Source: an uncultured Clostridia bacterium
Lineage (GTDB): Bacteria; Bacillota; Clostridia; Christensenellales; CAG-917
Direction: 5' to 3'
DNA length: 64,000 nt
Assembly (NCBI GenBank): GCA_949286725.1
Contig: CASECZ010000001.1
Span: forward strand, 186,001-250,000
Shown: positions 1 through 64,000 of the stretch, one piece after another
Position numbering within the stretch: the stretch's first letter is position 1
How the letters are laid out: the number at the start of each line of letters is the position of its first letter
Made by a program: the position numbers and the translations under genes
Notes under the pieces: model-generated
Seen by the model: the letters and a program-made list of their open reading frames with translations, nothing else
Databases searched by the model: none
What the model was told of the DNA's origin: nothing

Positions 1-1
1 C

Positions 2-928
2 GCGCTCAACGGTCTGGACTTTTTCGGAGTTCCATGCGTCAAACTGGTGCGTTCCATGTCGCCCGCTGCCCTGCGCAACAATCTCACCATACCCTCCGTG
101 CTTTCACGCGGAGTGGACGCCGCACGAAAAGTCCTGCGAGAACAGGCACCCGACGTCGTGTTTTCCAAAGGCGGTTTCGCCGCCCTTCCGTTCGTGCTTG
201 CGGCGGCAAAGGAAGGCGTCCCCCTTCTCTGTCACGAGTCCGACTCCACCCTCGGAATATGCAACCGCATCGCCAAAGCGAAAGGCGCAACGGTGCTCGC
301 GGCGTACCCCGACGCGAAGTTCGGCGAATTCGTGGGAATGCCTGTTCGCGAGGAACTCTTCTGCAAGGACAGAACGGCGGCGCGACGTGCGCTCGGCATT
401 GCCGAAAACGCAAAAGTTCTGCTCGTCGTGGGAGGAAGCAGCGGTGCCTCGGTTTTCAACGACGCGATAACCAAACTGTTTTTGCCGCTGACGGAGCTGT
501 GCACCGTCGTGCATATTGCGGGCAGAGGCAAAACGGAAGGGTTGCACCCGCGCTCCGAAAGGTATATCCCCGTCGAATACTCCGACGATATGGGCAGTCT
601 GTACGCCGCGAGCGACCTAGTTCTTTCCCGTGCGGGAGCGACGGCGGTTGCGGAAATCGCCGCCCTGAAAAAGCGCGCTATATTCGTTCCTCTGCCCAAA
701 GGGATTTCCCGCGGAGACCAGATACCCAACGCGGAACTCGCGCGGAAGTACGGCGCGACCGTACTCGTGCAAGACGACAAATTTATACACCGACTTTACC
801 CCGCCGTCAAAAAAAGCATGGAAGGTGCGCCCATGCGCAGCATATCCTGCGACGCAAACGGAAAAATTGCATACTTCGCCGATGTTACAATGCGGCGAGG
901 TGTGAAATGCAAAGACAAAAAACGGTAG
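2..928 (+). CDS. murG: MurG, UDP-GlcNAc:lipid I GlcNAc transferase (5' end cut by window edge)
   Basis: Catalyses the last cytoplasmic step of lipid II synthesis, transferring GlcNAc from UDP-GlcNAc to undecaprenyl-PP-MurNAc-pentapeptide at the inner face of the membrane. The frame is open from base 2, so about 50 N-terminal residues lie outside and 308 are visible. Seen in the fragment: HESDSTLG at about residue 78 (the MurG HExN/HESD region), GGSSGA at about 144 (start of the C-terminal Rossmann fold) and a SRAGATAVAEI motif at about 206 (the nucleotide-sugar site of GT-B MurG). The ending QIPNAELARKYGA resembles the usual C-terminal QxxNA motif. The next gene overlaps it by 22 bases, so the two are probably co-transcribed. 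Cell wall genes may lie upstream of the window. Confidence 0.93.
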   Translation, partial: ALNGLDFFGVPCVKLVRSMSPAALRNNLTIPSVLSRGVDAARKVLREQAPDVVFSKGGFAALPFVLAAAKEGVPLLCHESDSTLGICNRIAKAKGATVLAAYPDAKFGEFVGMPVREELFCKDRTAARRALGIAENAKVLLVVGGSSGASVFNDAITKLFLPLTELCTVVHIAGRGKTEGLHPRSERYIPVEYSDDMGSLYAASDLVLSRAGATAVAEIAALKKRAIFVPLPKGISRGDQIPNAELARKYGATVLVQDDKFIHRLYPAVKKSMEGAPMRSISCDANGKIAYFADVTMRRGVKCKDKKR

Positions 929-2247
929 CCAAATGGCTTGCGATAATCCTGCTGTGCACCGTCGCGGTGGGAGCATACATAATGTACGACGCGCTGTACG
1001 TCGGCAGCAACGGCGGCGGTCAGGCGTCCGCCAGCACGGACGAAATCCCCGACAATCCGCACCCCGACGACGAAACGCCCGAACCCGACGACACGCCCTT
1101 TTACACGACCCTGCCGCGAGAGGCGCAGACGGTGTCGGGAGTGACCGTCCGACACGCGGGCGGCGAAGGTGACGAAGAGGTGCTGGGCGCGGTCTTTTCG
1201 GCGGACAACGCAATCGTGTTTTTCAATTCGTCCTCGGACGAATACGACTGTCGCGGCGCGGGTATGTACCGCGCTGTTTTCACGGGAGACAACCTCACCG
1301 ACGTGACGCGTTTTTCCGACGCGGGCACCCTTGCCGACGTCAAACTTACGGCGGAAGGAATAACCGCTCTCGTGCGGGTCGGCGACGAATGCAGACTGCA
1401 CCTTTTCGCAACGGACGGCACGCCGAGAGGCGAGGCGAAATTTCCTTCTTTCACACAGGCGAAAATCTATCTTGCGGGCAGCACCTCACAGGTGTTTTAC
1501 ACCGACGCACAGGGTCTTCGCGCCGCTGTGGTGAAGCAGGGATTGGACGTGGAAATCTCCCCCTATTTTTACTCACCCGAACGGCTTTCGCTCGAAGACG
1601 TCTACCTCGTCGGCAGCCGTTATCTGCTCTTTGCGCAGACCGACGACAACGACACCGTTGTGCTTTCATTTGAACAAAACAGAGGTTTTAACCTATTGAA
1701 AAGGTTTGAAAAAACCGCATTTATGCAATCAGTACCAATGGCAGGAGAAGACGGCGCAGCGTTCGCTTTCCTCGGCGAAACGTCCGACGGAGGCACGCTC
1801 GCGGTGCTCGCAACGGACTGTTCGGAAATTGCCCGTACCACCCTTTCTCCCCTCGGCAACGCCGTGATTTTCAGCGACGGCGTATCCCTCACCCTCGTGC
1901 GTTGCGGCGTCACGGAAACCTATTGCCGACACCTCGATCTGATAGCTTCCCGCACCAACGCTCTGCTCTTCGACGACCTTCTTTTTGTCCGGAATTCGTC
2001 CGAAGGCAGGCTCTTCGCCGCAACGCGCACCGAGGGTTTTTCCGTCTTTGCCGAGGACGCGCGGGGCGATATGACGGAGCGGCTTTTCGTGCCCGCGACG
2101 GACGTTTCCGCCCTGTGCGCGACGGTGAGCGCGCAAGAGGTTTTCATCGCCTTTTCGACGGCGGCTTGCGGTGGATATTGCTATCAGAATTTCGGCGGCA
2201 AGGATGCCTTCCTGCTCTCCTTTCCGCCCCTTGCCGAAACCGCCTGA
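907..2247 (+). CDS. Membrane-anchored extracytoplasmic protein of unknown function
   Basis: Not recognised. It has 446 residues: a short basic N-terminus (MQRQK), one hydrophobic helix at about 9-28, a Pro/Asp/Glu-rich linker at about 40-70, then about 370 residues rich in alternating hydrophobic residues and short DG/GD turns, which suggests a beta-propeller-like extracytoplasmic domain. The open frame extends further upstream, but that part lies opposite the murG frame. The ATG at 907 follows GGCGAGGTG with good spacing and directly precedes the membrane helix, so it was chosen. It overlaps the murG 3' end by 22 bases, suggesting translational coupling and perhaps a cell-envelope role. No catalytic motif was seen. 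Confidence 0.75.
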   Translation: MQRQKTVAKWLAIILLCTVAVGAYIMYDALYVGSNGGGQASASTDEIPDNPHPDDETPEPDDTPFYTTLPREAQTVSGVTVRHAGGEGDEEVLGAVFSADNAIVFFNSSSDEYDCRGAGMYRAVFTGDNLTDVTRFSDAGTLADVKLTAEGITALVRVGDECRLHLFATDGTPRGEAKFPSFTQAKIYLAGSTSQVFYTDAQGLRAAVVKQGLDVEISPYFYSPERLSLEDVYLVGSRYLLFAQTDDNDTVVLSFEQNRGFNLLKRFEKTAFMQSVPMAGEDGAAFAFLGETSDGGTLAVLATDCSEIARTTLSPLGNAVIFSDGVSLTLVRCGVTETYCRHLDLIASRTNALLFDDLLFVRNSSEGRLFAATRTEGFSVFAEDARGDMTERLFVPATDVSALCATVSAQEVFIAFSTAACGGYCYQNFGGKDAFLLSFPPLAETA

Positions 2248-2265
2248 CAATCCGCACGTTGCATA

Positions 2266-2294
2266 TTGACTTACGTTGTCATTTAATGTAATAT
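2266..2294 (+). promoter_or_regulatory. Promoter of the small membrane protein gene (leaderless layout)
   Basis: TTGACT, 17 bases, TAATAT; the -10 box ends 6 bases before the ATG at 2301, so the expected transcription start falls on the ATG itself. There is no Shine-Dalgarno sequence. Confidence 0.65.
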
Positions 2295-2300
2295 GATAAT

Positions 2301-2663
2301 ATGAAAGAACGCAAATATAAGGAAAACGACGCCACGCGCGGCAATATTTTCGTTCTTCTCGCGGGGATGCTTTGCAGTCTCGTCGGTTTCGTGCTCGCAA
2401 TCGTTCCCCTGCTTATGTTTCTCATTCCGAACGGGGTTCCCGCATCCGACACGCCATTCATCACGGTTGCCACTTACCTCAACGCATTCGCAATCGCCCT
2501 CGGGCTTGCGGGCATAATCATGGGCGCACACTCTGCCTCGCACAACAAGGCAATGACGCAGGTAGCCGCCGTGTTCGGGTCGATTTCCGTCGTGTTCGGG
2601 CTCGTCATGTTCATACTCTGTCTGACTTTCGGAGCCGTCATTCCCCTCCACAACATAGTTTGA
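2301..2663 (+). CDS. Small integral membrane protein, unknown function
   Basis: 120 residues with three predicted membrane helices (about 16-42, 56-76, 87-112) and a charged, Lys-rich N-terminus. No family recognised. It is monocistronic: it has its own promoter immediately upstream and a hairpin terminator 18 bases after the stop. The start codon has no Shine-Dalgarno sequence, and the promoter position predicts that the message begins at the ATG. It is convergent with the EetB-like gene. Confidence 0.7.
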   Translation: MKERKYKENDATRGNIFVLLAGMLCSLVGFVLAIVPLLMFLIPNGVPASDTPFITVATYLNAFAIALGLAGIIMGAHSASHNKAMTQVAAVFGSISVVFGLVMFILCLTFGAVIPLHNIV

Positions 2664-2680
2664 AACAGGTTGCAAAAAGA

Positions 2681-2706
2681 AAACCGCATCTCGGTGCGGT
2701 TTTTTC
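2681..2706. terminator. Bidirectional intrinsic terminator
   Basis: AAAACCGCA stem with TGCGGTTTT and a TCTCGG-type loop, followed by a T-run on the + strand and TTTTCTTTTT on the - strand. It lies between two convergent genes. Confidence 0.85.
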
Positions 2707-2828
2707 GTGTTGCGGCGTCGTTTCGGGCGTTCGCGTTCTTCGTTTGCGGATTTCCCGACGGTACGTCGTCGGTGCGGTTTAATGTTCGGACACTGTCGCG
2801 AGCCGCCCCTGCCGCAATCGGCTTTGCG

Positions 2829-3398
2829 TCACTCCGCGTCGTCCTCGTCGTCCTCCGACAAAGCGCGTCTGTCCATACGCACGTACACGTCGTCGAGGTC
2901 GGGACGGTTGCGTTCCATAAACGCGAGCACGAAGTGGCACACGATGCCCGTGACAAGCCCCGCTATGCCGCCCGCGAGTATCATATAAGGAAGATATGCC
3001 GCAACGGACGCGCCCACCACGAGCGTGGCAACGGCAATCTGCGTCACGTTGTGCAACATACCGCCCGCGACGGACAGTCCCGTCACAGAAAACAGGCGGG
3101 TTTTGTGCAGAAGCACCATTGCCGTGTAGGCAACGAGCGCCGACGGCAAAGACCAGATTATCATCGAGAAGTTGCCCGCAAACACGGCGGCAAGCAGACA
3201 TTTGAGCACGAGAACGACGTAACCCTGCCCCACTCCGAGAGCGAGAAAACAGGCAAGCAAAACCACGTTGCCCAGTCCGAGTTTGGCGTACGGCAGAGCC
3301 GGCACCACGGGAGGCAACATGTTTTCGAGCAGGGATACGATGAGTGCGAGGGCGAGGAAAAGACCCGACAAAGCTATCTTTCTGACGTTGGTTTTCAC
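2829..3398 (-). CDS. Gx transporter family membrane protein, EetB-like
   Basis: 189 residues with about five membrane helices and an acidic C-terminal tail. It resembles the Gx transporter family (often annotated as heptaprenyl diphosphate synthase component I), which includes EetB of the Listeria extracellular electron transfer locus; the recognition rests on helix layout and segments such as LPYAKLGLGN and AGGMLHN. A GTG start at 3398 was chosen: it is preceded by AAAGGAGGTGG and overlaps the previous stop in a GTGA arrangement, so it is translationally coupled to the NusG-domain II gene. It is the last gene of degV-apbE-eetA-like-eetB-like. The exact substrate is not known; membrane flavin or quinone chemistry is an inference from context. 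Confidence 0.8.
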   Translation of the reverse strand: MKTNVRKIALSGLFLALALIVSLLENMLPPVVPALPYAKLGLGNVVLLACFLALGVGQGYVVLVLKCLLAAVFAGNFSMIIWSLPSALVAYTAMVLLHKTRLFSVTGLSVAGGMLHNVTQIAVATLVVGASVAAYLPYMILAGGIAGLVTGIVCHFVLAFMERNRPDLDDVYVRMDRRALSEDDEDDAE

Positions 3399-3781
3399 GT
3401 TATCGCGTCCACCTCCTTTCCCGTCACCTTGATGACCACTTTGTTGGGCAGGCAGACAATCATGCCGCCCGTCGAGCCTATCGGCGCGGCGTGCACGCAG
3501 AGTTGCTCGGGACAATCGGAGGAAAGCACGGATATTTTGCCGTCCTTGACCTGCACGGTCATGTTCACCCCGTCAAGTTCCACAACGGTATCCTTGTCGA
3601 GAGAAAGCGAATAAGCGAGGCGTCCGTCGATGTAGATTTCGGCGTTGCCGCCCTCCCCTCTCAACGCCGCCCATACGGTGAGCGCAACGGCGACGACGAG
3701 CACGACGAGCAGAATCAAATCCCCCCATTTGAAGAGGGAACGGAATGCCTTGCGCGTTTTCTTTTTGCCGTCGTCGGTCAT
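3395..3781 (-). CDS. NusG domain II-containing anchored protein, EetA-like
   Basis: 128 residues: a basic N-terminus, a membrane helix at about 22-42, then a small extracytoplasmic beta domain of the NusG_II (DUF1312) type, recognised by EIYIDGRLAYSL and the Cys-containing loop SSDCPEQLCVH followed by IVCLPNKVVI. EetA proteins of Gram-positive electron transfer loci have this layout and sit next to EetB. A TTG seven codons upstream is possible, but the ATG at 3781 is the more likely start. A terminator-like hairpin separates it from apbE, so expression may be attenuated relative to apbE. The two cysteines could be redox active (inference). Confidence 0.8.
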   Translation of the reverse strand: MTDDGKKKTRKAFRSLFKWGDLILLVVLVVAVALTVWAALRGEGGNAEIYIDGRLAYSLSLDKDTVVELDGVNMTVQVKDGKISVLSSDCPEQLCVHAAPIGSTGGMIVCLPNKVVIKVTGKEVDAIT

Positions 3782-3790
3782 ATGACACCC

Positions 3791-3821
3791 GAAAAAAATC
3801 AAAAACGAAGCTTTGCTTCGT
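3791..3821 (-). terminator. Hairpin with U-tract between apbE and the EetA-like gene
   Basis: On the - strand ACGAAGC pairs with GCTTCGT around a three-base loop, followed by TTTTGATTTTTTT. It starts five bases after the apbE stop and may terminate or attenuate transcription into the next two genes. Confidence 0.7.
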
Positions 3822-3825
3822 CTTT

Positions 3826-4812
3826 TCAGCTCGGCGTGTATTCGACGTTGTACGTCGACACGCTCGTATCTTCACGCACCAGCACGAGCCCCACGCCCGC
3901 CTCCTGCGCCCATTGCAAGCCCTTTTCTTCGCCCGCAACCATTATCGCGGTGGCGAGGGCGTCACCCAACGCTCCGTCGGACGTCACAACGGTGACGCTT
4001 ATCAGACCGCTTGCGGCGGGTCTGCCCGTAAAGGGGTCTATTATGTGGTGATACCGCACTCCGTCCACGATGTAATACTTCTCGTAGTCGCCGCTCGTTG
4101 CCATCGTGTAACCCGACGAAAGCGGAACTATGCCGATGTAACTCTTGGAATATTCGCGCGGGGCGGCAACCCCGATTTTGAAAGTGCCGTTCGCCGCGCC
4201 TATGTTGCCGCCCAGGTTGACGAGCGCCTTTTTGCCGTCCGCCATGGACACCGCGCGGCTGACCGCAAAGCCCTTTGCGATGCCGCCGAGGTCGAGCTCG
4301 GCACCGTCGCGCAGTTTCGTGACCGTTGCCGTCTCGTAATCGACTTCGAAACAGTCCGCAAACCCGACTTTGCCGAGCACGGCGGAGATTTCGTCGTCAG
4401 TCGGCAACTTTTCGGGAACTTTGCCCGCAACGAACTTGTCGGGGCTGAACCCCCACAGTTCAACGAGCGGATAAACCGACGGGTCGTACGCTCCGTCTGT
4501 GAGTTCGTAAACGCGTTGCGCCGCCGCGAGAAGTTCCATCGTGACGTCGGAGCATTTCACGCTTTCGCCCGCCGACGCATCGTTTATGCGTCGGATATCG
4601 CTGCCTTCGAGCACGGCGGACACCGCAAGTTCGACGGACTGCATATATTCCACGACGGAATCGGCGTAATCGCCGCCGCCCACGCCGTAGGTGTCGATTT
4701 CCAGCGATGTGCCGAACACGAAATACTGCGACGTCGCGTTGCACGCCGTAAAGGACAACACGCACGCCGCAAGCGTGATTGCACATACTGTCAAAAGCAC
4801 GGACTTTTTCAT
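3826..4812 (-). CDS. apbE: ApbE, FAD:protein FMN transferase, lipoprotein
   Basis: Covalently attaches FMN from FAD to a Thr or Ser of extracytosolic flavoproteins. 328 residues. A signal peptide ends in the lipobox LSFTAC (Cys at about 24), placing the enzyme outside the membrane. ApbE motifs seen: DLGGIAKGFAV in the middle, MATSGDYEKYY, HHIIDPFTGRPA, and GDALATA near the C-terminus, which contributes to the Mg2+ site. Length is typical. It lies 12 bases after degV without a clear ribosome binding site, so it is probably coupled to degV translation. The acceptor protein (FMN_bind domain) is not encoded nearby. Confidence 0.93.
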   Translation of the reverse strand: MKKSVLLTVCAITLAACVLSFTACNATSQYFVFGTSLEIDTYGVGGGDYADSVVEYMQSVELAVSAVLEGSDIRRINDASAGESVKCSDVTMELLAAAQRVYELTDGAYDPSVYPLVELWGFSPDKFVAGKVPEKLPTDDEISAVLGKVGFADCFEVDYETATVTKLRDGAELDLGGIAKGFAVSRAVSMADGKKALVNLGGNIGAANGTFKIGVAAPREYSKSYIGIVPLSSGYTMATSGDYEKYYIVDGVRYHHIIDPFTGRPAASGLISVTVVTSDGALGDALATAIMVAGEEKGLQWAQEAGVGLVLVREDTSVSTYNVEYTPS

Positions 4813-4824
4813 TGAAATGCGCCG

Positions 4825-5691
4825 TTATCTGCTTTCGGCGGGAAAAATTATACCGTAAGTACCGGGGCCGCAGTGCGCGCCGATGACGGGTCCGACGGGT
4901 TGCACCCATATGTCGGCGTCGGGGACGGCGGCAAGTATGCGGGATTTGAGTTCCTCAACATATTCGTCGCAATCGGCGCCCACGATGACGACGGGAGCGT
5001 CGGGAGCGGGTCTGTACTTGCGTGTGAACTCCGACACGACGAAACTCATCGCCTTCTTGAAGCCGCTCTGTTTGGACAGAATGTCGATTTCGCCTTCCTT
5101 GTTGACGCAGAGCACGGGTTTGAGTTGCAGGACGTTGCCGATTTTGGCTTTGGCGGGAGACAGTCTGCCGCCGCGCGCCAGATATTTGAGGTCGTCGACG
5201 ACGAAGAGAACGCCGACTTTCTGGACTATGCTTTCGAGATAATCGTAGGTTGCGTCGATGTCGCCGCCGTGGGCACGGCAGAATTTCGCCGCCATGTACA
5301 CCATAAGCCCCGCGCCCATGGAGATGTTGAGCGTGTCGAACTGACGGTATTTGACGTCGGGATACTTCTCGCGCAGTTCCTTAACGGCAATGTCGAGGTA
5401 CTTGAAGGTATTGGACATCTTGGAAGAAAACGCGATGTAAAGTATGTCTTCGCCCGCCTTGAAGTAGGGCTCGAAAAGTTCTATGTAGGTTTCGGGATTG
5501 AGACCCGAAGTTATAACCGCACTGCCCTGACGCATACGGGTGAAAAAGTCCTTGAAATCCGTATTTTCGCCGAGGTCGTACATCTTTTCCGTGCCGTCGA
5601 TGGTGTAAGGCATGGGGATGACTTTGAGGTCGAGTTCTTTGGCTGTGGTGTACCACAGTTCGCAGTCGGTATCGCAGAATAAAACGGACAT
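4825..5691 (-). CDS. DegV family (FakB-type) fatty acid-binding protein
   Basis: 288 residues. DegV/FakB proteins bind a fatty acid and present it to the kinase FakA for incorporation into phospholipid. Seen: N-terminal VLFCDTDCELWY (the DegV start with its conserved D), AVITSGLNPE (the TS residues that contact the carboxylate), ILYIAFSSKMSNTF, and LARGGRLSPAKAKIG, all family hallmarks. The ATG at 5691 was preferred to one six codons upstream because AAGGAGA precedes it at the right distance. It has its own consensus promoter and heads the degV-apbE-EetA-EetB-like cluster. A fakA gene is not in the window. Confidence 0.9.
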   Translation of the reverse strand: MSVLFCDTDCELWYTTAKELDLKVIPMPYTIDGTEKMYDLGENTDFKDFFTRMRQGSAVITSGLNPETYIELFEPYFKAGEDILYIAFSSKMSNTFKYLDIAVKELREKYPDVKYRQFDTLNISMGAGLMVYMAAKFCRAHGGDIDATYDYLESIVQKVGVLFVVDDLKYLARGGRLSPAKAKIGNVLQLKPVLCVNKEGEIDILSKQSGFKKAMSFVVSEFTRKYRPAPDAPVVIVGADCDEYVEELKSRILAAVPDADIWVQPVGPVIGAHCGPGTYGIIFPAESR

Positions 5692-5720
5692 TCTGTGTCT
5701 CCTTGTCAATGAATATTGTA

Positions 5721-5749
5721 ATTTTAATATATATGCCGCGCGTTGTCAA
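5721..5749 (-). promoter_or_regulatory. Promoter of degV-apbE cluster
   Basis: On the - strand TTGACA, 17 bases, TAAAAT, about 30 bases before the degV start. Confidence 0.75.
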
Positions 5750-5773
5750 CTTACGCGGGCGGGGGTGCATTCG

Positions 5774-6694
5774 TTATCGGCAGTTCAGAAACATATCGTC
5801 GTCGACGTGGTATATGCCGTCCACGCTCTTCACTCCCACGCCGTACTTCAACATCAGTTCGAACAGGCGCGCGCAATCGATGAGCATCAGTTCGGGACGC
5901 TTTGCGGCAAACGCGCGCGTGTCCTTGTGGAAGTTGGAGTTGGTGATGAGAATGCCTTTCGTCGCTCCGTACGCCGTCATAACGCCGAGAAACTCGCGCG
6001 CCACCTTTATGGACACGTAGGCTCTTTCGTTCAGCTTGGTCTTGGACTGGAAGAAAAGGGTCTCCTTGAACCCTGCGGGGTCGACGACGGAGAGTTTGCC
6101 GTCGATGCCGTTGTCATCGGGACCCGCCGTCAGTTCGTTGCTGACGACGCTGTCGCCGTAAACCGCGATGAGCAGTTTCATGCTCAACTCCTCGAAAAAC
6201 TCGCCGCCCGCCTCGTTGATGGCGGCGGTAACGCTGCGTTTCAGGAAGGAAAGATACTGTTTCTGACTGATTTTCTTCGCTTTGCAGTCCTCGAACTTCT
6301 TGTCGGCGGCGTCCAGCAGTTTGCCTATCGGAGTGTCCGGATACTTGGGTGTGCTGTTTGCCCGCGCGGCGGCGCGCTTTCTCGCCGCTCTGCGCTTCTG
6401 CGTGCGCGTCAACGCTTTCTTCTCTTCCACGGGAGTGGGGAGGGAAAGCACTTTGTCCTCAGACAACACGACGGTGCCCGCCGCAAGCATTTCGTTTATC
6501 ACCACCCCCGTCAGACTTTTGAGACGGGTGTTGAGAGACTCGCAACTGCGGTCTTTGAGTTCCTCGGCGGAATAGCCGTAACATTGCTGCGAAAGTTCTA
6601 TGACGAGTTTGCGTTCGGCGTTCTGTTTCTGAAGAACGGTCTTAACCGCGTTCTCGATTTCGGCTTTGGTGGGGAAATCTCTTTTCGATGCCAT
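5774..6694 (-). CDS. Mrr-type (type IV) restriction endonuclease domain protein
   Basis: 306 residues. The N-terminal 90 residues look like a winged-helix DNA-binding region. A basic linker (QKRRAARKRAAARA) follows, then a C-terminal Mrr_cat domain at about 175-300. The nuclease core is visible: GIDG (catalytic Asp), FFQSKTK (the QxK motif of Mrr-type PD-(D/E)xK enzymes), then YGATKGILITNSNF and LIDCARLFELM, which are typical Mrr strands. Mrr enzymes cut modified foreign DNA. No methylase or partner subunit is adjacent, so it appears to be an orphan. AAAGGAG precedes the ATG, and a TATAAT lies about 20 bases upstream without a good -35. Confidence 0.85.
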   Translation of the reverse strand: MASKRDFPTKAEIENAVKTVLQKQNAERKLVIELSQQCYGYSAEELKDRSCESLNTRLKSLTGVVINEMLAAGTVVLSEDKVLSLPTPVEEKKALTRTQKRRAARKRAAARANSTPKYPDTPIGKLLDAADKKFEDCKAKKISQKQYLSFLKRSVTAAINEAGGEFFEELSMKLLIAVYGDSVVSNELTAGPDDNGIDGKLSVVDPAGFKETLFFQSKTKLNERAYVSIKVAREFLGVMTAYGATKGILITNSNFHKDTRAFAAKRPELMLIDCARLFELMLKYGVGVKSVDGIYHVDDDMFLNCR

Positions 6695-6816
6695 TTTGAC
6701 TCCTTTGGCTCATTATAACATAAGCGAGCGGAAATAAAAATATTTTCCTGCTGTTTTAATTGTGGTTTAATTATATTAAAATACATTTGTATCGAAAAAT
6801 CCGAAGAGAGGCGAAT

Positions 6817-7923
6817 ATGGACAATTTCAACAATTTCTTCGACAACGTCAACGGCACGGGCGGCAACAACACTCCCGTGTATCACACTCCCGACAACGGC
6901 AAAGGCGACCGCAAAATGACGCCTGTCGTCATACTCTTCATCGTCATCGCGCTTCTGATGTGCCTTGCGATAATCGTCAACGTCGTGGTTTTGGCGGTAG
7001 TGAAAGACGAAATCGCCGCAAAATACGCCGCGTCCATGTCCGAGTCCATTCGCTCCGAATACGACGGAGCAATACTCGACTATCTGGACAAGAACAACAT
7101 AACCGAGGATATGTGGAACTCCGTCAAGGAAGAAATCCTCGGCAACTACGACCTTACCGCGGCGGAAGTCGCAGGCAAGGAAACGATAAAATCGGTTGCC
7201 AGAATCACCGCCACCAACAACAAATCCTCCGCAATCGCAACGGGATTCCTCATCACCGACATCGACAGCACGGGCACGCGATATCTCGTCACCAACGCTC
7301 ACGCAGTGCTGTATGCCGCCTCCCGCACGAGTATGGCTCTTTACAGTTCCATAACCTGTACTTTCGAGAACGACCACACGGTCTACCGTCTCGAACCCGT
7401 GTATGTGGGCGGCTACTACGCGACGTACGAAAGCTTCGGCGGAACCAGCGTGGTGTACGATTCCAAATACGACTACACCTCTCTGCCCGACCTCGCCATT
7501 CTGCGTTTCGTGTCCACCGCGCCTTCCGACACCGACCATCCCTCCCTCTCGATTGCCGCGTCCGACTACTCCACCTACGGTGACAACGTCGCCCTCGTCG
7601 GCTATCCCAACGGGGAACTGATGGTCACTTCCGGCTGCGTGTCGCAACCCGCGCACACCCTCGAAGGCTGGGGCTTCGGCGACTACTACACCACCGACGC
7701 CGCAATCAACAGCGGCAACTCGGGCGGCCCGCTCATCAACCGCAACGGCACCGTCATCGGAGTGGCGGAGTCCAAACTCAACACCGAGGAATACGAAAAC
7801 ATCGGTTACGCCGTGTCTGCCGAAACGCTGATTAAATTCATCGCCGACGCAACAAACGGCTCCAAAAACGAACTCGGCAAGTCCGTGACAATCAACTACA
7901 ACAGGGTTGCCGTCAAAGCCTGA
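6817..7923 (+). CDS. Membrane-anchored trypsin-like (HtrA-type) serine protease without PDZ domain
   Basis: 368 residues. A cytoplasmic N-terminus rich in Asn and Gly is followed by a membrane helix at about 34-62, a helical linker, and an S1C-like protease domain at about 125-350 facing outside. Catalytic triad as read: His162 in TNAHAV, Asp225 in PDLAILRF, Ser302 in NSGNSGGPL; GYPNGELMVTSG is also typical of this fold. DegP/HtrA enzymes remove misfolded envelope proteins, but here no PDZ domain follows the protease domain. The ATG at 6817 has AGAGAGG upstream; an upstream in-frame ATG has none. Monocistronic with a strong terminator. Confidence 0.88.
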   Translation: MDNFNNFFDNVNGTGGNNTPVYHTPDNGKGDRKMTPVVILFIVIALLMCLAIIVNVVVLAVVKDEIAAKYAASMSESIRSEYDGAILDYLDKNNITEDMWNSVKEEILGNYDLTAAEVAGKETIKSVARITATNNKSSAIATGFLITDIDSTGTRYLVTNAHAVLYAASRTSMALYSSITCTFENDHTVYRLEPVYVGGYYATYESFGGTSVVYDSKYDYTSLPDLAILRFVSTAPSDTDHPSLSIAASDYSTYGDNVALVGYPNGELMVTSGCVSQPAHTLEGWGFGDYYTTDAAINSGNSGGPLINRNGTVIGVAESKLNTEEYENIGYAVSAETLIKFIADATNGSKNELGKSVTINYNRVAVKA

Positions 7924-7963
7924 CGGCGACTTGTTTCACATAATCGCTCCTTTATCTTCCAAC

Positions 7964-7996
7964 GAAGAAAACCCCGCGGAATGCGGGGTTTTCTTC
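7964..7996. terminator. Bidirectional intrinsic terminator
   Basis: A perfect 14-base stem, GAAGAAAACCCCGC against its complement, with a five-base loop, between the convergent protease and 44-residue protein genes. Confidence 0.9.
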
Positions 7997-8010
7997 TGCA
8001 ATGCGCGGGG

Positions 8011-8145
8011 TCAGTCGAGCACGTCCTCCAACTTTTTCAGCAGGGTTCTCTTCGTCTTTTTGATGAGATTCTGATTGCTTGCCGAGTAGATGGCGGTTGC
8101 GGCAACCACGCCGAACATCGCGCCTAACAACATGGAATTTTTCAT
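8011..8145 (-). CDS. 44-residue single-helix membrane protein, unknown function
   Basis: Too short for usual gene calling, but supported by GTGGAGG six bases before the ATG at 8145 and by a clean stop. It has one hydrophobic helix (residues 4-21) and a strongly basic amphipathic C-terminus (KKTKRTLLKKLEDVLD). It stands alone between two terminators. The layout resembles small membrane regulatory or stress peptides; function cannot be assigned. Confidence 0.6.
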   Translation of the reverse strand: MKNSMLLGAMFGVVAATAIYSASNQNLIKKTKRTLLKKLEDVLD

Positions 8146-8200
8146 AATAACCTCCACGGTGTTAGTATGCGGTGCACCGCCCGTTTTATGTACGCGACGC

Positions 8201-8230
8201 AACAAAAAATCCGCCTTCGGGGGCGGATTT
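8201..8230 (-). terminator. Terminator of the trmH-yebC-proA-nifS operon
   Basis: On the - strand AAATCCGCC pairs with GGCGGATTT around a six-base loop, followed by TTTTTTGTTG. Confidence 0.85.
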
Positions 8231-8254
8231 CGACGCTTTGTCTGGTTTGACGGT

Positions 8255-9406
8255 CTATTGCAGGGCGCGCAATCGCTTAACCGCGTTCGCCACCTGCTCC
8301 GCCGCATACAACGCGTCGGCAACGTCGGTATGCCTGCCGAACGTGAAACGCACCGAACCTTTCGCCTCGCTCGGGGACAATCCCATGGCAAGCAGTGTAC
8401 GGCTGGGCTCCTTGCTGCCCGAAGAACACGCACTGCCGCCCGAGGCGCATATGCCCGCAAGGTCGAGGGCAAACAGCAGAGCCTCTCCGTCTATGCCGCC
8501 GAAACGGAAGTCGGCGTTGTTGGGCAACCGCAGTTCGGGGTCTTTCGGTCCGTTGAGGACGGCACCTTGCACGTTGCTTTCGACGTAAGCGACAAACGCG
8601 TCCCTCACGGAAGCCACGCGCGCGTTCTCGGCGTCGAGGTTGTCATAGGCGCGTTTCAATGCCGCCGCCATTCCCGCAATCGCGGGCGTGTCGGTCGTGC
8701 CGCCGCGCTTTGCGCGTTCCTGCTCTCCTCCCGCAATCAGCGGAACGAGATTCACGCCGTTGCGAACGTAAAGTGCGCCCACTCCCTTGGGACCGTAAAA
8801 TTTGTGCGCCGATAGCGACATCATATCCGCGCCGAGTGCTTTGACGTCGAGAGGCAACGCCCCTGCCGCCTGCACCGCGTCGGTGTGGAACAGCGCGCCG
8901 TGTGCGTGCGCGATTTCCGCAAGTCGCTTTACGGGCTGAACCGCACCCGTTTCGTTGTTGGCGTACATCACGCTGACAAGAAAAGTGTCGGGCGTGATTG
9001 CTTTTTCCAGTTCTTCCGCGTGCACAAGTCCGTCGCCGTCGACGGGAAGTTCGCACACGTCGAAACCTGCATTGCGCAGTTGCTCGGCACTGTGGTACAC
9101 CGCGGGGTGTTCCGTCGCAGAGACGATTATGCGACCTTTTGCGTCGCCTCGCGCGAGTGCCGCTCCTTTCAGAGCCCAGTTGTCGGACTCCGTCCCGCAA
9201 GAGGTGAAATATATCTCGTTGGGTTCCGCATTCAGCACGCGGGCAACCGTCGCACGGGCTTCGGCGACCGTTTTCGCCGCCTCCCGTCCGAAGGAATGCT
9301 GGGAATTCGCGTTGCCGAAATTGTCGGCAAAGCAAACCCGCATAGCCTCAAACGCCTCCTCACAAAGAGGGGTCGTCGCGGCATAGTCGAGATACAGTTT
9401 TTTCAT
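8255..9406 (-). CDS. Cysteine desulfurase (NifS/IscS family)
   Basis: PLP enzyme that takes sulfur from cysteine as an enzyme-bound persulfide for Fe-S cluster or tRNA thiolation. 383 residues, full length. Seen: N-terminal LDYAATTP, TSCGTESDNWA, ATEHPAVYHS, HTDAVQAAG, the PLP lysine in LSAHKFYGPKG at about residue 200, and the catalytic Cys loop ICASGGSACSSGS at about 322. Most like the NifS/IscS group I branch by its long Cys loop. It starts four bases after the proA stop with no strong ribosome binding site, so it is translationally coupled. No iscU or mnmA is adjacent, so the sulfur acceptor is unknown. Confidence 0.92.
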   Translation of the reverse strand: MKKLYLDYAATTPLCEEAFEAMRVCFADNFGNANSQHSFGREAAKTVAEARATVARVLNAEPNEIYFTSCGTESDNWALKGAALARGDAKGRIIVSATEHPAVYHSAEQLRNAGFDVCELPVDGDGLVHAEELEKAITPDTFLVSVMYANNETGAVQPVKRLAEIAHAHGALFHTDAVQAAGALPLDVKALGADMMSLSAHKFYGPKGVGALYVRNGVNLVPLIAGGEQERAKRGGTTDTPAIAGMAAALKRAYDNLDAENARVASVRDAFVAYVESNVQGAVLNGPKDPELRLPNNADFRFGGIDGEALLFALDLAGICASGGSACSSGSKEPSRTLLAMGLSPSEAKGSVRFTFGRHTDVADALYAAEQVANAVKRLRALQ

Positions 9407-9410
9407 AGGA

Positions 9411-10661
9411 TTATTTTCTGACCTGACCGTCGCCCGTTATGACGTACTTGACGGAAGTCAGTTCTTTCAAAGCAATGGGACCGCGGGCGTGCAGCTTCTG
9501 CGTGGAGATGCCCATCTCTGCTCCGAGCCCGAATTCGAAACCGTCCGTAAACCTCGTCGAGGCGTTGAGATACACCGCGGCGGAGTCCACGTTTTTGGCA
9601 AAATAGTCGAGGCATTCTGCATCGCGGGAAAGTATGGCTTCGGAGTGGTTGGTGCTGTGTGAGTTGATGAAACTCACCGCTTCGTACACGTTGTCAACGA
9701 GCATAATCGTGATTTTATACGTCAAAAACTCGGTATAAAAGTCCTGTTCGGTGGCAAGCTCGACGTCGGGCACTATTGCGCGCACTTCCTCCGTGCCGAG
9801 GATTTCGACCTTGTTTTCCTTCAACGCCGCACATATCGCGGGCAGGAATTCCGCCGCTATCGCGCGGTCGACGATGAGGTGTTCCAGCGCGTTACAGGTG
9901 GAAGGACGTTGCACCTTGGCATTGATGATTACGGGGATTGCCTTATTCAAATCGGCCGTCTTTTCGACGTAGGTATGGCAGTTGCCGCCCGCGGACGCGA
10001 TGACGGGCATCGCGGCGTTGTCGAGCACGAATTTTTTGAGCCCTTCGCCTCCGCGCGGTATGACCACATCTATGCAGTCGGCAAGACCGAGCATAATTCT
10101 GCTGGATTCCCTCGATGCGTCGTCGATGAAACTCACGACGTCGGCGGCAAGTCCGAGCGAGGCTATCGCACCGTGCATTATCTCATAGAGAACGCGATTG
10201 GAGTTGAGCGCGTCTTTGCTGCCGCGCAGAACGACGGCGTTGCCCGACTTTATGCACAATGCGGCGGCGTCCACCGTCACGTTGGGGCGCGCCTCGTAGA
10301 TTATGCCGATTACGCCGAGAGGCGCACGCACTTTCTTGATGTCCAGTCCGTTTGACAAGGTGCGCTCTTCCACGATTTCGCCCACGGGGTCGTCGAGAGC
10401 GATTATCTGTTTGACGCCCTCCACCATCGTGGCGACGCGCGCGTCGGTGAGCGTCAGTCTGTCGATGAACGTCGCGTCCTTGCCGTTTTCGCGTGCGGCG
10501 GCAACGTCGACCGCGTTGGCACTCATCATTCTCTGCTTGTTTTCGGGCGCGCACAACGCGTCGGCTATCGCGCGGAGCATACCGTTCTTCTGCTCTGCCG
10601 TGTAGCCCGCTATGGCGTACGACGCCTCTTTTGCGCGTTTGCAGACAACTGCGACTTCCAT
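9411..10661 (-). CDS. proA: ProA, gamma-glutamyl phosphate reductase
   Basis: Second step of proline synthesis: NADPH-dependent reduction of L-glutamyl 5-phosphate to the semialdehyde. 416 residues, typical length. Seen: LGVIGIIYEARPNVT, GNAVVLRGSKDA, VIPRGGEGL, and the catalytic Cys in QRPSTCNALE at about residue 257, then ARGPIALKELTS near the C-terminus. Its ATG overlaps the yebC stop by one base (TAATG). proB, normally its partner in Bacillota, is not adjacent; proA instead sits between yebC and a cysteine desulfurase gene. Confidence 0.97.
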   Translation of the reverse strand: MEVAVVCKRAKEASYAIAGYTAEQKNGMLRAIADALCAPENKQRMMSANAVDVAAARENGKDATFIDRLTLTDARVATMVEGVKQIIALDDPVGEIVEERTLSNGLDIKKVRAPLGVIGIIYEARPNVTVDAAALCIKSGNAVVLRGSKDALNSNRVLYEIMHGAIASLGLAADVVSFIDDASRESSRIMLGLADCIDVVIPRGGEGLKKFVLDNAAMPVIASAGGNCHTYVEKTADLNKAIPVIINAKVQRPSTCNALEHLIVDRAIAAEFLPAICAALKENKVEILGTEEVRAIVPDVELATEQDFYTEFLTYKITIMLVDNVYEAVSFINSHSTNHSEAILSRDAECLDYFAKNVDSAAVYLNASTRFTDGFEFGLGAEMGISTQKLHARGPIALKELTSVKYVITGDGQVRK

Positions 10662-11407
10662 TATTCTTCCTCTTCGTCCTGAATGGTTATGACGGCGTTG
10701 TGGTAGATGTTCTGAACGTCGTCGAGTTCTTCCAGTTTGTCTATCATTTTGAGCAGCGTCGTCTGCTGTTGCTCGTCGGGAGTGACCTCGTTTTCGGGTA
10801 TCATATCCACTTCGGCAGACAGAATTTTGACGCCGTTCTTTTCCAGTTCCTCACGCACCGAACCTAGGTCGGAAGGCGCGGTGAGCACTTCGAACACTTC
10901 GTCGTCCTCGGAGTTGATGTCCTCGGCGCCCGCTTCGAGCGCGAACATCATGAGGTCGTCCTCGCTTATGTCGGCTTTGGATACGGTGATAACGCCCTTC
11001 TTGTTGAACATAAAGGAGACGCAACCCGTTGTCCCCATGGAGCCGCCGAACTTGTCGAAAAGGTGTCTTACGTCGCCCGCGGTGCGGTTCTTGTTGTCGG
11101 TAAGAGCCTCGACGATGAACGCCGTGCCGCCCACACCGTAACCTTCGTAAGTCATTTCCTCGTAGTTGATGGAGCCGAGTTCTCCGCTGGCTTTCTTTAT
11201 GCTGCGGGCGATGTTGTCGTTGGGCATGTTGTTGCTCTTTGCCTTGGCGATTGCGTCGCGCAGTTTGCTGTTGCTGTTGGGGTCGGGACCGCCCTGCTTG
11301 ACCGCCACGGCGATTTCACGACCTATTTTGGTGAACACGTTGGCGCGAGCCGCGTCGCTCTTGCCTTTCTTCTGCTGGATATTGTGCCATTTGCTGTGTC
11401 CGCTCAT
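10661..11407 (-). CDS. yebC: YebC/TACO1 family ribosome-associated or regulatory protein
   Basis: 248 residues. Recognised by the N-terminal signature [20 protein letters not shown] and by GYGPGG-like GYGVGG in the middle (family GYGPGG), then [11 protein letters not shown]. YebC proteins were long described as transcriptional regulators; members are now known to ease ribosome stalling at proline-rich stretches. The ATG at 11407 has ACGGAGGAACA upstream, which decides it over an upstream ATG. It follows trmH by 13 bases and overlaps proA by one base. The C-terminus is very acidic. Confidence 0.95.
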
Positions 11408-11420
11408 TTTGTTCCTCCGT

Positions 11421-12167
11421 TTATTCGATAAAAATCCGATACATGGCAACCGCGGTTGCGACCGCCACGTTCAGAGATTCCATTCCGCCCCGCATGGGCA
11501 ACGACATAACGCGGCGGCACCTCGAAAGCAGGTCGCGGCGTATGCCGTGAGCCTCGTTGCCCGCGACGTAAAGCACGGGTGTTTCGGGTGCGCACTCCGC
11601 AAGGCTGTCGCCCGCCATATCGAGCGCAACGGAATTGCAACCGTCTGCAAGCGCGAACGCCTGCTCCGTCGTAATTCTGAAAATCCTGGTGCGCAGAACT
11701 CCGCCCATAGACGCACGCACGACTTTCGGTGCGTAGGCGTCGGCGCAGTCCGCGAGATAGACGTCCTCGAAACCCGTCGCCGCGGCAGTTCTCAAAATCG
11801 TGCCGAGGTTGCCCGGGTCGGATACGCCGTCGAGCAAAAGCGCGTTTCCACGCGGCAGAGCGAACTCCCGCACGGGGATGCGCACCGCGGCGGCAAGTCC
11901 GTAGGGCGTGACGGTGTCGGATATGCTCTTCATCACGCTGTCGGTTACATAATACACCTGCGCGCGCGTAGTGGCAAGTATCTCTTCCGCCTCTGCTTCT
12001 CTGCCCTCGGCGACAAGCAGAAATTCCACCTGCGCGTCCGAGGGAAGGTCGGCGACGATTTTGCCTCCTTCGACAAGGAAAAGCCCCGTCTCGTCGCGGA
12101 ACTTTTTTTCCGCAAGCGAACGGCAGAGTTTTGCTATCCTGTTCGACGAAGAAGTGATGACGTCCAT
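11421..12167 (-). CDS. TrmH/SpoU family RNA 2'-O-methyltransferase
   Basis: SAM-dependent methylation of a ribose 2'-OH in rRNA or tRNA; the exact site is not decided by sequence (RlmB-like or TrmH-like). 248 residues: an N-terminal substrate-binding domain (about 1-90) starting [15 protein letters not shown], then the knotted SPOUT domain with its three motifs, [23 protein letters not shown] and [15 protein letters not shown]. It heads trmH-yebC-proA-nifS. The ATG lacks a Shine-Dalgarno sequence and lies 14 bases beyond the hairpin ending the rplT operon, so how it is translated is unclear. Confidence 0.92.
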
Positions 12168-12171
12168 ATTA

Positions 12172-12198
12172 TAATCAAAGAGGCGCGAAACGCGCCTC
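12172..12198 (-). terminator. rplT: Hairpin after rplT
   Basis: AGGCGCG pairs with CGCGCCT around AAA; the U-tract on the - strand is weak (CTTTGATTAT), so some read-through into trmH is likely. Confidence 0.6.
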
Positions 12199-12205
12199 CC
12201 GTCGA

Positions 12206-12559
12206 TTACGCGAGTTTTGCCTTCGCCTGCTCACAGAGTGCGGCGAACGCTTTGGGGTCGGAAATGGCGATTTCGCTCAGCACCTTGCGGTTGAGGTCGA
12301 TGCCTGCCATTTTGAGACCGTGCATGAGTCTGGAATAGCTCAAATCGTTCATACGCGCGGCGGCGTTGATACGGGCAATCCACAGTTTTCTGAAATCGCG
12401 CTTTTTCTGCTTTCTGCCGACGTAGGCATAGTAGCCGCTGCGCATAACCTGCTGTTTGGCAACACGGTAAAGACGATGCTTTCCACCGTAGTAACCTTTT
12501 GCTTGCTTCATTATTTTTCTGCGCTTCTTGACTGCGCTTACAGCTCTTTTTATTCTCAT
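12206..12559 (-). CDS. rplT: 50S ribosomal protein L20
   Basis: 117 residues, full length. Basic N-terminus [16 protein letters not shown], then [19 protein letters not shown] and [14 protein letters not shown], typical of L20, which binds 23S rRNA early in assembly. In Bacillota L20 also represses its own operon by binding the infC leader RNA, which fits the attenuator seen upstream of infC here. Third gene of infC-rpmI-rplT, 12 bases after rpmI. Confidence 0.98.
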
Positions 12560-12571
12560 AGTACGGTCTCC

Positions 12572-12769
12572 TTATTGATAGGGCAACAATTTCTTGAGTT
12601 CGGCCTCTTTGGTCTGGTCGATATACTGGTCCTGACGGAGAGAACGTTTTCTCTTGGTCGTCTTTTTGGTCAGAATGTGGTCGTGACCGCTGTGGTCGCA
12701 CTTATAGTGACCGTTCGCGCTCTTTCTGAAACGCTTTTTTGCTCCGCTGTGGGTTTTCTGCTTTGGCAT
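12572..12769 (-). CDS. rpmI: 50S ribosomal protein L35
   Basis: 65 residues, the normal length. [20 protein letters not shown] matches the L35 start, and [15 protein letters not shown] follows. It lies in its usual place between infC and rplT. A GGAGG sequence precedes the ATG. Confidence 0.98.
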
Positions 12770-12841
12770 AACCTGCCTCCTATTGATAATTGTATTAGCC
12801 CCGAAACTGTCGCTTTCGGTACGCGCTTTCGCGCGGATTTG

Positions 12842-13360
12842 TCATTTCTTGTTGCTTGCGGGTGCGAGAATGGTGTAAATCATTCTGCCCTCTTGCACGG
12901 GCGCCTTCTCCACCGCCGCGCCTTCGCCGACCATTGCGATGTAATCGTTGATGATGCCGACCGCTATGTCGGGGTGCGCCTGTTGTCTGCCTTTCAGCCT
13001 TATGGACGCTTTGACCTTGTTGCCTTCGGCAATGAACTTTGCCGTCTGCGCCGCAAGCCTCTTGGTGTCGCCGATATCGATTGTCGCAGAGAGCCTGACC
13101 TCTTTCAGCTCGACTATGCGCTGATTCTTGCGCTGCTCCTTCTCGCGTTTCTGCTGGTCGTAACGGTACTTGCCGTAGTCCATCAGTTTGCAGGTGGCGG
13201 GAGTCACGTCGGGCGGCGAAACCTTGCACAGATCAAACCCCTTATCCTCTGCAATGCGTCTGGCTTCCGCGATGGATATGACGCCGTACTGGGTGCCGTC
13301 CTCGCCAATGAGCCTGACTTCGCGGTCTCTTATTCTCTCGTTGATGATTAACTCCTTCAA
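12842..13360 (-). CDS. infC: Translation initiation factor IF-3
   Basis: 172 residues with both IF-3 domains: IINERIRDREVRLIG at the N-terminus and the linker and C-terminal domain with VSPPDVTPATCKLMDYGKY, EVRLSATIDIGD and ASIRLKGRQQ. It keeps fMet-tRNA and start-codon fidelity on the 30S subunit. No ATG is available at the right place; the TTG at 13360 was chosen because GGAGGGG precedes it and the resulting N-terminus aligns with known IF-3 proteins. infC often uses a rare start codon as part of autoregulation, which fits. A leader with an intrinsic terminator ends only a few bases before the ribosome binding site. Confidence 0.95.
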   Translation of the reverse strand: MKELIINERIRDREVRLIGEDGTQYGVISIAEARRIAEDKGFDLCKVSPPDVTPATCKLMDYGKYRYDQQKREKEQRKNQRIVELKEVRLSATIDIGDTKRLAAQTAKFIAEGNKVKASIRLKGRQQAHPDIAVGIINDYIAMVGEGAAVEKAPVQEGRMIYTILAPASNKK

Positions 13361-13484
13361 GAGTCCCCTCCGAAAAAAAATGTCGGCGAACAAAGTTCTC
13401 CGACACACACCTTTCCCTTTGGGAATAAAGTACTTTGTGACAACCACTTGACCTAGTCGGTGGTGAAAGGAAACCTTTGCTTGC
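13361..13484 (-). promoter_or_regulatory. infC operon leader RNA, probable L20-type autoregulatory leader
   Basis: About 120 bases between the promoter and infC. Besides the terminator it can form AAAGG/CCTTT, ACCAC-GAC/GTC-GTGGT and TTCCC/GGGAA hairpins, and a CCGAC upstream can pair with the GTCGG of the terminator stem as a short antiterminator. In Bacillus the same operon is regulated by L20 through premature termination. The assignment to that family is by position and architecture, not by a covariance search. Confidence 0.6.
13373..13405 (-). terminator. Attenuator terminator in the infC leader
   Basis: On the - strand TGTCGG pairs with CCGACA, with an inner GAAC/GTTC stem, followed by eight Us, and it lies directly before the infC ribosome binding site. 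Its position between promoter and coding region makes it an attenuator rather than an end-of-gene terminator. Confidence 0.8.
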
Positions 13485-13490
13485 CCGATA

Positions 13491-13519
13491 ACTATAACAA
13501 ATATATTTACTCGTGTCAA
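13491..13519 (-). promoter_or_regulatory. Promoter of infC-rpmI-rplT
   Basis: On the - strand TTGACA, 17 bases, TATAGT. Confidence 0.85.
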
Positions 13520-13566
13520 ACGATTTGCGCAACAAAATATAATCCGCGTATTACGCGCGCACGCAC

Positions 13567-14310
13567 TTACGCAAATATGTCGGCGCGTCGTACGAGCGGC
13601 GGCAGAAATTTTCGGTATCTGCGCGTAAGAAAACGGTTGAGCAAAATAAACAGTGCAACCAATGCGCCGAATACAAAGAGGCAAACCGTATAATACACTG
13701 CTCCGAACGCAGGAGTTACGTCCATTCCGAGAACGCCCGCGACAAGGCTGCCGTCGATTATGCCTATTATGCTGGAATTTTTGTACGACACTCCGTAAGC
13801 CGTCACCAACAAATTGAGGTAGGCAAAGAAGAACCCGAACCAACCGACAAGACACACCACGTCCTCGCGCTTCACTTCCAGTTGCGCAGTCATAAATATG
13901 CTGCCCAGCAAAAGCAGGTTATGATTGCACATCGCCATATTTATCAAAAAAAATTTGTCGGAAGAGTTCAGCGAGGCTATGTGTGTTTCGGGGAAAAAGG
14001 TCATAGTCGCGACGTAAATAATGCCGCTCAGCATAGCACTGAACGCAGCCGCGGATTTCAACGGACGCAACGGCACGAAAGCGGCAACGCCAAAAAGAAA
14101 ATACGACATTGCCGAAAGGTCTATGGGCATTGCTTTGAAAGGGCCGTACTCGTTCAGTTTGTAACACAGCAAATACGCACCTATCACCCACACGACGACG
14201 GCATCGAACAAACGGTTCCTGCCTGCGACCAAACAGGCTATCGCAACGATAGCCGCAAAGACCGCGATTTGTATCACGCCGTAATACCAGTAACTTCCCG
14301 TAAATATCAT
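13567..14310 (-). CDS. Seven-helix membrane protein, possibly YwaF/TMEM164-like
   Basis: 247 residues with seven hydrophobic segments and a basic C-terminal tail (RFLTRRYRKF). The pattern MPIDLSAMSYFLFG in helix 3 and NHNLLLLGS in the middle recalls the YwaF/TMEM164 family, where a conserved H-rich loop and LPLHLC-like motif are found; similarity is loose. The ribosome binding site (GGGGAA) is weak. No functional partner is adjacent: it sits alone between the infC leader and thrS. Function unknown. Confidence 0.6.
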   Translation of the reverse strand: MIFTGSYWYYGVIQIAVFAAIVAIACLVAGRNRLFDAVVVWVIGAYLLCYKLNEYGPFKAMPIDLSAMSYFLFGVAAFVPLRPLKSAAAFSAMLSGIIYVATMTFFPETHIASLNSSDKFFLINMAMCNHNLLLLGSIFMTAQLEVKREDVVCLVGWFGFFFAYLNLLVTAYGVSYKNSSIIGIIDGSLVAGVLGMDVTPAFGAVYYTVCLFVFGALVALFILLNRFLTRRYRKFLPPLVRRADIFA

Positions 14311-14572
14311 TCGTGTTCCCCGCCGTGATCGTCCACGACGTATTATATTCCGTCCGCCTACATTTTACTCCCAAATCGCGTCCGTTGCAAGTTGCAGCGA
14401 AAAAACACATAATCCTATATTTAATTTGTCAAAACAAGTGTATAAAGTTGCGGATTATGCAATATTTGCGCTCGCAAGCCGTCGAGAGAATTGCGCGAAA
14501 CAAACTGTCCGAACGTTGCACGGCGGCGCGAAAAACGCAGATTTCGCTTGCGTGAACACGCAAAGCACCTTT
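14311..14572. other. Intergenic region without a convincing gene
   Basis: AT-rich upstream region of the seven-helix protein gene. A TTGACA is present on the - strand near 14424, but without a convincing -10 at proper spacing; a TATAAT lies about 35 bases before the gene. No RNA gene or small coding frame could be supported. Confidence 0.5.
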
Positions 14573-14577
14573 GCAGA

Positions 14578-14605
14578 CAAAACAAAACACCCGTAAAAAC
14601 GGGTG
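14578..14605 (-). terminator. thrS terminator
   Basis: CACCCGT pairs with ACGGGTG around a four-base loop, followed on the - strand by TTTTGTTTTG. Confidence 0.85.
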
Positions 14606-14643
14606 CTGTGTTTCGTGTGTTTGAAGTGCGGTGCAAAACGAGC

Positions 14644-16581
14644 TTACTTCCTGATTTTCTTTGCGACTTCGTCGAGGGCAAGCGCCGTAAAATCCGCAAC
14701 CGTCATTGTGCCGAGGTCGCCGTCCGCGCGGTGGCGTACGGACAACACTCCCTGCTCCGCTTCCTTGTCGCCGATGACGATGACGTAAGGCACTTTTTCA
14801 AGCTGTGCTTCGCGGATTTTCTTGCCTAGCTTTTCGCTTCTGACATCGGCGTCGGCACGCAGTCCCGCCGCCTTAAGTTGTTTCGCCACGGCTTTGGCGT
14901 TGTCTGCTGTGCGGTCGGTAAGCGACAGCACTCTGACCTGTTCGGGTGCCATCCACAGCGGGAACGCTCCGTTGTATTTCTCTATGAGCATTGCGAGCGT
15001 ACGTTCGTAGCAGCCGATGGAACTGCGGTGAATGATGAGCGGACGCGCTTTCTCGCCGTTCTCGTCGATGTAAATCATATCGAACCTTTCCGCCAGCGCG
15101 AAGTCGAGCTGAACCGTGAACAGCGTGTCTTCCTTGCCGTGGACGTTGGTGCCCTGCACGTCGAGTTTGGGTCCGTAGAACGCGGCTTCGCCCCACGCCT
15201 CGCTGTACTCTATGCCGAGGTCGTCGAGTATCTTTTTCATTACGCCTTCCGTCTTTTCCCAATCAGCCGCGGTGCCGACGTACTTGTCGCTGTTTGCGGG
15301 GTCCCAACGCGAGAAACGGTATGTCACGTCGTTTTCGAGGTCGAAAGTTTTGAGCATGAATTTGATGAGGTCGACTGCACCGAAGAATTCCTCTTCCAGT
15401 TGGTCGGGCGTGCAAACGATATGTCCGTCGGCAAGCGTAAACTGACGAATGCGCGTAAGACCGTGCATTTCGCCGCTGGCTTCCTTTCTGAATTCCACCG
15501 CGGTTTCGGCATAGCGCAGGGGCAGGTCGCGATAGGATTTAAGACCGTTCTTGTAAATCGTGAACTGGAAAGGACAGGTCATAGGACGCAGGCAAAGGAT
15601 TTCGTCGTCGACGTCCTCTTCGCCGATATAGAACATTTTGTCCTTATAATGGTCCCAGTGTCCGGAAGTGATGAATAGATTGTTTTTGGACATAATCGGG
15701 GTTTTGGTGAGCAGATAACCTCTCCTCTCCTCTTCGTCCTCGACAAAACGCTGCATAATCTGTATTATACGCGCACCCTTGGGCATAATGAGCGGCAGCC
15801 CCTGACCTATGTTCTCGTCGGTCATAAACAGACCGAGTTCCCTGCCCAGTTTGTTGTGATCGCGTTTTTTGGCTTCTTCGAGTCTGGCAAGATACTCGTC
15901 GAGGTCGGCTTTTTTGTCAAACGCCGTGCCGTAAATTCTGGTCAGCATCTTGTTCTTCTCGTTGCCGCGCCAGTACGCGCCGGTGAGAGCCGTAAGTTTG
16001 AAGAACTTCACTCTACCCGTCGAGGCAAGGTGAGGACCTGCGCACAGGTCTGTAAAATCGCCTTGGGTGTAGAATGTGATTTCTTCGCCTTCGGGTATAT
16101 CGGCAAGCAGTTCCATTTTGTAGGTCTGCTTCATCTTTTTGATGATTTTTTCGGCTTCCGCGCGGGAGACGGACTTCCTGACAATGGGCATATCGGCTTT
16201 TATTATGCTCTTCATCTCGGCTTCGATTTTTTCGAAATCCGCCTGCGTAATCGGGGTCTTGAAATCGAAATCGTAGTAGAACCCGTCTTTTACGGAAGGA
16301 CCTATCGCGAGCTGAACGGTGGGATAAATGTTCTTGACCGCCTGCGCGAGAATGTGCGAACAGGTGTGACGGTAAGCGGCTTTGCCCTCTTCGTCGGCGA
16401 AAGTGAGCACTTCGAAAGTGCAATCCTTGTCGATTACCGTATTCAGCGAACTCAGAACGCCGTCGATACGACAAATCAGAGCCGCGCGTGCCAGCCCTTC
16501 GCTTATCTGTGCGGCGATTTCGCGCGCGGATTTTGCGCCTTCCACCGTCATTTTGCTGCCGTCTTTGAGTGTGATAATCAT
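14644..16581 (-). CDS. thrS: Threonyl-tRNA synthetase
   Basis: 645 residues, full length, with the usual four parts: N-terminal TGS domain (1-60), editing domain with HTCSHILAQAV and DLCAGPHL, class II catalytic core with motif 2 (FRKEASGEMHGL) and the zinc ligands in RPMTCPF, ADGHIV and IIHRSSIGCYER, and a C-terminal anticodon-binding domain. Charges tRNA(Thr) in the cytoplasm. The ATG follows AAAGGAG. It is monocistronic, with its own promoter and terminator. The leader is only about 50 bases, too short for the T-box that often controls thrS in Bacillota. Confidence 0.98.
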   Translation of the reverse strand: MIITLKDGSKMTVEGAKSAREIAAQISEGLARAALICRIDGVLSSLNTVIDKDCTFEVLTFADEEGKAAYRHTCSHILAQAVKNIYPTVQLAIGPSVKDGFYYDFDFKTPITQADFEKIEAEMKSIIKADMPIVRKSVSRAEAEKIIKKMKQTYKMELLADIPEGEEITFYTQGDFTDLCAGPHLASTGRVKFFKLTALTGAYWRGNEKNKMLTRIYGTAFDKKADLDEYLARLEEAKKRDHNKLGRELGLFMTDENIGQGLPLIMPKGARIIQIMQRFVEDEEERRGYLLTKTPIMSKNNLFITSGHWDHYKDKMFYIGEEDVDDEILCLRPMTCPFQFTIYKNGLKSYRDLPLRYAETAVEFRKEASGEMHGLTRIRQFTLADGHIVCTPDQLEEEFFGAVDLIKFMLKTFDLENDVTYRFSRWDPANSDKYVGTAADWEKTEGVMKKILDDLGIEYSEAWGEAAFYGPKLDVQGTNVHGKEDTLFTVQLDFALAERFDMIYIDENGEKARPLIIHRSSIGCYERTLAMLIEKYNGAFPLWMAPEQVRVLSLTDRTADNAKAVAKQLKAAGLRADADVRSEKLGKKIREAQLEKVPYVIVIGDKEAEQGVLSVRHRADGDLGTMTVADFTALALDEVAKKIRK

Positions 16582-16639
16582 AAAAACTCCTTTGCAATCG
16601 GCCCCACGAACGGCCGTGCGTAATTTAATAGCAAGATGA

Positions 16640-16668
16640 ATTATAAATACACCTTTATATTAAGTCAA
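16640..16668 (-). promoter_or_regulatory. thrS promoter
   Basis: On the - strand TTGACT, 17 bases, TATAAT, about 60 bases before the start codon. Confidence 0.85.
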
Positions 16669-16782
16669 CCCAAAACGCCAAACAAAATAAAAAAACCGCG
16701 ACATTCCCCCGTTCCGACGTTTAGACCGCACTAAACGTAATGAAAATGCGTCCTTGTCCGCGCGTCCGTGCCGCAACGGTAT

Positions 16783-16808
16783 AAAAAAAGCCCCGCATAT
16801 GCGGGGCT
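16783..16808 (-). terminator. lacZ terminator
   Basis: A perfect palindrome, AGCCCCGCAT and its complement, followed on the - strand by seven Us. Confidence 0.9.
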
Positions 16809-16832
16809 TGAAATCCGTTGTCCTTACTTCGG

Positions 16833-19922
<3,090 letters not shown>

Positions 19923-20636
19923 TCAGTTTTCCGGAATGAACAGAATTCTTCTGCAATTCGGGCACTCGGCGTAGTCGCCGGGATTCCTCAGTTTGCTGCG
20001 GGTGTCGGCGGAAACTTCCATAAAGCACCTGCCGCAGGTGCCCGCTTCCACGTTGTACCTGACGAACGCGGGCATCTTCTTCGCCGCACGCAGGGACTCG
20101 TAAGCCTCCATAAACTCCGCGGGTACGGACTTTTTGAGTTCGGCGAGTTTGGTTTTGAGTTCCTTGACCTTGGGCTGGGTCTCGGCGTAGTACTTGTTGA
20201 ACGTGGCAAGTGCCGCCTTGTAGACCTCGGATGCCTTGATGCCCTGCTCCCACGTCTTTTTGTAATCGGCGGCAATGCCGTCGATGCGCTCGTTGTCGCG
20301 CGAGGCGTCGCGTTCGAGGGCGGCGATTTCGTCGCTGATTGCGGCAATCTGCTTGACGTAATAGTCGGCTTCGTTGACGTCTGCCACGCCTTCCAGAATT
20401 CCGTCGAACTCGTCGAGGCGGGCTTTGAGTTCCTCGGCGCGCGCGGTAAGCTTGTTGTAATTGGCAAGCAAATCCGCCGCTTCCTGCGACAGCTTGTTCA
20501 CGGTGTCGGTTGCGGCTTCGAGTTTGCTTTTGGCGGCGACGTACGCCGTCCTTTCCTTGCTTTTGGCAAACTCGCTTTCCAGCGCGAGCAACTCCTGGTC
20601 AATGCTCTGATACTCCAAAATCGTGTCGAATTTCAT
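19923..20636 (-). CDS. Coiled-coil C4 zinc ribbon protein (DUF164 type)
   Basis: 237 residues. The first 180 residues are a long, highly charged coiled coil (IDQELLALESEFAKSKE onward); the last 50 carry a zinc ribbon with the ligands in GTCGRCFMEV and AECPNCRRIL. Proteins of this type are usually encoded beside Nif3-like genes in bacteria, as here; they may bind nucleic acid, but function is not established. It overlaps the nif3 stop in an ATGA arrangement and has GGAGG before its ATG at 20636. Last tightly coupled gene of the dnaG operon. Confidence 0.85.
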   Translation of the reverse strand: MKFDTILEYQSIDQELLALESEFAKSKERTAYVAAKSKLEAATDTVNKLSQEAADLLANYNKLTARAEELKARLDEFDGILEGVADVNEADYYVKQIAAISDEIAALERDASRDNERIDGIAADYKKTWEQGIKASEVYKAALATFNKYYAETQPKVKELKTKLAELKKSVPAEFMEAYESLRAAKKMPAFVRYNVEAGTCGRCFMEVSADTRSKLRNPGDYAECPNCRRILFIPEN

Positions 20637-21394
20637 AGTTCCTCCAAAGTCAGGTATGGACATTGTTGCGATGACTTGACAACCTTCAAATCGCCGAAAC
20701 GGGATTTTATTATGTCGAAAAGTATGTCACAACATATGATTTCACTGTAATAATGCGAATATTCTATGACGGCGAATCCGTCCTGCGCCGCCGCCGTGAA
20801 CACGTGATGTTTGACCTCTCCCGTAATCAGAACGTCGGCATTTTTTTCGGCAAGCGCAAGGCTTTCCTCGTCGCCGCCGCTCCCCGATATGACGTACACG
20901 CGCTTTACGGGGTTGTCCTTTTCGCACACCTTCACGGTCGGGTCGCCGAGTGCGTCGGCAACCTTCCTTGCAAGTTCGCCCGCCGTGGTTTCGGGCACTT
21001 CGGCATAAAAGCCGAACCCTTCACGCACGGGGTTCTTGCCTCCGAACTCACGCACCAACGCGGTGCCTATGCCGCTGTCGGCGGTGTCGAGATTGGTGTG
21101 CGCCGAATACACGTTGACGCCCTGTCTGAACAGTTCCGCGACAGTGCGGGTCTGCGCCTTCGTCAGCACAAGGTCGCGTACGGGACGGAAGATGAACGGA
21201 TGATGCGTCACAATGAGATTGCACCCGTTTTCGACCGCTTCGCGCACCACCTGCAAGGTGCAGTCCAGACACACGACGACACCCGTGCATTCCTGTTCGT
21301 CGTCTCCCACGAGAAAACCGACGTTGTCCCACTCCGCGGCGTTTTCGCGCGGGGCGAACTGCTCTATATGTGCGGCTATGTCTTTGATTTTCAT
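20633..21394 (-). CDS. Nif3-like dinuclear metal centre protein (YqfO family)
   Basis: 253 residues, the short form without the PII-like insert. Metal-binding motifs: THHPFIF, then HTNLDTADSGI, and H and E residues in VIEYSHYYSE near the C-terminus, which together form the dinuclear site. Often annotated as GTP cyclohydrolase 1 type 2, but the physiological reaction is unsettled. It overlaps trmK by four bases (ATGA) and is followed by the zinc ribbon gene in the same way; trmK-nif3 pairing is common in Bacillota. Confidence 0.92.
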   Translation of the reverse strand: MKIKDIAAHIEQFAPRENAAEWDNVGFLVGDDEQECTGVVVCLDCTLQVVREAVENGCNLIVTHHPFIFRPVRDLVLTKAQTRTVAELFRQGVNVYSAHTNLDTADSGIGTALVREFGGKNPVREGFGFYAEVPETTAGELARKVADALGDPTVKVCEKDNPVKRVYVISGSGGDEESLALAEKNADVLITGEVKHHVFTAAAQDGFAVIEYSHYYSEIICCDILFDIIKSRFGDLKVVKSSQQCPYLTLEEL

Positions 21395-22056
21395 ATTTCC
21401 ACCTCGCCGAGCGCGGCTTCGAGAAGGCGCACGCGGTTCAACAGATTGACGGCGTCGGGGTTGCCCTTCAACACCGCTTTCAGTTTTTCGACCTCTCTTT
21501 CCGCCGCCGCTTTGAACTCTTCGTCGGTGCGGAAGAACTTGCCGAACAACAGTTGCATGTCGTCGAGTTTTTCCTCCCCGCCGCGCATGGTCTTTATGAT
21601 TGCGTACGACTTGCCCGCGCATTCCGCCGTGCCGTCGTACACGATTGTGTGTCCCATTCGGCATATCTCGCCGCGCACACGTTCAGGGTGCGTGTTGGGC
21701 GACAGTATGTAGTACTCGAAGTCTTTGCCGTCCTTGCGTCCTCTTTCCAGTATCCGCGCAATGAGGTCGCCCCCCATTCCCGCGATGACCACCGTGTCGA
21801 TTTCGTCGGGCGATACGGGGTCGAGCCCGTCACCGACGCGCACGCTTATGCGGTCGGAAAGCCCCGTGTCCTCGACAAGCCTCTCCGCCTTGCGCAGGCT
21901 GGGTGCGCTGATATCCGTCGCAACGACGTACTCCGCCCTGCCCGTCTGCACGAGATAACAGGCAAGTTTGCCGTGGTCGCTGCCCACGTCGCACACTCTG
22001 CGTCCGAGCACCAGCGAGGCTATCGCGTTCAATCTGCGGTCAAGTCGTATCGGCAT
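21391..22056 (-). CDS. trmK: TrmK, tRNA (adenine22-N1)-methyltransferase
   Basis: 221 residues. Class I SAM-dependent methyltransferase: RVCDVGSDHGKLACYL (motif I), ATDISAPSLRKAE (motif II), VVIAGMGGDLI (the TrmK-specific GMGG) and ILSPNTHPERVR. A C-terminal coiled coil at about 165-215 is also characteristic. Methylates N1 of A22 in tRNA. The ATG overlaps the rpoD stop by one base (TGATG); the gene lies in its usual place after rpoD. Confidence 0.95.
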   Translation of the reverse strand: MPIRLDRRLNAIASLVLGRRVCDVGSDHGKLACYLVQTGRAEYVVATDISAPSLRKAERLVEDTGLSDRISVRVGDGLDPVSPDEIDTVVIAGMGGDLIARILERGRKDGKDFEYYILSPNTHPERVRGEICRMGHTIVYDGTAECAGKSYAIIKTMRGGEEKLDDMQLLFGKFFRTDEEFKAAAEREVEKLKAVLKGNPDAVNLLNRVRLLEAALGEVEI

Positions 22057-23096
22057 CAGTCGAAGTCTTTGAGTTTTTTCAGTCTGTTGGGGTGACGGAG
22101 TTTGCGCAACGCCTTTGCCTCTATCTGTCTGATACGCTCACGCGTGACGTTGAACTCCTTGCCGACCTCTTCCAGGGTGCGCGGGTGGCTGTCGTCGAGA
22201 CCGTAACGCAGTCTGAGCACCTTTTCTTCGCGCGGGGTGAGCGTGTTGAGCACTTGCACAAGCTGCTCTTTGAGCATATTGCTTTCGGCAACGTCCGAGG
22301 GCGACAGCGCGGTGTTGTCCTCGATGAAATCGCCCAGATGACTGTCCTCTTCCTCGCCGATGGGCGTTTCCAGCGAAACGGGGTCCTGTGCGATTTTCTG
22401 GATTTCCCTCACGCGTTCCTCGCTGCAACCGAGATATTCGGCAATCTCTTCGGGGGTGGGTTCGCGCCCCAGTTTCTGCAAGAGTTGCCTTGTTGCCCTG
22501 ACCTGTTTGTTTATGGTTTCCACCATATGCACGGGGATACGTATCGTGCGCGCCTGGTCGGCTATGGCGCGCGTTATCGCCTGGCGTATCCACCACGTGG
22601 CGTACGTCGAGAACTTGAAGCCCTTGGTGTAGTCGAACTTCTCGACCGCCTTCATAAGTCCGAGGTTGCCCTCCTGTATGAGGTCGAGGAACTGCATTCC
22701 GCGTCCGACGTAGCGTTTGGCTATGGACACGACAAGTCGGAGGTTGGCTTCGGACAGAATTTGTTTCGCCTCCTCGTCGCCCTCTTCCATACGCTTTGCC
22801 AGTTCCACCTCTTTTTCGGCGGACAACAGCGGCACTTTGCCTATGTCTTTGAGGTACATTTTGACCGAGTCGTCATAGTTGCCTTCAATTATTTTGTCAA
22901 TGTCGTCCTCGTCCTTTGCGGAAATGACGTTGATATTTTCGGCGGCAAGCGCTTTGAACACGCCCTCCACGTCCTCTGCGCTGGCGTTGAGATGTTCGAG
23001 GCGCGCCATAATATCGTCCTCGGAAATGTTACCCGAGGCACGACCCTGCGCGAGTATCTTCTCGATTTCCTGTTTGAGCAGTTGTTCTCTGTCCAC
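22056..23096 (-). CDS. rpoD: RNA polymerase primary sigma factor (SigA/RpoD)
   Basis: 346 residues, typical for a Gram-positive SigA lacking the large non-conserved insert. Region 2 ([20 protein letters not shown], then [13 protein letters not shown] for -10 recognition and melting), region 3 with [10 protein letters not shown], and region 4 helix-turn-helix ([20 protein letters not shown]) for -35 recognition are all intact. This agrees with the TTGACA/TATAAT promoters seen across the window. GTG start with GGAGGAG upstream. Second gene of dnaG-rpoD. Confidence 0.98.
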
Positions 23097-23111
23097 TTTC
23101 TCCTCCTGTAA

Positions 23112-24884
23112 TCAGAGTTTATCTGAGATGTTTTTGGATTTCAGTTTGGTTTGCAGACCGCGGATTTCCACCAGAATGGCGTGCCTTTCGGCGGCGTCCG
23201 CAACCTCTTTGTAACGTGCGGTGAGCTCGTCTATCCTTGCCGAAATGTATTCGTCGGCGATGACCAGCACGCAGTCCGTATAATACGTCTTTTCCTTTGC
23301 CCTGTCGTCGAAATTGACTTCCGCACCGAATACGCGGTTGAGTTCCTCTTTCTCGTCGGGCATAAGGTCAAACAGTTTTCCCGCAACGACCTTGCCTTCG
23401 GGTTGTGACTTCACAAACTCCGCAATTCGTCTGTGCGCGGGCAACGAGAACCACTCCGTTTTTACGTCGGAAACCGAAGCGTAATCGCAGTTGGAGCAAA
23501 GCGCGTTGAGTACCAGCCTTGCCGCGCGCAACGACTTCGCGTCCTTGTCCGCAGGCACTGCGCGCTCCGCCCTGACGGCAGGTTGCACCTTTGCGTCGCC
23601 CAGCGTGGAATTCAGCGAACCGACCGAAACGCCGCTTTTTGACGACACAATGCCGAGATAAACTTCCCTTTCTGCCGCACTCTGCACTCCGCTCAACACT
23701 TTGAGCGCGGCTGTTACATACTTCGCTCTGCCGTTTGCCGTGGCGAGGTCGTAAGCGTCCTCGCACAGTTTCAGTTTGTATTCTACGACGGGCAACGCGG
23801 CGTTTACCCTGGCAAGGAATCCTTCCGCGCCCTCTTTGCGCACGGTGTCGTCGGGGTCAAGTCCGTCCGCAAGCGACACGACGCGCACTTCCAGTCCTTC
23901 GGCAAGCAGAGGCTCCACGTTGCGGATTGCCGCCTTGCGCCCTGCGGCGTCGCCGTCGTAACACACGTACACCGTATCGACAAGACGCCGTATTTCCCTC
24001 GCCTGATACGGCGTAAGCGCGGTGCCCATACCCGCAACGGCGTTGTTTATGCCCGCCGCCGCAAGCGATATGACGTCCATATAACCTTCGACAAGTATCA
24101 GACTCTTGAAACCCGTGTTGTTCTGCCTTTTTTCCTTTTTGACGAAGTTGACGCCGTAAACGCAACGGCTCTTGTCAAAGAGCAACGTATTGGTGGAATT
24201 CTTGTACTTCGCAACGTCTTTTTCGCCGTGGTATATCCTGCCGCCGAAGGCGATTACGTCGCCCATACCGTTCATTATCGGTACGATAATCCTGCCGCCG
24301 AAAGCGTCCGAAACGCGTTCTCCGACCACAAGCCCGCATTCGCGCAAATTTTCCACACTGTAATTCTTGCGCCGCATATACGCGGGCATACGGTCGTAAT
24401 CGAGCGAAAGCCCTATGCCGAATTTATTGCAGACTTCCTCGCTTATTCCACGGCTTGCAAGGTATTCCCTCGCCTCTCTGCCCTCGTCGCGGCGAAGATT
24501 GGCATAATAGTACTTCGCGGCGTCGCGCATAAGTTCTTTCAGAACCTGTTGTTTGTCCTTCTTCTTTTTGTAATCGGCGTCGCCCTTGTACTCGGGCAAG
24601 GCAAGCCCCGCCTTGTCGGCGAGTATCTTCACCGCGTCGACGTATCCCACCGACTCCATCTCCATTATGAACGTGATGACGTCGCCGCTCACACCGCACC
24701 CGAAACAATGGTAATACTGCCCGTCCGTGTTGACGCACATCGACGCCGTCTTTTCGTTGTGGAAAGGACAGCAACAGAAATACTTGCCCCCTTTCTTGAC
24801 AAGAGGAACGTACTGCGAAATCACGGATACGATGTCGCATTTGTATTTCAGTTCTTCGATGAATCTTTCGGGAAACCCTGCCAC
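23112..24884 (-). CDS. dnaG: DNA primase
   Basis: 590 residues. Zinc-binding CHC2 domain with Cys39, His42, Cys60 and Cys63, the RNA polymerase core domain (AFGGRIYHG), a TOPRIM fold with LILVEGYMDV and the DGD motif in CYDGDAAG, then a divergent C-terminal helicase-binding region. Synthesises RNA primers at the replication fork. The GTG start at 24884 has AGAGGA upstream. It heads the macromolecular synthesis operon dnaG-rpoD-trmK-nif3-zinc ribbon; rpoD follows after 15 bases. Confidence 0.97.
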   Translation of the reverse strand: MAGFPERFIEELKYKCDIVSVISQYVPLVKKGGKYFCCCPFHNEKTASMCVNTDGQYYHCFGCGVSGDVITFIMEMESVGYVDAVKILADKAGLALPEYKGDADYKKKKDKQQVLKELMRDAAKYYYANLRRDEGREAREYLASRGISEEVCNKFGIGLSLDYDRMPAYMRRKNYSVENLRECGLVVGERVSDAFGGRIIVPIMNGMGDVIAFGGRIYHGEKDVAKYKNSTNTLLFDKSRCVYGVNFVKKEKRQNNTGFKSLILVEGYMDVISLAAAGINNAVAGMGTALTPYQAREIRRLVDTVYVCYDGDAAGRKAAIRNVEPLLAEGLEVRVVSLADGLDPDDTVRKEGAEGFLARVNAALPVVEYKLKLCEDAYDLATANGRAKYVTAALKVLSGVQSAAEREVYLGIVSSKSGVSVGSLNSTLGDAKVQPAVRAERAVPADKDAKSLRAARLVLNALCSNCDYASVSDVKTEWFSLPAHRRIAEFVKSQPEGKVVAGKLFDLMPDEKEELNRVFGAEVNFDDRAKEKTYYTDCVLVIADEYISARIDELTARYKEVADAAERHAILVEIRGLQTKLKSKNISDKL

Positions 24885-25060
24885 TTGCTTCCTCTGAAGT
24901 GATAATCCGACGCCCGCTTGCGCGGCTTTGTGCGTCTTACATATTTATATACGTGTTTTAATATGTATTTTCCTTAATTCCCGCAAAAGTTTTTCTCTCA
25001 ATTCGATTTTACGGATTTGCCGCCGTCGGTTTACGTGCACATTCGCTTATTCTTCCCAAA
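24885..25060. other. Upstream region of dnaG
   Basis: No gene seen. A TATAAA on the - strand about 75 bases before dnaG could be a -10 box, but no matching -35 was found. Confidence 0.4.
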
Positions 25061-25220
25061 ATGAAACAGCCCGTCTTGCGGACGGGCTTTTTGCATTTAT
25101 CGGTTGATTTACTCTGACCTTACTTGCGGGGATTCTTGATGTTTGCTTGTGCTGCCGCTCAAAAAGCGAGGCAGCGGCGCAAACAACGCGAACAAACAAT
25201 TTCCGAATTGTTCCGTTAAT
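25061..25220. repeat. ppdK-tail direct repeat, copy 1
   Basis: 160 bases, about five mismatches to copy 2. On the - strand it contains the last 13 codons of ppdK with the stop, its 3' untranslated region and its terminator hairpin, joined to a segment with a GTTTGC/GCAAAC quasi-palindrome and an AACAATT/AATTGTT stem. It has lost the rest of the gene. Confidence 0.9.
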
Positions 25221-25248
25221 GACTATGTTTCCACATATTGCGCAAACT

Positions 25249-25408
25249 ATGAAAAAGCCCGTCTTGCGGACGGGCTTTTTGCATTTATCGGTTGATTTAC
25301 TCTGACCTTACTTGCGGGGGTTCTTGATGTTTGCTTGTGCTGCCGCTCAACGAGCGAGGCAGCGGCGCAAACAACGCGAACAAACAATTTCCGAATTGTT
25401 CCTTTAAT
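25249..25408. repeat. ppdK-tail direct repeat, copy 2
   Basis: Same unit as copy 1, with an AAC loop in the GCTC/GAGC hairpin. It is separated from copy 1 by 28 unrelated or diverged bases and from copy 3 by 43. Confidence 0.9.
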
Positions 25409-25451
25409 ACTTATGTTGACGTATATGCGGTTTCCGTCTATTGTACAACCT

Positions 25452-25549
25452 ATGAAAAAGCCCGTCTTGCGAACGGGCTTTTTGCATTTATCGGTTGATT
25501 TACTCTGACCTTACTTGCGGGGGTTCTTGATGTTTGCTTGTGCTGCCGC
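25452..25549. repeat. ppdK-tail direct repeat, copy 3 (the native gene end)
   Basis: The genuine 3' end of ppdK, of which copies 1 and 2 are duplicates; 98 shared bases with one difference from copy 2. Confidence 0.9.
25455..25484 (-). terminator. ppdK terminator (first of three tandem copies)
   Basis: AAAAAGCCCGT pairs with ACGGGCTTTTT around a seven-base loop. Near-identical hairpins recur at 25067-25092 and 25252-25281. Confidence 0.9.
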
Positions 25550-28156
25550 AAGTCTTGCGATAGGTACGCGGAAAGGAGAGCAAGAAACGTAATCGAGACC
25601 GACGTTATGGCAGAATTCGATGGTGCTGGGGTCGCCGCCGTGTTCGCCGCAGATACCGAGGTGAATGTCGGGACGGGTCGCTCTGCCCATTTCCGCCGCC
25701 ATCTTGACGAGTCTGCCGACGCCGACCTGGTCGAGTTTGGCGAAAGGATCGAACTCGTAGATCTTCTTGTCGTAGTACGCGCCGAGGAATTTGGCGGCGT
25801 CGTCACGGCTGAAACCGAAGGTCATTTGAGTGAGGTCGTTGGTGCCGAAGGAGAAGAATTCCGCTTCGGTTGCGATTGCGTCGGCGGTGATTGCCGCACG
25901 GGGGATTTCAATCATCGTGCCGACCTTGTAGGTCATCTTGACGCCCGCTTTTGCGATGCACTCGTCTGCGGTCTTGGTGACGACGGACTTGACGTACGCA
26001 AGCTCCTTGACTTCGCCGACCAGAGGAATCATAATTTCGGGCACGACTTTCCAGTCGCTGTGTTTCTTCTGAACTGCGATTGCCGCCTGAATGACAGCCT
26101 TGGTCTGCATAACGGCGATTTCGGGGTACGTAACCGCAAGACGGCATCCGCGATGACCCATCATGGGGTTGAACTCGTGCAGAGAGGTGATGACGGCTTT
26201 GAGCGCGTCGACGGTCATATCCATCTCTTTTGCCAGAGCTTCGATGTCGGCTTCCTCGGTGGGAAGGAACTCGTGGAGCGGAGGATCCAGGAAACGGATG
26301 GTGACGGGGCAACCTTCGAGGGCTTCGTAAAGGGCTTCGAAGTCGCCTTGCTGCATAGGCAGGAGTTTGTTGAGCGCTTTTTCTCTCTTTTCGACGGTGT
26401 CGGAGACGATCATTTCACGCATTGCTGCAATTCTGTCCGCTTCGAAGAACATATGCTCCGTACGGCACAGACCGATACCTTCCGCACCGAAGCTTCTCGC
26501 CTGGCGTGCGTCCTTGGGAGTGTCGGCGTTGGTTCTGACGTGCAGTGCGCGATACTTGTCCGCCCAAGCCATCAGTCTGCCGAAGTCACCCGTCATAGAG
26601 GCGTCGACGGTTGCGATTGCTTCACCGTAGATATTGCCCGTGGAGCCGTCGAGAGAAATCCAGTCGCCTTCGTGGAAGGTCTTTCCGCCGAGGGTGAACA
26701 CCTTCTTGGCTTCGTCGATGTTGATATCGCCGCAACCGGAGACGCAGCAGGTACCCATACCGCGTGCGACGACTGCCGCGTGAGAAGTCATACCGCCGCG
26801 AACGGTCAGAATGCCTTGTGCATAGTGCATACCTTCGATGTCCTCGGGAGAGGTTTCGAGACGGACGAGAACAACTCTCTTTTCACCTTTGTTGACGACC
26901 CAGTCGGTGGCGTCTTCGGCGGTGAACACGATTTTGCCGCAAGCCGCACCGGGAGAAGCGGGAAGCGCTTTGCCGATGGGCTTCGCCTTTTTGAGTGCGG
27001 CGGCGTCGAACTGAGGATGCAGAAGTGCGTCGAGCTGTTTGGGGTCAATCATCAGGACGGCTTCCTTCTCGTCTATCATACCCTCGTCAACGAGGTCGCA
27101 AGCGATTTTGAGTGCCGCGGCAGCAGTGCGCTTGCCGTTTCTGGTCTGCAACATAAAGAGTTTGCCTTCTTCGATGGTGAACTCCATATCCTGCATATCT
27201 CTGTAATGCTTTTCGAGAGTGTCGACGATTTGTTTGAACTGCTCGTAAACCGCGGGGTTATCTCTCTGCAACTCGGCGATGGGCTGAGGAGTGCGAACGC
27301 CTGCGACGACGTCTTCGCCCTGTGCGTTCATCAGATATTCACCGAACAGACCCTTTTCGCCGGTGGCGGGGTTTCTGGAAAACGCGACGCCCGTGCCGGA
27401 GGTGTTGCCCATATTGCCGAACACCATCATCTGTACGTTGACCGCGGTGCCCCAGTCGCCGGGGATGTCGTTCATGCGACGATAGTAGATAGCGCGGGGG
27501 TTATCCCAGCTGCGGAAGACGGCTTTGACCGCACCCATGAGCTGTTCCTTGGGGTCCTGAGGAAAATCGGAACCGATTTTGGCTTTGTATTCCGCCTTGA
27601 ACTGCTCCGCCAGGGTTTTGAGATCGTCGGCGTCGAGTTCGGTGTCGAGCTTGACGTTCTTCTTGGCCTTCATTTCGTCAATCAGTTCCTCGAAATACTT
27701 TTTGCCGACTTCCATAACGACGTCGGAGTACATCTGAATGAAACGGCGATAGCTGTCGTATGCGAAACGGCGGTTGTTGGTCTTTGCCGCAAAACGCTCC
27801 ACGACTTCGTCATTGAGACCGAGATTGAGGATGGTATCCATCATACCGGGCATCGAAGCGCGTGCGCCGGAACGAACGGAAACGAGAAGAGGATTGTCGA
27901 GGGAACCGAATTCCTTGCCGACGATTTTCTCGAGTTTGGCGATGTTTTCCATAATCTCCGCCTGAATTTCGTCGTTGATTTTCTCGCCGTCTTTGTAGTA
28001 CTGAGTGCAAGCCTCCGTGGTAATGGTGAAGCCTTGGGGAACGGGCATACCGAGTTTGGTCATCTCGGCAAGATTGGCGCCCTTGCCGCCGAACAATGCG
28101 CGTCTGTCGCAATCGGTTTCGCTGGCTTCCTTGAACTGATAAACGAACTTTTTCAT
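25511..28156 (-). CDS. ppdK: Pyruvate, phosphate dikinase
   Basis: 881 residues, full length. Interconverts pyruvate + ATP + Pi and PEP + AMP + PPi, joining glycolysis and gluconeogenesis in many anaerobes. Domains: N-terminal ATP-grasp (GGKGANLAEM at the start; SVRSGARASMPGMMDT), central phosphohistidine domain with catalytic His in GGMTSHAAVVARGMG at about residue 460, and C-terminal TIM barrel with GFGTNDLTQMTFG-like SFGTNDLTQMTFG and the Cys loop LGICGEHGG. Strong ribosome binding site (TAGGAGG). No regulatory kinase/phosphatase gene is adjacent. The 3' end and terminator are duplicated twice downstream. Confidence 0.98.
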   Translation of the reverse strand: MKKFVYQFKEASETDCDRRALFGGKGANLAEMTKLGMPVPQGFTITTEACTQYYKDGEKINDEIQAEIMENIAKLEKIVGKEFGSLDNPLLVSVRSGARASMPGMMDTILNLGLNDEVVERFAAKTNNRRFAYDSYRRFIQMYSDVVMEVGKKYFEELIDEMKAKKNVKLDTELDADDLKTLAEQFKAEYKAKIGSDFPQDPKEQLMGAVKAVFRSWDNPRAIYYRRMNDIPGDWGTAVNVQMMVFGNMGNTSGTGVAFSRNPATGEKGLFGEYLMNAQGEDVVAGVRTPQPIAELQRDNPAVYEQFKQIVDTLEKHYRDMQDMEFTIEEGKLFMLQTRNGKRTAAAALKIACDLVDEGMIDEKEAVLMIDPKQLDALLHPQFDAAALKKAKPIGKALPASPGAACGKIVFTAEDATDWVVNKGEKRVVLVRLETSPEDIEGMHYAQGILTVRGGMTSHAAVVARGMGTCCVSGCGDINIDEAKKVFTLGGKTFHEGDWISLDGSTGNIYGEAIATVDASMTGDFGRLMAWADKYRALHVRTNADTPKDARQARSFGAEGIGLCRTEHMFFEADRIAAMREMIVSDTVEKREKALNKLLPMQQGDFEALYEALEGCPVTIRFLDPPLHEFLPTEEADIEALAKEMDMTVDALKAVITSLHEFNPMMGHRGCRLAVTYPEIAVMQTKAVIQAAIAVQKKHSDWKVVPEIMIPLVGEVKELAYVKSVVTKTADECIAKAGVKMTYKVGTMIEIPRAAITADAIATEAEFFSFGTNDLTQMTFGFSRDDAAKFLGAYYDKKIYEFDPFAKLDQVGVGRLVKMAAEMGRATRPDIHLGICGEHGGDPSTIEFCHNVGLDYVSCSPFRVPIARLAAAQANIKNPRK

Positions 28157-28197
28157 TTTAGCCTCCTAGTAGTGGATAAAAAATTTATAACTTATCT

Positions 28198-28214
28198 TAG
28201 ACTTGTAAAGTCTA
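28198..28214. promoter_or_regulatory. Perfect palindrome upstream of ppdK, candidate operator
   Basis: TAGACTT-N3-AAGTCTA, 42 bases before the ppdK start and in the divergent region shared with corA. No promoter boxes are clear enough to place it relative to transcription. Confidence 0.45.
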
Positions 28215-28342
28215 GCAAAAAAAGCTGTTTTTGGCAAATGTTTTTAGTTGCCTTTGGCATTTTTTTTTGTTAAGATAGTCGTGAAAGAAATTTCAGAGGT
28301 GCGAAATGGACTCTGTTCCCCGAAGTAGAATAGTACTCCCGT

Positions 28343-28386
28343 AAAACGCACACGCTTTTCAGGGCTTCTCCGCGGCGTGGCGTTTT
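28343..28386 (+). promoter_or_regulatory. Stable hairpin in the corA leader
   Basis: AAAACGC-A-CACGC pairs with GCGTG-GCGTTTT, a 12-base-pair stem with one bulged A and a 19-base loop, ending 11 bases before the ribosome binding site. Not recognised as a known Mg2+ riboswitch. Confidence 0.5.
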
Positions 28387-28410
28387 GTGCCGTATCAAAG
28401 GAGGATGCCT

Positions 28411-29367
28411 ATGCTCCAGATCTACAAGAAACTCAACAAATCCACCGTCACCGTCGACAGCGAACTTCTTACCGCTGCCTACGACTTCCGCGATCATTGG
28501 ATTCATATGTCCAACCCTACGGACAAGGAAATCGAATTCATCGCGCAATCCGTGGGCGTCAACGAGGACATGATAAAGGCCGCGCTGGACGAAGAAGAAC
28601 GCGCACGTATCGAAAAGGACGACGACGGCACCATCTTGGTCGTGACGGACATCCCCTTCACCGAAGAGGAAGAAAACCACTACACCTATACCACTCTGCC
28701 GTTCGGCTTTATCGCCAAAGGCGAAACCGTCATCACCGTCTGTCTGGAAGAAACCAGCCTAATAGACGATATGCTTTCGGCGCGTTTCATACGCGACCTC
28801 AACCTGCACAAACGCACGCGCTTTCTCATTCAGTTGCAGTACACGATATCCAAAAAATTCCTGCACTATCTGAAACAGATAGACCGCGCCAGCCAGCGCG
28901 TGCAGAACGAGTTGGAAAAATCCATGAAAAACAGCGAGCTCATCGAGATGCTCGACCTCGAAAAATCCTTGGTCTACATCTCCACGTCCCTGCGTTCCAA
29001 CAGCGTGGTGCTCGACAAACTGCCCAAGGTCATCAAGTTCTACGAAGAGGACGAGGATTTGTGGGAGGACGTCGTCATCGAGAACAAACAGGCTATCGAG
29101 ATGTCGAACATCTACCGTGACATTCTTTCGGGCACGATGGACGCCTATGCATCGATTATCTCCAACAACCTGAACGTCGTCATGAAAGTGCTGACTTCTC
29201 TCACCCTGCTGGTCGCAATTCCGAGTATGATAGGCGCATTCTGGGGTATGAACACGGGCGTGCCCTTCGAGGGCGAGCAATGGGGGTTCTGGGTGGTAAT
29301 CGGCATCTCCGTGCTGGTGTGCGCCGTGGCGGGCATCGTGCTCTGGAAAAAGAAATTCCTCAAATAA
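28411..29367 (+). CDS. corA: CorA family magnesium transporter
   Basis: 318 residues. A large cytoplasmic N-terminal domain is followed by two C-terminal membrane helices (about 255-277 and 290-312); the pore signature GMN (residues 279-281, in WGMNTGVPF) joins them, and the C-terminus is basic (KKKFLK). The protein forms a pentameric Mg2+ (or Co2+/Ni2+) channel. The ATG at 28411 lies six bases after AAAGGAGG; another ATG overlaps that binding site and is excluded. Monocistronic with a strong terminator and a structured leader. Confidence 0.95.
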   Translation: MLQIYKKLNKSTVTVDSELLTAAYDFRDHWIHMSNPTDKEIEFIAQSVGVNEDMIKAALDEEERARIEKDDDGTILVVTDIPFTEEEENHYTYTTLPFGFIAKGETVITVCLEETSLIDDMLSARFIRDLNLHKRTRFLIQLQYTISKKFLHYLKQIDRASQRVQNELEKSMKNSELIEMLDLEKSLVYISTSLRSNSVVLDKLPKVIKFYEEDEDLWEDVVIENKQAIEMSNIYRDILSGTMDAYASIISNNLNVVMKVLTSLTLLVAIPSMIGAFWGMNTGVPFEGEQWGFWVVIGISVLVCAVAGIVLWKKKFLK

Positions 29368-29390
29368 GCATCGCGAAAAAACGACAAAGA

Positions 29391-29416
29391 AAAAGGCAGG
29401 TCACCCTGCCTTTTTT
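29391..29416. terminator. corA terminator
   Basis: AAAAGGCAGG pairs with CCTGCCTTTT around TCAC, followed by Ts. Confidence 0.9.
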
Positions 29417-29606
29417 GTTTCGGTGTTTTTGCGGCAACCGTTCGGCCCGTTGCCCTGTCCGCGCCTGCGCGACCCGAAAGGCCGTGCGTCCTCGCGGTAC
29501 AAACACAACGTCGTCGGCAATGAATTTATGCCGAAAACGTATATCTAACGCTATATTTCAGCACGCAGGCACGTCTATGCCCACGCGGAAATCTTGCCGA
29601 AAAAAC

Positions 29607-31316
29607 TTATGCCTGTGCGGGCTCCTCGGTTGCCGCCGCCGCTTCCGCCTGGGCTTTTTCCGCCGCGGCTTTGGCTGCCATCTGGTCGGCAATCAGCGCC
29701 TGCATTATCTTTTTCAGACACTGAATGACGATTGCCTTGTTCTCGGGACTGTTCTTGAACACGTTGTAAGCCTGCAACATCAGCATCGCAACCCTGATTT
29801 TCATCCCGCGGGAAATCTTCATGGTGAGCACGAAGTCCACAAGATGCGGCAATTTGGCGAGTCTGGGCGCCTTGACGTCCTCGTCACCCTCGTCGAGGTC
29901 CTCTTCGACATAGATGATTTCGGGTTCGAGCGAAACCGTAACCGAAGACGCCGCAGTGGGACGGATGGACACGTTGAGTCCTTCCAGCGACTCGGGCTTC
30001 ACGCCGTTGCCGTGGGGGAAGGCTTCCTGCTGTTCCTCCGCGGTGGCTGCCGCAGTGTCGACGACTTCGTCGTCGGCGACGGGTTCGCTTTCCACGTAAA
30101 GATCGCCGTAACCCTGCTGATTCAGTTCCTCTTGTTGAGCCTGCTTTTTCTTTCTGCCGAACATATTCTCCTCATCCTCATCGTTTATTTCTTCCAAAGC
30201 GAAGAAGTTTTGGTTGTTTTCTTTTTCGGATTTTCCGACTCCGTCGTCGTCTACGGCGTATCGAAAGGAGGCATCTTCTTGCATCTCCTCGGCGTCCGTC
30301 GCCTCTGCGCTCTCTTCGGGCGTCTCTTCCTCGGTGCCGTCGGACTGCTCTTCCGCCGCCTCTGCGCCCGCCTGCGTGTCGTCCGCGCGCTCGCTCTCGT
30401 TCGCTTGCGCCGCGTCCGCGGGCTCCGCATCTTCGGGTTGTTCGCCGTCGACCGCGTCTTCCGCCGCCTCTGGCGATTGTTCCTCTTCGGTCGTTTCCTC
30501 CGTGTCCGCGACCTCGGTTTCGTCCGCGGTCCCGGAAAGTTCCTCGCCTTCGGCGGGAACTGTTTCCACAGGTGCCTGTGCCGCCGCAGGAAACACGTCC
30601 GCTTCGGTGACCTGCGGATACGGTCTTGCCGTATTCTTGGCGACTATTCCGTCCACTATCGTGGCGATTTCGAGCAAAGGCGACGCGTCGGTTGCATAAT
30701 CCTTGTCGATTTGCAGATTGACTTTCGCATCAAGTTCGTCCTGCATCTCGCGGAAAGCGTCACGCGCATATTTGTACTGCCTCTTTGCCGCCGAGCACAG
30801 GATTATGTACACGAGTGCCGTAAGCAACAATCCCAGACACATGACGACGCCGACTTCCGACGGGCGCATGCAGCCGAGCCCCCAGAACGTGAAAAGCGCG
30901 ACAACGAACAGTGCGATCGCAATGAACACGCTGGAACGGATGTTGTCGAAACGCTTGACTTCCCTGTCGAAGACGGCGGACTCGCTGAGCACGTCGCTGG
31001 GATATCCGAAACGGACGCCCATGAACTGCAACCAGCTTTCGCGCAGGTAGACGGGAGCACCGGAGCCGAAACAGACGGCGGTGAACTCCGCCACGTTGTC
31101 GTCGTCGACGACGTTGACGTTGTCGAGATAGCCGATTATTCTGCGACAGGCGCGACGGAGTTTGCCCGCGCGGGAGCCGATGAACGTCAGCCCGACAACT
31201 ATACCGAAAGCGGCTATTGCGGCGAGCACCACAATATAAAACGAGCCTATGTCGATTGCGGGCAGTTTCTCGGACAAACCTACCAGCGCATCGAAAACCT
31301 TGTTGATAAAGCTCAT
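29607..31316 (-). CDS. Large acidic membrane protein of unknown function
   Basis: Not recognised. 569 residues. One helix near 20-45, two more near 125-170, a soluble segment ending about 235, then roughly 150 residues of low-complexity Glu/Ala/Asp-rich sequence, the local basic patch MFGRKKK, another acidic stretch, and a C-terminal helical domain at about 480-569 (VDFVLTMKISRGMKIRV) ending in an Ala/Glu coil. The start at 31316 has GGAGG upstream. It has its own promoter and stands alone. The layout suggests a membrane scaffold with a flexible cytoplasmic tail. Confidence 0.75.
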   Translation of the reverse strand: MSFINKVFDALVGLSEKLPAIDIGSFYIVVLAAIAAFGIVVGLTFIGSRAGKLRRACRRIIGYLDNVNVVDDDNVAEFTAVCFGSGAPVYLRESWLQFMGVRFGYPSDVLSESAVFDREVKRFDNIRSSVFIAIALFVVALFTFWGLGCMRPSEVGVVMCLGLLLTALVYIILCSAAKRQYKYARDAFREMQDELDAKVNLQIDKDYATDASPLLEIATIVDGIVAKNTARPYPQVTEADVFPAAAQAPVETVPAEGEELSGTADETEVADTEETTEEEQSPEAAEDAVDGEQPEDAEPADAAQANESERADDTQAGAEAAEEQSDGTEEETPEESAEATDAEEMQEDASFRYAVDDDGVGKSEKENNQNFFALEEINDEDEENMFGRKKKQAQQEELNQQGYGDLYVESEPVADDEVVDTAAATAEEQQEAFPHGNGVKPESLEGLNVSIRPTAASSVTVSLEPEIIYVEEDLDEGDEDVKAPRLAKLPHLVDFVLTMKISRGMKIRVAMLMLQAYNVFKNSPENKAIVIQCLKKIMQALIADQMAAKAAAEKAQAEAAAATEEPAQA

Positions 31317-31352
31317 TCCGCCTCCGACTTGTATCAATAGAGATATATTAGT

Positions 31353-31380
31353 ATTATATCATACGCGCAGGAAAATGCAA
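31353..31380 (-). promoter_or_regulatory. Promoter of the acidic membrane protein gene
   Basis: On the - strand TTGCAT, 16 bases, TATAAT. Confidence 0.7.
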
Positions 31381-31527
31381 CCTTTTTCACAATATTGACA
31401 CATGTTTAAGCGCGAGCACGCCTCCGTGCCCGATTTCGGCACGCAACAGAAATGCGTTTTAGACGTGCGCACAAGCACTCTCACGACCGTGTGCGAAGGC
31501 GACGGCGCGGATTTCCGCGGCGCGGCG

Positions 31528-34500
31528 TCAGACGATTTCGACTGCCTCGTTCAGCTTGAACGAATAGAGGAAAAGTCTGTCAACTTTGTCAAAAAGTGCG
31601 TGTTCAACTGCATTTTTGTACAGATAAAGTTGGTTTTTGTACTTTTCCCTCGCTTCCGCGCTTCTCAAAGCGGAGTTCTTGAAATCGACGATTATACGCT
31701 CTTCTCCGTCGATTATCAGATCCACGACGCCCTGCACGAGTATCTTGTCCGAGGTGTCGCCCTGCCCCAGTTCGGAAGCGGGAACGTACATGAGGAAGGA
31801 TTGCTCTCGCAGACATTTTCCCTTGCGCGCTTTTTCCATAAGCGGGCTGTCCAGACACCGCGCGATGGCGTTTTCGTCCACGCGGGCAAGCTCGTCCGCC
31901 GTCATTATCCCCTCTTCGACAAACCGCGCAAACTCTTCGCGCACGCCCTGCACGCCGCGTTTTTCGTAATCTATCGCTTCCATTACGCGGTGATACAACG
32001 TACCTTCGTCGGCTTTGTCCGCGAACACGCTCATCGTGGCTTCGTCGCTGCCGCCGTCCAGCGCGGACACGCTGTATTTCATTGCAAGCGACGTCGACCG
32101 CGCATGCGGATACACGAAGTCCATCGCGTCGGAAATGCTCTTTACGTCCTCTTCGCGCGCGTTGTCGAGCACGGGCAACGCCGTTGACGCGACTGCGGTT
32201 TCGCGCTCTTCGTTTTCGGGAACTATTTCGGGCAACACGTCAAGCGTGCCGCGGTATGCCGCATCGGAAAGAAATCCGTAAGGCAGACTCGCTCCGCCCG
32301 TTTCGGGTACTTTGCCGAACGTCTCGAGTCTGGTCGCGCCCGCCACGCCCGTGATATATAAATATTGTTTCGCGCGCGTGAGAGCGACGTAGAAAAGTCG
32401 CATTTCCTCTTTGGCGTCCTGTATCTCCTTTGCAAGTTTCACCGCTTTTTCGGACAGCGTGGTGCGACAGGTTCGCTTGTCGCGGCGATAGAACTTCATT
32501 CCTATTCCGCCGTGATTGTCGGCAAGCACCACGGTCTTGTCCGCACCGCTTCTATCGTTCTTTATCGGGTGTAGCCCCGCGACGAACACCACGGGCGACT
32601 CCAACCCCTTGTAACCGTGGAAGGTGGAGGCGATGACCCTGTCGCCACCCGCCGAACGGCGTTCCTCGTCCTTTTCCCTGCGGTTGTACGCGGCAAGGAA
32701 TTTGCTTATGCCGCAACCTTCTTCGCACCCCGCCACCGAGGATATGAACGACAGCACTCCCGCCGCCATTCCTTCGCCTTCAAGGGACATATACGCATCG
32801 TACGAAAAATCGCTGACTATGCCCTGCATCAGCTCGGGCACGCTCTTGAAACTGGCTTTGAGCCTGTATTCGTCGAGCATTTTCAGCATATCGGCGGTCT
32901 TTTTGCCCAGGGCGTCCGCCTTCTCCGCCGTGCGCAGCACCGCGTCGTAGAAACACTCGTCCTCTCCCACATCCGCGGCGATGAGCGTCATCTCGTTCTC
33001 GTCGAAACCGCCGAAATAGGACAGCATGAACCCCGCAAGCGGAATGTCCTGCCTGGGATTGTCAAGCACGGTCAGGAAATTGATTATGTCGCTTTCGGGC
33101 GCGCTCTTTTCCTTGCGGAGAGTGCCGTCGTCGACGGGTATTCCCGCCGCTTGCAGTCTTGCGACTATTCTCTGCCCCGAAGTCCTGTTGCGGAAAAGCA
33201 CGGCGCAATCGGAATACCGCATAAGTCTGTCGCCCGTCTTTGCGCTGCCGACCAGCCGTTTTATCTCTTGCGCGATGAAATCTCCCTCGTCGGGCGAATA
33301 CCGTCTGTTGCCGTTATTGACTGCGATGAAATGCAGCCGCACGGACCCCGCCTCTCTTTTTCGGCGCGTTTTGCGCTCTTCCGTGCTCTCGTTGTCCCCC
33401 ACCGTGAACCGTCCGTCTTTGAGATAATCGACGCCCACCGTGTTTTCCGTCATCTCGGTGTCGAAAACGGAGTTGACGAATTCGAGTATGGTATTGTTGC
33501 TTCTGAAATTCCTGCTGAACGAAAGGAACTTGCCCTCATTGCCCGCTTGGTAGGCTTTCTGCTTTTTCAGGAATATGTCGGGGTCGGCAAGGCGGAAAGC
33601 GTATATGCACTGCTTGACGTCGCCGACCATAAACACGTTGTCGCGCGCCACGGACGAAATGATGAACTCCTGCACGGGGTTTACGTCCTGGTACTCGTCG
33701 ACGAACACGGCGTCGAATTCCCCCGCGGCTTCGGGCGAGGTCGAAATGAGTTGCGCGGCGTACCGTTCAAGGTCGTTGAAAGTCAGCACGTTGTCGGCGA
33801 GTTTGGCTTGGGAATACTCCTTGTCGAACCTCTCGACGATTTCCAGCAATTTGTCGACGTACGCCCTGTTTTGCGCGTGTCCTTCCTCGACGCTACGCAT
33901 ATCGGCAAGCGGTTGCCAGTACGTTTCCAGCATGGCGTCGACAGCACTTTTTACGGTTTCCGAAATTTTTGCCGCATCGGGATTGACCAACGGCGTGCGC
34001 GGTCCCCTGGACAGGCTGGGAAATTCCGGTTCCGCGCAGGCGAGCGCGAGTATGTCCTCGAAGCCGCCCGCAAGCCCCCGTCTGCATATGTCGGCGCATA
34101 TTCCGCACCTTTCGGCATACGCGCGTTTTGCTTCGACTTCGAGCAGGGGTTGCACCTTTTCCAGTTCGGCAAGTCCGTCGGCGAACACTCTGTGCGCGCG
34201 TCTGACCAGCACTTCGGCATAATGTCCTTGTGAAACGCCTTCGTAATTTTCGCGTGCACGGGTCAAAAACGCCGCTCCGTCGGGCTGTATCTGGTATACG
34301 GAGTAAATCTTCTTGACGGTGGCGCGGAAGCCCTCTTCCTTGCGCCCGCGGGAGAGAATGTCGGCAAGTTCGTCGAAAATGGGGTCGTCCTCTTCGGCGT
34401 ACTGCGTGAAGATTTTGTCGAGAGCGGCGTCGGCATACTGCGCCGCCTGGTCGTCGGACAGCAGGTCGAACACGGGCGACACGCCCAACTTCTCGAAATT

Positions 34501-34887
34501 GTCCTTTATGAGTCCGCGACAGAACGCGTGTATCGTGCTTATTTTTGCAAAGGCGAGTTCGTCGAGGTCGCGTCGGAATTCCTCGCGGCGTTCGCCGTCC
34601 GAAAGACAAGCCGCCTTGAACAGCGCGTCGTGCAATTTCTCCTTGATTTCGTTTGCCGCCGCCTCGTTGTAAACCAACACGAGCATACGCGAAAGCGCCG
34701 TGCCGTGCTCGATTTCGGAGATGATTTTCTTTATCATCGTGCTGGTTTTGCCCGACCCGGCGGACGCCGCCACAAGCACTCTGCCGTGCTCTTCTACGGC
34801 GGCGCGCTGTTCGGACGTGAGCGGTGCCCCGCCGAAGTCGTCGATGACGGATTTTTTCATATCGGAGGTTTTATCTGTCGTTTTCAT
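31528..34887 (-). CDS. addA: AddA, helicase-nuclease subunit A
   Basis: 1119 residues. UvrD-type superfamily 1 helicase plus C-terminal nuclease: Walker A in AASAGSGKTS (about 40-49), ISTIHAFCRG (motif Ia region), VFVDEYQDVNPVQ (motif II), MVGDVKQCIYAFR (motif III), VIASTFHGYKGLE (motif V), RLFYVALTRAK (motif VI), and the PD-(D/E)xK nuclease QGVVDLIIDGEERIIVDFK near the end. With AddB it resects double-strand breaks for RecA loading. It starts three bases after addB stops, with TGAGGA upstream. Shorter than B. subtilis AddA (about 1230) but all motifs are intact. Confidence 0.97.
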   Translation of the reverse strand: MKTTDKTSDMKKSVIDDFGGAPLTSEQRAAVEEHGRVLVAASAGSGKTSTMIKKIISEIEHGTALSRMLVLVYNEAAANEIKEKLHDALFKAACLSDGERREEFRRDLDELAFAKISTIHAFCRGLIKDNFEKLGVSPVFDLLSDDQAAQYADAALDKIFTQYAEEDDPIFDELADILSRGRKEEGFRATVKKIYSVYQIQPDGAAFLTRARENYEGVSQGHYAEVLVRRAHRVFADGLAELEKVQPLLEVEAKRAYAERCGICADICRRGLAGGFEDILALACAEPEFPSLSRGPRTPLVNPDAAKISETVKSAVDAMLETYWQPLADMRSVEEGHAQNRAYVDKLLEIVERFDKEYSQAKLADNVLTFNDLERYAAQLISTSPEAAGEFDAVFVDEYQDVNPVQEFIISSVARDNVFMVGDVKQCIYAFRLADPDIFLKKQKAYQAGNEGKFLSFSRNFRSNNTILEFVNSVFDTEMTENTVGVDYLKDGRFTVGDNESTEERKTRRKREAGSVRLHFIAVNNGNRRYSPDEGDFIAQEIKRLVGSAKTGDRLMRYSDCAVLFRNRTSGQRIVARLQAAGIPVDDGTLRKEKSAPESDIINFLTVLDNPRQDIPLAGFMLSYFGGFDENEMTLIAADVGEDECFYDAVLRTAEKADALGKKTADMLKMLDEYRLKASFKSVPELMQGIVSDFSYDAYMSLEGEGMAAGVLSFISSVAGCEEGCGISKFLAAYNRREKDEERRSAGGDRVIASTFHGYKGLESPVVFVAGLHPIKNDRSGADKTVVLADNHGGIGMKFYRRDKRTCRTTLSEKAVKLAKEIQDAKEEMRLFYVALTRAKQYLYITGVAGATRLETFGKVPETGGASLPYGFLSDAAYRGTLDVLPEIVPENEERETAVASTALPVLDNAREEDVKSISDAMDFVYPHARSTSLAMKYSVSALDGGSDEATMSVFADKADEGTLYHRVMEAIDYEKRGVQGVREEFARFVEEGIMTADELARVDENAIARCLDSPLMEKARKGKCLREQSFLMYVPASELGQGDTSDKILVQGVVDLIIDGEERIIVDFKNSALRSAEAREKYKNQLYLYKNAVEHALFDKVDRLFLYSFKLNEAVEIV

Positions 34888-34890
34888 ATA

Positions 34891-37800
34891 CTAATCCTCA
34901 CTTTGTGCGGATTTCGTGCGCTGTGTTTCGGTCGCGTCCACGGCAAAATCTTCCATCGAAATTCTGCCCGGCACTTCGCGGACGTTGCGTCCTTTGAAGG
35001 CGCACACCGTGCCGAAGTCGCAGTCGTCGCACTGCTTTGCGGACAGCGGACAAGGCGCGATGTCGCCGCGCATTATCTCGCCCGCACCGCGACGGACGAG
35101 TCGCTCCACGTATCCCGAAACGAGGTCGAACCCTTCGGGCGCAAGGCGAAGTATCTTCCTCCCGCGAGTTCCCTGCACGGGCAGCACGCAACCGTCGGGG
35201 TCGGTGGAAAATCTGTTGTCTATTTCGTTTGCCTCGTCGTCGTCCGAGGTGTACTGACCGCTGTAACGGTACCGCCGTTCGTTCTCGTCCGCATAGTCGT
35301 TGCTTATGGGCAGATAGAAGGCTCCGACGGGTCTCCACCCTTTTCCCTTCTCTATCGCCCGCAGATAGATATAAAGCTGAATGCGCTCGCCCGAATACAC
35401 GTCTTTCAACGCGAGCTCCGCGCCCTTGTAAGTCTTGTAGTCTATGATGACGAATTTGTCGTCCAGCACGTCCACGCGGTCTATGTATCCCGTCAGTTCC
35501 ACGCGTCTGCCGTCGACGTCGAAGGACAGCGACGGTATCTCGGTGCCGCCTATGTGCTCCTCTATATACCGCGGCGCAAAACGCGAACGCCTGCTCACGC
35601 GGAAGAGTTCGGCGCACATTCTCTCGCTCTCTTCGCGCAGTCTGTCCAACGCCCGCTTCACCACGGGTTCGTCGCGCAACACGTCTATCCTTTCTATCTT
35701 CCGCACCGTTGCGTCGAAGGCACGGTCGACGATTTGCGCAAGGTTGCCGTCGGTCACTCTGCCCGCGCGCACCGCCTTGAAAAACTCCTGCAACACGCCG
35801 TGCAATATAGTGCCGTTGTCCGTCCTGACAAACCCCGCCTCTTCCCTCTCTTTGAGTTTGAGGGTGTAGTTCAAAAAGTGTTTGTAGGGGCAGGAGAAAT
35901 AAGTTTCCAGTCGGCTGGCGCTCGTGCGGATTACGCCCTCACCCGCGGCGGCTTGCGCCGCTTCGCTCGAAAGGAAATCGGGAAGTTCGTCGCGCTCGTA
36001 CACGCGTTTCAGTATCTTTTCGCCCTCGGCATTCACGAACTTGCGCGCCGCGCTCGACAATTCGCCGTTGCGCTTGCGACGCAATCCTCCCAGTATGCCG
36101 TGCAGACACGCCTGCGGCGTGGAATACAGGGCGCGCACCATTCTGTTCCTCTCCTCTCCGCGCAGTTCGGGCAGGTTGTCCGTGGTGAAGGTTTCGACGC
36201 CGAGCGGTTCTCCGTTTTCGCTCAGCATTCCGCGCAGCTCGGTTATCACGGTCGAGGGACGCAATTCCGTCCTGAGGTCGCTTTCGGGATAACTTATAAC
36301 GAGCGTGCCTTTCGGCTTCTTCATAATTTCGGTGACGGACATAAGTTCGGAGAAAATCCTCTGCCTTTGTGCGGGGTTGATTTCCACGCCGAGTGCGGCA
36401 AACATTTCCTCGTCCTTGGGCGACAACACCGTTCCGCCGCCCTTCCCTGCGGGGAATTTGCCGACGTTGGCACCCAGAAACCAGACGTCGCCGCCGCCGA
36501 GATATCTGTTTTCGGTGGTGCCGACGTACACGGCGTCCAGATAGGTGGGAACGAGCGCGATTTTGACCGTTCGCAACATGGACTTGAACACGTTTTCAAA
36601 GTACGCGATATCGCCGCTCGCGCACAACGCCTCGGCAATTTCGTCCAGCACGGCGTCCGTCTTTTCGTCCACCTGGTCGGCGCACTTGGCATAATACAGG
36701 CTCATTTCCGTCAGTTTTGCGGTGTGCTGTTTCCACGCCTCGTCCGCCGCACCGAGAAACGCCCTCGTCCGCGTCACGAACTCTTCGGACGGGATATCTC
36801 CCGCAAACGCGAACAGTTCGGTGACTTTGACGAGTTTTCCGCGGACGCTCTCGGCGACCGCTCTTTCCTCATCGCCGCCGAGAGCGAAAGGCTGAGTGAA
36901 CCTGCCGTAATCAACGTTATAGCGCAAAACGTAGTTCTCGAAGCGGAAAACCGAGTTCTCGCCGCCCTCGATGCCGTGGACGAAAAGCGGATTTTTTATC
37001 AGTTCGAGCACTTCTGCGCGCGCGTACCTGCTGCGCACGACGGCAATCGCCGAAAGAACGTAGCGCACCTTGGTCTGCTCCGCAAGCAATTCACGCGTGT
37101 CGATGAAAAACGGTATGCCGAAACGCAGAAACGCGCTTTTGAGTTCGGGTTTGTAGCAGTCGGGGTCGGCAAGCACCACTTCGAAGTCCTTGTAACGCGC
37201 GCCCTCCGACACCCTTGTCTTTATGTGCGTCATCAGCGCGAGGATTTCCTCCGACACGTTGCGTGCCCCGATTATTCGCACCTTCCCGTTGTTCTCGACG
37301 CGCTTTGCGGGCGGCTCGTAGGAAAACAATCTTCTCGATATCACGTCCGCGACGGGGTTGAGCCGTTCGCTCGCGGTCTCGATTTCCACACCGTCGCAGC
37401 AATCGGTCAACCGTTTTACCACGCCGTCGCAATATATTCTGCGGTTGGGGTTGGAAAATCCGCCTACAAGTCCGACGGTCAGGGACGCGGCGCATTTCGC
37501 GAGCCCGCCCAGTATGGCAAGTTCCGGCGACTTGAAATCGTAAAAATCGACGACGTAATAGTGCGCCGCCTGCGGCGGACACTCCGAAAGATACTGCGCG
37601 AAGGCTTCGAGTCTGGTGGACGAGTCGCTGTGTCTGCCCGCAAGAGCGGCAAGGTATCCTTCGTAAACCAGACAAAGGTCGTGCACCTTGTCGGCAAAAG
37701 CGGCGGGCGCGTGTTCAGCCGCGGCGCGCATATCGGCGGAGCCTATTCCGCTGTTGCGTATGGCGGTCAGCGCGGCGTAAAACTCGTCGGCAAACCCCGC

Positions 37801-38124
37801 AAGACGGGTCGCCTTGCCGTAATACTTCAATTCGTCGCGTTTTTCCTCGATGACTTTGGCAAGCATCATGACGGAGCCCTGCGGCGTAAGACACTTTTTG
37901 ATGCGCCCGCCTATCGTGCGCTCCGCAAGCCTTGTAAAGGAAGTCACGCTCACGTTGAAAGACGCGCTGAGCCCCAGCGTCTCGATGACGCCGCGTTCCG
38001 CGCTTGCCGTAAACCTGTCGGGAACGATTACGAAATGCTCCCCGCCGTCGGGAAGCCGTCTTTTCAGTTCGTTCAGCATGCGGTGATATGCGTCGTGCGA
38101 AGTGTTGGAAATTATGACTTTCAT
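34891..38124 (-). CDS. addB: AddB, helicase-nuclease subunit B
   Basis: 1077 residues. Inactivated helicase fold in the N-terminal part (VIVPDRFTASAERG) and a C-terminal nuclease: GYIDRVDVLDDKFVIIDYKTYKG carries the PD-(D/E)xK residues, split here as GYIDRVDVLD and VIIDYKTYKG. The four iron-sulfur cysteines of AddB are present: one in YFSCPYKHF and three or more in CPLSAKQCDDCDFGTVC. The ATG at 38124 has no Shine-Dalgarno sequence; a promoter ends six bases before it, predicting a leaderless message. addA follows after three bases. Confidence 0.94.
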   Translation of the reverse strand: MKVIISNTSHDAYHRMLNELKRRLPDGGEHFVIVPDRFTASAERGVIETLGLSASFNVSVTSFTRLAERTIGGRIKKCLTPQGSVMMLAKVIEEKRDELKYYGKATRLAGFADEFYAALTAIRNSGIGSADMRAAAEHAPAAFADKVHDLCLVYEGYLAALAGRHSDSSTRLEAFAQYLSECPPQAAHYYVVDFYDFKSPELAILGGLAKCAASLTVGLVGGFSNPNRRIYCDGVVKRLTDCCDGVEIETASERLNPVADVISRRLFSYEPPAKRVENNGKVRIIGARNVSEEILALMTHIKTRVSEGARYKDFEVVLADPDCYKPELKSAFLRFGIPFFIDTRELLAEQTKVRYVLSAIAVVRSRYARAEVLELIKNPLFVHGIEGGENSVFRFENYVLRYNVDYGRFTQPFALGGDEERAVAESVRGKLVKVTELFAFAGDIPSEEFVTRTRAFLGAADEAWKQHTAKLTEMSLYYAKCADQVDEKTDAVLDEIAEALCASGDIAYFENVFKSMLRTVKIALVPTYLDAVYVGTTENRYLGGGDVWFLGANVGKFPAGKGGGTVLSPKDEEMFAALGVEINPAQRQRIFSELMSVTEIMKKPKGTLVISYPESDLRTELRPSTVITELRGMLSENGEPLGVETFTTDNLPELRGEERNRMVRALYSTPQACLHGILGGLRRKRNGELSSAARKFVNAEGEKILKRVYERDELPDFLSSEAAQAAAGEGVIRTSASRLETYFSCPYKHFLNYTLKLKEREEAGFVRTDNGTILHGVLQEFFKAVRAGRVTDGNLAQIVDRAFDATVRKIERIDVLRDEPVVKRALDRLREESERMCAELFRVSRRSRFAPRYIEEHIGGTEIPSLSFDVDGRRVELTGYIDRVDVLDDKFVIIDYKTYKGAELALKDVYSGERIQLYIYLRAIEKGKGWRPVGAFYLPISNDYADENERRYRYSGQYTSDDDEANEIDNRFSTDPDGCVLPVQGTRGRKILRLAPEGFDLVSGYVERLVRRGAGEIMRGDIAPCPLSAKQCDDCDFGTVCAFKGRNVREVPGRISMEDFAVDATETQRTKSAQSED

Positions 38125-38130
38125 ATTTCG

Positions 38131-38160
38131 AGTATAACACGGTTTATGCAGGGTTTTCAA
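38131..38160 (-). promoter_or_regulatory. addBA promoter (leaderless layout)
   Basis: On the - strand TTGAAA, 18 bases, TATACT; the -10 box is six bases from the addB ATG. Confidence 0.65.
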
Positions 38161-38359
38161 TACTTTCGGAAACAAATAAAATCATTTTTATTTGTTTTTG
38201 TTTTCGCCTTTCCGACGAGCGGGCGGAAGGGCTCTGGCACGTCGGTCGGCAGGAGAAAACGAAGGGCGAAAAGACGTCGGGCGGAAGTCGCTTTGCACGC
38301 CCGCCGCGCCGAGGCTGCACGCCTCGCGGGCTTTATCGAGACTTTTTAAGTCATTTTTG

Positions 38360-38388
38360 TTGTCGTCGGCGGTTTTTTTGGTTATAAT
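38360..38388 (+). promoter_or_regulatory. Promoter of the lipoprotein gene (leaderless layout)
   Basis: TTGTCG, 17 bases, TATAAT; nine bases separate the -10 box from the ATG at 38398, leaving a leader of at most about three bases. Confidence 0.6.
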
Positions 38389-38397
38389 GGACACACT

Positions 38398-39288
38398 ATG
38401 AAAAAGTTTCTGTTGATTATAACTTTGATAGCAGTTATGGGCGTGGGCGCGTTCGCGCTGACGGCGTGCAACAACGCCACCACCCAGGGGCAACTGGAAA
38501 ACGTGTGGTATTCCTACGAGAGGTACGACTATACAGTCCACTACGGCGACGAAACGGGCACCTATGTCAGCGAAGTCAAGGCACAGGACGACGGATATCT
38601 CGTGACCGGACTGCTTAACGTCGGCAACACGGAATACGAACTGCGTTGTTTCTTCTCGCTGACCAGCGGCTCTTCCTACCTCGTTCCCCGCTCCACTTAC
38701 CGCAGACAGACGGTCAACGGCGTGCAGGAACTGCTGGTGGAAGGCACCTATGACGGCAGCACTCTCAAATACAAGAGAACGACGCCCGACGGCACCACCG
38801 AAGGCGACATCAGTCTTGCCTCTCCCTACTACGACAACAACGAATTCCACCAGTCTCTGCGCGGAATTTCCACCTTCTCGACCTCGCTCGCTTTCAGTTA
38901 CAACACGGCGATAATCACCGCCTCGGAAGCGACTTCCGCATCACTTACGCTCTCCGTGTCCTCCACCGAGAACGTGCAGACGGAAGTAAAGGTCGCCACG
39001 GACCAGGGTTTGCAGGATCTGACGGTGAACTGCTACAAAGCCACTCTCTCCCGTTCCACCACGGTGGCGGGTGCGGCACAGACGCTCTATTACACCGTCG
39101 AGGATATGCACGCGGCAATCGACCCCTCCACGGGTGAAACCGTCGTCGGCGCAGAGGGTTGGAAACTGCCTCACGTGCTGACCCGCATCGAAGAGCCCTA
39201 CAAGAAAGCCGACGGTTCCGTGGGATACGTGGTGTACGTGCTGAATGCAATCTCTCTCGGGTCGCTCGGCGAGAACGCGGAAGCGTAA
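38398..39288 (+). CDS. Lipoprotein of unknown function
   Basis: 296 residues. N-terminal MKKFLLIITLIAVMGVGAF followed by the lipobox ALTAC (Cys at 24). The mature part is rich in Thr, Ser, Tyr and short beta strands, with no membrane helix, so it is an extracytoplasmic lipid-anchored protein. No family or catalytic motif recognised. Monocistronic: divergent from addBA and ended by a strong terminator. No Shine-Dalgarno sequence precedes the ATG. Confidence 0.8.
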   Translation: MKKFLLIITLIAVMGVGAFALTACNNATTQGQLENVWYSYERYDYTVHYGDETGTYVSEVKAQDDGYLVTGLLNVGNTEYELRCFFSLTSGSSYLVPRSTYRRQTVNGVQELLVEGTYDGSTLKYKRTTPDGTTEGDISLASPYYDNNEFHQSLRGISTFSTSLAFSYNTAIITASEATSASLTLSVSSTENVQTEVKVATDQGLQDLTVNCYKATLSRSTTVAGAAQTLYYTVEDMHAAIDPSTGETVVGAEGWKLPHVLTRIEEPYKKADGSVGYVVYVLNAISLGSLGENAEA

Positions 39289-39307
39289 CCGCAACCCAGA
39301 CAAAAAG

Positions 39308-39333
39308 AAAACCGCCACACGGCGGTTTTTTTT
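39308..39333. terminator. Lipoprotein gene terminator
   Basis: AAAACCGCC pairs with GGCGGTTTT around ACAC, followed by a T-run. Confidence 0.9.
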
Positions 39334-39362
39334 GTTGTCCGTTTCATTGTTTGACGTGCGCG

Positions 39363-40097
39363 TCATTTCCCCAGCCCCAGATATCTGCATATCTCGGCAA
39401 GACTTTCCGTCGGGTGCTGTGCCTCTTCGAGGGAGAACGCCGCCGCGGGCTGAACGACGGCTTGCTCGGGCTTTGCCGGTGCGAACACCGCCCTTTCTTT
39501 CTTTTTGTCGGCAAGGCGGATTTCCCTGTCCTTCTTTTCCGCCGCCTGTTCCAGCTTTTCTTTGAGTTCTCTCACCCTGCTCTCGCCCTCTCCCAGTCTG
39601 TCCGCCTCCGTCCTGAACTCCGACTCCGTCTCATCCACGGGGTCGCCCTTGTCGAGGGAGAAATCCTGCGCGAGAAATCTCTCGATTTCCAGTTTGGTGG
39701 ACAGAGCGACGCTTTCCATGTTGAGCGCGTCCTTGGAAAAGTTGTAGCGTTCCTTTATCTCTTCGTATGCGCTCGTCCACTTGGCGCGGAAGAGTTTGAG
39801 CCGTTCCAGTTCCATCGCGTAACGGAATTTGATGTCAAGAACGGTCTTTTCCGCCTGCTCCGTCGCGGACATCAAGGCGCTCTTTATCTGCTCCTCCTTG
39901 TCGCGGTAGACGTTGAGTTCCGCCGTGAGCTGTTCCACCTGCGATTTCAGCAATCTGATGCGCTCTTTTTGTTCCAGTCCCGTTCTTTCCGCCTTGTCGC
40001 GCTCGGCGGCGATGTACGCCTCCGTGCTCGCCACGTCGTACCCGCGGCGCACAATCGCAAAGCGCGGCTGAACTCTGTTTTCCTTCTTTTTTCTCAT
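39363..40097 (-). CDS. DivIVA-like coiled-coil protein
   Basis: 244 residues. The N-terminus RFAIVRRGYDVASTEAYI matches the DivIVA membrane-curvature-sensing start (F, RGY, V and a following acidic/hydrophobic pattern). A coiled coil of about 100 residues follows, then a charged, variable C-terminal part. DivIVA proteins mark poles and division sites and organise cell wall synthesis. The start at 40097 has GCAGGAG upstream. It is the last gene after pncB, separated from it by a terminator that abuts this ribosome binding site. Confidence 0.8.
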   Translation of the reverse strand: MRKKKENRVQPRFAIVRRGYDVASTEAYIAAERDKAERTGLEQKERIRLLKSQVEQLTAELNVYRDKEEQIKSALMSATEQAEKTVLDIKFRYAMELERLKLFRAKWTSAYEEIKERYNFSKDALNMESVALSTKLEIERFLAQDFSLDKGDPVDETESEFRTEADRLGEGESRVRELKEKLEQAAEKKDREIRLADKKKERAVFAPAKPEQAVVQPAAAFSLEEAQHPTESLAEICRYLGLGK

Positions 40098-40110
40098 ACG
40101 CTTCTCCTGC

Positions 40111-40145
40111 AAAAAAACTACCCTTCCAGTATAAACGGGAAGGGT
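40111..40145 (-). terminator. pncB terminator abutting the divIVA ribosome binding site
   Basis: ACCCTTCC pairs with GGAAGGGT, followed by AGTTTTTTT on the - strand, then GCAGGAG within three bases. The loop contains TATACT at 40128-40133. Confidence 0.8.
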
Positions 40146-40224
40146 GTCGTCGGATTTTCTTTCGATGGGTAAAAAAGTCGGATGAAGACGAGTTTTGCCG
40201 CATAGGGGGTTATCCCCCGACGCA

Positions 40225-41664
40225 CTAAACCTCGCTGCGGTTGAGCAGGTCGTTTTTGAGCGTCCAGAGTTTGCGGCTGAGGTCGACCTTGTAGTACTGC
40301 GTGTTGACAACGCGCATATATTCGGGGAAGAACTCCGCCTTGGAGCGGTCGTGATACTCCCCTATCTCCTGCAACGTGGGCAGGTCGTACACGAGTTTGC
40401 CGCCTTCGAAAACCTTGACCATAAGGTCCTTCACCGTAAAGTCCGTGAACGTCGTGCGTTTGTAGGTCTGTTCGGGGTGGAACACGGTCAGGGGTTTGGT
40501 CGTGTCGATTTCCTCGTCCGCAAGGCAGATGAGGTCGGCAGCCGCCATTCCGTTCTTGTATATCCTGTACGTCCTTTTGAGCGCCGGGTTGGTGGTCTTC
40601 TCGTGGCTGTCGGACACCTTGATTTTGGGGGTCATTTTGCCATTTTCCTCTATGGCGCACAGCTTGTAGACGCCGCCGAGAGAGGCGTTGGAAAAACTGG
40701 TTATCAGTTTGGTGCCTATGCCGTACACGTCGATTTTGGCGTCCTGCGTTTTGAGTGCGAGCAACACGTTTTCGTCGATGTCGTTGGAGGCGAATATCCT
40801 GCAATCGGAATGCCCTGCCGCGTCAAGCATCTTGCGCGCCTCGCGGCTGAGGTATGCAAGGTCGCCGCTGTCGAGACGTATGCCTATGGGCTTGTGTCCC
40901 TCGGCTTTGAGTTTGTCGAAAACCTTTATGGCGTTGGGCACGCCGCTTTTCAACGTGTCATAGGTATCGACGAGCAACAGACAGCCGTCGGGATAGATTT
41001 CGGCGTATTTCATGAATGCGTCGAGTTCGGTCGGAAAACTCATAACCCAGCTGTGGGAATGCGTACCCGCAACGGCAATGCCGAACATCTCGCCCGCAAG
41101 CACGTTGGAGGTGGAGCGGCACCCGCCGATGAACGCCGCACGCGCCCCGTAAACGCCCGCGTCGGCTCCCTGCGCGCGGCGCAGACCGAATTCCAGTATC
41201 TTTGCCGAGGTGCAGGCGCACATACGCGCCGCCGTGGTGGCGATGAGCGTCTGATGGTTGATTATGGTGAGCAACGCCGTTTCGACCAACTGCGCCTCGA
41301 ATATGGGCGCGACGACGGTCATAATGGGCTCGTACGGGAAGATGAGCGTGCCTTCGGGCACGGCGTAGATGTCGCCCGTGAATCTGAAATCCGCAAGTCT
41401 TGCGAGAAAACTCTCGGGAAAGATGCCGAGGGAACGCAGATATTGCAGGTCCTCTTCGTCGAAGTGCAGGTCGCGGACGTATTCCACCGCCTGTTCGAGC
41501 CCCGCGGCGACGGCGTACGAATAGCCGCCGCTACCCCTGTAAAACAGGTCGAAAGCGGCACGGCGCGTGTCCATACCGCTCTGCATATAACCGTTTATCA
41601 TCGTGAGCTGATAAAGGTCGGTAAGCATTGTAAGGTTGCGTTTTTCTGCAAGTCCTCCGCTCAT
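40225..41664 (-). CDS. pncB: Nicotinate phosphoribosyltransferase
   Basis: 479 residues, the length of the longer Gram-positive form. Converts nicotinate and PRPP to nicotinate mononucleotide in NAD salvage. Seen: MLTDLYQLTMINGYM at the N-terminus, the active-site segments LRRAQGADAGVYGARA and GGCRSTSNVLAG, AGTHSHSWVMSF (the His that is autophosphorylated lies in this region), and GIRLDSGDLAYLS. The start has GAGAGGA upstream and lies 13 bases after lgt in the galK-lgt-pncB operon. Confidence 0.96.
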   Translation of the reverse strand: MSGGLAEKRNLTMLTDLYQLTMINGYMQSGMDTRRAAFDLFYRGSGGYSYAVAAGLEQAVEYVRDLHFDEEDLQYLRSLGIFPESFLARLADFRFTGDIYAVPEGTLIFPYEPIMTVVAPIFEAQLVETALLTIINHQTLIATTAARMCACTSAKILEFGLRRAQGADAGVYGARAAFIGGCRSTSNVLAGEMFGIAVAGTHSHSWVMSFPTELDAFMKYAEIYPDGCLLLVDTYDTLKSGVPNAIKVFDKLKAEGHKPIGIRLDSGDLAYLSREARKMLDAAGHSDCRIFASNDIDENVLLALKTQDAKIDVYGIGTKLITSFSNASLGGVYKLCAIEENGKMTPKIKVSDSHEKTTNPALKRTYRIYKNGMAAADLICLADEEIDTTKPLTVFHPEQTYKRTTFTDFTVKDLMVKVFEGGKLVYDLPTLQEIGEYHDRSKAEFFPEYMRVVNTQYYKVDLSRKLWTLKNDLLNRSEV

Positions 41665-41677
41665 AATTTCCTCTCCG

Positions 41678-42778
41678 TCAGTCCTTCTTCTCGCCGTCGG
41701 CGGCAGCCGCGGCGGGAGCGGCAGCCGCGGGTTTCCCGCGCAGTTTCCACGCCGTCCTGACTTTCCTGATGTAATTTTCGTTTTTTATGTCGCACAGCCC
41801 GATTTCTTCGACACCGTAAAGACGTGCGACTTTGCCGTGTTTGCCGATGAGACGGGTGACGAAAACGTAGTTTGCAACGTCAAACTTGTTCAGTTCGGTA
41901 TAAGCCAGTTCGCCGCCCAGCACCGCCGAGTTGACGGCGCGGAAACTCTGACGGCTCAGGCACCACAGCACGTACGCCGCTCCGAGCAAAAGCGACACGG
42001 GAATAAGCACGAAACAGGCAATCTGAGTAATCGGCACGGCGTCGATGCGCAGCGACTCCATGAAACTTCTGCCGAGGAAGTACCAGAAGAAGTAACAGAA
42101 CCCCAGCAGACCCGGGAAACGCTTGTTCTTGCGCCATATCGCAAACATTATGACCGCACCGATAAAGTTCCACACCATTTCGTAAAAGAAAGTGGCGGCA
42201 AACCAGCCGGGCACGTTGCCGTACACTATATCGTGATATTCGGGCTCGACGCCGCTGGGATTGTCGATCCACACCGCGAAGGGAAAGGTCTGGAATCTGG
42301 GATCCGTGATGGGAAGACCGAACGCCTCCTGATTTATGAAATTGCCCAGTCTGCCGACGATCTGCCCCGTGAGCAACGGCAGAATCGTGATGTCCACGAC
42401 GTTGCCGAAATTGCACTTCTTGCGCATACGGAAGGCGAATATCCCGGCACCGATAATACCGCCGAGAATGCCGCCTATTATGGTTATGCCGCCATCCCAC
42501 ACGGCAATGAAATCCACGAAGTCGTCCCAGCTTTCCACGGGCATATAATCCTCGGGACGCACCAGGACGTAAAGCAGTCTGCCGAAAACTATCGCAAGCG
42601 GAATGACCCAGAGGAAGAGTTCGATTGCGTCCTCCGTGGCAAGGTTGACCCTCTTGCACTGATAGCACAGAATGAGAAGTCCGAGTATCATTCCGATGAC
42701 GATGATGATGCCGTACCACGCAACGTGCAGGTTGCCTATGGAAAAAGCGATTTTGTCGATTGCGCTCAGAGTGTTCAT
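41678..42778 (-). CDS. lgt: Lgt, prolipoprotein diacylglyceryl transferase
   Basis: 366 residues, seven membrane helices. Transfers diacylglycerol from phosphatidylglycerol to the lipobox Cys of secreted proteins; needed for the ApbE, PotD and other lipoproteins here. Signature GRLGNFINQEAFG with the essential Arg and Asn, AWYGIIIVIGM in helix 1, and WDGGITIIGG are conserved. The last 80 residues form a cytoplasmic extension (GKHGKVARLYGVEEIGLC onward) ending in an Ala-rich tail, longer than in typical Lgt. Overlaps galK by four bases (ATGA); GGAGGAGG precedes the ATG. Confidence 0.96.
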   Translation of the reverse strand: MNTLSAIDKIAFSIGNLHVAWYGIIIVIGMILGLLILCYQCKRVNLATEDAIELFLWVIPLAIVFGRLLYVLVRPEDYMPVESWDDFVDFIAVWDGGITIIGGILGGIIGAGIFAFRMRKKCNFGNVVDITILPLLTGQIVGRLGNFINQEAFGLPITDPRFQTFPFAVWIDNPSGVEPEYHDIVYGNVPGWFAATFFYEMVWNFIGAVIMFAIWRKNKRFPGLLGFCYFFWYFLGRSFMESLRIDAVPITQIACFVLIPVSLLLGAAYVLWCLSRQSFRAVNSAVLGGELAYTELNKFDVANYVFVTRLIGKHGKVARLYGVEEIGLCDIKNENYIRKVRTAWKLRGKPAAAAPAAAAADGEKKD

Positions 42779-44046
42779 ATGCCCTCCTCCAAATCAACGC
42801 GGCAGGCACCCGATTGACGTATGGAAAGTTTGAATACGTTGTTTGCGCCGAAAACGGAGTTCAACCGTTCGTTTACACTGTCTGAAAGCTGTTTTTTGAC
42901 AAAAAGCAATATCGTTCCCGCAAAGCCGCCGCCGTGTACGCGGTGCGCTTCGACGCCTTTTATTGCCGCCGCTTTGGCAAGCCCGGTTTCGACGGCGTCG
43001 TCCCCTCTTTCGGAGCGCAGGTTCTGCAACTTGACCGCCGAACTCTCGCCCGACGCGTTGACCGTGTCGAGAAAGCGGCGCTCGTCGGAGTTCTTCACCG
43101 CCTCGAAAGCGTTTTCCACGCGGACGTTTTCCTCGTAGAAGTGCTCCGCCCTGAGCAGTGCGCGCGGAGGCAGTTTTCCGCGCAGGGAGTTCTCCGCCGC
43201 ATAGAAGTCGGCGGGCGCCACGTCGCGCAGGACTTTGCCGCCCAACGCTTCGGCAACGCTCTTCATTTCGGCGGGGATTGCCGCATAGTCGTCGGTGAGG
43301 TCGCAATGGTCGCCGCCCGTCGCCACGACGTATATGTCGAGGTCGTCGAACTTCCACTGCGTCTTTTCGATTTCGGGATTGTCGAAACTGCGGAAGTCAA
43401 TCATATTGACGCCGCCGAGGGCAATCGCACTCTGGTCCATAAGCCCGCAGGGTTTTCCGAAATACGCGTTTTCGGCATATTGCGAGGCTTTGGCTTTGAA
43501 CACGGGGTCGAGGGCTCCGTCGTTGTAATAGACGTTGAGAATTTCGGCAATAATAAGTTCGAACGAGCTGGACGACGAAACGCCGCTGCCCTTGGGAACT
43601 ATGGAGTCCATACAGGCGTTGAAACCGCCCACCTTCTTGCCCGCGCGCAGATAGTAGTCCACGACGCCTTTGATGAGTGCGGTCGACGTGCCCAGTTCCG
43701 ACGGCTTGAAACTCACGTCCGCGGTGTCCACGGAAAGCATGGGGTAACTTTCGGACTTGACTTCGATTTTTCCGTCGTCGCGCGGAGAAACCGCGCCGAG
43801 CGTGTCGTAAGTGATTGCCGCGGCAAGCACTTTGCCCGCGTTATGGTCGGTGTGGTTGCCCACGATTTCTATTCTGCCGGGCGAGGAAAAGAAATCCCGA
43901 TACTCATTGCCGAATATGTGCGAGTGAAGTTCGGCGAGTTTCGGGAACCTTGCCGCACGTGCTTTTGCGGCGTCGCCGTAGAGCGCGGCGAGACAGGATG
44001 AAAAACCTTTCTTCTTTTCAAAATAATCCGTCGAAAGTGTTGCCAT
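42775..44046 (-). CDS. galK: Galactokinase (GHMP kinase)
   Basis: 423 residues. Phosphorylates galactose to galactose 1-phosphate, the first Leloir step. Galactokinase signature GRIEIVGNHTDHNAG near residue 55, GHMP ATP loop PKGSGVSSSSSFE, the catalytic-region GLMDQSAIALGG, and GGGFAGTILLF near the end. The ATG at 44046 is preferred because GGAGAAAG lies upstream of it; an ATG 15 bases earlier sits next to that element without its own. Divergent from galT with about 90 bases between; lgt and pncB follow. Confidence 0.95.
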   Translation of the reverse strand: MATLSTDYFEKKKGFSSCLAALYGDAAKARAARFPKLAELHSHIFGNEYRDFFSSPGRIEIVGNHTDHNAGKVLAAAITYDTLGAVSPRDDGKIEVKSESYPMLSVDTADVSFKPSELGTSTALIKGVVDYYLRAGKKVGGFNACMDSIVPKGSGVSSSSSFELIIAEILNVYYNDGALDPVFKAKASQYAENAYFGKPCGLMDQSAIALGGVNMIDFRSFDNPEIEKTQWKFDDLDIYVVATGGDHCDLTDDYAAIPAEMKSVAEALGGKVLRDVAPADFYAAENSLRGKLPPRALLRAEHFYEENVRVENAFEAVKNSDERRFLDTVNASGESSAVKLQNLRSERGDDAVETGLAKAAAIKGVEAHRVHGGGFAGTILLFVKKQLSDSVNERLNSVFGANNVFKLSIRQSGACRVDLEEGI

Positions 44047-44138
44047 CGAAACTTTCTCCATATATAATGATTATATTGTTTCAATGATATCACAGCATCG
44101 CGCGCTTTGCAAGGAAATTGCAAATGCTCGGAGGTTTT

Positions 44139-45686
44139 ATGTCCCCTCGCAAATCTTTGGAAGAAATCGCAAAAAACAACGTGGCGGCGTTGGTCGATTA
44201 CGCTGTCGAAAACCTCGGTCTGGACGCGTCCGACACCGTTTACGCCACCAATTCTCTGCTCCATATGTTGCAGTTGACCGAGCCCTCGTCCTCGCCCGTC
44301 GGCGACTACGACTTCTACACCACGCTCGGCGCGCTGTCTGACTACGCGGTGCGCAAAAACATCTGCGCGGAAGCAGACAAAACCCTGTTTGAAACCGCGC
44401 TTATGGGCGTACTCACTCCCCCGCCTTCGAAAGTCATCGAAACTTTCGACAATATAGCGGCGTACAGCGGCAGTATGGCGGCGGCAAAATGGCTGGGCGA
44501 ACTTTCCGAAAAGAGCGCGTACATCCGCCGTCCCGACATCGACCGCAACATTCAATGGGAGTACGATAACCCCCGCGGCAAAATTGTCATTACGATAAAC
44601 ATCGCAAAACCCGAGAAAACTCCCGAGGAAGTGCGCCGTGCCAAAGAGGCGAAAACGGGCTATCCCAAATGCCTGCTCTGCGCCGAAAACGTCGGCTTTG
44701 CAGGCAACGCCGCTCACCCCGCGCGTCAGACTCTGCGCACCATTCCGTTCGAACTCGACGGCGAAGAATGGTTTATGCAGTTCTCGCCCTACGTCTATTT
44801 CGACGAGCACGTCATCGTCATCTCGCGAGAGCACAGACCCATGAGCGTCACCGCGGCGTCCTTCCGCCGTATGCTCGACTTTATCGACCTCTTCCCCGAC
44901 TACTTCGTTGGAAGCAACGCCGCACTTCCGATAGTCGGCGGTTCCATACTCGCGCACGACCACTATCAGGGCGGCAAAAAGGTATTGCCCATCTTCGCGC
45001 GCGGCGGAAGAAAATTCTTCCTTATGAAAGACTTCCCCGACGTCAACGTGTCCATCGTCGACTGGTACAACTCCGTTGTGCGTCTTGAAAGCAAAAACCG
45101 CGAAAAACTCGCCCTTGCCGCCGAAAAATTCCGCGCCGCGTGGGACAACTACTCCGACGAAAGCGTCAATATCGTATCAAAAACGGTCACGCCCGACGGC
45201 GAAATACCCCACAACGCAATCACGCCCACGGCGTGCTTCAATTCCGACGGCGAATATCAGATAAATCTCATTCTGCGCAACAACCGCACGGACGAAGCCC
45301 ATCCTTTCGGCATATTCCACCCCGCGCAGGAACTGCACAACATCAAACAGGAAGCAATCGGTATCATCGAGGTGCAGGGGCTGTTCATTCTGCCCGGCAG
45401 ACTGCAAAAGGAATGCGAAGCCATAAAGGACATCCTGACGGGCGACACTCCCCTCGATTTCAAGGCGCTTGCCGACGAGAAACACCCTCTCAACAAGCAT
45501 CTCGGCATGATAGCGCAGCTCGTCGCCGACAACGGCACGGACATGAAAGACGAAAAAGCCGCAGACGCAATCACGGAATATATCAACCGTGCCTGCGAAA
45601 AAATCCTCGACACGACCGCCGTTTTCAAGAACGACGAAAAAGGTCAGGCAGCTTTCGAGAAGTTCATCAACAGCGTCATCGCCTGA
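44139..45686 (+). CDS. galT: UTP--hexose-1-phosphate uridylyltransferase, Bacillota (GalT class 2) type
   Basis: 515 residues. Exchanges UMP between UDP-glucose and galactose 1-phosphate. This is the longer GalT2 type of Lactobacillales and clostridia: NNVAALVDYAVENL near the start, CLLCAENVGFAG, PFELDGEEWFMQFSPY, SILAHDHYQGG (His-rich active-site segment) and FHPAQELHNIKQEAIGIIEV are visible. The ATG at 44139 has CGGAGG upstream. Divergent from galK; with galK and the distant lacZ it completes lactose-to-glucose-1-phosphate apart from GalE, which is not here. Confidence 0.95.
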   Translation: MSPRKSLEEIAKNNVAALVDYAVENLGLDASDTVYATNSLLHMLQLTEPSSSPVGDYDFYTTLGALSDYAVRKNICAEADKTLFETALMGVLTPPPSKVIETFDNIAAYSGSMAAAKWLGELSEKSAYIRRPDIDRNIQWEYDNPRGKIVITINIAKPEKTPEEVRRAKEAKTGYPKCLLCAENVGFAGNAAHPARQTLRTIPFELDGEEWFMQFSPYVYFDEHVIVISREHRPMSVTAASFRRMLDFIDLFPDYFVGSNAALPIVGGSILAHDHYQGGKKVLPIFARGGRKFFLMKDFPDVNVSIVDWYNSVVRLESKNREKLALAAEKFRAAWDNYSDESVNIVSKTVTPDGEIPHNAITPTACFNSDGEYQINLILRNNRTDEAHPFGIFHPAQELHNIKQEAIGIIEVQGLFILPGRLQKECEAIKDILTGDTPLDFKALADEKHPLNKHLGMIAQLVADNGTDMKDEKAADAITEYINRACEKILDTTAVFKNDEKGQAAFEKFINSVIA

Positions 45687-45832
45687 AAAGTCCAAAACCG
45701 TATGCCGACAAAAACGGCATTCTAAACGGGTGTATTTTCAATTCACAAACAAATCGCACCGTCCGAAACGACCGCAACAATGGATAATGCAACGGTTGAA
45801 CACGACGTCAGCAAACAAAAAAAAGCAAAAGG

Positions 45833-45857
45833 AAACGACGGACAAAATCCGTCGTTT
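45833..45857. terminator. Bidirectional terminator between galT and recR
   Basis: AAACGACGGA pairs with TCCGTCGTTT around CAAAA; T-rich on both sides. Confidence 0.85.
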
Positions 45858-45901
45858 TCGTTATTCTGATAAGGTGTTTTCGGATTTTCGCGTGCCGTCG
45901 G

Positions 45902-46486
45902 TCAGAGTTCCGTACGACTGGACAGCGCGCGCGAAAGCGTGCTTTCGTCGGCGTACTCGATGACGCTGCCTTCCGGAAGTCCGCGGGCTATCCTCGTCAC
46001 TTTGATGCCGAGCGGTTTTATGAGACGGGCAATGTACATCGCCGTCGCCTCCCCTTCCACGTCGGGATTGGTGGCGAGTATGACTTCTTCCACACCGTCC
46101 AGGCGCGCAAGCAGTTCCTTTATGCGGATGTCGTCGGGCCCTACCCTGTCCATAGGCGAAATCACGCCGTGCAACACGTGGTACACGCCGTCGTAACCCT
46201 TTACCTTTTCAAGTGCGGTCACATCTTTCGGCTCCTTAACGACGCATATAGTCTTGGCTTTGCGCGTTGCGCAGATGTCGCAGATATCGTGCTCGGTAAA
46301 ATTGCCGCATATACTGCAAAAATGCACGTTTTCGCGCACGGATTTGATTGCGTCGATGAGCGCGTCCACATCCTCGGACGGAGCTTCGAGTATGGCGTAC
46401 GCGTAACGCGCCGCCGTCTTTTCTCCCACCGAAGGAAGTTTGCCGAATTCCGCTATAAGCCTTGCAAGCGGTTCGATATATTTCAT
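45902..46486 (-). CDS. recR: RecR recombination protein
   Basis: 194 residues, full length. Helps load RecA at gaps with RecF and RecO. N-terminal helix-hairpin-helix region (GKLPSVGEKTAARYA), C4 zinc finger with Cys57, Cys60, Cys69 and Cys72, and a C-terminal TOPRIM domain with ICVVKEPKDV and ATNPDVEGEATA. The start has CGGAGAG upstream. Last gene of dnaX-ybaB-recR, the usual order in Bacillota. Confidence 0.98.
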   Translation of the reverse strand: MKYIEPLARLIAEFGKLPSVGEKTAARYAYAILEAPSEDVDALIDAIKSVRENVHFCSICGNFTEHDICDICATRKAKTICVVKEPKDVTALEKVKGYDGVYHVLHGVISPMDRVGPDDIRIKELLARLDGVEEVILATNPDVEGEATAMYIARLIKPLGIKVTRIARGLPEGSVIEYADESTLSRALSSRTEL

Positions 46487-46517
46487 TTCGCTCTCCGTTG
46501 TACGTTAAGCCTATGGC

Positions 46518-46835
46518 TTAAAACAGTCCCGCGCCTCCGAGAGGTCCGAGCAGGTCCTGCGAGGTGGAGTCGGCTTGCTCCATAGCGTCGTTGAGCGCGG
46601 CAAGCACGAGGTCTTCCAGCATTTCCACGTCGTCGGGGTCGACCGCTTCGGGTTTGATACTCACGGACACGGGGATTTTGTTGGCTTTGAGCACCACTTC
46701 GACCATTCCGCCGCCCGCTTTGCCCGTCACTTCCGTTTCGGCGAGTTGCGCCTGCGCTTCCTGCAATTTTTTCTGCATCATCTGCGCTTGTTTCATAATC
46801 TGTTGCATATTGCCGCCGTAGCCGCCGTAGCCCAT
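46518..46835 (-). CDS. YbaB/EbfC family nucleoid-associated protein
   Basis: 105 residues. Dimeric DNA-binding protein of the YbaB family: MQQIMKQAQMMQKKLQEAQ coiled helix, TGKAGGGMVEVV, and VEMLEDLVLAALNDA. Gly/Tyr-rich N-terminus (MGYGGYGGN). CTCGGAGG precedes the ATG. Between dnaX and recR as is usual. Confidence 0.95.
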   Translation of the reverse strand: MGYGGYGGNMQQIMKQAQMMQKKLQEAQAQLAETEVTGKAGGGMVEVVLKANKIPVSVSIKPEAVDPDDVEMLEDLVLAALNDAMEQADSTSQDLLGPLGGAGLF

Positions 46836-46902
46836 AGTTACCTCCGAGAATTGTTTTTATCAGTTTATGAATGTTGAGTTGTGCACGTCAATTTTGCCTC
46901 AA

Positions 46903-46942
46903 AAGGCACTTTGACGTCGCTTTTCGGCACATAAAGTGCCTT
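46903..46942 (-). terminator. Hairpin after dnaX, candidate attenuator
   Basis: AAGGCACTTT pairs with AAAGTGCCTT around a 20-base loop, starting at the dnaX stop; on the - strand it is followed by only TTTTGAGG, so termination would be partial. A TTGACG-18-TAAACT element follows and could drive ybaB. Confidence 0.5.
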
Positions 46943-48434
46943 ATTTGATTTCCAGGCTCTTGCCGAACATCGACACGAGATAAGGCACCGCCTGGTCGTC
47001 GTCCAGTTTTTGCACCTGCTCGATTATAAGTCTGCGCTTGGACAACGCGGCAAAAGTTCTGTTGAGTTTTTCCCTGTTGGCGTTGTCGGTGAGTATCCTC
47101 ATGGCAGACGACGAGCCGATTTTTACGCGCATGGCGTCCTCCCCTTCGAAAGAGACGTCGGCGTCAAGCACGGCAAGAGCGAGAAAACCCGCGCCCGCAC
47201 GTTCCAGTTCGGATGCCAATCTGCTCCACACCTGTCGGGCATCCGGTTCGGCAGGTGTCGACTTAAAACCCGATTTGCCAAGCGCGTTGACTATCCGCTC
47301 CAATGCGGCAATCCGCGCCGCGAGGTCGCCTCTCCCGCCTTCGGCGGCAGGGTCGGTCGCCGCCGAAATGACGGCCGCCTCGAAGAGTATTCTGTGTTGC
47401 GTGCTGTAACGGAATTCGCCCTCTATCGCGGTGAAACATTTCATCGCGGAAAGCAGTTTCTGCACGGAATATTTTTCTGCGGTTTCTTTGAGCGCGGCAT
47501 AGAGTTCCGAGGGCAAAGAAAGCAAATCCGCCGCGTTAGAACACGCTTTTACGTACAATGCGTTACGCAGAAGCGTCGCTATGTCCGACGCGAGTATGGA
47601 CATGCTCTTGCCCAGATCGCACATGACCGACACGGTCTGCAACGCCTTGTCGACGTCACCGTCGAGTATGGCGCGCGCAAGCGCGACGAGTTTCATCGGG
47701 TCGGACGTGCCGAGCACTTCGAGAACGCCGTCGTAAGTGATTTCGCCCGCGCAGTAACTCACGCACATATCGGCAATGGACAGCGCGTCACGCACGCTGC
47801 CTTGACCTGCCGATGCTATCATTCTGACCGCCTGGTCCTGATACTTGATGCCGTTGTCGTCGAAAATGTACTTTATGCGCTCCGCAATCAACGAAGTGGG
47901 CACAAGACGGAAATCGAAACGCAGACAGCGCGACAGAATGGTGGCGGGTATCGCGTGCACCTCCGTCGTCGCAAGAATGAAAATGGCGTGTTCGGGCGGC
48001 TCTTCAAGCGTTTTGAGCAGGGCGTTGTGAGCGCTTTTGGAGAGCATGTGGACTTCGTCCACAATGTAGACCTTGTATTTGCCTATCGTGGGCGGAAAGT
48101 TGATTTTGTCCGTCAGCTCGCGTATCTGGTCGACGGAGTTGTTCGATGCCGCGTCGATTTCCAGCACGTCGAAGTTGCCCGACAGCGCAAGTTCCAGACA
48201 TACCTCGCATTTTCCGCACGGCGAGCCGTCCACGGGGTGCAGACAGTTGACCGCACGGGAAAAAATCTTGGCAACGGACGTTTTGCCCGTGCCGCGAGTG
48301 CCCGTGAACAGGTAAGCGTGCCCGATGTTGCCCGTTTTTATCTGATTGACGAGCGTACGGACTATGTGATTTTGTCCTATGACGTCACGGAAAGTGTCCG
48401 GACGGTATCGACGGTAAAGCGAAGTATATGCCAT
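46941..48434 (-). CDS. dnaX: DNA polymerase III subunit gamma/tau
   Basis: 497 residues. AAA+ clamp loader: Walker A in FTGTRGTGKTS (about 43-53), four-Cys zinc module (CLHPVDGSPCGKCEVC), Walker B in KVYIVDEVHML, sensor ATTEVHAIPATILSRC, and domain III. The C-terminal part is shorter and more divergent than in B. subtilis tau (563). No Shine-Dalgarno sequence; the -10 box ends seven bases before the ATG at 48434, predicting a leaderless mRNA. First gene of dnaX-ybaB-recR. Confidence 0.97.
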   Translation of the reverse strand: MAYTSLYRRYRPDTFRDVIGQNHIVRTLVNQIKTGNIGHAYLFTGTRGTGKTSVAKIFSRAVNCLHPVDGSPCGKCEVCLELALSGNFDVLEIDAASNNSVDQIRELTDKINFPPTIGKYKVYIVDEVHMLSKSAHNALLKTLEEPPEHAIFILATTEVHAIPATILSRCLRFDFRLVPTSLIAERIKYIFDDNGIKYQDQAVRMIASAGQGSVRDALSIADMCVSYCAGEITYDGVLEVLGTSDPMKLVALARAILDGDVDKALQTVSVMCDLGKSMSILASDIATLLRNALYVKACSNAADLLSLPSELYAALKETAEKYSVQKLLSAMKCFTAIEGEFRYSTQHRILFEAAVISAATDPAAEGGRGDLAARIAALERIVNALGKSGFKSTPAEPDARQVWSRLASELERAGAGFLALAVLDADVSFEGEDAMRVKIGSSSAMRILTDNANREKLNRTFAALSKRRLIIEQVQKLDDDQAVPYLVSMFGKSLEIK

Positions 48435-48700
48435 AGATAGGATTATAACTTATTTACGGCGCATTTGCAAGTGGGAGGAGGCAAAATAACCTCGAAATCG
48501 ACGCCCGAAGTGGCAGGAACAGGCGACGGAACACGGACACCACACAAAAGAAGGTTGCAACAGCAACGAAACAACGCATACACAGGGCAACAACAAGGGC
48601 TTTGCGCCGCATGGCCGCCTAAAAAAGCAAAAAACGCGCAGAACAAACGCAGGGAAAGGCGTTGTCGCATTCCCGCCCGCGAACAAAATCCGCACATTAA
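48435..48700. other. Upstream part of the dnaX intergenic region, no supported gene
   Basis: About 260 bases beyond the dnaX promoter without a convincing coding frame or recognised RNA. The signal recognition particle RNA, often located near dnaX in Bacillota, was looked for and not found. Confidence 0.5.
48442..48470 (-). promoter_or_regulatory. dnaX promoter (leaderless layout)
   Basis: On the - strand TTGCAA, 17 bases, TATAAT, seven bases from the ATG. Confidence 0.75.
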
Positions 48701-48703
48701 AAC

Positions 48704-48776
48704 AACACGTATCGTGTATAAAGCGCAAAAATACTCTTCCCGACCGCAAAAGGAAATTTAATACACGATACGTGTT
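48704..48776. promoter_or_regulatory. Pair of inverted operator-like sites
   Basis: AACACGTATCGTGTAT at 48704-48719 recurs as its exact complement at 48761-48776. Each contains a dyad ACACG-N3-CGTGT. A third dyad, ACACG-AAA-CGTGT, lies at 48982-48994. Confidence 0.65.
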
Positions 48777-48779
48777 AAA

Positions 48780-48808
48780 TTGTGTTATACTTAAAGTGTA
48801 CCGATACT
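48780..48808 (+). promoter_or_regulatory. Candidate + strand promoter next to the operator pair
   Basis: TTGTGT, 17 bases, GATACT; a TATACT at 48786 is an alternative -10. The second operator dyad ends five bases before the -35. Confidence 0.45.
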
Positions 48809-48933
48809 GTTTGCAGGTCAAACGGAGAAAAACGGAAAGAGCAACTGCGTTGTGTTTGTCCGTGTCAAAGAAGCGGATGTAGTCGAAAAAATATATAGTA
48901 AACGGTACTCTTGCGGCAATGTTCGGGAGGAAT

Positions 48934-49026
48934 ATGCTTGCCGACGCGGCAACGCAGACAAAAAGACATATACACTTTATTACACGAAACGTGTTTTACT
49001 GCGACAAAGCCGAAGCCAACGACTGA
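48934..49026 (+). CDS. Candidate 30-residue small protein
   Basis: Too short for ordinary gene calling. The ATG has GGGAGG three bases upstream and the frame encodes 30 residues (starting MLADAATQTKRHIHF) with a mixed basic/acidic composition and no membrane helix. It lies downstream of the candidate promoter and contains the third operator dyad. Its end overlaps the 3' end of the SPOR-like gene on the other strand by 31 bases. Could be a regulated peptide or a chance frame. Confidence 0.35.
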   Translation: MLADAATQTKRHIHFITRNVFYCDKAEAND

Positions 49027-49748
49027 CGGCACAGTATGAGTTGCACGGTCTGGTAACGGAGTGACGACGCGGCGTTGACGCGCGCCGTCGACGAAGAGGA
49101 CGAGGAAGCGTCTATCTCCGCGTTGTCAATCAAGGCAACGGCCGTGACAAGCGCAAGTTTCACTTCCGTATAACGTGCGTCGTCTTTTCCCGCCGTTGCG
49201 GCGTTCAGCGCGGAACGCAACGCGTCGATTTCGGCACGCAACACGTCCAGGCGGTTTTTGACGTCCACGCTAGTCAGCGTTTCGTCCGACAAGCCGTCCG
49301 CCATTTCGCGAAGCGCAGAATAGGTCTTGCCAAAATATCCCAACGCTTTTTCCACGCTCCCCCGTACATCCTTCTCTGCCCAGTCCGATTTCACTTCGCC
49401 AATGCAGACCTCTTTTACGTAAGCGCCGCCCGACGCCGCGTTCGACAACACCGCCTGCGCCTCCTCTTCGGACGGATATGCCGCAAGCACCACGTTGTAA
49501 GTGTCGTCGGCTAGCAATACGTATCCCGCGCCTCCGCGAGATTTGACGAGCGAGGCTTCCGCACGCGCGAGCGCGATATTCTCATATGCACCCGCGCACA
49601 CAAGATAATACTTCTCTTCATTTTCACCATAGTTAAGCGCGGAAATAAAGCCCTCTCCGTTCAGAAAATAGCAAAGACCGAGCGTGAGCATCACGCAAAG
49701 GACAATCGCCGAAACGACGAGCCAGTTCTGTTTGTCGGACTTGCGCAT
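48996..49748 (-). CDS. Membrane-anchored SPOR-like domain protein
   Basis: 250 residues: a cytoplasmic KSDKQN start, one membrane helix at about 9-28, then a SPOR-like fold at about 45-105 (KYYLVCAGAYENIALARAE, AAYPSEEEAQAVL), a helical region, and a Ser-rich stretch before a C-terminal helix. SPOR domains bind denuded glycan strands at division septa or in spore cortex. No catalytic domain is present. No Shine-Dalgarno sequence precedes the ATG; a CATAGT lies seven bases upstream but lacks a good -35. It lies 114 bases downstream of the deaminase gene, behind that gene's terminator. Confidence 0.7.
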   Translation of the reverse strand: MRKSDKQNWLVVSAIVLCVMLTLGLCYFLNGEGFISALNYGENEEKYYLVCAGAYENIALARAEASLVKSRGGAGYVLLADDTYNVVLAAYPSEEEAQAVLSNAASGGAYVKEVCIGEVKSDWAEKDVRGSVEKALGYFGKTYSALREMADGLSDETLTSVDVKNRLDVLRAEIDALRSALNAATAGKDDARYTEVKLALVTAVALIDNAEIDASSSSSSTARVNAASSLRYQTVQLILCRQSLASALSQ

Positions 49749-49789
49749 AGTAAAGACTATGACGCATTTTGCCGAATTATAAGCAGAAA

Positions 49790-49812
49790 CAAAAACCGCG
49801 CCTTGCGGCGCG
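49790..49812 (-). terminator. Terminator after the dCMP deaminase gene
   Basis: CCGCGCC pairs with GGCGCGG around GCAA, followed on the - strand by TTTTTG. Confidence 0.85.
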
Positions 49813-49862
49813 GCGACGTTGAGTCACGGTTTGAGAAGTCCGATCTCGATCTGTCAGCAAAA

Positions 49863-50315
49863 TTATTCTTCCTCGAAGCGTTCCAGCCTGATGCCTGCCT
49901 CTTTGAGAAGTTCCTGCGCAAACTCGTCGGGATAAGGATATTTGTAGACTATGCGGGCTATGCCCGAATTGATTATCATCTTCGTGCAGATTGTGCAAGG
50001 CTGATGCGTGCAGTAAAGCGTGGCACCGTCGACGGACACGCCCAGTTTCGCCGCCTGAATGATTGCGTTCTGTTCGGCGTGCACGGCATAGCATTTTTCG
50101 TGCTGGGTGCCGCTGGGAATGCCGAGCTGGTCGCGCATACAGACGCCCTTGTCGCGGCAGTTGAAAATGCCTGACGGCGCGCCGTTGTAACCCGTGGTGA
50201 GAATGCGCTTGTTTTTGGTAATGATTGCGCCGACTGCGCGGCCTTGTCTTGCGCAGCTTGTCCACGTTGCGACAAGTTCGCACATATCCATAAATCTCTT
50301 GTCCCATTTATCCAT
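49863..50315 (-). CDS. Deoxycytidylate deaminase (ComEB family)
   Basis: 150 residues. Converts dCMP to dUMP, feeding dTMP synthesis. Zinc catalytic site: His79 and Glu81 in VHAEQNAI, Cys107 and Cys110 in HQPCTIC. The TTGYNGAPSG segment and the extra Cys/His residues around 50-75 (CRDKGVC, HEKC) fit the dCMP deaminase group with a second zinc. ATG at 50315 with GAGGTG upstream. The next gene on this strand is the SPOR-like one, beyond a terminator. Confidence 0.94.
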   Translation of the reverse strand: MDKWDKRFMDMCELVATWTSCARQGRAVGAIITKNKRILTTGYNGAPSGIFNCRDKGVCMRDQLGIPSGTQHEKCYAVHAEQNAIIQAAKLGVSVDGATLYCTHQPCTICTKMIINSGIARIVYKYPYPDEFAQELLKEAGIRLERFEEE

Positions 50316-50344
50316 AGTACACCTCGTGTCTTTCCGACCCGACC

Positions 50345-50373
50345 ATGATAGCATAAAGCGCGGCGCAAAACAA
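50345..50373 (-). promoter_or_regulatory. Promoter of the dCMP deaminase gene
   Basis: On the - strand TTGTTT, 17 bases, TATCAT. Confidence 0.6.
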
Positions 50374-50507
50374 TATAAATCTTGTTGCTGCGACTGTAAA
50401 CGTGCGATTTTTATTCGATATCGGATTTTGCGCATAGTTTGAAAATTATACAAATTTGCATAAAAATTCATTGGATTTCAAAAAAATTTTAACCCGATTT
50501 TCTCCCA

Positions 50508-50523
50508 ATTGACACCTGTCAAT
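50508..50523. promoter_or_regulatory. ATTGACA-CC-TGTCAAT palindrome upstream of groS
   Basis: Perfect 7-2-7 dyad about 60 bases upstream of the groS -35, in an AT-rich divergent region. Confidence 0.45.
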
Positions 50524-50584
50524 GCCATTTCGAGCCTATTTTTCAAAATTTTTGCGATTTTTTTATTTTTCGGGTCATAAAGTA

Positions 50585-50611
50585 TTGACAACTGGCAAAC
50601 ACTATTATAAA
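50585..50611 (+). promoter_or_regulatory. groSL promoter
   Basis: TTGACA, 15 bases, TATAAA, directly followed by the CIRCE element; TAAACT at 17 bases is the alternative -10. Confidence 0.7.
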
Positions 50612-50614
50612 CTG

Positions 50615-50641
50615 TTAGCAATCGGGCGCGATGAGTGCCAA
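50615..50641 (+). promoter_or_regulatory. CIRCE element (HrcA operator)
   Basis: TTAGCAATC-N9-GAGTGCCAA, two mismatches from the consensus TTAGCACTC-N9-GAGTGCTAA, between the groS promoter and the ribosome binding site. HrcA repression of groESL is expected; hrcA itself is not in the window. Confidence 0.9.
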
Positions 50642-50667
50642 CAAACGCAACAATTCAGGAGGCATAT

Positions 50668-50952
50668 ATGTCAATTAAACCATTGTTTGACAAAGTAGTC
50701 ATCAAAGCGATCGAGTCCAGCGAGACCACCCAAAGCGGTATCGTTCTCCCCGGCGCGGCGCAGGAAAAACCTCAACTTGCCGAAGTGCTGGCGGTTGGTC
50801 CCGGCGGCATGATCGACGGCAAAGAGGTCGTCATGCAGGTCAAGGTCGGCGACAAGGTGCTGTACTCCAAGTACGCAGGCAGCGAGTTCAAAATCGACGG
50901 TCAAGAGGTCGTCATCGTCCGTCAAGCCGACATTCTCGCAATAGTAGAATAA
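50668..50952 (+). CDS. groS: GroES co-chaperonin
   Basis: 94 residues. MSIKPLFDKVVIKAIESSE start, mobile loop around ETTQSGIVLPGAAQEKP, and DKVLYSKYAGSEFKIDG near the end are typical. It caps GroEL. The ATG at 50668 follows CAGGAGG; controlled by CIRCE. Confidence 0.98.
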   Translation: MSIKPLFDKVVIKAIESSETTQSGIVLPGAAQEKPQLAEVLAVGPGGMIDGKEVVMQVKVGDKVLYSKYAGSEFKIDGQEVVIVRQADILAIVE

Positions 50953-52602
<1,650 letters not shown>

Positions 52603-52630
52603 GCCCCGTCACAAAACGAACGCAAACGGA

Positions 52631-52657
52631 CGCCCGCATAAATGCGGGCGTTTTTTC
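52631..52657 (+). terminator. groSL terminator
   Basis: CGCCCGCA pairs with TGCGGGCG around TAAA, followed by six Ts. Confidence 0.92.
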
Positions 52658-52897
52658 TTGCCCGATTGCAAAAAAACACGCGCCCCGTCACGGATTTACG
52701 TTTATCCCGTTTGCGTAAACGTCCTCGGATTGCTTTCGGAACTCCCCTTTTATCGCCTCTCTTTTTCCATCTGTTTTGTCGCACGAAATCGGCGCCCGAA
52801 ACGCGGCTTTTGCCCCGCATTAAAGACGCCGTGAAACACGCTATCGGACGGCTGTGAAAAATTTTTCTTTTCAGCACGAAAATATGTCCTCTAGTTG
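52658..52897. other. Intergenic stretch between groL and the pot operon
   Basis: No supported gene. A TTTACG/CGTAAA inverted pair is visible near 52697-52720. Confidence 0.45.
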
Positions 52898-52926
52898 TTG
52901 ACACGCTCCCCCGCCGTCTATATAAT
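52898..52926 (+). promoter_or_regulatory. Promoter of the regulator-potABCD operon
   Basis: TTGACA, 17 bases, TATAAT, a perfect consensus promoter. Confidence 0.9.
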
Positions 52927-52942
52927 GTATCTTAAACACGCA

Positions 52943-53012
52943 GTTTAGTATTTCTAAACTTTCGGATTATAATCTCTGAACTCGCTAAACTTCGGGTCAA
53001 TTTTGTCTAAAC
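52943..53012 (+). promoter_or_regulatory. CTAAAC half-site cluster, candidate operator for the XRE-cupin regulator
   Basis: GTTTAG-N5-CTAAAC dyad at 52943-52959 plus further CTAAAC copies at 52985 and 53007. Start-to-start distances of 31 and 22 bases correspond to about three and two helical turns. Confidence 0.6.
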
Positions 53013-53023
53013 AGGAGGATTTT

Positions 53024-53557
53024 ATGGAACTGGGCGTCAAAATCAAGCGGTTGCGGTTGCAGTGCGGGCTTACGCAGGAAGAACTCGCCGACCGTTGCGA
53101 ACTGACCAAAGGTTATATATCCCAACTGGAAAACGAACTGACTTCCCCGTCCATTCAGACCCTGCTCGACGTACTCTCGGCACTGGGCACGACGGCGGCG
53201 GAATTCTTTGCCGAGGACGAAGAGGAACAGGTCGTGTTCACCGCCGACGACTTTTTCGAGAAGGTGGCGGACAATCACACCATAACGTGGCTTGTTCCAA
53301 ACAGTCAGAAAAACGAAATGGAGCCCATAAAAATCGAGATTGCTCCCAAAAGCAAACTCGACAAGGATATGCCGCACGAGGGCGAGGAGTTCGGGTTCGT
53401 CTTGCAGGGGCAGATAGTGCTGCACCTCGGCAAGAAGGAGTATGCGGCGAAAAAGGGAGACGCTTTCTATTACGAGAGCGGCAAGGTACATTATCTGGAA
53501 AACCGCACGGCGGAAAAAGCCGTGGTGTTGTGGGTGGCGTCGCCTCCCACCTTTTAA
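53024..53557 (+). CDS. XRE-cupin transcriptional regulator (PuuR-like)
   Basis: 177 residues. N-terminal XRE helix-turn-helix (about 5-60; [22 protein letters not shown]), linker, and a C-terminal cupin domain (about 105-175) with [14 protein letters not shown] and [16 protein letters not shown], where a small ligand would bind. Regulators of this type control polyamine metabolism or uptake, and the gene directly precedes potABCD, so polyamine-responsive autoregulation is likely (inference). ATG at 53024 after ACAGGAGG. potA starts 20 bases later. Confidence 0.9.
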
Positions 53558-53577
53558 TCAGGAGAAGGAGTAAGGAT

Positions 53578-55143
53578 ATGTCTCAAAACATCATCGAGCT
53601 GAAGAACCTCACCAAGACGTACGGCGCAAAGGACGCCGTCAAGAACGCCAGTTTGAACATCAAACGCGGCGAGTTCGTCACTTTGCTGGGTCCGTCGGGC
53701 TGCGGCAAAACGACCACTCTGCGCATGATAGCCGGCTTTGAAATGCCGACTTCGGGACGCATTATCTTCGACGGCAAAGACATCACTGACACGCCGCCGC
53801 ACCTTCGCAAGGTCAACACGGTGTTCCAGAAATACGCGCTGTTTCCGCACCTCAACGTATTCAACAACATCGCGTTCGGACTCAAAATGAAAGTCATACC
53901 CAACGGCACGAAAACCAACCGCAAAGGCGAAACCGTACAACTTTTCCGCAAGTACACAAAAGAGGAAATCAAGCAGAAAGTCGACGCGGTGCTCAAAATG
54001 GTCGACCTCGAAGACTACGGTCACCGTTACGTTTCCTCGCTTTCGGGCGGACAGCAGCAGCGCGTTGCCATAGCCCGTGCGCTGGTCAACGAACCCGAAG
54101 TCCTGTTGCTCGACGAGCCTCTCGGCGCGCTCGACCTCAAAATGCGCAAGGATATGCAAATCGAACTTATGAATATGCATAAGCAACTCGGCATAACCTT
54201 CGTGTACGTCACGCACGACCAGGAAGAAGCGTTGACGATGAGCGATACCATCGTCGTCATGCGCGACGGCGTCATTCAGCAGATTGCCACCCCCGAAACC
54301 ATATACGACGAACCCGCAAACGCGTTTGTCGCCGACTTCATCGGCGAGTCCAACATCCTGTCGGGCGTTATGCTCGAAGATTTCAAGGTGGAATTTGCCG
54401 ATACGGTGTTCGAGTGCGTGGACAAAGGCTTTAAGAAAAACGAACCCATAGACGTCATCATCCGTCCCGAGGACCTCAAAATCAAGAAAGCCGACGACAA
54501 AAAGACCATTCTCACCGCCGAAGTCATATCCTCCGTGTTCAAGGGCGACCACTATCAGATTACCCTCATGGCAAAGGACAACGAACTCATCGCGCACGAC
54601 ACGGCGACGTACGAAGTCGGTTCCACCGTCGGGCTTTACATCAAGCCGTTCGACCTGCACATCATGCACAAGGCGCGCGTCATAAACGAAATCAACACCG
54701 AAATGGCGGGCGAAAACTCCGTGTATATCTGCGGAGGCAAGTTCGAGTGTATAAGCAACCTCGAAGCGGGTACGCCCGTCAAGGTGAGCGTCGATTTCGA
54801 CGACGTTATAATCACGGACGACGAAGAGGACGGCACCATAGGCGCGACCGTGGTGAGTTCGATATACAAAGGCAGTTACTATCAATGCATAGTCAGAACC
54901 GACGACTACTACGATTTCTTCGTCGACACCGACGACGACTGGCTGAAAGGCGACCGCGTGGGCATCAACATCGACCCTGCGAAAATCATCATCGAAAAGC
55001 GCGAGGCGGTCGACGAAAAGTCGAACGACGACGTCGTACCCTTTGAAGAACTCGACGACAACGCGTCTGCGGACGATGCGTCCGACGGCGCGAATGCGGA
55101 AGAAAAAGCCGACGAAAGCACGGCGGAGGAGGTGCAGGAGTGA
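53578..55143 (+). CDS. potA: PotA, spermidine/putrescine ABC transporter ATPase
   Basis: 521 residues against about 370 for typical PotA. The N-terminal 250 residues are an ABC domain: Walker [10 protein letters not shown] (about 38-46), LSGGQQQR signature, Walker [12 protein letters not shown], switch His in VTHDQEEAL; a 20-residue insert follows the Q-loop. The C-terminal part contains two tandem TOBE-like repeats, each with the pattern VSS(V/I)(F/Y)KG..YQ, then a 45-residue acidic tail. Powers polyamine import. Coupled to potB by a GTGA overlap. The ATG has GGAGAAGGAG upstream. Confidence 0.95.
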
Positions 55144-55958
55144 CAACGGCAACCGTAGCCGCGCCCAAGCCGCGCAAAAAGTTCAAAATCACAAAACGGG
55201 TGTTCAGCTATCCGTATGTGCTGTTTATGATACTGTTTGTGGTGTTGCCGCTCGTTATGATACTGGTCAACGCCTTCCTCGACAACGACAACAACCTTAC
55301 GGTCGAGAACTTCAAAATCTTCTTCACCGAAAGCAGCAGCCTGATTATCCTCGGCAACTCGCTTTTCGTCGGTGTGGTGACGACGGCGATATGTCTTCTC
55401 ATCGGCTACCCCGTCGCCTACTTCCTGTCCAAGATGAGCAGCGGCAAAATCCTCGTGCTCTTCTTCGTGCTCCCCATGTGGGTCAACTTCCTCATCCGCA
55501 CGCTGGCAACCAAAGCCATATTCCTCGCCATGGACGTGACGCTGGGCATGGGAACGGTCATATTCGGCATGGTCTACAACTACCTGCCCTTTATGATACT
55601 TCCCCTGCACACCACCCTCTCCTCGATAGACAAGAGTTACATCGAGGCGGCGCAGGACCTCGGCGCGGACAACACGACCGTGTTCCTCAAAACCATACTG
55701 CCTCTTTCGGTCAGCGGCATTATGAGCGGTATAACGATGGTGTTCATTCCCACAATCTCCACCTTCGCAATTTCGCAGTTGCTGTCCAACGGCAAAATAT
55801 TCCTCTTCGGCGACAGCATACAGATGAAGTTCGACCAGGGACTTTACGGCGTGGGCTCCATCATGAGTCTGGTCATGCTCGCTTTCGTGCTGATTTCCAA
55901 CTTCCTGATGAACCGCGTCGGTAAGAACGGCAACAATATGGGGAGGTCGCTATGGTAA
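55140..55958 (+). CDS. potB: PotB, polyamine ABC transporter permease
   Basis: 272 residues, six membrane helices. Carries the permease EAA-type loop [20 protein letters not shown] that contacts the ATPase, and [15 protein letters not shown] typical of PotB. GTG start in a GTGA overlap with potA; GGAGGAGGTG precedes it. The potC start overlaps its last seven bases. Confidence 0.95.
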
Positions 55959-56776
55959 ACAAAATCAAAAACTTCTGCGAGAAGTTCTATCTGTTCATCA
56001 TACTCGCCATTCTGTACGCGCCCATTATCCTCATCATCGTGTACAGCTTCTCCAACAGCTCGAACTTCAATTTCTCCAACGGCTTCACCTTTGACGCCTA
56101 CGTTTCGATATTCACGTCCGACAAGTCGCCCGAATTGTGGGCGGCGGTGGAAAACACCCTGCTGATTGCCTGCGTGTCCTCGGTGGTCGCAACCATAATG
56201 GGCACTTTCGCGGCGATAGGCATTCACGCAATGGGCAGACGCGCCCGCAGGGTCGTCGAGAACGTGAACCAGTTCCCCATCATCAACAGCGAAATCGTTA
56301 TGGCGGTGTCGCTGATGATATTCTTCGTGACGTTCGCGTTCCCCGAAGGTTATCTGCGCCTCATCATAGCGCATATCGCCTTCTGCACTCCGTACGTCGT
56401 GCTCAGCGTGCTTCCCAAACTGGAAAGTATGGACCCCAACGTATACGAAGCCGCACTCGACCTCGGTGCCAACCCCTTCAAAGCGTTGGTCAAGGTGCTC
56501 TTCCCGATGATAACCCCCGGCATAATAAGCGGATTCGTGCTTGCGTTTACGCTGTCCATCGACGACTTCATCATCACGCAAATCAACAAAGGCGCGTCCA
56601 CGGGTATCAATACGCTGTCGACCTACATCTACTCCGACGCGCGCGTTCAGGGTCTGGAACCCTTCTGGTACGCCATATTCTCGATTATATTCGTAATCGT
56701 GCTTGCAATTCTGCTCAGCGTAAATCTCTACAAGATAAGTAAGCAGAAACAAAAGGCAAAGGAGGCGAAGATATGA
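55952..56776 (+). CDS. potC: PotC, polyamine ABC transporter permease
   Basis: 274 residues, six membrane helices. EAALDLGANPFKALVKVLFP is the EAA loop, and GFVLAFTLSIDDFIIT is a PotC hallmark. Forms the transport channel with PotB. Overlaps potB by seven bases and potD by four (ATGA); a GGGGAGG sequence lies before its ATG. Confidence 0.95.
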   Translation: MVNKIKNFCEKFYLFIILAILYAPIILIIVYSFSNSSNFNFSNGFTFDAYVSIFTSDKSPELWAAVENTLLIACVSSVVATIMGTFAAIGIHAMGRRARRVVENVNQFPIINSEIVMAVSLMIFFVTFAFPEGYLRLIIAHIAFCTPYVVLSVLPKLESMDPNVYEAALDLGANPFKALVKVLFPMITPGIISGFVLAFTLSIDDFIITQINKGASTGINTLSTYIYSDARVQGLEPFWYAIFSIIFVIVLAILLSVNLYKISKQKQKAKEAKI

Positions 56777-58419
56777 AAAAGTTCGTGAAACTCGTACTTC
56801 CCGTCCTGCTGGTCGCTGTAATCGTCGCGCCCGTACTTACCGCCTGCAACCCGACTGCGGGTACGCGCGGCGGCGACGAACTTTACATCTACAACTGGGA
56901 AGATTACATCGACAAAGACATACTCGATGACTTCGCCGCCTACTACGAAAGAGTGACGGGAAGGGCGCTGTCCATCACCTACACCACCTTCGACACCAAC
57001 GAAACGATGATGACGAAAGTGCTTAAAAAGGACGCCAATGTCGATTTGATTTGCCCTTCCGAATACGCCATAGAAAAACTGATGACGGCGGGAATGGTGC
57101 GCAACCTCACCGAAGTCGAGGAAGGTCTGCGCAAAGAACTCGACGCACTCGGCGAGGCGGGCGAACTCAAATATATGCACGGCAACATCGAACCCGAAGT
57201 TATGGACGCCATAAAGAGTATGTTCAGCGCAATTCAGGTCGGCGACACCACCATGGATATGACGAAATATATGGTGCCTTATATGTGGGGTACGCTCGGC
57301 ATTCTCTACAATACCAAATATCTCACAACCGAGGAACTGGACAAATGCGGCTGGGGCGTGCTCTGGAATGAGGGCAACAACCCCGACATCGAAGGCAAAA
57401 TCCTCGTCAAGGACAGCATACGCGACACCTACTGCGCCGCGGTTATGTACCTCAAAGAATACGACTTGCTGCCCGACGGCGTATCCTCCGTGGACGGCAA
57501 ACGCTATGACGAACTCTCCTCCGCGGAATTGATGAACTGCACCGACGCCGTATTGCTCTCCGCCGCGGAACAGGCGCTCATACGTCAGCGCGACCACATC
57601 GCAGGCTACGAAGTCGACTTCGGCAAGGACGATATGATAAACGAAATCGTCTACGTCGACCTTGCGTGGAGCGGCGACGCCCTGTGGGCAATCGAAGAGA
57701 GTTACGACGAGGAAAACGACGAATATCTTCTGGACTACTATGTGCCTTCCGTGGGCTCGAACATCTGGTACGACGGGTGGATTATTCCCACGACCTCGCA
57801 AAACAACCTCGCCGCGCTGATGTTCATCGACTATATGTGCTCCCCCGTTTCGGGCGCGCGCAATTCGGGTTATATCGGCTACACCTCGGCAGTCAGCAAA
57901 GCATCGCTTATGTCGGACAAAGACGCCCTCGAAGCCCTCGTCAACGTGGAATATCTGTGGTACTCGAACAGCGAGGAATGTTCGGTGTATGCGGACGAAA
58001 ACGGTCAGCTGCTCTTCCGTTACGAATGGGAAGAAGGCGACGTTTACTACCTCAACGCCGACGGGTCGGAGTCCGACTATACGGATGATGATAATCTCAC
58101 TCCCGTGGAACTCGAAACCGACGAAGAAGGTTACTATCTCATCGACGGCGAATATATCTACGACCCCGACGCGCTCGCCTACTTCTTCTACGACGAACGC
58201 AGATACCCCGAAATAAACTCAACCCTCGGCGTCATGCGCGACTTCGGCGCCGAAAACGACACCGTGGTTCAGATGTGGGAACGCGCAAAAGTCGGCTCCG
58301 ACGTCCCCTGGGAACTGATATGGTCACTCGTCGCAATCGTGTTGCTCGTCGGCGTGTTGCTCGGCGCGTACTTCCTCAAAGAGTACCTCAAACGCCGCCC
58401 GCGCAAAATCACCGATTGA
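56773..58419 (+). CDS. potD: PotD-like polyamine-binding lipoprotein with C-terminal membrane helix
   Basis: 548 residues, about 200 longer than typical PotD. Signal peptide with lipobox VLTAC (Cys at 25), then the binding-protein fold: LYIYNWEDYIDKDIL, TTFDTNETMMTKV, VPYMWGTLGILYNT, WSGDALWAIEES and WYDGWIIPTTSQN, which line the polyamine pocket. An acidic Tyr/Asp/Glu-rich insert of about 80 residues at about 395-475 precedes the final lobe, and a C-terminal hydrophobic helix (about 513-535) with a basic tail (KRRPRKITD) would anchor it a second time. AAAGGAGG precedes the ATG. Last gene of the operon. Confidence 0.93.
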   Translation: MKKFVKLVLPVLLVAVIVAPVLTACNPTAGTRGGDELYIYNWEDYIDKDILDDFAAYYERVTGRALSITYTTFDTNETMMTKVLKKDANVDLICPSEYAIEKLMTAGMVRNLTEVEEGLRKELDALGEAGELKYMHGNIEPEVMDAIKSMFSAIQVGDTTMDMTKYMVPYMWGTLGILYNTKYLTTEELDKCGWGVLWNEGNNPDIEGKILVKDSIRDTYCAAVMYLKEYDLLPDGVSSVDGKRYDELSSAELMNCTDAVLLSAAEQALIRQRDHIAGYEVDFGKDDMINEIVYVDLAWSGDALWAIEESYDEENDEYLLDYYVPSVGSNIWYDGWIIPTTSQNNLAALMFIDYMCSPVSGARNSGYIGYTSAVSKASLMSDKDALEALVNVEYLWYSNSEECSVYADENGQLLFRYEWEEGDVYYLNADGSESDYTDDDNLTPVELETDEEGYYLIDGEYIYDPDALAYFFYDERRYPEINSTLGVMRDFGAENDTVVQMWERAKVGSDVPWELIWSLVAIVLLVGVLLGAYFLKEYLKRRPRKITD

Positions 58420-58461
58420 CGTAGAAGTCCGAAACAACACTTAACCCCGATAAAAAATCGC

Positions 58462-58497
58462 AAAAACGCGGAATTATATCCGCGTTTTTCGTATTTT
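58462..58497 (+). terminator. potABCD terminator
   Basis: AAAAACGCGGA pairs with TCCGCGTTTTT around ATTATA, followed by a further T-rich run. Confidence 0.9.
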
Positions 58498-58563
58498 TTT
58501 GACTTTTTATCGGATAAACACAACACTCGTCGCATATTTACGGTCTTGTAGAGTTTAATACTA

Positions 58564-58592
58564 TTGATTATGCAAACATTTTAATTTATAAT
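58564..58592 (+). promoter_or_regulatory. Promoter of the LURP-one-like gene
   Basis: TTGATT, 17 bases, TATAAT. Confidence 0.8.
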
Positions 58593-58619
58593 GATATTAT
58601 CACCGCAGGAGGGTTGATT

Positions 58620-59123
58620 ATGCAACTTACGTTAAACCAGAAACTTTTCTCCCTGACGGGAAAAACATCCGTCGTGGACGGCGCGGGAACGCAGGTGTAT
58701 TTCACCAAAGGGAAAATCTTCTCCTTCTTCCCCACCTACTACGTCTACGACCTCAACGAAAATCTCGTCATCGCACTGAAAAGACGTTATTTCCACCCGT
58801 TGGGCAAGTTCACCATACACGACGCCGCGGACGAACGTATCGGAGTTATGAAAGGCAGACTGCACTGGCCGCTTACCCGCCGTTTCAGAATGAGCACCCC
58901 TTACGGCAACTACTACGTCGTGGAAGGGAAATGGAATTCGAAAGCATATCTGTGCAACGAAGGCAGCTGGAAGTTCGACAAAAAGAACCCCGTTCTGCGT
59001 ATGCACAAAAACTTCTTCCACATCCGCGACAGGTTCTTCGTCGACTTCGACGAAACGAGAATGCACCCCATTGTCGCCACGCTGATAGGTCTTTGCAACG
59101 ATATGATTTTCCACAACGGCTGA
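58620..59123 (+). CDS. LURP-one-related (LOR) family protein, YxjI-like
   Basis: 167 residues. Tubby-like beta barrel around a central helix: LTLNQKLFSLTGKTSVVD at the start, VYFTKGKIFSF, ALKRRYFHPLGKFTIHD and GNYYVVEG follow the LOR pattern. Bacterial members such as YxjI have no settled function; the fold suggests binding of a lipid or membrane. ATG at 58620 after AGGAGGG. Monocistronic. Confidence 0.85.
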   Translation: MQLTLNQKLFSLTGKTSVVDGAGTQVYFTKGKIFSFFPTYYVYDLNENLVIALKRRYFHPLGKFTIHDAADERIGVMKGRLHWPLTRRFRMSTPYGNYYVVEGKWNSKAYLCNEGSWKFDKKNPVLRMHKNFFHIRDRFFVDFDETRMHPIVATLIGLCNDMIFHNG

Positions 59124-59142
59124 TAACCTTTACGACAAAACG

Positions 59143-59172
59143 AAACCGCCCCAAAAACGGGGGCGGTTTTTG
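59143..59172. terminator. Terminator after the LURP-one-like gene
   Basis: AAACCGCCC pairs with GGGCGGTTT, followed by Ts on the + strand. Confidence 0.88.
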
Positions 59173-59272
59173 TTTGAGTCGGCTGTTTCTTTCGGGTTAT
59201 CGGCATTTTGCCATTTCCCGCCCGTAGGCGTCGGTGCATGCGTTCGGGATTCGTGTCGTCTTCCATTTGCGG

Positions 59273-60121
59273 TCAGACAAGGCGTATCCTCTGTCTGCCG
59301 TTGCGTTCTTCGAGTTCGGCAAGCAGATCGCACACGCGTTTGCCGTACAACGGATGCACTGCGTAAGGCGCAATCTCCGCAAGCGGGCGCAAAACGAAAT
59401 CGCGGTTCTGCATATCGGGATGCGGCAGAACGAGGTCGCCCTCCTGCCGCACTTCGTCGTCGAAAAACACGATGTCCAGGTCGAGAGTGCGGTCGCCCCA
59501 CCTCTTCTTTCGCACCCGTCCGCACTCATTTTCTATGCGGTGCAAAAGCGCAAGCAGGCTGTCCGCGGTGTGCAGGGTTTCAACCCGCAAAGCGGAATTG
59601 AGAAATTCGTTTTCGGCGACGCCGCCGTAGGGTGCGGTCGCCAAGCGCGTGCTCTCCGTGACGGAAAGGACGAGAGGGTCTGCGCGCAACATATCGACGG
59701 CACGCATCATCGCGGCGTCCCTGTCGCCGAGGCTCGACCCCATGGAAAGATAGGCGACGCTCCGCTTGACGCGGGCGGTGACGCCCACCCAGTCGAAGAC
59801 GCCTTTCATCGGCGCGTCGGGCTTTTTGACGGTGACTTCCACGCTGTCGGCGGAAGGATATTCGAGCATAATCCTGCGCGCCGTAACCGTTGCGAGATGT
59901 TCCAGCAGATTTTTGCCTTCCTGTCCGAAAACGGACTTTATCAGCTTGCATACGGCAGAATAACTTATCGTTCTGCCGATATCGTCGGAATTTGCCGCCT
60001 CGGTTATATCACATTGCAAAGCCACGCTCACCCAAAATCTCTGCGGGGTCGTCTTCTCTTCGGGGTTGACGCCGTGACACACGACGATTTCGTAATTTTC
60101 AACGAGTATGCTTCCTTTCAT
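59273..60121 (-). CDS. folK: Bifunctional dihydroneopterin aldolase / HPPK
   Basis: 282 residues: an N-terminal FolB domain (about 1-120) with EIVVCHGVNPEEK and ISYSAVCKLI, and a C-terminal FolK domain (about 122-282) with YLSMGSSLGDRDA, NEFLNSALRVET, GRVRKKRWGDRTLDLDIVFFDD and LPHPDMQNRDFVL. It makes 6-hydroxymethyl-dihydropterin and pyrophosphorylates it for FolP. The fusion lacks a long linker. GGAGGAAGCG precedes the ATG. Last gene of the folate operon, 13 bases after folP. Confidence 0.95.
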   Translation of the reverse strand: MKGSILVENYEIVVCHGVNPEEKTTPQRFWVSVALQCDITEAANSDDIGRTISYSAVCKLIKSVFGQEGKNLLEHLATVTARRIMLEYPSADSVEVTVKKPDAPMKGVFDWVGVTARVKRSVAYLSMGSSLGDRDAAMMRAVDMLRADPLVLSVTESTRLATAPYGGVAENEFLNSALRVETLHTADSLLALLHRIENECGRVRKKRWGDRTLDLDIVFFDDEVRQEGDLVLPHPDMQNRDFVLRPLAEIAPYAVHPLYGKRVCDLLAELEERNGRQRIRLV

Positions 60122-60134
60122 CGCTTCCTCCGTG

Positions 60135-60932
60135 TCATTTCGTCGCGGCGGGCAAGTCCCTGACCGAGGAGATGACAGCCAGGTTTTCCCTGACGTCGTG
60201 CACCCTCACGAACAGTATTCCTTCCCTTGCGGCGAACGCACTCGTTTCCATAGTGGCGGTAAGTCGTGTTTCGGGTTGACCGCCGAACATCGACTTGCGC
60301 GAAGTCCCGAGCAAAAGCGGATAGCCGAGCATGGAAAGTTCGCGATAGCGGTCCAGCAGTTCCCAGTCCTCGGCGTTGGAACGGTTGAAGCCTATGCCGC
60401 CGTCCAGAATTATGCCGTCGGCGCGAACGCCCGCGCGCAACGCTTTGTCGACCGCGGCGGAAAGCCCCGCCAGTTTGTCCGCCATAAGGTCGTCGAGCCC
60501 TCCGCAACGCCTGTTGTGCATTATGCACACCGCGGCGCCGTAACGCGCCACGGTCTCCGCCATGCCGTCCGCGGCAAGACAGTTGACGTCGTTTATCATA
60601 TCCGCGCCCGCTTCGAGCACGGCTTCCGCCACTTCGGGATAATAAGTGTCGACGGAAATCGGGCAATCGGTGGCGGCACGCACGCTCTCCACCACGGGAA
60701 GCACGCGCGACAGTTCTTCGAGCACGCTCACCTGCCCGCCGTTCGGGCGCGTGGACTGCCCGCCTATATCGATTATTTCCGCACCCTGTGCGACTGCTTC
60801 GAGCGCGCGTCGCACGCAATCGTCGCCGACTCTGCTGAACGGGTAAAAGGAGTCGGGCGTTGCGTTGAGAATCGCCATTACGTGCGTGCCCGTCGAAAAC
60901 TCTCTGTCGCGCACTCTGAAAACGCCGCTCAT
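60135..60932 (-). CDS. folP: Dihydropteroate synthase
   Basis: 265 residues. Joins p-aminobenzoate and dihydropterin pyrophosphate; the target of sulfonamides. Signature segments: [46 protein letters not shown] and [11 protein letters not shown]. Starts in an ATGA overlap with folE; GGGAGGCG upstream. FolP TIM barrel intact. Confidence 0.97.
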
Positions 60933-61534
60933 CGTTCGCCTCCCGCAAGCGTGAGCAACATATTGACTGTTGCGGCGTCGACGTCACCACGCACGGCGTA
61001 ACTCAACGTCTTGCAACCCGCTTTCTTGACCCCGCGTGCCGTCATACAGGTGTGCTCCGCCTCGACGACGACCACCACGCCTTTGGGCGACAGGTTGTCG
61101 AACACGGCGTCGGCAATCTGCGCATTCATTCTCTCCTGCAACTGCAAACGCGCGGCGTAGACGTCGACAACGCGCGCCAGTTTGGAAAGACCGACCACCT
61201 TGCCGTCGGGAATATACGCAATGTGCACCTTGCCGAAAAACGGCATGAGGTGATGTTCGCAAGTGGAAGAAAACGCGATGTCGCGTTCCACGACCAACCC
61301 GCTTCCGCTCTCGGCAAACGTTCTGGAAAGATGTTCCGACGCGTCGGCGGCGTACCCCGCGGTAAGTTCTTTCAGCATACGCGCCACCCTCGACGGCGTT
61401 TCGCGCAATCCTTCGCGGCCGACGTCCTCGCCGATTGCCGCAAGTATCTCGCACACTGCGCGTTCAATCCTCTCCGCGTCCACTTCGCGGACTTTTGCGT
61501 CCGTGTTTTCGGAAATGTTCTTTTCTTCGTCCAT
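60929..61534 (-). CDS. folE: GTP cyclohydrolase I (FolE, type IA)
   Basis: 201 residues. First step of pterin synthesis: GTP to 7,8-dihydroneopterin triphosphate. Zinc-binding Cys and His in [10 protein letters not shown] and [27 protein letters not shown] and [13 protein letters not shown] are also characteristic. Decameric enzyme in the cytoplasm. ATG at 61534 preferred to an upstream GTG because GAGGTG lies in front of it. 96 bases after folC. Confidence 0.97.
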
Positions 61535-61630
61535 ATTCACCTCGTCCGCCCGTCGGCGGCATATCCGACCGTTGCGACTTTCCGCCGCTCAGTATTGTTT
61601 GTTTCGGTTGAATTTTCTATCACCGTATTC

Positions 61631-63001
61631 TCATTTATCCGTCAGAGAGGAAAAGAGCGTGAGCGACCCGAACACGACCGTGCAATCGCACCCACCCGCA
61701 AGCGACCTCTCGACCGCGCTCTTCACGCCCCCGACCGCAGTCACGTCCGCGCAGGAGCGGACGGCTTTCACGGTGTCGGCAAGCGCGTTGCAATCCAGCG
61801 CGCGCGGCGAAACGGGCGTCACGGTGTATATCTCGTCAAACAGCGGCGCAAGCGTCTTTGCAACCGTTTTGTAGTCCTTGTCGGCAAGCACGCCGAACAC
61901 GGCCGAACGGTTCTTTCCGTCCGTGTAATCAATAAGTGCTTCGCGCAACGAACAGGCACCGTGCGGATTGTGTGCTCCGTCCAAAATCAGGGCTTTACCG
62001 TGCGGAATTGACACTTTATACGGCATTTTTGCATTGTCCGCTTCCGTAAGCATTTCGAAACGGACGCGCCATACGGCGTCTTTCAACCCTTTTGAAAGGG
62101 CGTCGTCCGATATCTTCCAGCCCTTCTCGCGCAAGGCTTTCACCGCCTCGATTGCAAGTGCGGCGTTGACCGTCTGGTGCCGCCCTTTCAAGCGCGCGAA
62201 ATACCGTTTGCCCTCGTATACGAAGTGCTGCCCGTCACCCGCGACCGTTACGTCGCTCACCTCTCCCGTCACTCGCGCGCCCGCTCTTGCAAGCACTTCC
62301 GCGGCGCCTTCTTCCTGCGGACAGGTTACGGCGAGGTCACGGATTATCGCGGCTTTTTCCTCGGCTATTTCGGCAATAGTGTCGCCGAGTAACGCACAGT
62401 GGTCAAGTCCTATGGGAGTTATGACGGCAAGTTCCTTATCGCACACGGCGTTGGTTGCGTCCCATCTGCCGCCCAGTCCCGTTTCCAGTACGCACACGTC
62501 GCACCCCTTGTCGAAAAAGGCGACCAACGCGACTGCGGTTTCGATTTCGAACGCGGTCGGACAAAAGTCCGTCGTGTTGTCGTGGGGCGAATAGGGCGCG
62601 GGCGAAAGCGTGCGGGTGCAGTTCTTCTGCGTGCCGTCGTCTTCGCTATGCGCGGTTGCCGCGCGGCGAGCGCGTTCGCGCTCTATCGCGTCGCGGACTT
62701 CGGTCATATACTTTGCCACGTCATCGTCGCAAAGAGGCTCCCCGTTCAGAAGGAAACGCTCGTTGTAGCAAAGCACGGAAGGCGAATTGTACGTGCCCGT
62801 CCTGTATCCTGCCGCGCGGAATACGGCGGTGAGCATTGCGCACACTGAGCCTTTGCCGTTGGTGCCCGCAACGTGCACGAATTTGAGTTTTCGGTCGGGA
62901 TTGCCGAGCAACGCCAAAAGTTCGCGCATACGTTCGATGCCGTAATCGGACCCTGCGCGTTCGATGCCTCGGATATAATCCAATGCTTCTCGGTAAAACA
63001 A
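61631..63001 (-). CDS. folC: Folylpolyglutamate synthase / dihydrofolate synthase
   Basis: 456 residues. Adds glutamate to dihydropteroate and folates. P-loop GTNGKGSVC, LETGLGGRWDATNA, and LDGAHNPHGACSL are the ligase hallmarks; a 40-residue insert (RARRAATAHSEDDGTQKN) near residue 140 is unusual. No ATG fits; the TTG at 63001 follows GGGAGG at six bases and gives the expected LFYREALDYI start, while longer upstream readings would run through the riboswitch. Heads folC-folE-folP-folBK. Confidence 0.95.
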   Translation of the reverse strand: MFYREALDYIRGIERAGSDYGIERMRELLALLGNPDRKLKFVHVAGTNGKGSVCAMLTAVFRAAGYRTGTYNSPSVLCYNERFLLNGEPLCDDDVAKYMTEVRDAIERERARRAATAHSEDDGTQKNCTRTLSPAPYSPHDNTTDFCPTAFEIETAVALVAFFDKGCDVCVLETGLGGRWDATNAVCDKELAVITPIGLDHCALLGDTIAEIAEEKAAIIRDLAVTCPQEEGAAEVLARAGARVTGEVSDVTVAGDGQHFVYEGKRYFARLKGRHQTVNAALAIEAVKALREKGWKISDDALSKGLKDAVWRVRFEMLTEADNAKMPYKVSIPHGKALILDGAHNPHGACSLREALIDYTDGKNRSAVFGVLADKDYKTVAKTLAPLFDEIYTVTPVSPRALDCNALADTVKAVRSCADVTAVGGVKSAVERSLAGGCDCTVVFGSLTLFSSLTDK

Positions 63002-63031
63002 AAAGCACCTCCCTAGAAGCACTTCTCGCAA

Positions 63032-63134
63032 ATGAAGCGGGAGTGAAAAATGCACCGCAAACCCGAAGGTTTTTCGTCCGTGAGCACCCCCCGTCTCATC
63101 GGCACTTAACGCGCAAGTTTCTACTACTTCCAAG
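63032..63134 (-). promoter_or_regulatory. Tetrahydrofolate (THF) riboswitch
   Basis: On the - strand: GGAAGTAGTAG, then the conserved GCGTTAAGTG, a CCGATGAG/CTCACGG stem, ACGAA, an AAACC/GGTTT hairpin with a TTCG loop, GCGGTG and finally a CTCCCGCTTC closing strand, in the order and spacing of the folT-type THF riboswitch. It lies between the promoter and the folC start. CACTCCC at 63039-63045 can pair with the GGGAGGTG binding site at 63006-63013, which suggests control of translation. Confidence 0.88.
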
Positions 63135-63158
63135 TAATATGGGGTAAACTGTAAATCG

Positions 63159-63187
63159 ATTGTACCACCGCGCGGCGGGAAAAGCAA
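63159..63187 (-). promoter_or_regulatory. Promoter of the folate operon
   Basis: On the - strand TTGCTT, 17 bases, TACAAT; it places the transcription start about 20 bases upstream of the riboswitch. Confidence 0.7.
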
Positions 63188-63450
63188 CCGTATTGCGCAC
63201 ATTGCTTTCAAGTGCCGCTCTCGATACACACGCCGAAACAGACGCGAGAAGCAACGCGGGAAACGGTGTGAAGAACGATGTGAAAAAGACGCGTGAAAAT
63301 GCGTCGGAACGGTTGCGTCAAACTGTGCCGAAAACGGCGTGAAAGTCCGTCCGACCGCATCGACAAGGCAGTCAAAGGGGGCGTTTTCCGCGCAAAACCG
63401 CGCGTAAACATCGACGTTTTGAGGGGTGCGAGTCAAATTCCGTATTGATT
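63188..63450. other. Intergenic stretch between the folate operon and the right-hand gene
   Basis: About 260 bases without a supported gene or RNA. Confidence 0.45.
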
Positions 63451-63539
63451 ATCCGTCGATTTTGTATTATTATAATTTTATTAAAGACTTTCGGGGGATT
63501 CCCTGCCGTCCGAGAGGGGACGGAATTTAAGGAGTGTAT

Positions 63540-64000
63540 ATGTCTTTCAATCTTCTCAGCGCATTTGTGGGGTTCAATCCCAACAACGGGCTGATGTACG
63601 GGCTTTTCGGGGCGGTCATTGTGTTTATCGTCGCGATGAGCGCATATTACATCATCGTTTCGGTGCGCCGCGCAAAAGTCATCGGAATGGATATGGGCAA
63701 AATAAAGAAAGTCGTCACCACCTCGGTGACGTTTTCCATTCTGCCCGCAATCGGCATCGGCGTAGGCGTCGTCACATTGATAGGCTCGCTCGGCATCGCA
63801 TTGCCCGCAATCCGACTTTCCGTCATCGGCTCTTTGCAATACGAGTCAATGATGGCGGACGGAGCCGCGTCCGCGCTTGCCGGCGATATGGAAACTTTTA
63901 TCGCGGGCAGTATTTCCGCAAAGGACTTCGTCACAATCGCAACGGTTATGACCATACCCATTATCACGGGACCTCTGCTCGTACTGCTCGGCTACAAGAA
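63540..64000 (+). CDS. DUF5058-type membrane protein (3' end cut by window edge)
   Basis: 153 residues visible and the frame is open at the right edge. At least three membrane helices; MSFNLLSAFVGFNPNNG start, SVTFSILPAIGIGVGVV, and RLSVIGSLQYESMMAD match the DUF5058 family as I remember it, which is of unknown function and possibly a transporter. AAGGAG precedes the ATG. A TTGATT-17-TATTAT promoter and a CCGTCC/GGACGG leader hairpin lie upstream. Confidence 0.75.
   Translation, partial: MSFNLLSAFVGFNPNNGLMYGLFGAVIVFIVAMSAYYIIVSVRRAKVIGMDMGKIKKVVTTSVTFSILPAIGIGVGVVTLIGSLGIALPAIRLSVIGSLQYESMMADGAASALAGDMETFIAGSISAKDFVTIATVMTIPIITGPLLVLLGYK

Follow-up and report, generated by a model that had tools for sequence, protein, structure and literature searches.

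A THF-I riboswitch heading a folC-folE-folP-folBK operon in an uncultured Clostridia bacterium, with a proposed OFF-switch mechanism

The window, a 64,000-nt stretch of DNA that we analysed over its full length, carries on its minus strand a THF-I riboswitch that heads a folC-folE-folP-folBK operon. This had been the main claim of a sequence-only reading of the same DNA, and the results presented here support it. We consider it likely that the riboswitch acts as an OFF switch for the operon, a model drawn from pairings conserved among the leaders of related genomes.

The THF-I aptamer and its promoter

Rfam 15 was run against all 64 kb of the window with cmscan. The THF-I riboswitch model (RF01831) matched at positions 63131–63033 of the minus strand, over model positions 1–99 of 99, with 59.9 bits (E = 5.1e-11; gathering score, 36 bits). 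This is a strong match on the strand named in the sequence-only reading, which had proposed such a search as a check. No other Rfam family reached its cut-off in the window, no second RF01831 copy was found in the genome, and the model was silent in 14/14 control genomes. The conserved segments pointed out before, GCGUUAAGUG, ACGAA and GCGGUG, are present and in order. The window RNA is able to form the closing helix P1, the three-way junction of P2, P3 and P4, and a pseudoknot between L3 and J2/1; the junction and pseudoknot are the features on which that reading had made its claim depend.

P1 pairs the switching strand GAAG (63127–63130) with CUUC (63037–63034) and is short, with four canonical base pairs; nucleotides 1 and 99 are G and A. 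Two non-canonical pairs lie within P2. In the pseudoknot, GGGGGU of L3 (63086–63091) is complementary to ACUCCC of J2/1 (63039–63044). Whole-leader folding energy was no better than that of shuffled sequences (z = −0.64).

An alignment of 35 leaders from the same family revealed compensatory changes in P2, P3 and P4. Pair 12-86 of P2 reads AU, GC or UA across these leaders, pair 17-81 UA or CG, and pair 19-79 CG or UA. In P3, pair 35-50 occurs as GC, UA or CG and pairs 36-49 and 37-48 as AU or GC, and pair 63-70 of P4 is CG or UA. Several other aptamer pairs are invariant in this alignment and uninformative either way. Among the 27 distinct leaders listed, the L3 sequence varies (GGGGGGU, GGGGAGU, GCGGGGU and AUGGGUU) while its match to J2/1 is kept, judged by complementarity only, and the L3:J2/1 duplex has a predicted energy of −6.6 to −10.9 kcal/mol. 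Because the core is invariant and the compensatory pairs are kept in 35 genomes, we infer selection on the aptamer structure. The RNA is predicted to sense tetrahydrofolate.

The RNA shares with THF-I a full-length RF01831 match, the three-way junction, the L3-J2/1 pseudoknot and a folate gene as target. It differs in its P1, which is GGAAG/CUUC here and GGCAG/CUGCC in consensus-like form, in its L3 and J2/1 sequences (GGGGGGU/ACUCCC), and in a gap of only 31 nt between aptamer and start codon. THF-II (the folE motif) is a folate sensor that precedes folE elsewhere among bacteria (PMC6800512, PMC9881143); it has another architecture and a Gram-negative lineage, and the window matches RF01831, not the folE motif.

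A promoter directly upstream of the riboswitch, as previously proposed, fits the sequence TTGCTT-17-TACAAT at 63187–63159, about 27 nt upstream of the aptamer. The −35 element is TTGCTT (63182–63187), and the −10 element TACAAT (63159–63164) is extended by an upstream TGG; the two are spaced by 17 nt. TTG-type elements with similar spacing occur in relatives, and a TGNTANNAT-like extended −10 motif stands at a similar distance in most of the same-family leaders read. In a generic consensus promoter scan the promoter fell below threshold, its −35 element having only three of six consensus bases. The generic promoter and terminator scan listed unrelated sites only, missing both this promoter and the linker hairpin described below.

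The linker hairpin and the proposed switch

The 31-nt linker together with the first codons of folC is predicted to fold into a 14-bp hairpin (−15.3 kcal/mol). Its 5' arm (GCGAGAAGUGCUUC, 63016–63029) pairs with a 3' arm (62998–63011) that holds a U5 run (63000–63004), whose last two bases lie within the UUG start codon, the start codon itself, and the Shine-Dalgarno sequence (SD) GGAGG of folC (63008–63012) apart from the SD's first base. Similar SD-covering hairpins were found in 35/35 leaders. Among 28 distinct leaders, core pairs of this sequestor were 99% kept, compared with 49–60% when one arm was slid, the core pairs being drawn from predicted folds, which biases the comparison in favour of kept pairs. 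One sequestor position reads G-U, A-U, C-G or G-C among the leaders.

The earlier statement that no U-tract terminator is visible in the leader does not hold as regards the U-tract, since the U5 run (63004–63000) directly follows the hairpin core. The hairpin, which has a long stem, many G-U pairs and a U-run that can itself pair, was absent from the output of the simple terminator scan. With a U-run behind the hairpin, combined control of transcription and translation becomes possible. Barrick and Breaker (2007, PMC2258182) describe a dual platform whose terminator hairpin carries the ribosome-binding site on its 3' side. Three features of that platform recur here: the SD in the hairpin 3' arm, a U-run directly after the core stem and a start codon within 10 nt. 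Unlike in that platform, the U-run here merges into the UUG start codon and is itself able to pair, and termination would be putative.

Three mutually exclusive pairings were computed in the leader. The P1 5' strand GGAAG resembles the SD GGAGG and is complementary to the hairpin 5' arm. When P1 is open, the linker segment UGCUUCUA (63014–63021) can pair with 63132–63125, that is, with UGGAAGUA, which includes the P1 5' strand; the 3' strand of this anti-sequestor shares bases with the sequestor 5' arm. When transcripts truncated immediately ahead of the SD were folded under forced P2 and P3, the P1 5' strand paired with the hairpin 5' arm, not within P1, in 34 of 35 leaders, G001 being the clear exception. 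Shuffled linkers matched both the anti-sequestor and the sequestor in 0–0.6% of trials. Random SD-pairing arms did as well with GGAAG in a median of 5.7% of cases, and because of this the random-arm test supports the anti-sequestor moderately, not strongly. Two other genera lend further support to the anti-sequestor. In genus g78 of family f5, GAAAG replaces the P1 5' strand and CUUUC the arm, so that the pairing is kept, with the gene order the same, and in genus g8 GGAAGUGU stands opposite ACACUUCC or GCACUUCC.

In the proposed OFF switch, P1 would be open when reduced folate is scarce, and its 5' strand within UGGAAGUA would pair with the emerging linker arm UGCUUCUA during transcription. 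Formation of the anti-sequestor would leave the SD free and let RNA polymerase continue. With THF bound, P1 and the pseudoknot would retain the 5' strand, leaving the linker arm to pair with GGAGGUGC-UUUUU instead, forming the sequestor and burying the SD and the UUG start codon; the U-run after the sequestor may also terminate transcription there. In THF-I, P1 is the switch helix that contacts the ligand-bound pseudoknot (PMC9881143). Forming P1 would take the 5' strand away from the anti-sequestor, so that the sequestor would be favoured, which yields the OFF logic. Such an arrangement would be expected to let folate feed back on its own production.

At equilibrium in the finished transcript, the sequestor prevailed both with and without forced P1, and median SD opening differed little between the two settings (about 0.5% versus 0.2%). 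A longer construct of the window gave a larger effect of P1 on SD opening (about 34% versus <1%), the outcome depending on the stretch folded. Since P1 has almost no bearing on the dominance of the sequestor once the transcript is finished, the switch decision is probably kinetic and made co-transcriptionally.

Control might act on translation alone, with the hairpin blocking only the ribosome and the U-run arising incidentally from the region around the UUG start. We see this sub-version of the OFF switch, which is not its opposite, as possible and on the less probable side. Two of the 28 distinct leaders have no U-run at all after the SD, and those of genus g3 (GGAGGUGCUUCGUG) retain the hairpin; in the window, the full hairpin has the U-run itself paired to its 5' arm. 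These observations favour translation-only control. Against it, a U-run of 4–8 after the SD is kept in 25/28 distinct leaders, the partner CUUCC in genus g14 of f5 belongs to a terminator-like hairpin that is separate from the SD (read by eye), and in G014 about 180 nt lie between the hairpin and the start of folC.

The sequence-only reading had instead let the aptamer 3' strand pair with the SD for translational control. Complementarity between J2/1 (CACUCCC) and the SD (GGGAGG) does exist in the window and in most relatives, at about −6.6 kcal/mol, and this part of the claim stands. As the main off-state the pairing is feasible but falls behind the linker hairpin in both strength and conservation; the hairpin is local and the more stable of the two in 26/27 distinct leaders. 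Where the SD context is CGAGG (G028, G030), J2/1:SD drops to −3.1 kcal/mol with the hairpin kept, and J2/1 is already required by the pseudoknot. Since the ligand would hold J2/1 in the pseudoknot, this version would be an ON switch in which folate raises its own synthesis, and we regard it as improbable. About equally improbable is that the aptamer has degenerated and lost much of its THF binding: the match scores 59.9 bits against up to 94 elsewhere in the order, RF01831 scores are lower in the folC-type group, and the P1 and J2/1 sequences of that group depart from those of folT-type members, yet 59.9 bits is well over the gathering score and the invariant core and compensatory pairs persist across the 35 genomes.

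Operon genes and the folate pathway

The riboswitch forms the 5' leader of folC (61631–63001, minus strand), which encodes a folylpolyglutamate/dihydrofolate synthase with a UUG start (TIGR01499, 305 bits). On the same strand follow folE for GTP cyclohydrolase I (60929–61540; TIGR00063, 202.6 bits; PF01227; start codon uncertain), folP for dihydropteroate synthase, which overlaps folE by 4 nt (60135–60932; TIGR01496, 240.6 bits), and a folBK fusion for dihydroneopterin aldolase/HPPK (59273–60121; TIGR00525 and TIGR01498, both above cut-off). FolC, FolE, FolP and FolB-FolK each exceeded the curated NCBIfam cut-offs and the Pfam domains concurred, and the previously read gene calls, in the order folC-folE-folP-folBK behind the riboswitch, hold.

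Describing this operon as complete went too far. The DHFR gene lies outside it, on contig C2, and a Chorismate_bind (PabB/TrpE type) domain was not found in the 97.8% complete genome by a search that was positive in 14/14 controls and that could miss fragmented or divergent genes. Apart from G015, the 24 other same-family genomes searched also gave no Chorismate_bind match. As no PabB/TrpE-type enzyme was found in the genome, the window species probably takes up pABA, and the other folate makers of the family without Chorismate_bind probably depend on external pABA. By this evidence, neither the operon nor the genome encodes the whole folate pathway. Upstream of the operon, a divergent gene on the plus strand (63534–63998) encodes a DUF5058 (PF16481) protein and extends past the window edge.

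Distribution and gene targets among relatives

RF01831 was present in 113/200 genomes of the order, in 47/60 close relatives and in 37/43 genomes of the window's own family; the genus member G002, scored as lacking the riboswitch, is a contig-edge artefact whose contig begins inside the aptamer. In 35 of the 37 riboswitch-bearing family genomes, the riboswitch is followed by folC. Behind folC lies folE in 32 of the stretches read. Two further stretches are too short to show it, folE of G025 was placed behind folC by a separate search, and G026 yielded no more than a fragment of folE, on another contig. In the family genomes, folP and folBK come next wherever the stretch reaches. In G010 (only 54% complete) and G017 the gene behind the riboswitch is a FolT gene, and no folE was found in them. 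The riboswitch also stands ahead of folT in related families; in all, about a dozen genomes outside the folC-type group have a FolT match immediately behind it. In the same-family genus g5, two genomes (G013, L131; G021, L132) carry folC-folE with no recognisable THF riboswitch in the roughly 260 nt upstream of folC.

FolE and FolT (the latter over cut-off) were both searched for in 41 genomes. FolE occurred alone in 24, FolT alone in 11, both in one (G050) and neither in five; the genomes are related, so these counts form a pattern and not a test. The pattern suggests a choice between folate synthesis and folate import. Most FolE-carrying relatives have the switch on folC and FolT-carrying ones tend to have it on folT, and on this basis a single sensor seems to track the folate source that each lineage has retained.

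Published THF-I targets in Firmicutes include folC, folE and folT (PMC9881143), and wider folate biosynthesis genes have been described as well (PMC6800512). THF-I sensing and its folate-synthesis targets are already known, and knowledge of the sensing is unchanged by the present find. What is added is an expression platform read from relatives and a lineage pattern of transporter versus synthesis targets; the 35 leaders allow the switching pairings to be read from sequence, something that few expression platforms permit. Tentatively, and with somewhat less than even confidence, we propose that in this Clostridia-like lineage the riboswitch moved from a folate-transporter gene to the synthesis operon and that P1 changed toward the SD (GGAAG beside GGAGG), one linker arm choosing between the P1 strand and the ribosome-binding site in a very short dual-control platform present in about 35 species.

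The leader of G014 (L068) has a hairpin with the SD-like sequence GGAGGG-CUUUUGC, far ahead of its folC. This platform may work by termination alone, or it may precede a short open reading frame.
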